This document shows, in pieces, positions 1-28,898 of a stretch of DNA of 28,898 nt; positions within the stretch are counted from its first letter, which is position 1; each line of letters begins with the position of its first letter. The notes under the pieces are model-generated. The model was not told where the DNA came from. It was given only the letters and a program-made list of their open reading frames with translations, and made no database searches. The stretch is taken from positions 1-28,898 of IMG/VR virus record IMGVR_UViG_3300017735_000073, one strand, 5' to 3'. The stretch is from a virus. Both the position numbers and the translations under genes were made by a program.

Positions 1-102
1 ACTACGAAATATTGGAGCACCACCCAATGGGAATGGAATCCCAATTGCAGTATTCTTTTTTAAATCTAATGGATTTATTTTTTTCGTAGGTCTTGTAGCC
101 AT
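1..102 (-). CDS. 25: Baseplate wedge subunit, T4 gp25-like (partial, N-terminus only)
   Basis: Thirty-four codons are open from an ATG at 100-102 to the left edge. The peptide starts MATRPTKKINPLDLKK and continues into an AIGIPFPLGG segment. That pattern (basic start, NPLDL, hydrophobic IPFPL) is how marine T4-like gp25 baseplate wedge proteins usually begin. gp25 joins the baseplate wedge near the sheath and has a lysozyme-like fold. Its start overlaps the stop of the upstream gene as TAATG (100-104), which indicates translational coupling. The body of the protein lies outside the window, so the call depends on the N-terminus and on the neighbouring gp5-like gene. Confidence 0.7.
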   Translation of the reverse strand, partial: MATRPTKKINPLDLKKNTAIGIPFPLGGAPIFRS

Positions 103-548
103 TATACTCTACCCTTCTTCTTGTTTATTGCTTTCATTAAACCTGAATAATCTTTTGTTAATGCGTTTCCTACACCAGAACTCATCACTGCGTTTACATC
201 AACCGCTCTACCATCAGAATCTTTTGTTGGTATCATTGATTGTGGTGTTGGTGAACTACTGAGTCCCATCATAGATGACATAGTTGCTCTATCCATTCCT
301 TGTGCATTATTTGCAGTCATAGTTCCACCACCCATTGTTGGCCAATGGTCAACTGTTTCATTTAATAGGTCTGAGAATTTCCCACCCTTAAATTTAACAT
401 TTGGCTTCTTAACCTTTTTTGTTGGTTGTGGTGTACTCATTTCTTGAATAATAGATTCACGAATGGCAAGTTTCTCTTTTGCCACCTGCTTCTTTACTTC
501 TTCTTTTATTAACAATCGTATTGCTTTTACAAATTTATTAGTGTCCAT
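102..548 (-). CDS. Unknown small protein of the baseplate region
   Basis: A 148-residue protein that I do not recognise by function. Residues 1-40 form a charged amphipathic helix rich in Lys and Glu. The middle and C-terminal parts are low in complexity and rich in Gly, Ser, Met and Asn, with a basic tail ending KKKGRV. It sits between the gp5-like hub gene (23-base gap) and the gp25-like gene (TAATG overlap), so a virion or assembly role is likely by position only. The leader contains an AAAACTATTTATT stretch that is also present before the gene at 9040. Confidence 0.8.
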   Translation of the reverse strand: MDTNKFVKAIRLLIKEEVKKQVAKEKLAIRESIIQEMSTPQPTKKVKKPNVKFKGGKFSDLLNETVDHWPTMGGGTMTANNAQGMDRATMSSMMGLSSSPTPQSMIPTKDSDGRAVDVNAVMSSGVGNALTKDYSGLMKAINKKKGRV

Positions 549-571
549 AATAATAAATAGTTTTATTTTAA

Positions 572-1630
572 TTAATTTTTCATTAAATTTAACTCTGTCG
601 TTATTTTAGCGATTCTTGCTTTGATTCCAGTACATTGTCCTTTCAATGCACCACCTGCGGAAGCAAGTGGGGCATTTACTCCTACATATTTGTTAGGTGT
701 TGTACTAATGTTTGGAATAGCTCCATTTGAAGCAAATCCACTAACCGCATTATTTAACGCATCGAGTTCGTTTTTAATTTCGTCTATTTGTGTAAACATA
801 TTATCCATCGCAGCTTTCCATGCTGGTGTTGATATATTCACATCTTCTGTTCCTGCCAATATAACTCTATCCTTTTTAGCATTTAATAATACTCGGTCAG
901 AGTTAACCATAAATTGTGGGTCACCCCATAGGTTAGCAGGTGTTACTCCTAAAGAAAATGGATGTGCTTGACTTAAGGATATAGTTTGTTTGGATGTCAT
1001 ATATAATGAAGTATCATCCTCATCAACTTCCTCTATAACAAACTTATTCCAACCACTTGAATTTTGAGTATTTCTTAGTATTGTAATTGGTGATGTAGAG
1101 TCACCTTTCCAACTTGGTTTTTCAGTTGTCTTAGCACCAGCTGGAGTATATCCAAGTCTGATTGATTGTCCAAACCTTCCTTCAACTATCACATCACCAC
1201 TAAATGGTTGTAGTGCGGATACACCACCCACCTCTTCAAATCCAAAATCAAATTGAAAAGGTTTAGTAGAACTTGCTTGTGGATTACCTGCAGATGCTTC
1301 TGCATATCCACCCGAGTCAGCTCCATCACCTTCAAGTGTTGTATATCCTGATGGTAATGCGTTATGATTTGTATTCCTTTGTAATGACAAAGGAGTTACA
1401 TAATACATTCGTGTTCTACTTGATAGTGCGTTGGAATCAGGACCTCTTTCATTGATGAGGTATACCATTTCCCCTGCAACGGGTACTCTTTTTATGTTGG
1501 TATCCAAAGGCCATGCAATTTTTTCAACCTTAGTTCTACCTGATGCCATATTTACTTCAACCTTAATTGAGTAAAGTAAATCGGAATCAGAGTCTTGTAG
1601 TTTTACTTCTGTAACGAGACCTGTGGCCAT
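572..1630 (-). CDS. Baseplate hub / tail spike protein, gp5-like, without visible lysozyme domain
   Basis: A 352-residue protein resembling the OB-fold and spike part of gp5-like hub proteins in marine T4-like phages. Residues 1-90 are a beta-rich OB-like domain. The segment around residues 150-190 has the pattern EGRFGQSIRLGYT followed by PITILRNTQ, which recurs in these hub/spike proteins. The C-terminus (about 270-352) is helical and could trimerise. T4 gp5 carries a lysozyme domain between these parts; I see no such domain here and the protein is shorter. The start overlaps the stop of the next upstream gene by one base (1630). In the virion it would sit at the centre of the baseplate and puncture the outer membrane. 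Confidence 0.65.
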   Translation of the reverse strand: MATGLVTEVKLQDSDSDLLYSIKVEVNMASGRTKVEKIAWPLDTNIKRVPVAGEMVYLINERGPDSNALSSRTRMYYVTPLSLQRNTNHNALPSGYTTLEGDGADSGGYAEASAGNPQASSTKPFQFDFGFEEVGGVSALQPFSGDVIVEGRFGQSIRLGYTPAGAKTTEKPSWKGDSTSPITILRNTQNSSGWNKFVIEEVDEDDTSLYMTSKQTISLSQAHPFSLGVTPANLWGDPQFMVNSDRVLLNAKKDRVILAGTEDVNISTPAWKAAMDNMFTQIDEIKNELDALNNAVSGFASNGAIPNISTTPNKYVGVNAPLASAGGALKGQCTGIKARIAKITTELNLMKN

Positions 1631-1989
1631 TATACTTCTCCTGCTTCTTCTTTAGGTAGGTCTTTTTCAACCTCATCTATGGCGTCCATCAATTGTCTTT
1701 TCTCTTCATCAGACAACATATAGTTTCCACCATCGGTGTTATTATCTTTCATCATTCGTTGAACAATTGCTGCAAGTTTTATTAATGCGTCATCGTTCCT
1801 AACGGATATGTCGAGATATTCCTTTATTAAAGGAACAACTACTGAGGCATCATTTAGATTCTTGACCATTGGTTCAAGTTGTGCAATCAGTAGTTTTATT
1901 TGTCGGTCTTTCTTTTTCTGATTAGAATAAATGTCAGCCATTACATCTGAAAAAGATTTACCTTTAAAAATTTCATCGTCTTTGGTCAT
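1630..1989 (-). CDS. Conserved phage protein of unknown function
   Basis: A 119-residue helical, charged protein starting MTKDDEIFKGKSFSDV. It contains a Lys-rich region (KKKDRQIK), a likely helical PLIKEYLDISVRNDD segment and an acidic tail. The sequence style is that of a protein often found next to baseplate and sigma genes in marine T4-like phages, but I know of no established function. Its start overlaps the end of the gp55-like gene by 17 bases and its stop touches the hub gene, so all three are translated from one message. Confidence 0.8.
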   Translation of the reverse strand: MTKDDEIFKGKSFSDVMADIYSNQKKKDRQIKLLIAQLEPMVKNLNDASVVVPLIKEYLDISVRNDDALIKLAAIVQRMMKDNNTDGGNYMLSDEEKRQLMDAIDEVEKDLPKEEAGEV

Positions 1990-2716
1990 TGAATTCCTCG
2001 ATTCTATGATTTATTTCTAAGTGTCCTTTTGATACAAAATCGATGTACAACTCTTTATATACATTTTTTAATTTACCAATTACTTTTGTAATATATTGGG
2101 TTTGAACACCAGTTCTCTCTCTAATAAGTATGTAAAGAGCCTTTTTGTTGTAAGAATATAAATCATGTCTTGTTCTAAATAGTTCTGTAACTGAGTCTGC
2201 TATTTTTTGTTCTCTATCTTTAGAAAACAGCTTGTATAGATTTGCGTCAACATATCTAACATAGAAATCAAAAAAGTCTGCTATTGATTCTTTTAACTCC
2301 TTATCGTAAACTTCGTTACCTATATTTCTTGAACTATCAATATACTTTACTTCGGTCTTTTGTTTCATTCTTTGATAGTTCTGATTATTCTCATTGAATA
2401 AATAGTTTCTTGCTACCACAGTAAAATAAGAAAACGCCCTACCATTAGCTCCATTAAATTTATGAATCTTTTGGTTTAGGAACGCAACAACATTAGCTTT
2501 GACATCATCATATGGGACATCGAAATAATATGTCTTATATGTGTGAATAACATTTTCAGCTAACTTGTCAAATGGATAGTGAATAAATCTATTGTAGATT
2601 TTATTCTTCATCTTATAGTCGTCTGAATTGTTGTATGCGTTAATAGCTATTTCAGTAATCTTCGTGAAATACCTTTTACTCCTTTTCCTTCGTTTCCTCG
2701 GCATAATAATTTTCAA
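1973..2716 (-). CDS. 55: Late-transcription sigma factor, gp55-like
   Basis: A 247-residue basic protein with a Lys/Arg-rich N-terminus (PRKRRKRSKRYF). The central segment around residues 90-125 (GRAFSYFTVVARNYLF followed by a basic run) resembles the region-2 core-binding helix of T4 gp55-type sigma factors (pattern AFAYFTQ-A-NAF). gp55 directs host RNA polymerase to late promoters together with the sliding clamp. At 247 residues it is longer than T4 gp55 (185). Two in-frame starts exist (2716 and 2704); both overlap the upstream gene. The position beside baseplate genes fits a late module. The similarity is short, so some doubt remains. Confidence 0.6.
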   Translation of the reverse strand: MKIIMPRKRRKRSKRYFTKITEIAINAYNNSDDYKMKNKIYNRFIHYPFDKLAENVIHTYKTYYFDVPYDDVKANVVAFLNQKIHKFNGANGRAFSYFTVVARNYLFNENNQNYQRMKQKTEVKYIDSSRNIGNEVYDKELKESIADFFDFYVRYVDANLYKLFSKDREQKIADSVTELFRTRHDLYSYNKKALYILIRERTGVQTQYITKVIGKLKNVYKELYIDFVSKGHLEINHRIEEFNDQRR

Positions 2717-2963
2717 GTTTTTCTATGATTGTATATAACTGCTTAAATACAAATCCAGTTTCATCATCATTTTCAAATGCTCCTTTAGTATCTAAGTCCT
2801 TCATCTTTTGCATTGAGTCGTCTATTTCCTTTGCAAAGTCAGATATAAATTTTTCTTGTTCTTCAACAATTTCTTCAGCAGCTTCATTCTTTCTCAGTAA
2901 ATTCCAAGTAGTGAATGCAAATACTATTGTTGTTAAAGACAATATAATAATTGTTTGTACCAT
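2676..2963 (-). CDS. Small membrane-anchored coiled-coil protein
   Basis: A 95-residue protein with one N-terminal membrane segment (about residues 2-20, hydrophobic with TIIILSLTTIVFAF), followed by a highly acidic helical region (NEAAEEIVEEQEKF) likely to form a coiled coil. The topology suggests a cytoplasmic tail. No family is recognised. The gene ends inside the start of the sigma gene (41-base overlap) and begins 4 bases after the HD hydrolase gene. Confidence 0.75.
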   Translation of the reverse strand: MVQTIIILSLTTIVFAFTTWNLLRKNEAAEEIVEEQEKFISDFAKEIDDSMQKMKDLDTKGAFENDDETGFVFKQLYTIIEKLENYYAEETKEKE

Positions 2964-2967
2964 AATT

Positions 2968-3759
2968 TTAATCTTCTACGATATCTTTAAATGCATCAAA
3001 TACTTTTTTAGTATCCTCAGTCGATGTCTTTGAGGTATTAAATGTATCTGATAATTTCCCTTTTGTAGATGGTCTTCCGTTTGGATTACGAGTTGACTTT
3101 ACTGGTGCCATCTCTTTTTGCCATCTTTCATACTCATATCTAGCTGCATTGATATCTGCTTGATGCATGATATGAGGTAGAGGTGTTTTAAGGGTTTGGT
3201 CTTTATTGAAAGTAATATAATACTTTTTATTAGACTCGTCATACAACCCATCTGTAAGTTGTATTCCTATCCACTCCTCTTCACTACACTTAACTCCAAA
3301 ATAGTTTAGAAGATAAAAACTTCTAAGACTATGGTCCATATAATTTAGGTTTGGATTTGTTTTGTAAATCTTACCTTGGTTTTTAACATGCCACTCGGAG
3401 TCGTTTTTAATATAGTGGTCTTCTTCAACCGAACCAAGTTTACCTAAGTCGTGATGTAACGCCGTAAATATAAGAGACTCTTTACTGAGTCCTTCTAAAT
3501 CAAGACCCCACTTTTCTTGTAGGTCATATATACTAAGTGCGTTTCTTGTAACTCTAAGTACATGGTCAATGTATCCACCAGGAAATGCATTATGATAATG
3601 TTCAACTGATGATGCAGGTGTATAAATTATTCTCTCTTCAAAATGGTCATACATTTTGTTTAGTGATTCTAATCTCTCACCTGTAAATGTTTGGTTGATT
3701 AATTTTCTAAATTTTTCGTAATTACTTACTAATTCTTCTGCAGTAAAAAAGTTTGTCAT
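2968..3759 (-). CDS. HD-domain metal-dependent phosphohydrolase
   Basis: A 263-residue protein with an HD-superfamily core. A first metal-ligand His is visible in GGYIDHVLRV (H66), the HD pair in TALHHDLGKLG (H103, D104), a further His in MDHSLRS, and a distal Asp in HQADINAARYE. HD proteins hydrolyse phosphomonoesters or phosphodiesters, for example nucleotides or cyclic nucleotides; the substrate cannot be read from the sequence. The C-terminal 50 residues are Ser/Thr/Lys-rich and probably disordered. It lies one base from the ClpP-like gene (3761) and probably shares its promoter at 4450-4481. Confidence 0.85.
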   Translation of the reverse strand: MTNFFTAEELVSNYEKFRKLINQTFTGERLESLNKMYDHFEERIIYTPASSVEHYHNAFPGGYIDHVLRVTRNALSIYDLQEKWGLDLEGLSKESLIFTALHHDLGKLGSVEEDHYIKNDSEWHVKNQGKIYKTNPNLNYMDHSLRSFYLLNYFGVKCSEEEWIGIQLTDGLYDESNKKYYITFNKDQTLKTPLPHIMHQADINAARYEYERWQKEMAPVKSTRNPNGRPSTKGKLSDTFNTSKTSTEDTKKVFDAFKDIVED

Positions 3760-3760
3760 T

Positions 3761-4429
3761 TTATATTATTTTATCTATTATTCCAAGTTCTAATGCTTGT
3801 TCTGAAGATATAAAGTAATCATTGGACGATATACTTTCCCAATGCTCTTTATCTTTCTTTGTACACTCATCCATAAGTTGATTACAATCACTTTCTAATT
3901 CTTCACTAAATTTAGCATTTGATTTTACATCACTTAATTTACCTACTACAACAGTAGACAATTGGTGTACCATAATCTTTGAGTGTTTGGATGCCATACG
4001 AGTACCCGTACCACACGCCAGTAATAATGCTCCTGCGGACATCGCAGCTCCCCTAACAATGATATTGTATTTGATACCTTGTTTTTTCTGAGACCTCATA
4101 AAGTCAATTAACCCAAGAGTTTCAATCACATCACCGCCTGGTGTATTCAATAAGATATTGAATGTCTTAACATCGCCACCATTAAGTTTGTTTAGTAATC
4201 TTGATTTTGATATAACATCAAATGTCATACCAGATTGGATTTCACCTTCTATAATAATAACATTATCTTGAGTGTCTATTCCATAATCAAAATGTCTGAA
4301 GTGTTTTCTATCAGGGTCTTTGTCTGGTGCTGATGCTTGTTTTCTTTCAGCCTCAGTTAACTCTTTATCATATCTAACTTCAAGTTCGTCTTGACTTGTA
4401 GTTGTCTCATTTCCGTATAATTCGTCCAT
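3761..4429 (-). CDS. ClpP-like serine protease
   Basis: A 222-residue protein of the ClpP/crotonase-fold peptidase family. The visible elements are an NTPGGDV turn (95-101), the nucleophile in GAAMSAGALLLACG (S131), a His in KIMVHQLS (H155) and an Asp candidate in SSNDYFISSEQALELGIID (D204), in the order expected for a ClpP triad. About 50 N-terminal residues are charged and unlike ClpP. It could associate with host ClpX, or process phage proteins such as the prohead; no Clp ATPase partner is visible nearby. It is the first gene after promoter 4450-4481. Confidence 0.85.
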   Translation of the reverse strand: MDELYGNETTTSQDELEVRYDKELTEAERKQASAPDKDPDRKHFRHFDYGIDTQDNVIIIEGEIQSGMTFDVISKSRLLNKLNGGDVKTFNILLNTPGGDVIETLGLIDFMRSQKKQGIKYNIIVRGAAMSAGALLLACGTGTRMASKHSKIMVHQLSTVVVGKLSDVKSNAKFSEELESDCNQLMDECTKKDKEHWESISSNDYFISSEQALELGIIDKII

Positions 4430-4449
4430 AGGTTTAATTATAATTTATA

Positions 4450-4481
4450 CTAATATACAACATTTATTTGTAATTACCAAA
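4450..4481 (-). promoter_or_regulatory. Promoter, -33 TTTGG / -7 TATATTAG, 20-base spacer
   Basis: On the minus strand TTTG lies at 4478-4481 and TATATTAG at 4450-4457, exactly 20 bases apart. It precedes the ClpP-like gene by about 20 bases. It matches the Bacteroidota-type promoter repeated through this window (variant without TTAAC half-sites). Confidence 0.7.
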
Positions 4482-4496
4482 TCTTATTGATGTTAT

Positions 4497-5615
4497 TTAA
4501 AGATTTCTCCATGCAGCGGTCTTCGTAGTACCCTTAGTTATATTTGCAGAAGGTATTTTTTTAATTACAGGTGGTACATTCTCACCATATAGTTCTTTTG
4601 CATCTTCGTTTGGTACAAATCTAACTTGCTCATTATCATCAAAAGTTCTTACTTGATTTTCTGGTTGACTTTCTTCCAAAACTTCTTGTACTTCTTCTTG
4701 CTGAGGTTCTGATGGTTCTTCCTCATCTTCTTCAACAATGGGTTCGTGATAATCACTATCAGGGGTAACCCCACCATTCCCATCATGTATAATATTGTCT
4801 GTGCCGTTGTCATCTTTTCTTCCTAATAATTTATTTAATGCAATTACCATAGCGATTGCTAATGGGTCAAAAACAAATACTATTAATAATGTAAACCAAT
4901 TAACAATTACATTCATTGGTTTCTTAGTTAACTCTGCCATATATCTAAGTGGACCTATCTCAGCCGCCACTTCGTTATTTGATTCAATATCTAATACTTG
5001 TAATTCAAGTTTTGTAATTGAGTCAGTTAATTGTTCAAGTTTCACATTTATACCTGCCCTTGTTTCTACCGCGGTATTTAATTCTTTCGTTAACAACTTT
5101 CGAGTTGAGGAAGATTGTGTTGTAATAATTCTACCCAATGTATCTGTATATTGTATTCTGTTATTAGAGATACCATTCCTCAAATCAAGGATAGATTTTG
5201 TTAAATTACTTTTTTCTATATTGTAATAATCAAGTTGTTCTTGGAATCGGTCTCTCTTTAACTCAATTACTTTAACTTGTTTTTCTACAATTCCCAATTG
5301 GTCTGCGGTTGTTTGATATGCCGATGTTAAGAATCCGTAGATACCTAATGATGTAATCACCATCAGTATACCAACTGCAAGAGTTAGATACCACTTCATC
5401 CATCCTGCTTTACTCCAATTATTATGTAGGTATGATGCGGTCACAAGTTTTGCTACTTCTAATGCAGCTGCCATAATAATAACCTCAAACCTGGCTCCTG
5501 CGAACAAAGAACTCAATCCAAATACTGAATAGTAAGCTGCAGAACCTGCTACTGAGAAGGTACTGATAATCATTAATAGGACGAACCCATTTGACCTGTT
5601 GAAAAGTTTTTTCAT
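4497..5615 (-). CDS. Multi-pass membrane protein with central coiled coil
   Basis: A 372-residue protein. Membrane segments are predicted by eye at about 10-30, 42-63, 76-98 and 235-262 (the last ends IVFVFDPLAIAMVIALN). Between the third and fourth lies a long coiled-coil region (about 105-215) with Glu/Lys/Gln/Leu heptads. The C-terminal 100 residues are very acidic, with runs of Glu and a final TKTAAWRNL. The layout resembles membrane and coiled-coil proteins seen in other large marine phages, but no function is established; an inner-membrane host-takeover or superinfection role is conjecture. The leader is A-rich with no Shine-Dalgarno. It has a 160-base upstream region of its own. Confidence 0.8.
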   Translation of the reverse strand: MKKLFNRSNGFVLLMIISTFSVAGSAAYYSVFGLSSLFAGARFEVIIMAAALEVAKLVTASYLHNNWSKAGWMKWYLTLAVGILMVITSLGIYGFLTSAYQTTADQLGIVEKQVKVIELKRDRFQEQLDYYNIEKSNLTKSILDLRNGISNNRIQYTDTLGRIITTQSSSTRKLLTKELNTAVETRAGINVKLEQLTDSITKLELQVLDIESNNEVAAEIGPLRYMAELTKKPMNVIVNWFTLLIVFVFDPLAIAMVIALNKLLGRKDDNGTDNIIHDGNGGVTPDSDYHEPIVEEDEEEPSEPQQEEVQEVLEESQPENQVRTFDDNEQVRFVPNEDAKELYGENVPPVIKKIPSANITKGTTKTAAWRNL

Positions 5616-5672
5616 TTTTTTTCCTAAAAATTGGTTTTACTAACTTTTAAAATTGTACTTATATAAGACAAA

Positions 5673-5688
5673 GTCGCTAAGTCGCTAA
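5673..5688. repeat. Tandem 8-bp repeat GTCGCTAA x2
   Basis: Two perfect head-to-tail copies of GTCGCTAA lie upstream of the membrane protein gene. A perfect 12-bp palindrome (GTACTTAAGTAC, 5698-5709) follows within 10 bases. Together they fill an otherwise gene-free 160-base gap (5616-5775) and look like protein-binding sites. Confidence 0.6.
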
Positions 5689-5720
5689 GCTTCACCCGTA
5701 CTTAAGTACTCTATAAATAT

Positions 5721-5754
5721 CAAAAGTAAAAATAATAAAACAAATAAAAACAAG
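5721..5754 (-). promoter_or_regulatory. Candidate promoter for the 372-residue membrane protein
   Basis: The minus strand reads CTTG (5751-5754), 22 bases, then TACTTTTG (5721-5728), a perfect match to the Bacteroidota -7 consensus TAnnTTTG. The spacer is 2 bases longer than in the twelve matched promoters of this window, so it is less certain and may use a different factor. Confidence 0.35.
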
Positions 5755-5775
5755 CTTTCCCCATAGTTGTGCCCT

Positions 5776-6678
5776 TTAGTGTCTACTAAAATTGGAAAGA
5801 TAATTTAGAACAGTCAGTTCTTTTGCCTTAGCTTCAACCACAATATCAAGGTCATGACCATAAGTTTTGATTTCAGAGTACAAATAATCTGAATGTGCCT
5901 GTGCTCGTGCAGTCTCATCCTCAAGTGTTTTTGACTCAGAGTAATGAACAACTGGTTTGATATCACCCCAAGTGGACATCGCCAACTCCAATGCTTCTTG
6001 TTCTGATAACCCACCTGTATTGAATGTATGGTGGTGATAATCAAAGACAATTGGAATGCCAGTCCTTTCGTGTATATACATTAAGTCCTTGACAGAATAC
6101 ATACTTGCCTTGTCATCATTCTCAACAGTAAGTCGTGTCTGAACAGATTCAGGCAACTTCTCAAAGTTTTTACAGAACCTATCCATAGCGGACATCTTAT
6201 CACCATACACACCATTACAATGAATATTGATTTTGTTGTAAGGAGTACGAGACAATCCCATCAAGTCAAATATCTCACCATGAATAGTTAAGTCTCTAAG
6301 AGTATTGTTTACTACTCGTTCATTTGGTGATACAAGAACATTGAATGGGCCAGGATGAGATGTGATTCGTTGACCATACTTTTCTGCCAGATTACCTGCT
6401 CCCTTGAGGAGTGTAGATATCTTACGATAATCAGGCATATCTGATAACTTGAACTCACTAGCCCAAGGAACTAAATCAGAGGTCATACGGAATAGATTGA
6501 ATCCGTTCTGATGATTCCACTTGATAATCTCAATAAGGTCTCTTGTGTTTTGTAATGCGAGGTCTGATGACCTTGTGATTCCTTCCTTAAGGAATGTTCG
6601 TTTAATCATACTACGATTTGTAGTAATCTTGTTTTTGCGTAGTGTCATATTGATACACGCGTAACCTAAGTTTGTCAT
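5776..6678 (-). CDS. uvdE: UV DNA damage endonuclease (UVDE family)
   Basis: A 300-residue TIM-barrel nuclease. Typical UVDE motifs appear in order: LGYACIN at the N-terminus, FRMTSDLVPWAS (about 62-73), ITSHPGPFNVL (about 104-114), INIHCNGVYGDK, LTVENDD (metal-ligand Glu) and VFDYHHH (metal-ligand Asp and His). The length matches bacterial UvdE. The enzyme nicks DNA 5' of cyclobutane dimers and 6-4 photoproducts and starts excision repair, so it would protect phage DNA in sunlit water. Transcription should start from the promoter at 6700-6731. Confidence 0.95.
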   Translation of the reverse strand: MTNLGYACINMTLRKNKITTNRSMIKRTFLKEGITRSSDLALQNTRDLIEIIKWNHQNGFNLFRMTSDLVPWASEFKLSDMPDYRKISTLLKGAGNLAEKYGQRITSHPGPFNVLVSPNERVVNNTLRDLTIHGEIFDLMGLSRTPYNKINIHCNGVYGDKMSAMDRFCKNFEKLPESVQTRLTVENDDKASMYSVKDLMYIHERTGIPIVFDYHHHTFNTGGLSEQEALELAMSTWGDIKPVVHYSESKTLEDETARAQAHSDYLYSEIKTYGHDLDIVVEAKAKELTVLNYLSNFSRH

Positions 6679-6699
6679 TTTTTATTATTTAATTATTAT

Positions 6700-6731
6700 A
6701 CAATATACGAAAATTATTTTACAATTCCAAA
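6700..6731 (-). promoter_or_regulatory. Promoter, -33 TTTGG / -7 TATATTGT, 20-base spacer
   Basis: Minus-strand TTTG is at 6728-6731 and TATATTGT at 6700-6707, with a 20-base spacer. It stands just upstream of uvdE (start 6678). The bases after the -33 box (GGAATTGTAAAA) resemble those of other promoters here. Confidence 0.7.
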
Positions 6732-6732
6732 T

Positions 6733-7179
6733 TTAAAAGTTACCATCCGCAACTTGAAAACAAGTAATACCATTCGCTCTCCACATATCAACAACTTTGT
6801 TTCTATCATCGAATGTACAGAGAACATTGTCTTTACCAATATCATTTAACCAATCTTGTTTTAAGATATCATCGGGAGTAAAATCCTTCAAAGGTCTCAT
6901 AAACAATCTGCTCCAAGGAACTTTGTGTTTGTTTAACCACGACTTGGTAGTGTGAATAGTACCTTTACTTCTACCACTAAAGATAATAACCTTGTGGTCA
7001 GTAGACGCCAACATCTGTGCCATCTTTATAACAGGTATATTAGGTTTATCCAAACTAATATTTTTAGGGTCAAAGAATTTGTCCCAATCTAACTTACCAT
7101 TTGGTTTAGTAGATATCTTTCTTCTATCATCGATAAGAGCGAGAGTACCATCTAAATCAAAAATTACTATGTTCTTCAT
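6733..7179 (-). CDS. HAD-family 3'-phosphatase, like the phosphatase domain of T4 polynucleotide kinase
   Basis: A 148-residue single-domain HAD phosphatase. Motif I is FDLDGTLAL (D8, D10), motif II is IFSGRSKGT, and motif III/IV is TFDDRNKVVDMWR followed by a VADGNF end. The DDRNKVVDMWR to QVADGNF tail closely parallels the end of T4 Pnk (PseT), which removes 3'-phosphates from RNA or DNA. The N-terminal P-loop kinase domain of Pnk is missing, so this is a stand-alone phosphatase. In T4, Pnk acts in tRNA and DNA repair; here it lies beside uvdE. It has its own promoter (7199-7254) of the TTAAC class. Confidence 0.85.
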   Translation of the reverse strand: MKNIVIFDLDGTLALIDDRRKISTKPNGKLDWDKFFDPKNISLDKPNIPVIKMAQMLASTDHKVIIFSGRSKGTIHTTKSWLNKHKVPWSRLFMRPLKDFTPDDILKQDWLNDIGKDNVLCTFDDRNKVVDMWRANGITCFQVADGNF

Positions 7180-7198
7180 ACTATTAAACTTTACATAG

Positions 7199-7254
7199 TA
7201 AAGATAATAAAAAAAGGGGACTCTGGCAAGCCCCCTATGTTAAGAAATTGTTAA
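7199..7254 (-). promoter_or_regulatory. TTAAC-class promoter for the 3'-phosphatase gene, overlapping a terminator
   Basis: Minus-strand TTAAC half-sites lie at 7250-7254 and 7239-7243. Eight bases later comes CTTG (7227-7230), then a 20-base spacer and TATCTTTA (7199-7206). Geometry is identical to the other four TTAAC-class promoters. The spacer and -33 box lie inside a terminator hairpin. The first half-site supplies the stop codon of the gene 7251-7454. Confidence 0.75.
7209..7235 (-). terminator. Rho-independent terminator after the hsp20 operon
   Basis: On the minus strand GGGGGCT and AGTCCCC pair (7 bp, one G-U) around a 6-base loop, followed directly by seven T. It is the only GC-rich hairpin with a long T tract that I found in the window. 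It ends the 9040-to-7251 gene run and overlaps the promoter of the next gene. Confidence 0.85.
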
Positions 7255-7454
7255 ATCTCATCGTACTCTACATCTGTAACTTCTTGGAGAAAATAGAAGT
7301 AACCATCACTTCCTCTGAGTACCATATCGCAGTTTAGATATTCTTTCCATGTTTCCACAATCGGTCTTCTTTCTTCATGGATTTTTCGAATGATTAAATA
7401 TAGCGTATCATTATGTTGTAACTTCTTATATCTAAACCACGAATATGCTGACAT
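7251..7454 (-). CDS. Small protein of unknown function
   Basis: A 67-residue protein starting MSAYSWFRYKKLQ, rich in aromatic residues and with an acidic C-terminus (TDVEYDEI). No family is recognised. It lies 5 bases after hsp20, so it is co-transcribed with it, and its TAA stop falls within the TTAAC repeat of the next promoter. A terminator hairpin follows at once. Confidence 0.75.
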   Translation of the reverse strand: MSAYSWFRYKKLQHNDTLYLIIRKIHEERRPIVETWKEYLNCDMVLRGSDGYFYFLQEVTDVEYDEI

Positions 7455-7459
7455 CTAAA

Positions 7460-7810
7460 CTACTTAACTTTTACTGTAATATTCTTTGCTTTCCTATCCT
7501 CATACTTTGGAATCTCAATATTAAGAAGACCATCCTTACAAACGGCTGATGTAGAACCTAAGTCGAAAGACTCGTGAATCTTATACTTTCTTTCAAGTTT
7601 ACGATTATCCTTTTCAGCTTTGATTAAAAGATATCGGTCTTCAGTTTTCACATCAACATCTTTGTTTGATAGTCCAGGAACTTCCAACTCAATTTTCAAA
7701 ACATCATCCTTAACCCAAGATGTTGGTGTTGAAATACTTTTTGCATCGGTGTCCCAATTTAACATTGAATCCATAACAGTATCAAAATTGCTATAAAATA
7801 AATTTGTCAT
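7460..7810 (-). CDS. hsp20: Small heat-shock protein (Hsp20 / alpha-crystallin family)
   Basis: A 116-residue protein with a complete alpha-crystallin domain. The strand pattern includes LKIELEVPGLSNKDVDVK (about 38-55), a YLLIKAEKD strand, and the conserved DGLLNIEIPKYE (about 93-104) near the end. The N-terminal arm is short, and the C-terminal IxI oligomerisation motif is not clear (the tail ends NITVKVK). Hsp20 proteins hold unfolding proteins for refolding; they are frequent in T4-like marine phages, where a role in virion assembly has been suggested. The 115-base leader carries paired repeats (7881-7932) that look like an operator. Confidence 0.92.
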   Translation of the reverse strand: MTNLFYSNFDTVMDSMLNWDTDAKSISTPTSWVKDDVLKIELEVPGLSNKDVDVKTEDRYLLIKAEKDNRKLERKYKIHESFDLGSTSAVCKDGLLNIEIPKYEDRKAKNITVKVK

Positions 7811-7880
7811 AATAACCTTTTTTTAATTAAACATTAATTTCTTTGATTATTATAGTACCAATTGTGTACCAAATGGATTT

Positions 7881-7932
7881 GTATGACAAAATGTTAGTTT
7901 TGTAAGGTTATAGTATGACAAAGTGTCAGTTT
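7881..7932. repeat. Two 20-bp repeats 32 bp apart upstream of hsp20
   Basis: Copies of GTATGACAAARTGTYAGTTT lie at 7881-7900 and 7913-7932 (2 mismatches in 20). Each contains an inverted repeat, TGACA-N3-TGTCA on the minus strand (perfect in the second copy, one mismatch in the first). The 32-bp period is close to three helical turns, which suits binding of one regulator on one DNA face. The second copy overlaps the end of the upstream gene. Confidence 0.6.
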
Positions 7933-8312
7933 AAGGATATAGCTGGTCCTTGTTTTATGACACGATACTTTCTTGTGTCCTCGAAACTCTCTTCAAGTTC
8001 TAACATTAAACCATCCATTTGAAACATTCGGATAGTATCATTCATCATCTTTTCATTATCACAAGTTATCCAAAGAGAATCGAAATCAAGTATAACACTA
8101 ACCTTTGTAGTTTTTGGTTTGTCTTCGGGCTCTGGAATGAATTCGAACATAGGTTCATCGAAATCCTCATCTTCGAAATCATCGTCCTCAAGTTCACCAT
8201 AAAGGTAGTCATGCATATAATAGACTTTCGTCATATCATCTAAACTCATGAAGTAATTAAATTCTGGCTCGTCCCATTCCATGATACTCCTTTTATTATA
8301 AGTATGACTCAT
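7926..8312 (-). CDS. Acidic protein of unknown function
   Basis: A protein of 128 residues if it starts at 8312, where its ATG overlaps the upstream TGA as ATGA; an in-frame ATG five codons earlier (8327) is also possible. The middle is strongly acidic (GELEDDDFEDEDFDEP), followed by a beta-like C-terminal part with KVSVILDFDSLW. No family is recognised. Acidic low-complexity segments occur in DNA mimics and inhibitors, but nothing here proves that role. It precedes hsp20 and is probably co-transcribed with genes from 9040. Confidence 0.75.
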   Translation of the reverse strand: MSHTYNKRSIMEWDEPEFNYFMSLDDMTKVYYMHDYLYGELEDDDFEDEDFDEPMFEFIPEPEDKPKTTKVSVILDFDSLWITCDNEKMMNDTIRMFQMDGLMLELEESFEDTRKYRVIKQGPAISLN

Positions 8313-8731
8313 GGTTTGTCTTTCCACAATTTATTTAGATATTCTAAACCTTCTTTATTGATAATCGTATTATCTGCTTTTATAAAATCAATGTAGATAT
8401 CAATTATGGTTTGTACAAACTCGCTGGTAAACCTATCCTTCATCTGGTTAAGTTTTGCCCCCATATTAACAACATAGTTAGTATCAGGCGCCTGCTCTGA
8501 GTCTATAAGAGAATGAATCTTGTTCTTAGCGATTGTGTAGTAGGGTTCTTTTTTAGCGACAACAACATCCCTAACTGATGCGACATAGGTTTCAAGGTCA
8601 GACTTCTCACCAAGCGTATCATCTGCCAACATATCAAATATGTCGGATGACGCGAAGTTCAAGTAATACTTGTCGTGCCTACGAGACTCCATTATCGAGT
8701 CTGAACAGAAAGGTAAATTTTTATCATTCAC
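8309..8731 (-). CDS. Helical protein of unknown function
   Basis: A 140-residue, mostly helical protein. The N-terminus (MNDKNLPFCSDSIMESRRH) is followed by long predicted helices, such as SEFVQTIIDIYIDFIKADN, and a basic C-terminus. No family is recognised. An internal start at 8692 is possible. It overlaps the next gene by four bases (ATGA) and lies 12 bases from the previous one, which supports one operon. Confidence 0.75.
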   Translation of the reverse strand: MNDKNLPFCSDSIMESRRHDKYYLNFASSDIFDMLADDTLGEKSDLETYVASVRDVVVAKKEPYYTIAKNKIHSLIDSEQAPDTNYVVNMGAKLNQMKDRFTSEFVQTIIDIYIDFIKADNTIINKEGLEYLNKLWKDKP

Positions 8732-8743
8732 TAATAAAAGATT

Positions 8744-9040
8744 TTATAATCCTAATCTATATTTTTTCTTAGACAACTCAACTGCCTCAAAACAAGTCAT
8801 GGCTAATTTATTTAACTCGGCCATTGTTACTTCAAATTCCTTATTGTCTATCTGAATGTAACCTACCTTAGTAGCTCCATGTGGGTGGTTTGAGAAATCA
8901 AATTGTTCGTGTACACGAAAATCTAAAGTGTTGTAGATATTTCCGTACTTCTTTTCGTTTCGTTCCTGTCTTTCTTGAGGAACTCCAAATGAGTGGTTTA
9001 CATTACCAAGCCTCAATTTGGTTTTATTATACTTTTTCAT
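8744..9040 (-). CDS. Small basic protein of unknown function
   Basis: A 98-residue protein with a basic N-terminus (MKKYNKTKLRLGNVNHSFG), a central HEQFDFSNHPHGATK segment rich in His, and a helical C-terminal third (MAELNKLAMTCFEAVELSKKK). No family is recognised. It is the first gene after a 55-base gap that contains AAAACTATTTATT on the minus strand, a sequence also found ahead of the gene at 548. No -33/-7 promoter of the common type is present in that gap. Confidence 0.75.
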   Translation of the reverse strand: MKKYNKTKLRLGNVNHSFGVPQERQERNEKKYGNIYNTLDFRVHEQFDFSNHPHGATKVGYIQIDNKEFEVTMAELNKLAMTCFEAVELSKKKYRLGL

Positions 9041-9095
9041 AAGTAACTAATTGTTGGTTATATACCAATAAATAGTTTTCTCAATACTAATAAAG

Positions 9096-9398
9096 TTAAT
9101 TTTTCTTACGATTTCTTCGAGAAATTCTATCAAACTTTTTTTCATCGAATTTCATGTCTTGTTTAAGTGGGTGTGTTCTGTTAAAATGTTGCTCTATCTG
9201 ACAAGACCTACTTGCCCAATACCATGCATCATACACCTTCGATTGTGGTGGGATAAATAACTCTTCACCCACCACAGTACCAATACCACTCGATATGTAA
9301 AACATACCACTTGAATTCATTTGAACCTTTGCGTTAGGATACTTCTTCCTAACCTTTCTTTGGAATGACTTAAACTTCCTCGTCTGAACTTTGTCCAT
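9096..9398 (-). CDS. Basic protein of unknown function
   Basis: A 100-residue, strongly basic protein. The N-terminus (RKFKSFQRKVRKKYP) and the C-terminus (FDRISRRNRKKN) are Arg/Lys-rich and could bind nucleic acid. The middle holds a Gly-rich ISSGIGTVVGEELF segment and an aromatic YDAWYWAS segment. No family is recognised. Its start overlaps the end of the preceding gene by 29 bases. Confidence 0.75.
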   Translation of the reverse strand: MDKVQTRKFKSFQRKVRKKYPNAKVQMNSSGMFYISSGIGTVVGEELFIPPQSKVYDAWYWASRSCQIEQHFNRTHPLKQDMKFDEKKFDRISRRNRKKN

Positions 9399-9609
9399 TT
9401 ACTTTGTTTTTTAAATTCTTAGTAAGACCTTTATGAATATGGCAGGTTGACAATTCCTTATTTACAGAACATCTGTCAACCTTCTTACCATTTTCAAGGA
9501 GTACTTCATATACCAAACCTCGTTTTAGTTTAGTTCGCTTCGTCACCATTCCAACTCTAAAGTGGCCGTTTACTTTTAATATAACACTATCTCCTTTTTC
9601 GAATACCAT
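9370..9609 (-). CDS. Small protein with SH3/KOW-like beta pattern
   Basis: A 79-residue basic protein. Residues 1-45 show the alternation of an SH3-like barrel (EKGDSVILKVNGHFRVGMV, then VYEVLLENGKKVD), as in KOW or Tudor-type small domains. This is a fold guess from the pattern only. The C-terminal tail is Lys/Asn/Ser-rich. It shares base 9609 with the end of the next upstream gene and overlaps the following gene by 29 bases. Confidence 0.7.
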   Translation of the reverse strand: MVFEKGDSVILKVNGHFRVGMVTKRTKLKRGLVYEVLLENGKKVDRCSVNKELSTCHIHKGLTKNLKNKVNGQSSDEEV

Positions 9610-9809
9610 TACTTTATAACCTTAATTATTTTTGTCTCAATTACAGAACCAACTTCGAACTCAATTCCTGAACCTTCGAAATCCTTTGTAACTTTCACCT
9701 CTGCGTCTGTAACAGACACTGCGTTAACAACATATTGTTCAGTTAACTTTTTTACTTTACCTTTGTCATCTGTGTGATGTACTTTTACTTTTGCGATGTA
9801 ATACTTCAT
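9609..9809 (-). CDS. DUF4494-like small protein
   Basis: A 66-residue protein starting MKYYIAKVKVHHTDDKGKVKK, followed by EQYVVNAVSVTDAEVKVTK and a beta-rich C-terminus. The pattern K-V-x(n)-DDKGK-x-K-x-x-x-E-x-Y-V-V-x-A-x-S-x-T-D-A-E matches the DUF4494 family, which is typical of Bacteroidota and their phages and has no known role. This supports the host assignment. It is packed between overlapping genes. Confidence 0.6.
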   Translation of the reverse strand: MKYYIAKVKVHHTDDKGKVKKLTEQYVVNAVSVTDAEVKVTKDFEGSGIEFEVGSVIETKIIKVIK

Positions 9810-9818
9810 AATTTAATT

Positions 9819-10037
9819 TTAATTGTTTAACATATTATCTAATTCTTGTTCATCAACAAGTTTATATTCCCCATTTGGATTTTCCGAATGAGCGTCTTCA
9901 TATATAGTGTGGTAGAAACTCACGAAGTGTCCTTCACCGATATCTACCTTTCCTGCAGGTATCACTACATACCCATAGTTCTCCCCTTGGTCTTGCCAAT
10001 ACTTAGCATCCCTTGGGAATTCATTTAATTTTGCCAT
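9819..10037 (-). CDS. Small acidic protein of unknown function
   Basis: A 72-residue protein with an aromatic-rich middle (YWQDQGENYGYVVIPAGK, then HFVSFYHTIYED) and an acidic end (DEQELDNMLNN). No family is recognised. Its start overlaps the end of the preceding gene by 17 bases and it ends 9 bases before the next, which is the usual close packing of this small-gene block. Confidence 0.7.
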   Translation of the reverse strand: MAKLNEFPRDAKYWQDQGENYGYVVIPAGKVDIGEGHFVSFYHTIYEDAHSENPNGEYKLVDEQELDNMLNN

Positions 10038-10368
10038 TTTTCATTTTTTTAATTAATGTTCCTAAATCTCTACCTTTGTCGGTAGTCTTGTATGCTAACT
10101 TACCATCTTCATTGACTACCATACTAACCAATCCTTTGTCTACTAAATTAGACAACGCCATATCAGTTTCGTATCTTTGATATGATTGGTAAGCGTCCAC
10201 AATAACCTCAGATAGAAAGTCTTGTGATTGTGATGTTTTTAAACCTTGTTTGATATAGTCTGCGAACACATCCCAATCGTTTATATCAAAGTTACCTTCC
10301 ATAAGTTCTGAGACTATTGTTGAGGTAAACTCTCTAAGTTCTGATTCACTCCACCTCATCTTGTTCAT
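10021..10368 (-). CDS. Unknown protein with possible winged-helix C-terminus
   Basis: A 115-residue protein. The N-terminal half is helical and acidic (WSESELREFTSTIVSELMEG). The C-terminal half reads like a winged-helix motif: a helix ALSNLVDKGLVS followed by a beta hairpin KLAYKTTDKGRDL, the arrangement found in small DNA-binding regulators. This is a pattern-level inference. It overlaps both neighbours (17 and 23 bases). Confidence 0.7.
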   Translation of the reverse strand: MNKMRWSESELREFTSTIVSELMEGNFDINDWDVFADYIKQGLKTSQSQDFLSEVIVDAYQSYQRYETDMALSNLVDKGLVSMVVNEDGKLAYKTTDKGRDLGTLIKKMKNGKIK

Positions 10369-10534
10369 CTTTAAATTCTACTAAACTATCTAAATATTCC
10401 ATTGAATCAGAACTGCCTATTAGACAATCCACCTTCGGTCCGTTGTATCTATTCAACACCGACTCGGCGCCCCAATCTTCAACCATCTTTTTAAGTTCTT
10501 CTATGGTTGGTAAATGTACTTTATTAAATCCCAT
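10346..10534 (-). CDS. Small protein of unknown function (start chosen at 10534)
   Basis: The reading frame opens further upstream, but starting at 10534 gives a 62-residue protein (MGFNKVHLPTIEELKKMVED...) with only 11 bases of overlap with the upstream gene; the longer version would overlap it by 116 bases with an unlikely basic extension. It is acidic and helical, ending DEQDEVE. No family is recognised. Confidence 0.6.
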   Translation of the reverse strand: MGFNKVHLPTIEELKKMVEDWGAESVLNRYNGPKVDCLIGSSDSMEYLDSLVEFKDEQDEVE

Positions 10535-10805
10535 CTTTATTTTTTTTATCCCAAAAATGTTTCTCGTTTTCTTTTCCCATCTTCTTGATTGAATCCCATT
10601 TCTTTTTATCAATAGTATCACCTCTAAGTGATGCGTCAAGGAAACTTATCTTTTTTAATTCATGTGAATTTAAAGGTCGACTCTTTGTTTTTAGATATGC
10701 TGATTTTGAATCGAGATATTCTAAGAACCAATCAAAATTATGTTGAGCCATCTCGTCAAGTTCTTTATCCGTAAGTGGATTTTCAGGGTCGTACTTTGTA
10801 GTCAT
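10524..10805 (-). CDS. Small charged protein of unknown function
   Basis: A 93-residue protein starting MTTKYDPENPLTDKELDEMAQ, mostly helical with alternating charges, and a Lys-rich C-terminus (FWDKKNKDGI). No family is recognised. It is the first gene after the promoter at 10811-10842, whose -7 box ends only six bases before the ATG, so the transcript would be nearly leaderless. Confidence 0.75.
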   Translation of the reverse strand: MTTKYDPENPLTDKELDEMAQHNFDWFLEYLDSKSAYLKTKSRPLNSHELKKISFLDASLRGDTIDKKKWDSIKKMGKENEKHFWDKKNKDGI

Positions 10806-10810
10806 AACTT

Positions 10811-10842
10811 TAAATATACAAAAATTTTACTTATTTACCAAA
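10811..10842 (-). promoter_or_regulatory. Promoter, -33 TTTGG / -7 TATATTTA, 20-base spacer
   Basis: Minus-strand TTTG is at 10839-10842 and TATATTTA at 10811-10818, spacer 20. The -33 box lies inside the last codons of the upstream gene (10827-11273). The start codon at 10805 would fall at or next to the transcription start. Confidence 0.65.
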
Positions 10843-11273
10843 CTTTGTCTCTTCAATCTTTCAACGAGATAGAACTCATAGACTTGTTCTGCGTCCATTA
10901 GTCTACTCTTCATAACCTTATTCCAAAGACAAAATCCAAATTCTTTTTCTAATTCTTTTTTAAGAAGGTCTAATGTTTTTATTTCGTCACGATGACCTTC
11001 TTCATCTAATTTATTTGCTCGGACATTTTTCATATAAGACTTTTGCCTAGCCTCATTCACATATCCCCAATAGTCATTTGAATTTGGATTCTTGTAGTAA
11101 CCTTCCATTACCTCATCGTAAATGGCAGAGGCCAGCTGTCTTGCTGCCTCTGCCTCTGAGTAATAATGAGAGTAATCGAAATCACCATTGTTAATTCTTT
11201 CTATCAAGGATTTTTTTACTGATAGTTTTTTCTTCCTACCATTTGTCCACCATCTAAATTTGTTATATCCCAT
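10827..11273 (-). CDS. Basic helical protein of unknown function
   Basis: A 148-residue protein with a very basic N-terminus (GYNKFRWWTNGRKKKLSVKK), then helical segments including YSEAEAARQLASAIYDEVMEG and LLKKELEKEFGFCLWNKVM. No family is recognised. It begins three bases after the stop of the AAA+ ATPase gene, so it is probably the third member of a MoxR-linked unit and may work with it. Confidence 0.75.
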   Translation of the reverse strand: MGYNKFRWWTNGRKKKLSVKKSLIERINNGDFDYSHYYSEAEAARQLASAIYDEVMEGYYKNPNSNDYWGYVNEARQKSYMKNVRANKLDEEGHRDEIKTLDLLKKELEKEFGFCLWNKVMKSRLMDAEQVYEFYLVERLKRQSLVNK

Positions 11274-11276
11274 ATC

Positions 11277-12539
11277 TTAGTAAGGAGATTCTACTTCATC
11301 AGTATTAAACAAATCTTCATTCTCTGGAACCTCACCCAAAAACTTTTGGATGAATTGTTTCATATAAACTCTTTCAGACTGAGCCCCACCACTTTGGTCA
11401 AACATTGGGTAGATAGTAATCTCAGCAGCTTCACCTAATTCGAAACCATCGTAGAGTAGAGAACCAATCTCAACTGCCGTTCTCGTAGACAATGCGTTAC
11501 TAAGTTTTGGATTTTCAGACATCAAGTCACCTCTTGTCATTGAAGTAATCTCAGCAACATTAGACAAAATGTTTTCATCAACCGAAGGATACATCATTTG
11601 AAGAAGTTGAGTTTCCTCTTCGTGAGTTAGAGTGTCCATTTCGATAACAGTAAATCTGTCTAACATCGCTCTGTCAAGAGCTCTTGTAGCGGTGTACTCA
11701 TTACCGATGTTAGCCGATGCGATGAACGAAACACCATCAGCGACCTTGACAACAGGAGCGTTAGCCGCTTCATCTAATCTCAAGTATCTTTGACCTTGGT
11801 CAAGAACCGTCATTAGAATATTGTGAGCCTCAGGGTGAGCTCTCGTCAACTCATCAAGGATGATAACAGTATTTGGTGTTTGAATCGCCTTAACAAAAGG
11901 TGAAGTGTTGAACACCGTACCTTGTTTGGAATCGAACTGAGTGTTACCAATCAGAGTTGTTCTTGGGTCTTGAGTAGAACCAAGGTTGATGATGAAGGTG
12001 TTGTAACCTTCGAGTGAATTAGCCGCTGCTTTAGCCGCCATAGTTTTACCACAACCGGCAGGGCCAGTCATCATAATGTTTTTACCTCTAAGAATGTTTC
12101 TTACTAAGTACTTCCACTTTAGGGACTGCATGAATAACATCTTAGGTTTTAGACCTTCTGACTTTTCGTGAATGAAACTAAGAACATCAGAAGTCATCGC
12201 TTCAGTAGCGACAGAGACAGGTTCAGGTTTAGAATACTCAAGAGCGACAAGACCGCCATTAGGAGCGGTGAAGTTACCAACTGGCTCAAGGTTTTCTTCT
12301 ACCTTAGATGCCGGAACTCTTGTGAAGTCAATCTTACCATCAGTTAGTCTACCACTAACTCTAACTTTGAACCCATACTTGTCGGGTCTTTTGAAGGATT
12401 GTCTTACCCTTTTGTAAAGGTTAGTACCTTCTTCATTGAACTCAGGAATCAAGAACTGCTTTCCTGCCGAATCTTCAAATAGAAACTTTCCATCTACTTG
12501 AACAATCTTTCCGAATACTGATTTTTGTGCTTTCATCAT
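11277..12539 (-). CDS. MoxR-type AAA+ ATPase
   Basis: A 420-residue protein. An N-terminal beta-rich region (1-80) precedes the AAA+ module: Walker A GPAGCGKT (159-166), Walker B VIILDE (224-229), sensor-1 Asn in ASANIG (N277), and arginine-finger candidates in TATRALDRAMLDRF. The length of the Walker B helix and the LDRF ending are typical of the MoxR/CbbQ/CobS group. Such ATPases work with VWA-domain partners as remodelling or chelatase machines, and the VWA partner lies directly upstream (12636-14783). Phage homologues are often labelled CobS, but no cobalamin gene is seen here. Its promoter (12584-12639) is of the TTAAC class. Confidence 0.9.
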   Translation of the reverse strand: MMKAQKSVFGKIVQVDGKFLFEDSAGKQFLIPEFNEEGTNLYKRVRQSFKRPDKYGFKVRVSGRLTDGKIDFTRVPASKVEENLEPVGNFTAPNGGLVALEYSKPEPVSVATEAMTSDVLSFIHEKSEGLKPKMLFMQSLKWKYLVRNILRGKNIMMTGPAGCGKTMAAKAAANSLEGYNTFIINLGSTQDPRTTLIGNTQFDSKQGTVFNTSPFVKAIQTPNTVIILDELTRAHPEAHNILMTVLDQGQRYLRLDEAANAPVVKVADGVSFIASANIGNEYTATRALDRAMLDRFTVIEMDTLTHEEETQLLQMMYPSVDENILSNVAEITSMTRGDLMSENPKLSNALSTRTAVEIGSLLYDGFELGEAAEITIYPMFDQSGGAQSERVYMKQFIQKFLGEVPENEDLFNTDEVESPY

Positions 12540-12583
12540 TTTTACTTTTTAATTATTAATTACTCTTATTACTTATTACTCTA

Positions 12584-12639
12584 CTAAAGTACGACATTAA
12601 TTTGACAATTCCAAATTTCTAATGTTAAGAAATTGTTAA
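12584..12639 (-). promoter_or_regulatory. TTAAC-class promoter for the MoxR-type ATPase
   Basis: Minus-strand TTAAC half-sites lie at 12635-12639 and 12624-12628; TTTG at 12612-12615 after 8 bases; 20-base spacer; TACTTTAG at 12584-12591. GTCAAA follows the TTTGG box by four bases. The first half-site contains the TAA stop of the VWA gene. Confidence 0.8.
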
Positions 12640-14783
12640 ATTTTCACCTCGAACTTTTTATTTAATGTTTTGGCTAACTGAGTCATGTTATCAACATTGA
12701 TAAACTCTGAGTCCTTTCCGTACATTTCCTCAAACTGAGTCTTACTACTTCCATAGTATCCATCAGAGATAAAGTAAGATAGGACACCGACACCTGCGTT
12801 TCTAACTTTCTTAACTTGGTCAGCCGTATGTTTTACTGCGTAGTCACCACCATAACTAATTTCTTTGTTGTCAAAGCCAGGCCATCCATCTGAGAAATTG
12901 ATTAGGTAACTTTCTACGCCATTTTTTGTATTGGTCAACTCTTTTAGAATCGCTTCAAAACACAACCCTTCAGGAGTAGTTCCACTTGGTGAAATGTATT
13001 TAAACAAGTTTACAATTTTAGAAAACTTATCTTTTCTTGAATCATATGCAATCATCATTAGAGGTTGACATCCACTTCCACTATTGTAGTAGATACCTCT
13101 ATAAGAAATCACTACATTCATATTGTCGGTCATCGATGCCGCCTTTGCAATCGCTACGGCTGCCGTTTGAGTGTTGTACCACTTGTCACCACCCATAGAA
13201 GAACTTGCGTCAATCGAGATGTGTACTAAACAAGGAGTCGCCGTATTGATATTGATTTGGTCAAAGATTTGGAAGTTACCGAAACCAATCTCGTGTAACA
13301 TTCTACCATTTAACTTACCACTCTTCATTCTTGGAGTGTTGTCGATTCTCTCTTCGTTTCTTGTCTTAAGTTTCTTACCTAAGATAGTTCCAAGTGTAAT
13401 ACCTTTTCTAACTGCCGTATCGTTTGAATCAACTCTCCAACTTCCTAAGTGACCAATCATACCTGAGTCAATCAATGATTGATTTACATTTCTGATTACA
13501 TAGGTCTGAACACCTTGAGATTGATTTCTCCAATAACCTTGGTCAAGTCCTTTGCCTGTAACCTCAGTTTCGATATCAGCTTTATCAAGAACATCGATTT
13601 TCTTTTTGTCAGCCTTAGTGATTGTAGTTTTTTTGATATCACCATCTAAGAACTTCTTTTGTTTCTCGATAGCGTTATCTAACATTTTCTTTTGTTTATC
13701 ATTCAAAGGTTGGTAGTCACCGCCAGCACCATTCTTGTTACCGAGGCCAGTTGGTTGAGGACTACCTTCTTCGGTAGAACCATCATCCTTACCATCATCA
13801 CCCTTAGAGTCTTTACCTTTACCACTTCCGTTACCTTCCATTGGTGAACCATCAGAAGTTGGATTGTCATCAGAAGACATCTCAGACTTACCATTAGTAT
13901 CATTGTCATCACCACCCATTTCTTTTTCAGATGACTTAGATTCATACTCAGCGTCTTGTACATTTTCGTGGATAATCATATAAATCTGACCTGCCACTTC
14001 GAGTGCGTCATTTGATGTTCTTAGTCTTGAAATATTTTTAAGGTCAAGAAGATTCCAAATCTGTTTCAATCCTTTAAGAGCTTTGAGGTCTCTGTTAGAG
14101 TTAGTGATGTTAATCAATCTAAACATATAAGAATCCCAAGTCTCGTCTCTATGTTCTGAAGACTTAAGACCTTTGTCCACTACATTAGAGTGGAAGTACT
14201 TGTTATACATTGACTCATAGTACCCTCTATAACCAGGCGCTGATTTGTAAATGTAATTGTCAATTCGTCTGTCCTCAACATAGTTAAGTAAATCTTTTAA
14301 CTTACTTACAATGTCTCTTCTTTTTGACCACCATGCGGTAGAATACTCATCACCATCTTCAACCATTTGAATATATGATGATAAAGTTTTTACCCAAGGT
14401 AACATAGATTTTGGAAACCCTTGAAGACCATTGTTGTCCATCAGAGTTTTTAACATTTCGAAGTCAGTAAGTTTGATGTGAGAACCTTCGTGAAGTGCTA
14501 ACCCAACCACAGGGTCGAATTCTTTGTCATTCATTTTAGCTGATATAACAACCTCTTTACCATCGGTGTAACTATCATCACCCCTACCATTAAAGGTAAC
14601 GGGAATAGGTTGGCCTGTAACGATACTAACGAAGTTACTGATTGACTTTTTGTATGCCATCAACTTCATTAAGTCATTAGACTTCTTCTCAATTTTGTTA
14701 GGTTCATTATCCGTATCCCATATTGACTTGTCAAGCCAGAAGGAAGAATAATTCATGTGGTTTGTATTTCGCATAATTCTCAT
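12636..14783 (-). CDS. VWA-domain protein with N-terminal HExxH metallopeptidase-like region
   Basis: A 715-residue protein. The N-terminal domain carries VVGLALHEGSHIKLTDFE, a HExxH zinc motif (H98, E99, H102), and a downstream LNYVEDRRIDNYI that could give a third ligand (E170). Residues about 280-350 are a low-complexity Asp/Gly/Ser/Lys linker. The C-terminal VWA domain has a MIDAS motif HISIDASSSMGG (D525, S527, S529) with the supporting Thr in SPSGTTPEG and Asp in NFSDGWPG. MoxR plus VWA pairs form ATP-driven metal-insertion or remodelling complexes; here the VWA subunit may also be a protease. Its start is preceded by promoter 14801-14856. CobT-like is the common alternative label. Confidence 0.88.
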   Translation of the reverse strand: MRIMRNTNHMNYSSFWLDKSIWDTDNEPNKIEKKSNDLMKLMAYKKSISNFVSIVTGQPIPVTFNGRGDDSYTDGKEVVISAKMNDKEFDPVVGLALHEGSHIKLTDFEMLKTLMDNNGLQGFPKSMLPWVKTLSSYIQMVEDGDEYSTAWWSKRRDIVSKLKDLLNYVEDRRIDNYIYKSAPGYRGYYESMYNKYFHSNVVDKGLKSSEHRDETWDSYMFRLINITNSNRDLKALKGLKQIWNLLDLKNISRLRTSNDALEVAGQIYMIIHENVQDAEYESKSSEKEMGGDDNDTNGKSEMSSDDNPTSDGSPMEGNGSGKGKDSKGDDGKDDGSTEEGSPQPTGLGNKNGAGGDYQPLNDKQKKMLDNAIEKQKKFLDGDIKKTTITKADKKKIDVLDKADIETEVTGKGLDQGYWRNQSQGVQTYVIRNVNQSLIDSGMIGHLGSWRVDSNDTAVRKGITLGTILGKKLKTRNEERIDNTPRMKSGKLNGRMLHEIGFGNFQIFDQININTATPCLVHISIDASSSMGGDKWYNTQTAAVAIAKAASMTDNMNVVISYRGIYYNSGSGCQPLMMIAYDSRKDKFSKIVNLFKYISPSGTTPEGLCFEAILKELTNTKNGVESYLINFSDGWPGFDNKEISYGGDYAVKHTADQVKKVRNAGVGVLSYFISDGYYGSSKTQFEEMYGKDSEFINVDNMTQLAKTLNKKFEVKI

Positions 14784-14800
14784 TTTTTAATCTTACAATA

Positions 14801-14856
14801 TAAAGATAAGACATTTTTGTCTAATTGCCAAATTTCTAATGTTAAGAAATTGTTAA
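14801..14856 (-). promoter_or_regulatory. TTAAC-class promoter for the VWA gene
   Basis: Minus-strand TTAAC at 14852-14856 and 14841-14845; TTTG at 14829-14832 after 8 bases; 20-base spacer; TATCTTTA at 14801-14808. The first half-site contains the TAA stop of the 46-residue gene upstream. Confidence 0.8.
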
Positions 14857-14993
14857 ATTTTGCCTTTATGTTTTTCTTTACGAGTATAGTGTTTCTTGCT
14901 TTTATGAGGCATTGGAACCCTGAGTGAATCTCTCCACTCTTGAAAGGTAAGGGTTACCTTCTCTAATTTGATATTTTTATCTGATTTAGCCAT
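14853..14993 (-). CDS. 46-residue basic protein of unknown function
   Basis: A short frame starts at 14993 and codes for 46 residues beginning MAKSDKNIKLEKVTL. The middle contains a Trp (FQEWRDSLRVP) and the end is very basic (HKSKKHYTRKEKHKGK). It is supported by its own TTAAC-class promoter (15020-15075), the usual A-rich coding pattern and a TAA stop placed inside the next promoter's half-site, the same arrangement as in its neighbours. No family is recognised. Its location and shared promoter class link it to the VWA and MoxR genes. Confidence 0.7.
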   Translation of the reverse strand: MAKSDKNIKLEKVTLTFQEWRDSLRVPMPHKSKKHYTRKEKHKGKI

Positions 14994-15019
14994 AATGCCT
15001 TATCTCTTTCTTTACTATG

Positions 15020-15075
15020 TAAAGATAGTGAATTAAGTTGGTATTGCCAAACTTTAAATGTTAAAATTTTGTTAA
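15020..15075 (-). promoter_or_regulatory. TTAAC-class promoter for the 46-residue gene
   Basis: Minus-strand TTAAC at 15071-15075 and 15060-15064; TTTG at 15048-15051 after 8 bases; 20-base spacer; TATCTTTA at 15020-15027. The six bases between the half-sites differ from the other copies (AAAATT instead of AATTTC), which supports TTAAC itself as the recognised element. Confidence 0.8.
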
Positions 15076-15103
15076 AGTTTTCAACACTATATGTTAATAA
15101 CTA

Positions 15104-15454
15104 TTATAGTTTACCTTCGTCTCGTAGATTTTGACGAATTTTTGTAGCAGATATATCGTGAATATCGCCTGGTGGGATGTGTTCTATTATATCGTAACCA
15201 ACACCTCGACCATAGTTTACAGATTCAATATCAGGTATTATTATTATTCTAACTCTACCATCATGTATAAGGTCTTGAAGTTCTATATGTAGATTCTCGT
15301 ATACTTCTTGTGGTGTATATGGTTGGTTCTCATTCGGTTCAACATCACGAATAGCAACACAAACATTCTTACCTTCGTTTAATCGTTGGTCGATTAACCA
15401 TCGGTGTCCTTTATGCCAAGGTTGCCATCTACCTATGAATAGTGAGTACTTCAT
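15104..15454 (-). CDS. HxGH-type nucleotidyltransferase (cytidylyl-/adenylyltransferase-like)
   Basis: A 116-residue protein of the nucleotidylyltransferase superfamily. The N-terminal motif SLFIGRWQPWHKGHRWLID holds the HxGH nucleotide-binding signature (H14, H17), and the C-terminal DISATKIRQNL corresponds to the ISxTxxR motif. It is shorter than NadM or ATP sulfurylase. The reaction would be transfer of AMP or CMP to a phosphorylated substrate with release of pyrophosphate. It overlaps the CysC-like kinase gene by 26 bases, so the two likely act in one pathway. The substrate is unknown. Confidence 0.82.
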   Translation of the reverse strand: MKYSLFIGRWQPWHKGHRWLIDQRLNEGKNVCVAIRDVEPNENQPYTPQEVYENLHIELQDLIHDGRVRIIIIPDIESVNYGRGVGYDIIEHIPPGDIHDISATKIRQNLRDEGKL

Positions 15455-15866
15455 TTAATGTTTGTATTGGTAGTTTATCATCGGTACATAACCATATATC
15501 ATCTGTACCTATTTCCATTGCGTCTGTATGGTAGTGTTCTCGTCCTCTAACTTCTTGTGTAAATAAGTAAAACATTTTAGGGTTTAAATCTAATAGTTCA
15601 TCTCGTACATCTTTGTATGGACCAACAACTGATATGACTACATGAAAGTTTTTATGGTGAAGGAATCTGGCAATAGTAGTAACCTTTCTCATATTGTTCT
15701 TACGACCCTCTTCACTATAATCAGTATTACTAAATACCTCTCTCATAAAATCACCATCGATATGTATTACAGGGTTACCAATGGTCTTATACTCGAAGTG
15801 TTCTTTTAAAAGTTTTGCTATTGTTGTCTTACCTGCGCCGGGCTGACCATAGAACCAATATATCAT
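15429..15866 (-). CDS. APS-kinase-like (CysC family) P-loop kinase
   Basis: A 145-residue kinase if it begins at 15866, where its ATG overlaps the upstream TGA (ATGA); the frame extends four codons further. Walker A is GQPGAGKT (7-14). The following HIDGDFMREVF (D37, D39) and YSEEGRKNNMRKV segments are typical of adenylylsulfate kinases. True APS kinases make PAPS; CysC-like proteins in capsule clusters can instead phosphorylate other nucleotide-linked groups. The neighbouring nucleotidyltransferase and methyltransferase fit either activated sulfate or a phosphoramidate-type modification. No sulfotransferase is seen in the window. Confidence 0.82.
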   Translation of the reverse strand: MIYWFYGQPGAGKTTIAKLLKEHFEYKTIGNPVIHIDGDFMREVFSNTDYSEEGRKNNMRKVTTIARFLHHKNFHVVISVVGPYKDVRDELLDLNPKMFYLFTQEVRGREHYHTDAMEIGTDDIWLCTDDKLPIQTLNEVLTIHR

Positions 15867-16492
15867 TCGTACAACCAATTGTCAAGTTCTTCGACTTGAA
15901 TTAAACCTAAGTCTTCTTCTCGATTTGCATCCATGATATTAAACTCATAAAATGGATTGTGTCTTTGTACGAGTGGTGTATCCATAAAGAAATTATTTTG
16001 AACAATACCAATACCCCAATCAGTATCTACTACGCAAACCTTTAAATCTGTTCTACTTGTTCTTAACTCATAGATTGCTTTCCATACCGTACCATTCCAT
16101 TCTCTATATTCACCATCCACCAAGTAGTCTTCTCTTGCCATAAAAGAATTTGGTGGATTACAATCGTGTAATAATATGTAACCATTTGGATTTAGATATC
16201 TAAGAGAATTGTGAATGTCTTTTTTTACCTGATAAGATTTGTGTAACCCATCTATGAATACAACATCGAATCTATCATTAGGTCTTCTATCATCCATGAA
16301 TCTAAAAAACTCATCAGATGTCATCGTATGGTCAACAGGATTTTCTTCGAACTCAACGCCAGGGTCTACACCCTCTTTGTGTTCACATTGTACTTTGTCA
16401 AAACAATGAGTAGGGTCACATACGCCGATTTCAAGATACTTTTTAAAATCGTTCTCTTTTATTAGTTTGTTTATAATATCAAATCTATACAT
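15863..16492 (-). CDS. Class I SAM-dependent methyltransferase (Methyltransf_24 type)
   Basis: The frame is open up to 16621, but that extension runs through the tRNA-Glu gene, so the start at 16492 (MYRFDIINKLI, 209 residues) is preferred. Motif I is KKYLEIGVCDPTHCF, the acidic motif II-III region contains FDVVFIDGLHKSYQVKKDI, and NPNGYILLHDC follows. The DGLHxYxxVxxDI pattern is that of the Methyltransf_24 family, which methylates sugars and small molecules. It overlaps the kinase gene (ATGA). It is probably read from the RNA-array promoter at 16747-16778. Confidence 0.85.
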   Translation of the reverse strand: MYRFDIINKLIKENDFKKYLEIGVCDPTHCFDKVQCEHKEGVDPGVEFEENPVDHTMTSDEFFRFMDDRRPNDRFDVVFIDGLHKSYQVKKDIHNSLRYLNPNGYILLHDCNPPNSFMAREDYLVDGEYREWNGTVWKAIYELRTSRTDLKVCVVDTDWGIGIVQNNFFMDTPLVQRHNPFYEFNIMDANREEDLGLIQVEELDNWLYE

Positions 16493-16506
16493 AATAAAAT
16501 TTATTG

Positions 16507-16578
16507 TAGCCCCTAGGAGAATCGAACTCCTCTTTCCAGGATGAAAACCTGGCGTCCTAACCGATAGACGAAGGGGCC
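16507..16578 (-). tRNA. tRNA-Glu(TTC)
   Basis: A 72-nt cloverleaf: 7-bp acceptor stem (GGCCCCT with AGGGGCT, one G-U), a T-arm with canonical TTCGATT loop, and an anticodon arm CCAGG-TTTTCAT-CCTGG giving TTC. The discriminator is A73 and CCA is not encoded. It follows two tRNA-like RNAs and precedes the methyltransferase gene on the same strand. Confidence 0.95.
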
Positions 16579-16588
16579 AGTATATTAG

Positions 16589-16660
16589 AGCGGAAAGGTG
16601 GAACTGCCCCACCATCTCCACATTGGTAATGTGGCGAGTTTCTTTTAACTCTTTTCCCGC
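16589..16660 (-). ncRNA. tRNA-like RNA 1, glycine-type identity elements, non-canonical loops
   Basis: A 72-nt sequence folds with tRNA geometry: acceptor GCGGGAA/TTTCCGC (7 bp), two bases, D-arm GAGT/ACTC, one base, anticodon arm CCACA/TGTGG with loop TTACCAA (positions 34-36 ACC), four-base variable region, T-arm GGTGG/CCACC and U73. G1-C72, C2-G71, G3-C70, C35, C36 and U73 are the known bacterial glycine identity set. The D-loop (TAAAAGAA) lacks GG and the T-loop (GGCAGTT) lacks TTCRA. Bases 32 and 38 can also pair, leaving a five-base loop. It may be charged with glycine but not work normally in translation. Confidence 0.7.
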
Positions 16661-16664
16661 TTAG

Positions 16665-16736
16665 AGCGGAAGGTTGGAACTGCCCCAACTCCTTTGTACT
16701 GGATGTACAACGACTTTCTTTTAAGTCTTCTCCCGC
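16665..16736 (-). ncRNA. tRNA-like RNA 2, paralogue of RNA 1, anticodon position TCC
   Basis: A 72-nt copy four bases upstream of RNA 1 with identical geometry and identical D-loop (TAAAAGAA) and T-loop (GGCAGTT), but changed stems that all still pair: acceptor GCGGGAG/CTTCCGC, D-arm GACT/AGTC, anticodon arm TTGTA/TACAA with loop CATCCAG, T-arm GTTGG/CCAAC, U73. The compensatory changes prove selection for structure. Position 33 is A instead of the near-universal U. The -7 box of promoter 16747-16778 ends 10 bases before its 5' end, so this RNA is the first product of the transcript. Confidence 0.7.
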
Positions 16737-16746
16737 GATTGTTTAC

Positions 16747-16778
16747 ACAATATACAAAATAAAATTGACATGGCCAAA
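16747..16778 (-). promoter_or_regulatory. Promoter of the tRNA-like/tRNA-Glu array, -33 TTTGG / -7 TATATTGT
   Basis: Minus-strand TTTG at 16775-16778 and TATATTGT at 16747-16754, spacer 20. GTCAAT follows TTTGG by four bases. It lies between tRNA-Ala and tRNA-like RNA 2 and fixes the direction of the array as minus. Confidence 0.75.
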
Positions 16779-16785
16779 TTTTTAG

Positions 16786-16859
16786 TGGAGAATATCGGAG
16801 TCGAACCGATGACCTCTTCGGTGCAAGCGAAGCGCTCTAGCCATCTGAGCTAATTCCCC
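16786..16859 (-). tRNA. tRNA-Ala(TGC)
   Basis: A 74-nt cloverleaf: acceptor GGGGAAT/ATTCTCC (one G-U), D-arm with AGCTCAGATGGCTAGAGC including GG, anticodon arm CTTCG-CTTGCAC-CGAAG giving TGC, T-loop TTCGACT, and discriminator A73. CCA is not encoded. Unlike the two RNAs downstream it has fully normal loops. Confidence 0.95.
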
Positions 16860-16868
16860 AATAAAGAT

Positions 16869-17138
16869 TTATCCTTTTAACAATTCCTTTTCATCCGATT
16901 CGGATACAGGAATGTCGTGACCATATTCTTTACCAAAGTTTTTAGTAAGTACCGACAACTTGCCAGTTGCGGATTCTAACTTACCTAATAACTTATCGAT
17001 TTCTTCTGTGTGTTGTGGATGTTCACCTATCGCAACAGGTGATTCAAAGTAGATTGATAATGTCGCCCTTGCGTCCATTATTTCTGCAGTATACTTTGCC
17101 TCTAAGGCTTGGTATAATCTTCTTGATAATTTACTCAT
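16869..17138 (-). CDS. Small helical phage protein of unknown function
   Basis: An 89-residue protein starting MSKLSRRLYQALEAKYTAEI, with helices separated by a SPVAIGEHPQHTEEIDKLL segment and ending in an acidic tail. Proteins of this style (RRLYQALEAKY plus GEHPQH) recur in marine phages, but I know of no function. It lies ten bases upstream of tRNA-Ala and may be co-transcribed with it. Confidence 0.8.
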   Translation of the reverse strand: MSKLSRRLYQALEAKYTAEIMDARATLSIYFESPVAIGEHPQHTEEIDKLLGKLESATGKLSVLTKNFGKEYGHDIPVSESDEKELLKG

Positions 17139-17186
17139 AACAAATTTGTTTTTAATAGTTAACTTTATATAAATATAATTTTATTT

Positions 17187-17486
17187 TTAATCAACGCTAT
17201 ATAGATTATATTTTAGCGTTATCTCTTCATCACTTGGGATTGGTCTAAGTGTAAACAACATTAGATTCCCATCGATATCTTGTCTTACTTCACAATTGGG
17301 AGTATCACTATGATTTATGAATCCACCCAATGGTGTTCTGATATATCCGTTTTCAAACTTATCGTTAGGTATATGAGTGACTCCTATGAATCTTGCGTGT
17401 GGTAACGACTCGGTTGAATACAATCCTAACCCTTCAATTTCAGATTGTTTAATTGTAACTTCTTTTGGTAGTGGTCTATATGTCAT
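17187..17486 (-). CDS. SET-domain protein (putative protein lysine methyltransferase)
   Basis: A 99-residue compact SET domain. The N-terminal strand IEGLGLYSTESLPHARFIG, the pseudoknot motif GGFINHSDTPNCEV (N58, H59, C65) and the second motif LFTLRPIPSDEEITLKYNLY (E88, Y93) are all in place. SET enzymes transfer a methyl group from SAM to lysines; small versions occur in bacteria and phages. No pre- or post-SET cysteines are present, and the end is close to the second motif, so it is minimal. It overlaps the GT25 gene by 11 bases. The target could be a ribosomal or host chromosomal protein; nothing here shows which. Confidence 0.85.
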   Translation of the reverse strand: MTYRPLPKEVTIKQSEIEGLGLYSTESLPHARFIGVTHIPNDKFENGYIRTPLGGFINHSDTPNCEVRQDIDGNLMLFTLRPIPSDEEITLKYNLYSVD

Positions 17487-18234
17487 GTGGTTGGGTTAAT
17501 GAGTTATTATACATCTCTGTTCTGTATTGTACACCGACACATTCATTCAATGCGAATGTAATCAAGTCTTTTTCAAAGATATAGTTGAGGTCTGTTCGTG
17601 GTGTTTCACAATATAATGCAGGTAGGAATTCGTCAATAACAAATATCATTTTTTTATACTTAGCTAAATGATTCTCTACTAACTTTTTAATTCCGTTCTT
17701 ACTTAACAACAATGCGTGAGTTTGATATGAGTAGCCAGGTTTACATATCATATCATCTATTGGAGTATCTTGAACACCTTCAAATCCTGTTTGAAGTAAT
17801 CTACCTAAATAAAATAAATCATAGTTCATAGATTTTACTTTATCAAGTTGTGACCAATCCATAGGTTTTTCAAATACAAAGTCATCTTCATATACAAGTA
17901 TATTATCGTATCCATTCTTATATGCATCTTCCCATATAGCGATATGAGATAGTGTACATCCAATCTCACCCAATGTGACATCTCTTTGCCAGTAACGATT
18001 AGCATTATCTTTTACATAGACATCACTTGTATTTAAGTTCCAATCTTTATATGCTTCAATCCCCATCAATTGCATATGATGAGTTGTCAACTTCCTACCA
18101 TCAATACCAAGTACTTCAAATGGAACTTCATGTGGTAGTCCAACCTTGTCTATCTCTTTTAGAATAGATGCGATGTGTTCATCACTCCAATCTAAACTAA
18201 CAATGTATATTTTATCTATCGCCTTTTCGGTCAT
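17476..18234 (-). CDS. Glycosyltransferase family 25 (LPS-type)
   Basis: A 252-residue GT25-like enzyme. The N-terminal KIYIVSLDWSDEH strand is typical, TLGEIGCTLSHIAIWEDA (88-105) is the family hallmark, and NILVYEDDFVFE holds the metal-binding acidic EDD (116-118). The C-terminal part has YQTHALLLSKNGIKKLVE, also typical. GT25 enzymes add galactose or related sugars to lipooligosaccharide. In a phage it could modify the host surface or virion proteins. It is coupled with the SET gene and a 41-residue gene. Confidence 0.88.
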   Translation of the reverse strand: MTEKAIDKIYIVSLDWSDEHIASILKEIDKVGLPHEVPFEVLGIDGRKLTTHHMQLMGIEAYKDWNLNTSDVYVKDNANRYWQRDVTLGEIGCTLSHIAIWEDAYKNGYDNILVYEDDFVFEKPMDWSQLDKVKSMNYDLFYLGRLLQTGFEGVQDTPIDDMICKPGYSYQTHALLLSKNGIKKLVENHLAKYKKMIFVIDEFLPALYCETPRTDLNYIFEKDLITFALNECVGVQYRTEMYNNSLTQPHDI

Positions 18235-18337
18235 GTAACTCCTGTTGTAGTTTCTGAATTTGTAGTTTGTCCTTTTGAGTTTGGGGTCTTTTCATTTTCA
18301 ACTCAAGAATCTTCGCAATGATTTCTTTATCACTCAT
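18212..18337 (-). CDS. 41-residue charged helical protein
   Basis: A short frame starts at 18337 and codes for 41 residues, beginning MSDKEIIAKILELKMKRPQ and continuing as a Gln/Lys/Leu-rich amphipathic helix. Its ATG directly follows the stop of the gene 18338-18688 with no gap, and its end overlaps the GT25 start by 23 bases, so it fills a gap that would otherwise break the chain. It may be a small coiled-coil partner. No family is recognised. Confidence 0.6.
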   Translation of the reverse strand: MSDKEIIAKILELKMKRPQTQKDKLQIQKLQQELHDRKGDR

Positions 18338-18688
18338 TTAGTTTTTCTTTTTTAATTGTGTTAGTATATCAGTTACAAACTCACCTGCGTAAACCTTAGA
18401 ACCAACACTCCACTTAGTGTTAAATGTTTCAGCCACAGTCAACGCATCCCCACTTCTATATTGTTTGTCGGTTTTAAAATCATAGATGGTAAAACATGCG
18501 CCGTCCATTTCTCTTTTAAAGACCCATTGTTTTTGAACCTTACCATCAGCACTTGGTTCATTGAATGTCGGTTCACCGAATGCTTGAATTAATTGTTTAT
18601 AAGACCATCCAATAAGATAATCCTTTTTACTCGTCCCATCACATAAGGTGGACGCTAGTTGTTTGTCTCGAATTAAATTGTATTTCAT
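18338..18688 (-). CDS. Protein of unknown function, similar in style to other phage orphans
   Basis: A 116-residue protein starting MKYNLIRDKQLASTLCDGTSK, with YKQLIQAFGEPTFNEPS and KVQKQWVFKREMDGACFTIYDFKTDKQY segments that suggest a small alpha/beta domain. Similar sequences occur as orphans in environmental phages; I know of no function. The leader is A-rich (AATTAAAAAAAACACACT) with no Shine-Dalgarno. A hairpin terminator lies upstream, so it begins a new unit, although no -33/-7 promoter of the common type is visible. Confidence 0.78.
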   Translation of the reverse strand: MKYNLIRDKQLASTLCDGTSKKDYLIGWSYKQLIQAFGEPTFNEPSADGKVQKQWVFKREMDGACFTIYDFKTDKQYRSGDALTVAETFNTKWSVGSKVYAGEFVTDILTQLKKKN

Positions 18689-18716
18689 AGTGTGTTTTTT
18701 TTAATTTTTTCGTGTG

Positions 18717-18735
18717 AAAAGGAAACTTCGTTTCC
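18717..18735 (-). terminator. Possible weak terminator hairpin after gene 18766-18996
   Basis: Minus strand GGAAAC-GAA-GTTTCC (6 bp) followed by TTTT. Just upstream are near-repeats AAGGTGCA, AAGGTGCA and AAGGTGGA. The T tract is short, so termination may be partial. Confidence 0.45.
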
Positions 18736-18765
18736 ACCTTGCACCTTTGCACCTTGGCGGCTTAG

Positions 18766-18996
18766 TCACTTTTTCATATTGTCGAACCACGATTTCCAAA
18801 AGTTGTACCAAAATATCCATGCCGTTATCGGCCATAGAAGGAACGACCAAACCCTTTGTTCGTTTGAGGGGTTGTAAGGTTGACTCAATGCTCCCTTTCT
18901 ATCTGCCCAATCCAATATAAGATTTATTATGATTGTACTGATACATCCTACTATGATATACATAGATATATAATCAAATGTTGTTAATGTGTTCAT
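18766..18996 (-). CDS. Small two-helix membrane protein
   Basis: A 76-residue protein with two predicted membrane segments (about residues 10-29, MYIIVGCISTIIINLIL, and about 50-66, WSFLLWPITAWIFWY) joined by a polar loop. The C-terminus is basic and aromatic. No family is recognised. The size and topology are compatible with a holin or an accessory membrane protein, but there is no endolysin nearby to support a lysis role. Confidence 0.7.
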   Translation of the reverse strand: MNTLTTFDYISMYIIVGCISTIIINLILDWADRKGALSQPYNPSNEQRVWSFLLWPITAWIFWYNFWKSWFDNMKK

Positions 18997-19019
18997 ATTA
19001 TTAATTTAGTTATCTATAA

Positions 19020-19262
19020 TTATCTGAATCGGATATAGTTGTACATAGGTTCTTTTGGATTACTCGTAGGTACGATACCTTGTCTATACGCTGGAGTATT
19101 AGTATCATATCTTTGAATTCACCAAAATTTATACCATGGTTTCGGTCTCAACTCAATCTCATCTATCAACCACTTCAATCTCTCACCTGCCATCATTGAA
19201 CAATCCGATTCACATAACTCTGCGATTTGTTTCAATTGTTTTACTATCTTACTATTATCCAT
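19020..19262 (-). pseudogene. 80-codon gene interrupted by an in-frame UGA
   Basis: From ATG 19262 the frame reads 47 residues (MDNSKIVKQLKQIAELCESD...), meets TGA at 19119-19121 after a Trp codon, and continues in the same frame for 32 residues (IQRYDTNTPAYRQGIVPTSN...) to TAA at 19020. Both halves have normal phage codon use and composition, so they look like one protein split by a nonsense change (TGG to TGA is one base). TGA is a normal stop in this genome. It could be a broken gene, a UGA readthrough product, or a sequencing difference. The start overlaps the end of the nucleotidyltransferase gene by eight bases. No family is recognised. Confidence 0.55.
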
Positions 19263-19761
19263 GTGATGATGAGTATGCCGAGTTCGTTGCTTTCTCTAAC
19301 AACCAACTTGATGATTGAACTTTATCTCCAAGATTCCATACCATATCTACTCCCATAGAATTACAATAGTCCTCTTCTGGTACATTACCTTGTCCTCTAT
19401 CACCACCATTTCCAAATGCCATAGGTAGTTTATCACCAATGAATCTATCATTAGTTCTATCTTTATAATCTCTACGGAAGATATTCACCGCAGAATAAAT
19501 TCCATCACACACAGATTTATCACCTGCACTTCTTGGATTACATATAATAGTTTTAGTTACTCCCTTTATACGAGACATAATATATTCTCGTTCTTTCTCA
19601 TCCATAAAAGGTTTCCCTTTCTTTTGAGTTAACCAATGGTCGTTATTTAGAATCACCCAAACTTCATCTGCCATCTCATGAGCTCTCTCAATCATTTCGA
19701 GATGTCCTTTATGTACGGGGTCAAAACCACCACTAACTAACATTACTTTAAACTTCTTCAT
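19255..19761 (-). CDS. HxGH-type cytidylyltransferase-like protein
   Basis: A 168-residue nucleotidylyltransferase. The N-terminus KVMLVSGGFDPVHKGHLEMIERA carries the HxGH motif (H17, H20) in the GGFDPxHxGH form known from TagD, RfaE-C and CoaD-type enzymes. LNNDHWLTQKKGKPFMDEKER matches the cytidylyltransferase stretch with a Lys and Arg for phosphate binding. The C-terminal half departs from those families and the last residues are Ser-rich. It is the second such enzyme in the window, so two nucleotide-activated compounds may be made. It overlaps the upstream gene by 14 bases. Confidence 0.85.
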   Translation of the reverse strand: MKKFKVMLVSGGFDPVHKGHLEMIERAHEMADEVWVILNNDHWLTQKKGKPFMDEKEREYIMSRIKGVTKTIICNPRSAGDKSVCDGIYSAVNIFRRDYKDRTNDRFIGDKLPMAFGNGGDRGQGNVPEEDYCNSMGVDMVWNLGDKVQSSSWLLEKATNSAYSSSHG

Positions 19762-19930
19762 CTAATGCCTGTTTAATTTGTGTTAATGCTATTTGATATG
19801 AGTCAACCTTACCTAAGTCTTTATCTTCTTCTTGCAACTTACTGGCTAACTGCATTACTTCTAATCGTATACCACATGCGTGTGCTTCGAATAGTATCTC
19901 TTCTATATGTTCTTCGTTATTCCAACTCAT
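19748..19930 (-). CDS. 60-residue helical protein
   Basis: A short acidic protein starting MSWNNEEHIEEILFEAHACG and continuing with LEVMQLASKLQEEDKDLG and a final helix ending ALDEEV. It is coupled to both neighbours: ATGA with the small membrane gene upstream (19927-19930) and a 14-base overlap with the nucleotidyltransferase. No family is recognised. Confidence 0.7.
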   Translation of the reverse strand: MSWNNEEHIEEILFEAHACGIRLEVMQLASKLQEEDKDLGKVDSYQIALTQIKQALDEEV

Positions 19931-20070
19931 AGTGATTCCATGTATTGATGAATTAATATTGATATCCCAACAACTGCCATTACTATTAAAGAAACTTTAA
20001 TCCCAAAGAAACTACTTTCGTATTGTTGTCGACTTCTTCCTTGCCTTAGCTCTATATCTTCTCTTGTCAT
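19927..20070 (-). CDS. 47-residue single-pass membrane protein
   Basis: A frame from ATG 20070 to TGA 19927 encodes MTREDIELRQGRSRQQYE..., a polar N-terminus followed by one membrane segment (IKVSLIVMAVVGISILI) and a short tail. It is supported by an ATGA overlap with the next start (19930). Its first 59 bases overlap the end of the gene 20012-20260 in another frame, a nested layout like the T4 spanin type but with no lipobox. Function unknown. Confidence 0.6.
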   Translation of the reverse strand: MTREDIELRQGRSRQQYESSFFGIKVSLIVMAVVGISILIHQYMESL

Positions 20071-20260
20071 TTCTATTTTTTCTTTTGTCGTGTTCTACAA
20101 TTTCTTTATCCCAATTGTTATGTCTGTTATAATAACCTCTCAACTCAGGGTCATTTTCCATATCCCTTCTTTGAGAAGTATGCCCCCATCGTATTGCGTA
20201 TAACAAACCAAACAAGTATAGTGAGAATATTACGAATCCTATTATAAACATTCCTACCAT
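20012..20260 (-). CDS. Small membrane protein with basic tail
   Basis: An 82-residue protein with one N-terminal membrane segment (MFIIGFVIFSLYLFGLLYAI) and a long, very basic cytoplasmic tail (KRKNRNDKRRYRAKARKK). The tail could bind nucleic acid or acidic lipids. The last bases code at the same time for the start of a 47-residue membrane protein in another frame. It overlaps the upstream gene by one base. No family is recognised. Confidence 0.7.
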   Translation of the reverse strand: MVGMFIIGFVIFSLYLFGLLYAIRWGHTSQRRDMENDPELRGYYNRHNNWDKEIVEHDKRKNRNDKRRYRAKARKKSTTIRK

Positions 20261-20469
20261 TATCTTCTTCGTTTATAGTTATCGTTTCTTCTCTGTCTAA
20301 TGGCTACTGATGCTGCTAGTATTGATGGTACCCAGATACCAACAAATATCCCTTCTAACTTCAACCCACTAAACCATAGTGATACTGAATATAAGAATGA
20401 TATGAATGCTAAAACTATTGGATAGTATACTTCCCAAAAGTCCATAATTAATTTTAATTTCTTTTTCAT
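20260..20469 (-). CDS. Small two-helix membrane protein
   Basis: A 69-residue protein with two membrane segments (YPIVLAFISFLYSVSLW and FVGIWVPSILAASVAI), a short Gly-rich turn between them, and a basic C-terminus (RQRRNDNYKRRR). Both ends are basic, which predicts both termini in the cytoplasm. The leader is A-rich (AATTAAAAATT). No family is recognised. Confidence 0.7.
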   Translation of the reverse strand: MKKKLKLIMDFWEVYYPIVLAFISFLYSVSLWFSGLKLEGIFVGIWVPSILAASVAIRQRRNDNYKRRR

Positions 20470-20474
20470 AATTT

Positions 20475-20879
20475 TTAATTTGAATTTAATGCGTAATCAC
20501 TTACCTTTGTAAATAGCCATGCTTGACCTGCCCCACCTGCGGAGTCTGGCTTCATAACTACCATTTTCATTCCCTTTAGAAAGAACATCAATCTATATTC
20601 CTCATTTTCTTTTTGGACATATAGATACTCTTCTTCTATTGTGAATCTTCCTGTTGCGGTTTCTTTACCATCTTCTGTATGTGATACTCTTACAAAAGTG
20701 TCAGCCGAATCCCCATAGTTCATATACAGAATACTTGACCCATCCCACGATGACCAAGTTCCATAAATGTTTTCATTCGATGATTGGAAACCCATCTTAG
20801 GTTTCTCATTCTGTGCGTGTGTATTAAGACAATATGTTAGTGTCAATAATACAATCATAAATGTGTAAATCTTTTTCAT
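20475..20879 (-). CDS. Exported protein with signal peptide
   Basis: A 134-residue protein with a clear Sec signal peptide: basic KK, hydrophobic core (FMIVLLTLTYCL) and a cleavage site near THAQ-N (about residue 22). The mature part looks like a small beta-barrel: IYGTWSSWDGSSILYMNYGD, then ATGRFTIEEEYLYVQK and RLMFFLKGMKMVVMK, a lipocalin- or DUF-style pattern common in exported Bacteroidota proteins. Role in phage infection unknown. It shares one base with the next upstream gene (TAATG). Confidence 0.75.
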   Translation of the reverse strand: MKKIYTFMIVLLTLTYCLNTHAQNEKPKMGFQSSNENIYGTWSSWDGSSILYMNYGDSADTFVRVSHTEDGKETATGRFTIEEEYLYVQKENEEYRLMFFLKGMKMVVMKPDSAGGAGQAWLFTKVSDYALNSN

Positions 20880-21166
20880 TACATTAATGTTTTAATAAAG
20901 TGGATGGTCCATGCCATTAGTCCGTTCAGTTGTAATACAACTAAGTTCCATTGTTTCTTAACAAATACTTGAACTAATACACAAATAAATCCTATTATAA
21001 ATAATACGGGTTCAACAGTCCATTGTCCTGCCATCAAGAATCCTGCTCCCATATAACCAACTCTTGATGACATCCTTTCGGATGCCGTAAGCTTTCTTTC
21101 TTTAACGAGAGTCTCTAAAAACTTTCGCCATGCTTTTATCCTTAAGGTTTTCTTTTTAGATTTCAT
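20879..21166 (-). CDS. Small membrane protein
   Basis: A 95-residue protein. The N-terminus is strongly basic (KSKKKTLRIKAWRKF); hydrophobic stretches around residues 37-46, 52-67 and 72-90 suggest two or three membrane helices. No family is recognised. It overlaps the flavodoxin-like gene by 11 bases and the exported-protein gene by one base. Confidence 0.7.
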   Translation of the reverse strand: MKSKKKTLRIKAWRKFLETLVKERKLTASERMSSRVGYMGAGFLMAGQWTVEPVLFIIGFICVLVQVFVKKQWNLVVLQLNGLMAWTIHFIKTLM

Positions 21167-21743
21167 ATCCTAAATCTCTTCTAATATCTTTTTTAACAAC
21201 TTGTAAATACTTCCATCGTTTCTTATCATTCACAAATGGTACAGACCAAAATTGTTTTGTCTTACGCCATCTTGAAAATTTCCATCCAAACACAAATGAG
21301 AATACACCTAGCACCAATCTCAACTTGACTGAGTTGAGATATAAGGTTCTAACAGGTAGACTTGGTGCTCCATGTGTGATGTAGGTTCTAACTTTCTTAT
21401 CCTTTAGGAATGGCTTTGGATATGCATATAGTTTAGTAAAGTTAACAAACTTATATGCGAACCCTGGCGTCAATACTTCGTCAAAAAATATTTCCATTCT
21501 TGGAGTTAATCTAAACCACCATACAGGTGATATAAAATAAATTCTATCAGACCATGTTATTAAGTCTTGATAACCCTTCATTAATTTAGTTCTTGGTGTA
21601 CTATAATTGTCACGATATAAATCAATGATTTTAAGTTGTTCTTTATCCTTATGCTTTTTCAGTTCTCGTTTAAGAGTCTTGAGAATACCATTGTAACAGA
21701 ATGACTTCTTGTCAGGATGTCCTATAACTATTAGATTCTTCAT
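21156..21743 (-). CDS. Flavodoxin-like NAD(P)H oxidoreductase (KefF/NQO1 family)
   Basis: A 195-residue protein of the Flavodoxin_2 family. KNLIVIGHPDKKSFCYNGIL at the start is the FMN/FAD phosphate loop (GHPxxxSF), SDRIYFISPVWWFRLTPRMEIFFDEVL is the hallmark (P-x-W-W-x-x-x-P), and FAYKF plus an ITHGAP segment follow. The enzyme reduces quinones or similar compounds with NAD(P)H. It is coupled to thyA by a one-base overlap, so it might serve redox needs during nucleotide synthesis, but this is inference. Confidence 0.88.
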   Translation of the reverse strand: MKNLIVIGHPDKKSFCYNGILKTLKRELKKHKDKEQLKIIDLYRDNYSTPRTKLMKGYQDLITWSDRIYFISPVWWFRLTPRMEIFFDEVLTPGFAYKFVNFTKLYAYPKPFLKDKKVRTYITHGAPSLPVRTLYLNSVKLRLVLGVFSFVFGWKFSRWRKTKQFWSVPFVNDKKRWKYLQVVKKDIRRDLGYEI

Positions 21744-22627
21744 TAGTTGTTTAAAGGTGCTTTAATTCTTGGGTGTGACTGATAGTTGATTAATTCATAA
21801 TCAAACTCCCCATTCATTATATCTACATTAGATACCTTTAGTTGTGGTAAGTCATAACCAATTCTTGTTATTTGTTCTTTTGCTTGTTCAATATGATTAT
21901 TGTATATGTGTACATCACCAAGCGAACCAATCAGTTGGCCAGGTTTGTATCCAGTTTCTTCACATAGTAATAGTAATAGTGTACCATACGATGCTATGTT
22001 GAAAGGTAACCCAAGGAAGACATCAACGCTTCGCTGATTCCATTTAAGTGATAACTTGTTTTCTGAGTCTACATAACATTGGAATCCATAATGACAGGGA
22101 GGTAGTTTCATTAAGGAAAGTTCTGAGACATTCCATGCGCTGACAAGGTGTCGTCTTCCATGTGGGTCTTCTTTCAATGATTTAATTAAGTTTTTAATTT
22201 GGTCATGACCATCCCAATTCTTCCATTGTTTACCATAGATAAATCCAAGGTTACCCCATTGTTTTGAGAAGTCATCATCCTCTAATATTTTTTGTTCGAA
22301 TTCTTTGACATCGTATTCAGGGTCTTCTAAGTCCCAATGATGTACTCGTTCATATACTTTGTATGCATCGCCAGTCCAGATGTGACAATTGTTTTGTAAC
22401 AAGTATCTCAAATCAGTCCTACCTTTTAAGAACCATTTAAGTTCAGTCATCACAGATTTGACTGCCATCTTCTTGGTAGTTAACAAAGGAAACCCGTCAC
22501 ACATACAATGTCTGATTGTGTAATCAAATAAAGATTTAGTTCCGTAGCCAGTTCTGTCGGGCTTATCGTAACCGATATCTAAAATTTCGTCTATTAGGTC
22601 TATGTATTGACTATCTATTCTATTCAT
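21743..22627 (-). CDS. thyA: Thymidylate synthase (ThyA)
   Basis: A 294-residue thymidylate synthase. Key motifs are the N-terminal DRTGYGTKSLF, the folate-contact WFLKGRTDLRYL, the phosphate-binding DPHGRRHLVSAWN, the catalytic Cys in KLPPCHYGFQCYV (C178) and QRSVDVFLGLPFNIASYG, then HIYNNH. It converts dUMP to dTMP with methylenetetrahydrofolate to feed phage DNA synthesis. The length is close to the usual 264-290, with a small insert around 95-125. It is the first gene after promoter 22644-22675. Confidence 0.97.
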   Translation of the reverse strand: MNRIDSQYIDLIDEILDIGYDKPDRTGYGTKSLFDYTIRHCMCDGFPLLTTKKMAVKSVMTELKWFLKGRTDLRYLLQNNCHIWTGDAYKVYERVHHWDLEDPEYDVKEFEQKILEDDDFSKQWGNLGFIYGKQWKNWDGHDQIKNLIKSLKEDPHGRRHLVSAWNVSELSLMKLPPCHYGFQCYVDSENKLSLKWNQRSVDVFLGLPFNIASYGTLLLLLCEETGYKPGQLIGSLGDVHIYNNHIEQAKEQITRIGYDLPQLKVSNVDIMNGEFDYELINYQSHPRIKAPLNN

Positions 22628-22643
22628 GATTCTATATTACATT

Positions 22644-22675
22644 GTAATATACAAATTTATTTTGACTTATCCAAA
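22644..22675 (-). promoter_or_regulatory. Promoter of thyA, -33 TTTGG / -7 TATATTAC
   Basis: Minus-strand TTTG at 22672-22675 and TATATTAC at 22644-22651, spacer 20. GTCAAA follows TTTGG by four bases. The start codon of thyA is about 17 bases after the -7 box. Confidence 0.7.
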
Positions 22676-22676
22676 T

Positions 22677-22955
22677 TTATTTTTGGTTTTTTGACTTGAA
22701 TCTTTTTGCTTCGGATGTTTTACTATGTTTAGTCTTTCTACCCTTGACTCTTTTACGCCATCTTTCAAACGAACTTCTCTTCAGATTCTCTCTCATAATC
22801 TTACGGACATCATTCTCTTTGATTCCAAACTGATGTTCAATCGCCTCAAAGGGAGTCCTATCTTCCCATGCCATTTCTATGATTCTATCTATATCTAAAG
22901 TGTAACTCATAACCGATGATAGTCCCGAGTAGGAACAATTAAATTTTGATTCCAT
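22677..22955 (-). CDS. DUF2805 / TIGR03643-like protein
   Basis: A 92-residue protein whose residues 18-75 match the pattern of the DUF2805 (TIGR03643) family: LDIDRIIEMAWEDRTPFEAI, then a helix-turn-helix-like FGIKENDVRKIMRENLK, then SSFERWRKRVKGRKTKH. The family is small and basic, frequent in Bacteroidota, and of unknown function; a DNA-binding role is suggested by the HTH-like helices and basic tail. The start could be 22955 or 22910; the first overlaps the upstream gene by 17 bases, as is common here. Confidence 0.8.
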   Translation of the reverse strand: MESKFNCSYSGLSSVMSYTLDIDRIIEMAWEDRTPFEAIEHQFGIKENDVRKIMRENLKRSSFERWRKRVKGRKTKHSKTSEAKRFKSKNQK

Positions 22956-23130
22956 GTTTCTTTTTATATTTTTCTAAGAATGATTCACCAACTCCGACAT
23001 CTAATATCTTACTGCCGATTGGTATCTTTGTACTACGAGGAGCCAGTAACTTATCGACATGAACATCGAATGACTCTACTCTAACCTTCCTACCTCGTGG
23101 TGGGATGTATGCTACTATTGTTGTATTCAT
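22939..23130 (-). CDS. 63-residue basic protein of unknown function
   Basis: Begins MNTTIVAYIPPRGRKVRVESF and has a beta-rich pattern with KIPIGSKILDVGVGESFLEKY and a Lys-rich end. No family is recognised. The start overlaps the stop of the 44-residue gene as ATGA (23127-23130) and its end overlaps the DUF2805-like gene, so it is in the middle of a translationally coupled chain. Confidence 0.72.
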   Translation of the reverse strand: MNTTIVAYIPPRGRKVRVESFDVHVDKLLAPRSTKIPIGSKILDVGVGESFLEKYKKKHGIKI

Positions 23131-23261
23131 AATGAATTATTTTTATACATAAAGATATCATCTACTATATAGTTTATGTTTAGATGAGCTTGTTTAATGT
23201 CACCATTATCAATTAGCTCTTTAACTTTTTTTAGTCGTTCTATTATTTCTTGTCCACTCAT
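23127..23261 (-). CDS. 44-residue helical protein
   Basis: A short frame from ATG 23261 to TGA 23127 (MSGQEIIERLKKVKELIDNG...). ATGA overlaps at both ends (23258-23261 and 23127-23130) tie it to its neighbours, which is strong evidence for a real gene. It is a charged helix followed by a segment with NINYIVDDIFMYK. No family is recognised. Confidence 0.75.
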   Translation of the reverse strand: MSGQEIIERLKKVKELIDNGDIKQAHLNINYIVDDIFMYKNNSL

Positions 23262-23563
23262 CTTGCAGAAGGTATTGGGTTGTGTATAATTTTTAAATGT
23301 CTATTGTCTAAATGAATTATTTCACCTAAGTGAAGTTCCCACTTGTCCGTAAGTTTTTTATCGATACACTCGACTACCATATGTGTGGGGTTCTTGTGAT
23401 ATGCGTACTGAAAGTATATGTACTTGATGTCTTTATCCTTCAGTCGTTTGGTCCAATAGGGTGTGTTGTCTCTGTACTCTATTGGTTTAGTCCCATTCAT
23501 GATTCTTTCAAATGGGTCTCTCATCAAAACTAAATGTAAAACTTCTTTATCTTTCCAAATCAT
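23258..23563 (-). CDS. ASCH/PUA-like domain protein
   Basis: A 101-residue protein matching the ASCH (PUA-like) pattern: VLHLVLMRDPFERIMNGTKPIEYRD at the N-terminus, a WTKRLKDKDIKYIYFQYAY strand pair and a C-terminal ELHLGEIIHLD. ASCH domains bind RNA or modified nucleosides and include N4-acetylcytidine amidohydrolases such as YqfB. The conserved Lys/Glu pair near GTKPIEYR could be catalytic, but the exact activity is not shown. It is coupled to genes on both sides by ATGA. Confidence 0.75.
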   Translation of the reverse strand: MIWKDKEVLHLVLMRDPFERIMNGTKPIEYRDNTPYWTKRLKDKDIKYIYFQYAYHKNPTHMVVECIDKKLTDKWELHLGEIIHLDNRHLKIIHNPIPSAR

Positions 23564-23724
23564 TTTAACCAGGTTAATAATATGTTAATTGAAATTAGTA
23601 TGTTAGTAATCACCGCCTGTAATATGATTAATGTTCTAAACCTTGCAATTCTATCTGCTTCTTTGTCATCCTCACCAATCTTCTCACCTAAAGCTTTCGC
23701 CCATAGTCGCCACAACTTCTTCAT
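23560..23724 (-). CDS. 54-residue single-pass membrane protein
   Basis: A frame from ATG 23724 to TGA 23560 begins MKKLWRLWAKALGEKIGEDD and then has one membrane segment (FRTLIILQAVITNILISINILLT region). It is joined upstream by TAATG (23722-23726) and downstream by ATGA (23560-23563). No family is recognised. Confidence 0.75.
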   Translation of the reverse strand: MKKLWRLWAKALGEKIGEDDKEADRIARFRTLIILQAVITNILISINILLTWLK

Positions 23725-23960
23725 TATTTCCAAGGTAACATTGTTAGTCCTACTTTATTTAGTAGGAACTCCATTATAATAACAAAGGTTAAACCACCTA
23801 TTATTTGCCATGCCCAAAACTTCCAACCTGTCAATCCTTCTTGCCACTTACGGAATCGACTTTTCTTAGCCCACTCGTATACTCCTAACTTAGAATTGAT
23901 TTTGTTTGCCCACCATCCGATATCAAATAGGTTACCAAACATGATTAGTAGTTTTCTCAT
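23724..23960 (-). CDS. Small membrane protein
   Basis: A 78-residue protein with an amphipathic, Trp-rich N-terminal half (GNLFDIGWWANKIN, SRFRKWQEGLTGWKFWAWQ) and one membrane segment (IIGGLTFVIIMEFLL). It is one of several adjacent small membrane proteins and is coupled by ATGA to the 40-residue gene upstream (23957-23960). Function unknown. Confidence 0.72.
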   Translation of the reverse strand: MRKLLIMFGNLFDIGWWANKINSKLGVYEWAKKSRFRKWQEGLTGWKFWAWQIIGGLTFVIIMEFLLNKVGLTMLPWK

Positions 23961-24079
23961 TTCTTCTTTTTCTTTTTTGGAATTACATTTCCGTTCTCGT
24001 CAACCACAGGTGCGATTTTTATTTCATAAAAAATCCATAACCAAATAACACCTAATGTTATAAATACTACTTTTGCCAT
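23957..24079 (-). CDS. 40-residue membrane protein with Lys tail
   Basis: A short frame from ATG 24079 to TGA 23957: MAKVVFITLGVIWLWIFYEI forms one membrane segment, followed by a short polar part and six lysines at the end. The ATGA overlap with the next start supports it. The leader between this gene and the one ending at 24083 is three bases. Confidence 0.7.
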   Translation of the reverse strand: MAKVVFITLGVIWLWIFYEIKIAPVVDENGNVIPKKKKKK

Positions 24080-24082
24080 AAT

Positions 24083-24499
24083 CTAATCTTTGTATCTTTT
24101 TTTCTTTGGTTGGAATATAGGTATCGTTACCGACATACTTACTCCACCAAGAGTTGTAGCGAATATATCTCTTTCATCGAAATCACCACCCCTTATATTA
24201 TCAAGTAATTCTTTTGCAACTCCTGCAGCCAATGATGTACATAAGCCAGTTATCATCGCCCTCTTTTTATCTTGATGTTTATTGTAAGACCATGTGTAAC
24301 CTAATGCTGATGTAACTACCCCTGCACTAAAGTGTAATTGTTTATCATTTTCTTTTAACAATACAAATGGATTGTATGTTGTTTGACCAAACATTGTGGT
24401 CTTAATAAATAATATAAGTGTAATTATGAATAATGTTCTCAAGATGATTGCCCCTATTTGTTTGAGATTCACTACAACTTCTTTACTATATATATTCAC
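24083..24499 (-). CDS. Membrane or exported protein, YfiM/DUF2279-like pattern
   Basis: A 138-residue protein with a hydrophobic N-terminal segment (IGAIILRTLFIITLILFI, about residues 15-32) that could be a signal or anchor. The mature part has NDKQLHFSAGVVTSALGY, then a second hydrophobic helix (TGLCTSLAAGVAKELLD) and GGDFDERDIFATTLGGV. The D-K-x-x-H-F-x-x-G and KELxD...D-x-x-D-x-x-A-T-x-x-G pattern resembles exported proteins of the YfiM/DUF2279 type, of unknown function. It may act in the envelope during infection. Family call is tentative. Confidence 0.6.
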   Translation of the reverse strand: MNIYSKEVVVNLKQIGAIILRTLFIITLILFIKTTMFGQTTYNPFVLLKENDKQLHFSAGVVTSALGYTWSYNKHQDKKRAMITGLCTSLAAGVAKELLDNIRGGDFDERDIFATTLGGVSMSVTIPIFQPKKKRYKD

Positions 24500-24545
24500 T
24501 TTTTGTTATTACTATTTGTTAATATAATATTTTTTATATAAAACT

Positions 24546-24600
24546 CTACCCCCTGCGCGTAGTATCATTTCATCGCCTGTGACGACTTACGGGGTTCGAG
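24546..24600 (-). other. GC-rich non-coding island, possible structured RNA
   Basis: This part of the 118-base gap (24500-24617) is clearly richer in G+C than its flanks. On the minus strand ACCCC-GTA can pair with TAC...GGGGT across a short bulge, with a small TCG/CGA hairpin inside, and an AT-rich tract with A and T runs follows. It could be a small RNA, a processing signal or a terminator. It has no open frame. Confidence 0.35.
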
Positions 24601-24617
24601 TTAAAGTTTGTTTATTC

Positions 24618-24809
24618 TTATAGTTCGTTTATCTGTCCTTGGCCAGTCCTATCCACATTGAAACCAATAACAGGTTTGTATCCAGTCAACTTGTTTTGAT
24701 GTTGTTGAATCAGTTGTTTAGTTAGTACTAACTTCTCAACATCCTTTTCCGTTTCTATCCAATCCATGAATAGTTTAGTTAACATATAATTTTTAATTGT
24801 TTTAATCAT
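24618..24809 (-). CDS. 63-residue helical protein
   Basis: A short protein starting MIKTIKNYMLTKLFMDWIET with a helical, Gln-rich middle (VLTKQLIQQHQNKLTG) and a polar tail. No family is recognised. The leader is A-rich (AATTAAAAATT). A TATAAATA sequence identical to the T4 late promoter core lies 14 bases upstream (24823-24830), but in such AT-rich DNA a single match proves little. Confidence 0.65.
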   Translation of the reverse strand: MIKTIKNYMLTKLFMDWIETEKDVEKLVLTKQLIQQHQNKLTGYKPVIGFNVDRTGQGQINEL

Positions 24810-24912
24810 AATTTTTAATTTTTATTTATAGTGTTCGTCTAATAACATCATAGCGACCTCTTCACTAATCATGTTTTCGTTATATAGTTTCCAAATTAAT
24901 TTTGTCATAATA

Positions 24913-25311
24913 TTAAATAAATAATTTGTAATCCTTTTCAGCTTTGGTAGCCGCTACCTCATATGGGTGAGACACATAGTCGTGACCCATATTGTAATAT
25001 CTCTTAAACCAAATTGGTGATTGTAGATAATGTTGGTACTCGTGAATCAGAGTCTCGACTATCATCTTTCTACTTTTCATATTAGGATAGTAGATAGTAA
25101 TCTCATTCATCATTGAACAATACTCAGCGTGACAACCATCCTCATCACCTTGAGCACCTTCTTCACCACTATACTTTTCGTATATGTTTTTGTGAAGTTC
25201 TACATAAGGAGTACATTCTTGAAACTTGGAAAAGCCATAATGCTTTTCAATCTTAGGATAAATTTCCTCAATTATCTGTTTTACTTTTTTTTCTGTCATA
25301 GACTTAATCAT
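24913..25311 (-). CDS. Putative zinc metallopeptidase (HExxH...E)
   Basis: A 132-residue protein. KMIVETLIHEYQHYLQSP holds a HExxH motif (H90, E91, H94), and HPYEVAATKAEKD 24 residues later gives a third-ligand Glu (E118), the arrangement of gluzincin-like small peptidases. An acidic loop with Cys and His (DEDGCHAEYCS) precedes it. It may cleave a host or phage protein or be an inactive relative. It is controlled by a TTAAC-class promoter (25322-25377), the same class as the HExxH/VWA gene. Confidence 0.72.
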   Translation of the reverse strand: MIKSMTEKKVKQIIEEIYPKIEKHYGFSKFQECTPYVELHKNIYEKYSGEEGAQGDEDGCHAEYCSMMNEITIYYPNMKSRKMIVETLIHEYQHYLQSPIWFKRYYNMGHDYVSHPYEVAATKAEKDYKLFI

Positions 25312-25321
25312 TATTACAATA

Positions 25322-25377
25322 TAAAAGTACGCAAAACATTTGACTTTTCCAAATTTTCAATGTTAAGAAATTGTTAA
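25322..25377 (-). promoter_or_regulatory. TTAAC-class promoter for the metallopeptidase-like gene
   Basis: Minus-strand TTAAC at 25373-25377 and 25362-25366; TTTG at 25350-25353 after 8 bases; 20-base spacer; TACTTTTA at 25322-25329. GTCAAA follows TTTGG by four bases. The first half-site holds the TAA stop of the gene 25374-26774. Confidence 0.8.
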
Positions 25378-26774
25378 ATTTTACCTACAATCTTTGGACC
25401 TGATAGAGCCATCTCTACATAACCAAACTCTGGATACCTAAGTAGGTGTTCCATCTCGTCATAGTAAACCTTGTCCAAGTGTTGTGGTCTCGTTAACCTC
25501 ATCCATAACTTAGTCCAGTTCTTCTGATTCTTAATCGTGTTGTGATATACAACTACTTTGATTCGAGTCTGTACTGACTTCCCACTAGCGATTCTCTGAA
25601 CTTGTTCACTAATGTACTTGTCCATCCATCTATCAAGAGTCGGTGCACCTGATGCGCCATAGATAACAAACACATCATCGTTAGTTAGTCTTGCAACTTT
25701 CTTCAAGACTAAATCCTTGTGAGTGTCTTCGTAATCATAAACCATTTGATTACTATCTTCCAACTTCTTCTTGTCGAGGTTGTCTTGTACTTTGTCAAAT
25801 ACACCATCAACTTGTCCTGATGTTAATCCCATCAACATGAATCGTTGTCTCATACCAATAGTCTTCCACGAGTGTCCTGCCTTGTGGTGTTCCATACACT
25901 CATCAATAGCATCTTGTTTACTGAATGACTTACCTACATTAAAGTCTGCGTTGAGGTTATTACCCAACATCTGAACTTCAGTCTCTTGCATCAGAGAGTG
26001 AATGTCCTCATCAAGTATGAGACACTTTATCATAGTGTTCTCGGTGTGACCGATGTTCTCATCTCTCGTCTTCCAATATGCAGTCCTTGTGTGATTACCA
26101 CTAATAAGGATTAACTCATAAAACTGACCATTGATAGTGACATCCTTTAATAATACAGGCATATCGTAGTTACCGATTTTGTTTCTTAACCTATCAACAA
26201 TCTTTGATAGATTGTCGTGGTCTATCTCAAGTTTACGAACTTGCCACTTATCTGTGTGGTACAAATCCTTGACAGACATTTCAACAATGTGTGTCTCGTT
26301 AATGTATTCAAGTTCTGAATCTAAGATGAGGTTGGTGTGTTTACGAAAGTCATCGAGTTCCACCATCAAGGTGTTTACTAACTTCATGTTCAGTTCCTTC
26401 TTACCAGGATGACCATTGTGTTTGTTGTAGTACTTAGGATTGTTCTTAGCGTCAACCTTTGTCAACAACTCATACTCAACTTGTTTACACTCTTCTACCG
26501 AACCCCAATATAGGATATGGTATTCGAATAAACCAACTGCGTCACTTGCGAGAAGTTCTTTGAACACTTTGTTAGTAGATGATGTACCATAGAGTTTGTT
26601 ACCTTCTTTGTGGTAACCAATGTAAATCATCTTGTCTTGTGTATTGACTATCATATACACATAAGAGTTACAACCATTTTTTGTACGAGGCCCTTCAGGT
26701 CGTAAGAAGATTTCGGGCCTTGTGGTATCGTCAAACATTAGTTCGAGATTCCATCCATTAGCTGTTCTAGCCAT
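25374..26774 (-). CDS. GIY-YIG-like and ParB-like fusion protein
   Basis: A 466-residue protein. Residues about 35-120 look like a GIY-YIG nuclease module: YVYMIVNTQDKMIYIGYH holds the paired Y-x-Y and Y-I-G elements (38-40, 51-53), and VEECKQVEYELLTK offers a catalytic Glu (E100), although the usual Arg is not evident. Residues about 165-240 resemble a ParB/sulfiredoxin fold: MSVKDLYHTDKWQVR, then ELILISGNHTRTAYWK with the GNHxR signature. The last 200 residues are helical and unassigned. Such a protein could be a DNA-targeting nuclease with nucleotide binding. It follows promoter 26829-26860. Confidence 0.65.
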   Translation of the reverse strand: MARTANGWNLELMFDDTTRPEIFLRPEGPRTKNGCNSYVYMIVNTQDKMIYIGYHKEGNKLYGTSSTNKVFKELLASDAVGLFEYHILYWGSVEECKQVEYELLTKVDAKNNPKYYNKHNGHPGKKELNMKLVNTLMVELDDFRKHTNLILDSELEYINETHIVEMSVKDLYHTDKWQVRKLEIDHDNLSKIVDRLRNKIGNYDMPVLLKDVTINGQFYELILISGNHTRTAYWKTRDENIGHTENTMIKCLILDEDIHSLMQETEVQMLGNNLNADFNVGKSFSKQDAIDECMEHHKAGHSWKTIGMRQRFMLMGLTSGQVDGVFDKVQDNLDKKKLEDSNQMVYDYEDTHKDLVLKKVARLTNDDVFVIYGASGAPTLDRWMDKYISEQVQRIASGKSVQTRIKVVVYHNTIKNQKNWTKLWMRLTRPQHLDKVYYDEMEHLLRYPEFGYVEMALSGPKIVGKI

Positions 26775-26828
26775 AATTTAAGTTTTAAAATTTATAATTA
26801 ACCGCCTGCCTTTCTGACAAACTTAGTA

Positions 26829-26860
26829 CTAATATACAACAATAAAATTTAACTGGCAAG
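26829..26860 (-). promoter_or_regulatory. Promoter, -33 CTTG / -7 TATATTAG, 20-base spacer
   Basis: Minus-strand CTTG at 26857-26860 and TATATTAG at 26829-26836, spacer 20. It precedes the GIY-YIG/ParB-like gene by 55 bases. Confidence 0.65.
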
Positions 26861-26864
26861 CTTT

Positions 26865-27203
26865 TTAGATAAAACTTTTAAATAAAGTTGAGGTGTGACC
26901 TTCTTCCCATCCTTTATCTTTATAAAACTGATGTGTAGTAGGAAGGCAATATGTAATTACTTTATATCCTTTTAGATTTTCTTGACACCATTCCCATCTT
27001 ACATCCCATAACATTTTGTAAATACCATTACCTCGGTACTTCTCTTCTACATATGCGTTTGCGAACTTGACGGTATTGTCAGATAAGAATAATAGAGAGT
27101 TCCAACCAATAGCTTGATTGTTATATAACGCAATCCATCCACACTCGTCTTTCGGAGTGGGTACAGACTCGGGCAACTTGTAGGGTACTATCGTTATATT
27201 CAT
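26865..27203 (-). CDS. GNAT-family N-acetyltransferase
   Basis: A 112-residue single-domain GNAT. The acetyl-CoA-binding motif A is KFANAYVEEKYRGNGIYKMLWDV (RGNG at 57-60), strand beta-5 reads GYKVITYCL, and HQFYKDKGWEE is the typical C-terminal Y-x-x-x-G-W/F motif. The substrate is unknown. It could acetylate a host protein, a small molecule or a toxic aminoacyl adenylate. Two 9-bp palindromes 11 bp apart stand in its leader (27239-27258). Confidence 0.85.
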   Translation of the reverse strand: MNITIVPYKLPESVPTPKDECGWIALYNNQAIGWNSLLFLSDNTVKFANAYVEEKYRGNGIYKMLWDVRWEWCQENLKGYKVITYCLPTTHQFYKDKGWEEGHTSTLFKSFI

Positions 27204-27238
27204 TCTCGTTTCTCATAAAGAAATAAATATATGGAAAA

Positions 27239-27258
27239 GTTATTAACAGGTTATTAAC
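27239..27258. repeat. Two GTTATTAAC palindromes 11 bp apart upstream of the GNAT gene
   Basis: GTTATTAAC occurs at 27239-27247 and 27250-27258, with two bases between. The 11-bp period equals that of the TTAAC half-sites in the other promoters, and each copy contains TTAAC, but no matching -33/-7 pair at the standard distance follows. Confidence 0.5.
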
Positions 27259-27260
27259 AA

Positions 27261-28127
27261 TTAGTTTCCACCTCGTTTACTTGAAGATACATTTGAACGC
27301 CCACCTGATGACCTTGAACTATTATTTCTTATAACAGGAGTACTCGTGTTTATCCTTGTTGGATTTTGACGAGGTTTCCAATTGTTGTTCGATGGTGGAT
27401 TAACTCTGATGTTGTTATTGGTATGAGTTGGTTTTACATATCGAGTCCCATCTTGAGGAACTACATAATTGTTTACAGGAATGTTATTGTTCCTACTCCA
27501 TCTGATAACATTATTGATTTCTCTATTTGCATTTGAGTTAGGTCTTACTCTGTTAACTCTATTGGTATCTTGAATGTTTTGGATTCGAGAACCTCTATAT
27601 CCGTTTATGTATGAGTAGTTATTATTACTTGCAATCATAGGGTCGTTATAATGAGAGTATCCGTAGTGATTCCAACCAGAGTACCAACCTTGTGGATATG
27701 GATAATACCATTGGTAGTATCGGTGATGTCTAACATGAAACGGATGATACCATCCAAACCAAGGATAGTTGTACGCCCACTCGTTCCAGTATTGGTGTGA
27801 ATTAAAATAAAAATCAAAAGATGTTTGAGGATACCATATACCATTATAACGAGGATGTCTATTATACCAATACATAGAGTAAGGTTGATTACTCATGTAC
27901 TGAGCAAAGTCCCATCTAAAGTTAAAATCAGTTCTTAGTTTTCTTCTCAGTTGAAATAGATTAGATATAGTATCTATCTTTGTTGAATCAGGAACTACAA
28001 TAGTATAATCGTTAGTTCTGTAAATACCATCAATGTTACCAGCGGTGTTAAGAGTACTATATTGAAATTGTAATCCACAACCACTTAGTAACAAGACGAT
28101 AAAAATAAGTTGAATAAGTTTTCTCAT
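27261..28127 (-). CDS. Lipoprotein rich in Tyr, Trp, His and Asn
   Basis: A 288-residue protein with a lipoprotein signal (KLIQLIFIVLLLSGC, lipidated Cys at residue 17). Residues about 95-190 are extraordinarily rich in Tyr, Trp, His and Gly (for example WYHPFHVRHHRYYQWYYPYP), and residues 190-288 are Asn/Arg/Ser/Pro-rich and probably disordered. It would sit in the outer membrane or periplasm of the host. Candidate roles are superinfection exclusion or metal binding, neither shown. Similar aromatic-rich lipoproteins exist in Bacteroidota, so host origin is possible. Confidence 0.8.
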   Translation of the reverse strand: MRKLIQLIFIVLLLSGCGLQFQYSTLNTAGNIDGIYRTNDYTIVVPDSTKIDTISNLFQLRRKLRTDFNFRWDFAQYMSNQPYSMYWYNRHPRYNGIWYPQTSFDFYFNSHQYWNEWAYNYPWFGWYHPFHVRHHRYYQWYYPYPQGWYSGWNHYGYSHYNDPMIASNNNYSYINGYRGSRIQNIQDTNRVNRVRPNSNANREINNVIRWSRNNNIPVNNYVVPQDGTRYVKPTHTNNNIRVNPPSNNNWKPRQNPTRINTSTPVIRNNSSRSSGGRSNVSSSKRGGN

Positions 28128-28155
28128 ATAATGATAAATATGAGAATTTTATTAA

Positions 28156-28335
28156 TTACATCTTAAAGGTAAGAATGTTAGACTTTAAACTATAAGACTT
28201 AGCAGGTACACCGAATCGCCAGAAACAATACTTTGTTGCCTCATCCACTTCGGACTTTGTTATGTTACCCACCTTCTTATACATTACCACCTTTTTAGAC
28301 TTCGGTTTCCAAGTTACATTTACACCTTTTAGCAT
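28156..28335 (-). CDS. 59-residue basic protein
   Basis: A frame from ATG 28335 to TAA 28156 encodes MLKGVNVTWKPKSKKVVMYK and continues with SEVDEATKYCFWRFGVPAKSY. The composition is basic with beta-like alternation and normal codon use. It lies after the three tRNAs and 28 bases before the lipoprotein gene. No family is recognised. A perfect 6-bp hairpin (CATCTC/GAGATG, 28356-28375) lies between it and tRNA-Leu. Confidence 0.65.
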   Translation of the reverse strand: MLKGVNVTWKPKSKKVVMYKKVGNITKSEVDEATKYCFWRFGVPAKSYSLKSNILTFKM

Positions 28336-28386
28336 ATTATTGATTTATTAATTGACATCTCATTATGGGGAGATGAATACCCTTAG

Positions 28387-28472
28387 TACCGATGGGCGGA
28401 TTCGAACCGCCACGAACATTACTGCTCAAAGGATTTTAAGTCCTTCGTGTCTACCAGTTTCACCACATCGGC
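28387..28472 (-). tRNA. tRNA-Leu(TAA)
   Basis: An 86-nt class II tRNA with a long variable arm. Acceptor GCCGATG/CATCGGT (G1-U72 wobble), anticodon arm AAGGA-CTTAAAA-TCCTT giving TAA, T-loop TTCGAAT, discriminator A73; CCA not encoded. Reads UUA, the Leu codon expected to be frequent in AT-rich phage genes. Confidence 0.95.
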
Positions 28473-28480
28473 ATCTCGTG

Positions 28481-28554
28481 TGTTCCCAATAGGACTCGAA
28501 CCTATGACCTAATCATTATGAGTGATTTGCTCTAACCAACTGAGCTATGAGAAC
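28481..28554 (-). tRNA. tRNA-Met(CAT), elongator type (or Ile2)
   Basis: A 74-nt cloverleaf: acceptor GTTCTCA/TGGGAAC, anticodon arm AATCA-CTCATAA-TGATT giving CAT, T-loop TTCGAGT, discriminator A73. G1-C72 is paired, so it is not an initiator tRNA. A lysidine-modified Ile2 tRNA would look the same in DNA and cannot be excluded. Confidence 0.9.
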
Positions 28555-28565
28555 GACAACGATAG

Positions 28566-28639
28566 TGAACGAGACAGGATTCGAACCTGTGACCGTCTGC
28601 TTAGAAGGCAGATGCTCTATCCAACTGAGCTACTCGTCC
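28566..28639 (-). tRNA. tRNA-Arg(TCT)
   Basis: A 74-nt cloverleaf: acceptor GGACGAG/CTCGTTC (one G-U), anticodon arm TCTGC-CTTCTAA-GCAGA giving TCT, T-loop TTCGAAT, discriminator A73; CCA not encoded. It reads AGA, a rich codon in these genes. It is the first gene after the promoter at 28659-28690. Confidence 0.95.
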
Positions 28640-28658
28640 ATGATTTCAAAGAACATTA

Positions 28659-28690
28659 CTAATATACGGCAGGAATGTTAAAAATCCAAA
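28659..28690 (-). promoter_or_regulatory. Promoter of the right tRNA cluster, -33 TTTGG / -7 TATATTAG
   Basis: Minus-strand TTTG at 28687-28690 and TATATTAG at 28659-28666, spacer 20. One TTAAC half-site (28699-28703) lies at the standard 8-base distance, but the second is absent, so it is intermediate between the two promoter classes. Confidence 0.7.
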
Positions 28691-28898
28691 TGGGAGATGT
28701 TAAAATTTTCGTGGACATCAAAGATACTAATACTACTACATAGGTATAGACTAATAATAATCCAGCTAACAATTATAAGGTATAGTATATAGACTAATAA
28801 AACATTCTATTCCAAGTTAACCAAGAAGGTTCACTAACCAACTTAGTAGAAAGAACATTCGAAGGAGCAAGTACTACATTTCTCTGAACAACACATCT
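28691..28898. other. Right edge, gene-free apart from a possible C-terminal fragment; 13-bp direct repeat
   Basis: About 208 bases with no gene I can firmly support. TATAGACTAATAA occurs twice (28745-28757 and 28788-28800), 43 bp apart. On the minus strand a frame is open from the edge to TAG at 28794 (34 codons, no start in the window); it could be the end of an upstream gene but is too short to judge. Confidence 0.4.

Follow-up and report, generated by a model that had tools for sequence, protein, structure and literature searches.

The window, a virus record of 28,898 bases, holds on its minus strand an open reading frame whose product is predicted to combine a GIY-YIG nuclease domain with a ParB-like body, an HTH-like segment and a C-terminal alpha/beta domain (Table 1). 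The preliminary description of this DNA had pointed to such a fusion of a GIY-YIG-like with a ParB-like domain, and its observation is real: the reading frame lies exactly as tabulated, with the Y-x-Y/YIG and GNHTR stretches at the positions claimed for them. The gene was also said to stand alone, which holds within the window, where it is separated by 90 bp from the upstream gene and by 62 bp from the downstream gene. Elsewhere the window carries five tRNA genes (28386-28639 and 16506-16859), those for Leu, Met and Arg in a row and those for Glu and Ala apart, as well as a thymidylate synthase gene that has one base in common with the start of a flavodoxin-fold gene (21156-22627). An AAA_5 ATPase gene adjoins a gene whose product matches VWA weakly, below cut-off (11277-12539 and 12636-14783); an AAA_5 gene (by Pfam) beside a VWA-like protein (by eye) is also found near relatives of the window gene in other phages.

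Table 1. Position of the gene, its predicted domains and the surrounding insertion in the window
Feature	Positions	Strand	Basis or remark
Whole reading frame, 466 aa (GIY-YIG + ParB-like + HTH-like + C-terminal alpha/beta)	25374..26774	minus	ATG start
Predicted GIY-YIG catalytic domain, aa 35-123 (Y40, Y51, G53, E100, N117)	26406..26672	minus	PHROG 314, I-TevI 1mk0, conservation
Predicted ParB/Srx-like domain, aa 160-278 (Q178-x-R180, GNHT 226-229, N275)	25941..26297	minus	ParB 6sdk and conservation
Helical segment, aa 286-340, in the place of the ParB/KorB HTH part	25755..25919	minus	KorB 8qa9 alignment, model helices
Predicted C-terminal alpha/beta domain, aa 345-466	25377..25742	minus	Separate model, no recognised fold
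Inserted cassette, approximate	25380..26861	minus	Against the empty site of L212; edges uncertain by a few A residues
Promoter-like site TTGCCA-17-TATATT, within the inserted segment	26831..26859	minus	Not above shuffle level

An unoccupied counterpart of the site

When the upstream GNAT gene was used as the query of a scan, one contig, L212, emerged in which the position of the window gene is unoccupied. In this contig of 74 kb the genes for a lipoprotein, a GNAT protein, a SprT-like protein and a protein of 138 aa follow each other in the same order as in the window, with 74 bp and no gene of the family between GNAT and SprT. The window protein finds no match anywhere in these 74 kb (which may be a fragment), while the same query recovers itself in the window. 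Since L212 has the same flanks only 74 bp apart and without the copy, the window copy can be regarded as an inserted cassette, and comparison of the junctions places the inserted segment from just past the GNAT stop codon into the last codons of the reading frame. At five other loci from the same scan (L208-L211 and L213) the GNAT gene has other surroundings, and the window protein is unmatched in all five. Presence and absence of the gene at an otherwise conserved site is thus seen with L212, and again in the empty slot of the glycosyltransferase loci described below.

The gene was also said to have its own promoter. A promoter-like site does lie upstream, inside the inserted segment, but the number of such sites around the window gene (8) does not exceed that in shuffled sequence (mean 10.5), and for the region upstream of the gene the scan statistic alone lends the site no support. 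The promoter-like stretch is common to the window and L207 (the re-fetched locus of the contig of L004, the closest distinct relative) and is absent from L212. An upstream inverted repeat, GCTTGCC/GGCAAGC in L207, was dropped, as a perfect 7-bp repeat also arose in 932 of 2000 shuffles.

Predicted domains of the protein

The nuclease-like part was detected by several libraries, although Pfam gave no significant match on the window protein itself. PHROG 314, annotated as 'homing endonuclease', matches aa 36-129 of the window protein with an E-value of 3e-10 and 22 of 28 aligned members with E-values up to 0.1 (two of the 28 have no GIY-YIG domain); the Pfam model SegE_GIY-YIG matches ten of the 28, with a best E-value of 6e-4, and the PADLOC homing endonuclease model PDLC03675 matches 4 of 10 members. 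In an AlphaFold2 model of the window protein (28 sequences, mean pLDDT 80.6), the top structural match by VIA-align is I-TevI (1mk0; Z 8.1, rmsd 3.1, 83 residues aligned, aa 35-123), and other GIY-YIG structures are also found, namely I-TevI 1ln0 (Z 7.9), PD-T4-3 (Z 6.0) and UvrC (Z about 5). The GIY-YIG-like domain named in the preliminary description is therefore well founded as a predicted fold. The Y-x-Y/YIG pattern itself consists of Y38, Y40 and Y51-I52-G53, and the 38 representatives that have the domain, which are 18-90% identical in pairwise comparison (median 36%), agree without exception in eight columns of aa 35-123: Y40, Y51, G53, Y62, S65, F71, E100 and N117. Three of these (Y40, Y51 and E100) had been singled out beforehand, and five (Y40, Y51, G53, E100 and N117) are what we take, from I-TevI, to be the canonical GIY-YIG motif residues; the chance that five given columns fall within 8 of 89 is ~1e-6, a rough guide that ignores structure. 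The first-helix arginine of I-TevI is R27. No conserved arginine was seen in the corresponding helix of the family, where the conserved basic residues are H55 (35/38) and K56 (34/38), side chains not having been superposed. By sequence, the GIY-YIG catalytic residues of the window protein are intact, and the protein probably cuts DNA.

The remaining structural matches point to the ParB/Srx fold. The second VIA-align row is KorB (8qa9; Z 8.0, rmsd 5.0, 146 residues aligned over aa 159-340) and the third is ParB (6sdk; Z 7.9, rmsd 2.8, 96 residues aligned), with sulfiredoxin and SbnI lower; according to the tool's own warning, a Z near 8 may reflect a common arrangement. Rows 2 to 26 comprise 20 ParB, KorB, Noc, PadC, sulfiredoxin or SbnI structures (Z 5.1-8.0), three GIY-YIG proteins and two hypothetical proteins, and unrelated proteins appear only below Z 5. 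The case for a two-domain fold is therefore built on two coherent sets of structural matches together with sequence, not on Z alone. Foldseek of the whole model against the PDB gave no match at 0.001 or better. Against viral models its first match is a protein of 341 aa, equal in length to a Synechococcus phage relative, followed mostly by GIY-YIG or homing endonucleases (some of them Seg-like), with phage partition and ParB-like proteins among the rest. Both folds that had been expected are accordingly seen in the AlphaFold2 model, and a GIY-YIG nuclease domain seated on a ParB-fold body is a highly probable description of the protein as modelled.

Conservation follows the ParB-like part as well. 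Q178, R180, G226 and N275 are invariant in all 41 representatives, and Q178 lies near the Q52 named in the title of 7bnr (in the aligned ranges, residue 162 of the model falls at residue 37 of the chain). The GNHTR stretch (226-230) highlighted in the preliminary description is conserved in its first three residues (G in 41/41, N in 40/41, H in 37/41), but the arginine is found in just 4 of 41; the motif of the family is better written DGNHT, with D225 in 37 of 41 and S in its place in the window protein. In our reading of the sequence, GNHT would be the counterpart of GERR, and N275 the asparagine of ParB ENxxR. Compared with ParB, KorB and Noc, the family thus has the predicted fold over aa 159-340, with Q-x-R and N at about matching places, but it differs in having GNHT for GERR, a fused nuclease and another C-terminal domain, and in the want of a ParB_N match: model PF02195 matched in none of 22 contigs including the window, and in 10 of 14 control genomes. 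Other comparisons were likewise negative. There was no match of the 28-row alignment to F-plasmid SopB by hhalign (weak evidence, SopB being a single divergent sequence), no sensible NCBIfam match in 10 members, no match of the family profile to the sequences of solved structures, and no match of GmrSD_N (PF03235) to the window protein at E up to 1.

Hence, of the ParB-like domain with a CTPase switch that had been envisaged, the predicted ParB/Srx fold stands (20 of 25 structural rows), and the ParB-type switch is supported neither by the motif, the place of GERR reading GNHT, nor by the ParB_N sequence model. Motifs of a similar kind have been described in other ParB/Srx proteins, such as DGHHR in ParB-type toxin domains (PMC3482391, in the text available) and DGQQR in GmrS, which a passage of PMC10952713 says forms an NTP pocket; given the resemblance of DGNHT to these, nucleotide binding of another kind is possible.

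The last ~120 aa would form a family-specific alpha/beta domain with no recognised fold, in which H411 is found in 41 of 41 and W420 in 40 of 41 representatives. Modelled alone, aa 338-466 reach a pLDDT of 82.6, and Foldseek of the C-terminal domain model found nothing under 0.001, an absence of structural match that does not establish a new fold. The best VIA match, a chain of the GATOR1/Gtr complex at Z 5.0, was considered too weak, and no fold is claimed from it. The 200 uncharacterised residues of the preliminary description are therefore only partly so, in that the alpha/beta domain is particular to the family but the helical part (~aa 286-340) resembles the second domain of ParB/KorB.

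Relatives and their neighbourhoods

The working set consists of 88 members, 78 of them full length, reduced to 41 representatives at 90% identity; the other 10 were left out because they were incomplete or disrupted or because no start was found. Six or more additional copies, found in the glycosyltransferase scan described below, lie outside the 88 (L128, L134, L157, L173, L175 and L176). One of the ten left out is a copy split into two reading frames (L011:2038-3355). Close relatives occur in viral contigs, in particular L003 (100% identical, the same virus or nearly) and L004 (90%), which carries the gene at the same position as the window. Distant relatives in the annotated phage collection are Marine virus AG-345-O18 and Synechococcus phage SynMITS9220M01, the only two records in searches of that collection that match beyond the GIY-YIG part. 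At the depth searched, relatives are confined to viral records: a scan of 84,980 bacterial and archaeal species (one genome each) with one degenerate pattern gave 114 matching stretches and no relative among them, and such a one-pattern scan could miss distant relatives. The libraries scanned hold no name of its own for the family.

While the GIY-YIG domain is present in 38 of the 41 representatives, the other three, namely the Synechococcus phage protein and two contigs of its kind, keep the ParB-like body and the C-terminal domain. These three form one clade (100/100), and the sister clade, joined to it at 100/100, has the domain under midpoint rooting, which fits a loss of the nuclease domain in the Synechococcus-phage clade.

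Clustering of the reading frames around the 41 representatives brought out several genes that are potentially linked to DNA modification. A putative GT-B-like glycosyltransferase (GT) gene lies near 22 of the 41 (directly upstream in 6, directly downstream in 15, and one gene away, downstream, in 1), its Pfam matches (Glycos_transf_1, Glyco_trans_1_2 and Glyco_transf_4) being weak and all below the curated cut-off. A DruA cluster is near 20 of 41 (PF14236 in the two members tested; DUF4338 is presumably the older name of DruA) and a Mom cluster near 10 of 41 (PF25680 in the member tested). In many GT-associated relatives, genes for DNA polymerase and the clamp loader also lie nearby. By profile search of 38 contigs, many of which are near relatives of each other so that the counts are not independent, GT is present in 23, Mom in 15, and a C5-methyltransferase and an alpha-glucosyltransferase in one each, on both occasions L072 (the short contigs L028, L012 and L015 were outside the lists for these last two). 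In L072 the genes for a C5-methyltransferase, a Tet_JBP-like oxygenase (28.2 bits, below the cut-off of 34.9) and a DNA alpha-glucosyltransferase (68 bits) are followed by the family gene, and L072:668-4022 is likely a cytosine hypermodification cassette. A C5-methyltransferase gene is directly downstream of the family member in L028, and N6/N4 or D12 methyltransferase genes are a few genes away in L006, L093, L034 and L012. None of GT, Mom or C5-methyltransferase was found in the contigs of the window (28.9 kb), L003 (32 kb), L004 (61 kb) and MH319757 (74 kb), which may be fragments. Two other neighbours were recorded: a phrog_15918 protein that contains RGNHR and is encoded immediately upstream of the family member and the C5-methyltransferase gene in L028 (L028:601-1872), and a separate, free-standing gene that by eye resembles a GIY-YIG homing endonuclease, one gene from the family member of L015 (L015:646-1518).

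The position beside GT was surveyed from the GT side. A GT profile scan gave 519 relatives, of which the best 80 were taken and 79 examined (L047 was already in the set). Among these best-scoring loci the family gene is within 4 kb of GT in 13 of 79, and in 12 of these 13 the two genes overlap or are at most 15 bp apart; DruA is seen upstream in 45. For these 45 loci from the best 80, the interval between DruA and GT is occupied by the family in 10, by other reading frames in 20 and by no gene in 15 (where it measures at most 54 bp); some intervals also hold a small nucleotidyltransferase gene. Seven of the 20 loci with other reading frames, together with L139, where a polymerase and not DruA is upstream, carry a GmrSD-type cluster just upstream of GT (L131, L139, L161, L171, L172, L177, L180 and L190; again among the best 80 of 519). 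Three of its eight members were tested by Pfam and all three gave GmrSD_N and HNH_4 matches, with GmrSD_N over cut-off in two and HNH_4 over cut-off in two. A published assignment places GmrS in the ParB/Srx fold (PMC4619093, in the part of the text available), and two nuclease types with a ParB/Srx module would therefore alternate beside GT. Profile comparison of the slot groups with the window family and with each other found no link.

Among the other occupants, the one in L163 is a second glycosyltransferase, and six others put to Pfam gave five without a match and one (L135) with a match at E 0.13. The sets L130/L168/L174, L133/L135/L136, L129/L144 and L141/L146 plus L145 looked ParB-like by short motifs seen by eye and were not counted as such. 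Proteins of the first set (L130:773-2008, L168:2044-3270 and L174:2779-4011) contain D(L/I/M)GHTR, and their C-terminal part looks PD-(D/E)XK-like by eye; two members tested had no Pfam match.

Possible roles of the gene

The reading placed first is that of a homing or exclusion endonuclease, i.e. a mobile, ParB/HTH-guided and catalytically intact GIY-YIG enzyme, for which the chances appear about even. It is placed first because of the presence and absence of the gene at set sites and its kinship with Seg-type enzymes; homing or exclusion is the simplest use to read into a virus-borne gene with this distribution. Binding would be separated from cutting as in I-TevI and the Seg enzymes, with the ParB/HTH body recognising certain sites or states of the DNA and the N-terminal domain cutting close by. 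The gene would move as a cassette that brings along its promoter-like stretch and is acquired or lost at defined positions between genes. Its targets would be the DNA of co-infecting phages, and perhaps of the host, where this is without the cassette or does not bear the modification of the phage itself, presumably to the carrier's benefit. With the Seg/I-TevI homing endonucleases the family has in common the catalytic fold, the Y/Y/G/E/N residues, carriage by phages and intergenic presence or absence, whereas its targeting would depend on a predicted ParB fold, an HTH-like segment and an unrecognised alpha/beta domain, and its homing is presumed. A further parallel is Odn (ICP1 Gp88), an origin-directed chimeric nuclease that in the available text of PMC8263062 is a phage GIY-YIG-superfamily domain combined with a foreign DNA-binding domain and acts against a rival element; it differs in having an N-terminal RepA_N domain and a C-terminal T5orf172 nuclease of GIY-YIG type, and that text mentions no ParB. 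What speaks against homing is that a gene packed against GT looks more like a member of an operon than a recent homing insert. Moreover, members of the Synechococcus-phage clade have the ParB-like body but no nuclease, so cutting would not be the sole useful function. The same three representatives favour the view that the protein is mainly a DNA-binding regulator or partition-like protein, with the nuclease domain a passenger or of use for autoregulation only, but the catalytic residues are invariant in all 38 others and this view is improbable.

The surveillance or host-DNA-degrading role offered in the preliminary description is possible in general terms, and a host-degrading factor like T4 endonuclease II, itself a GIY-YIG enzyme, might feed host nucleotides into phage DNA synthesis. 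Many GT-associated relatives have the gene in the company of replication genes (DNA polymerase, clamp loader), and there is the precedent of T4, in which endonucleases II and IV attack the cytosine-containing DNA of the host but leave DNA with hydroxymethylcytosine intact (PMC6071114, in the text available). Against such a host-degrading factor, the gene is absent from L212, which keeps the flanking genes, and the large ParB/HTH body would suggest specific rather than bulk cutting; this account is improbable. A modification-guarded nuclease akin to GmrSD is somewhat less doubtful, though still on the unlikely side: phage enzymes (GT, Mom, DruA-like proteins, methyltransferases) would mark the phage's own DNA, and the ParB-fold module would read the DNA state or a nucleotide and license GIY-YIG cutting of host or competitor DNA in the wrong state, a mechanism we hold to be equally tentative. 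The GT-B-like gene directly adjoins the family gene in 21 of 41 representatives and is one gene off in a 22nd, and the row of modification genes in L072, the C5-methyltransferase gene adjoining in L028, the Mom family in 15 of 38 contigs and the nearby N6/N4 or D12 methyltransferase genes all agree with such guarding, as do the GmrSD_N and HNH proteins that occupy the same slot elsewhere, GmrS having the ParB/Srx fold (PMC4619093, as above). However, GT occurs far more often than the gene, which 13 of 79 GT loci contain (from the best 80 of 519), so that adjacency may reflect a shared hot spot; all GT Pfam matches are below cut-off, C5-methyltransferase and alpha-glucosyltransferase are each in 1 of 38 contigs, and the possibly fragmentary contigs of the window, L003, L004 and MH319757 have no GT, Mom or C5-methyltransferase. 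GT adjacency was for this reason set aside as proof of function, given that just 13 of 79 GT loci (best 80 of 519) hold the gene and that GT is absent from the window contig and its closest relatives. GmrSD and DUF262-HNH Type IV enzymes resemble the family in having a ParB/Srx module and a nuclease in one protein, in occupying the same slot and in a DG-x-x motif; they differ in that their nuclease is C-terminal, where that of the window family is N-terminal, and belongs to another superfamily, and no profile link was found.

A broader version, which we consider unlikely, is that an exchangeable slot beside a modification cassette (GT, DruA-like, Mom) takes nucleases with a ParB/Srx switch, the modification marking self and the slot enzyme destroying DNA in the wrong state. 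It is just as uncertain whether these nucleases would comprise the GIY-YIG-ParB fusion, the GmrSD-type ParB-HNH proteins and perhaps others.

In the literature, no description of a GIY-YIG-ParB fusion was found among the open-licence PMC articles that the searches listed. In the portions available, SNIPE is a GIY-YIG nuclease whose study uses ParB just as a fluorescent marker (PMC13190303), DUF4338 is described as a GNAT domain and DndB as a member of the ParB superfamily (PMC10853773), and many phage CmoX contigs carry a ParBc protein whose function there is stated to be unknown (PMC12783734). The family numbers at least 41 distinct viral proteins and combines two modules that are each well studied; no other instance of this architecture came to light in the databases and literature searched. 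If the slot is indeed exchangeable in the manner outlined, (i) the virus would be armed with something like a restriction-modification system, directed at co-infecting phages and at the genome of the host, (ii) phages would run interchangeable restriction-like enzymes guarded by their own DNA modification and (iii) there would be a direct test of the role of ParB-like proteins in phage hypermodification clusters (PMC12783734, in the text available). If the gene is instead a homing or exclusion endonuclease, its ParB-like part would represent a new kind of targeting body for GIY-YIG nucleases.
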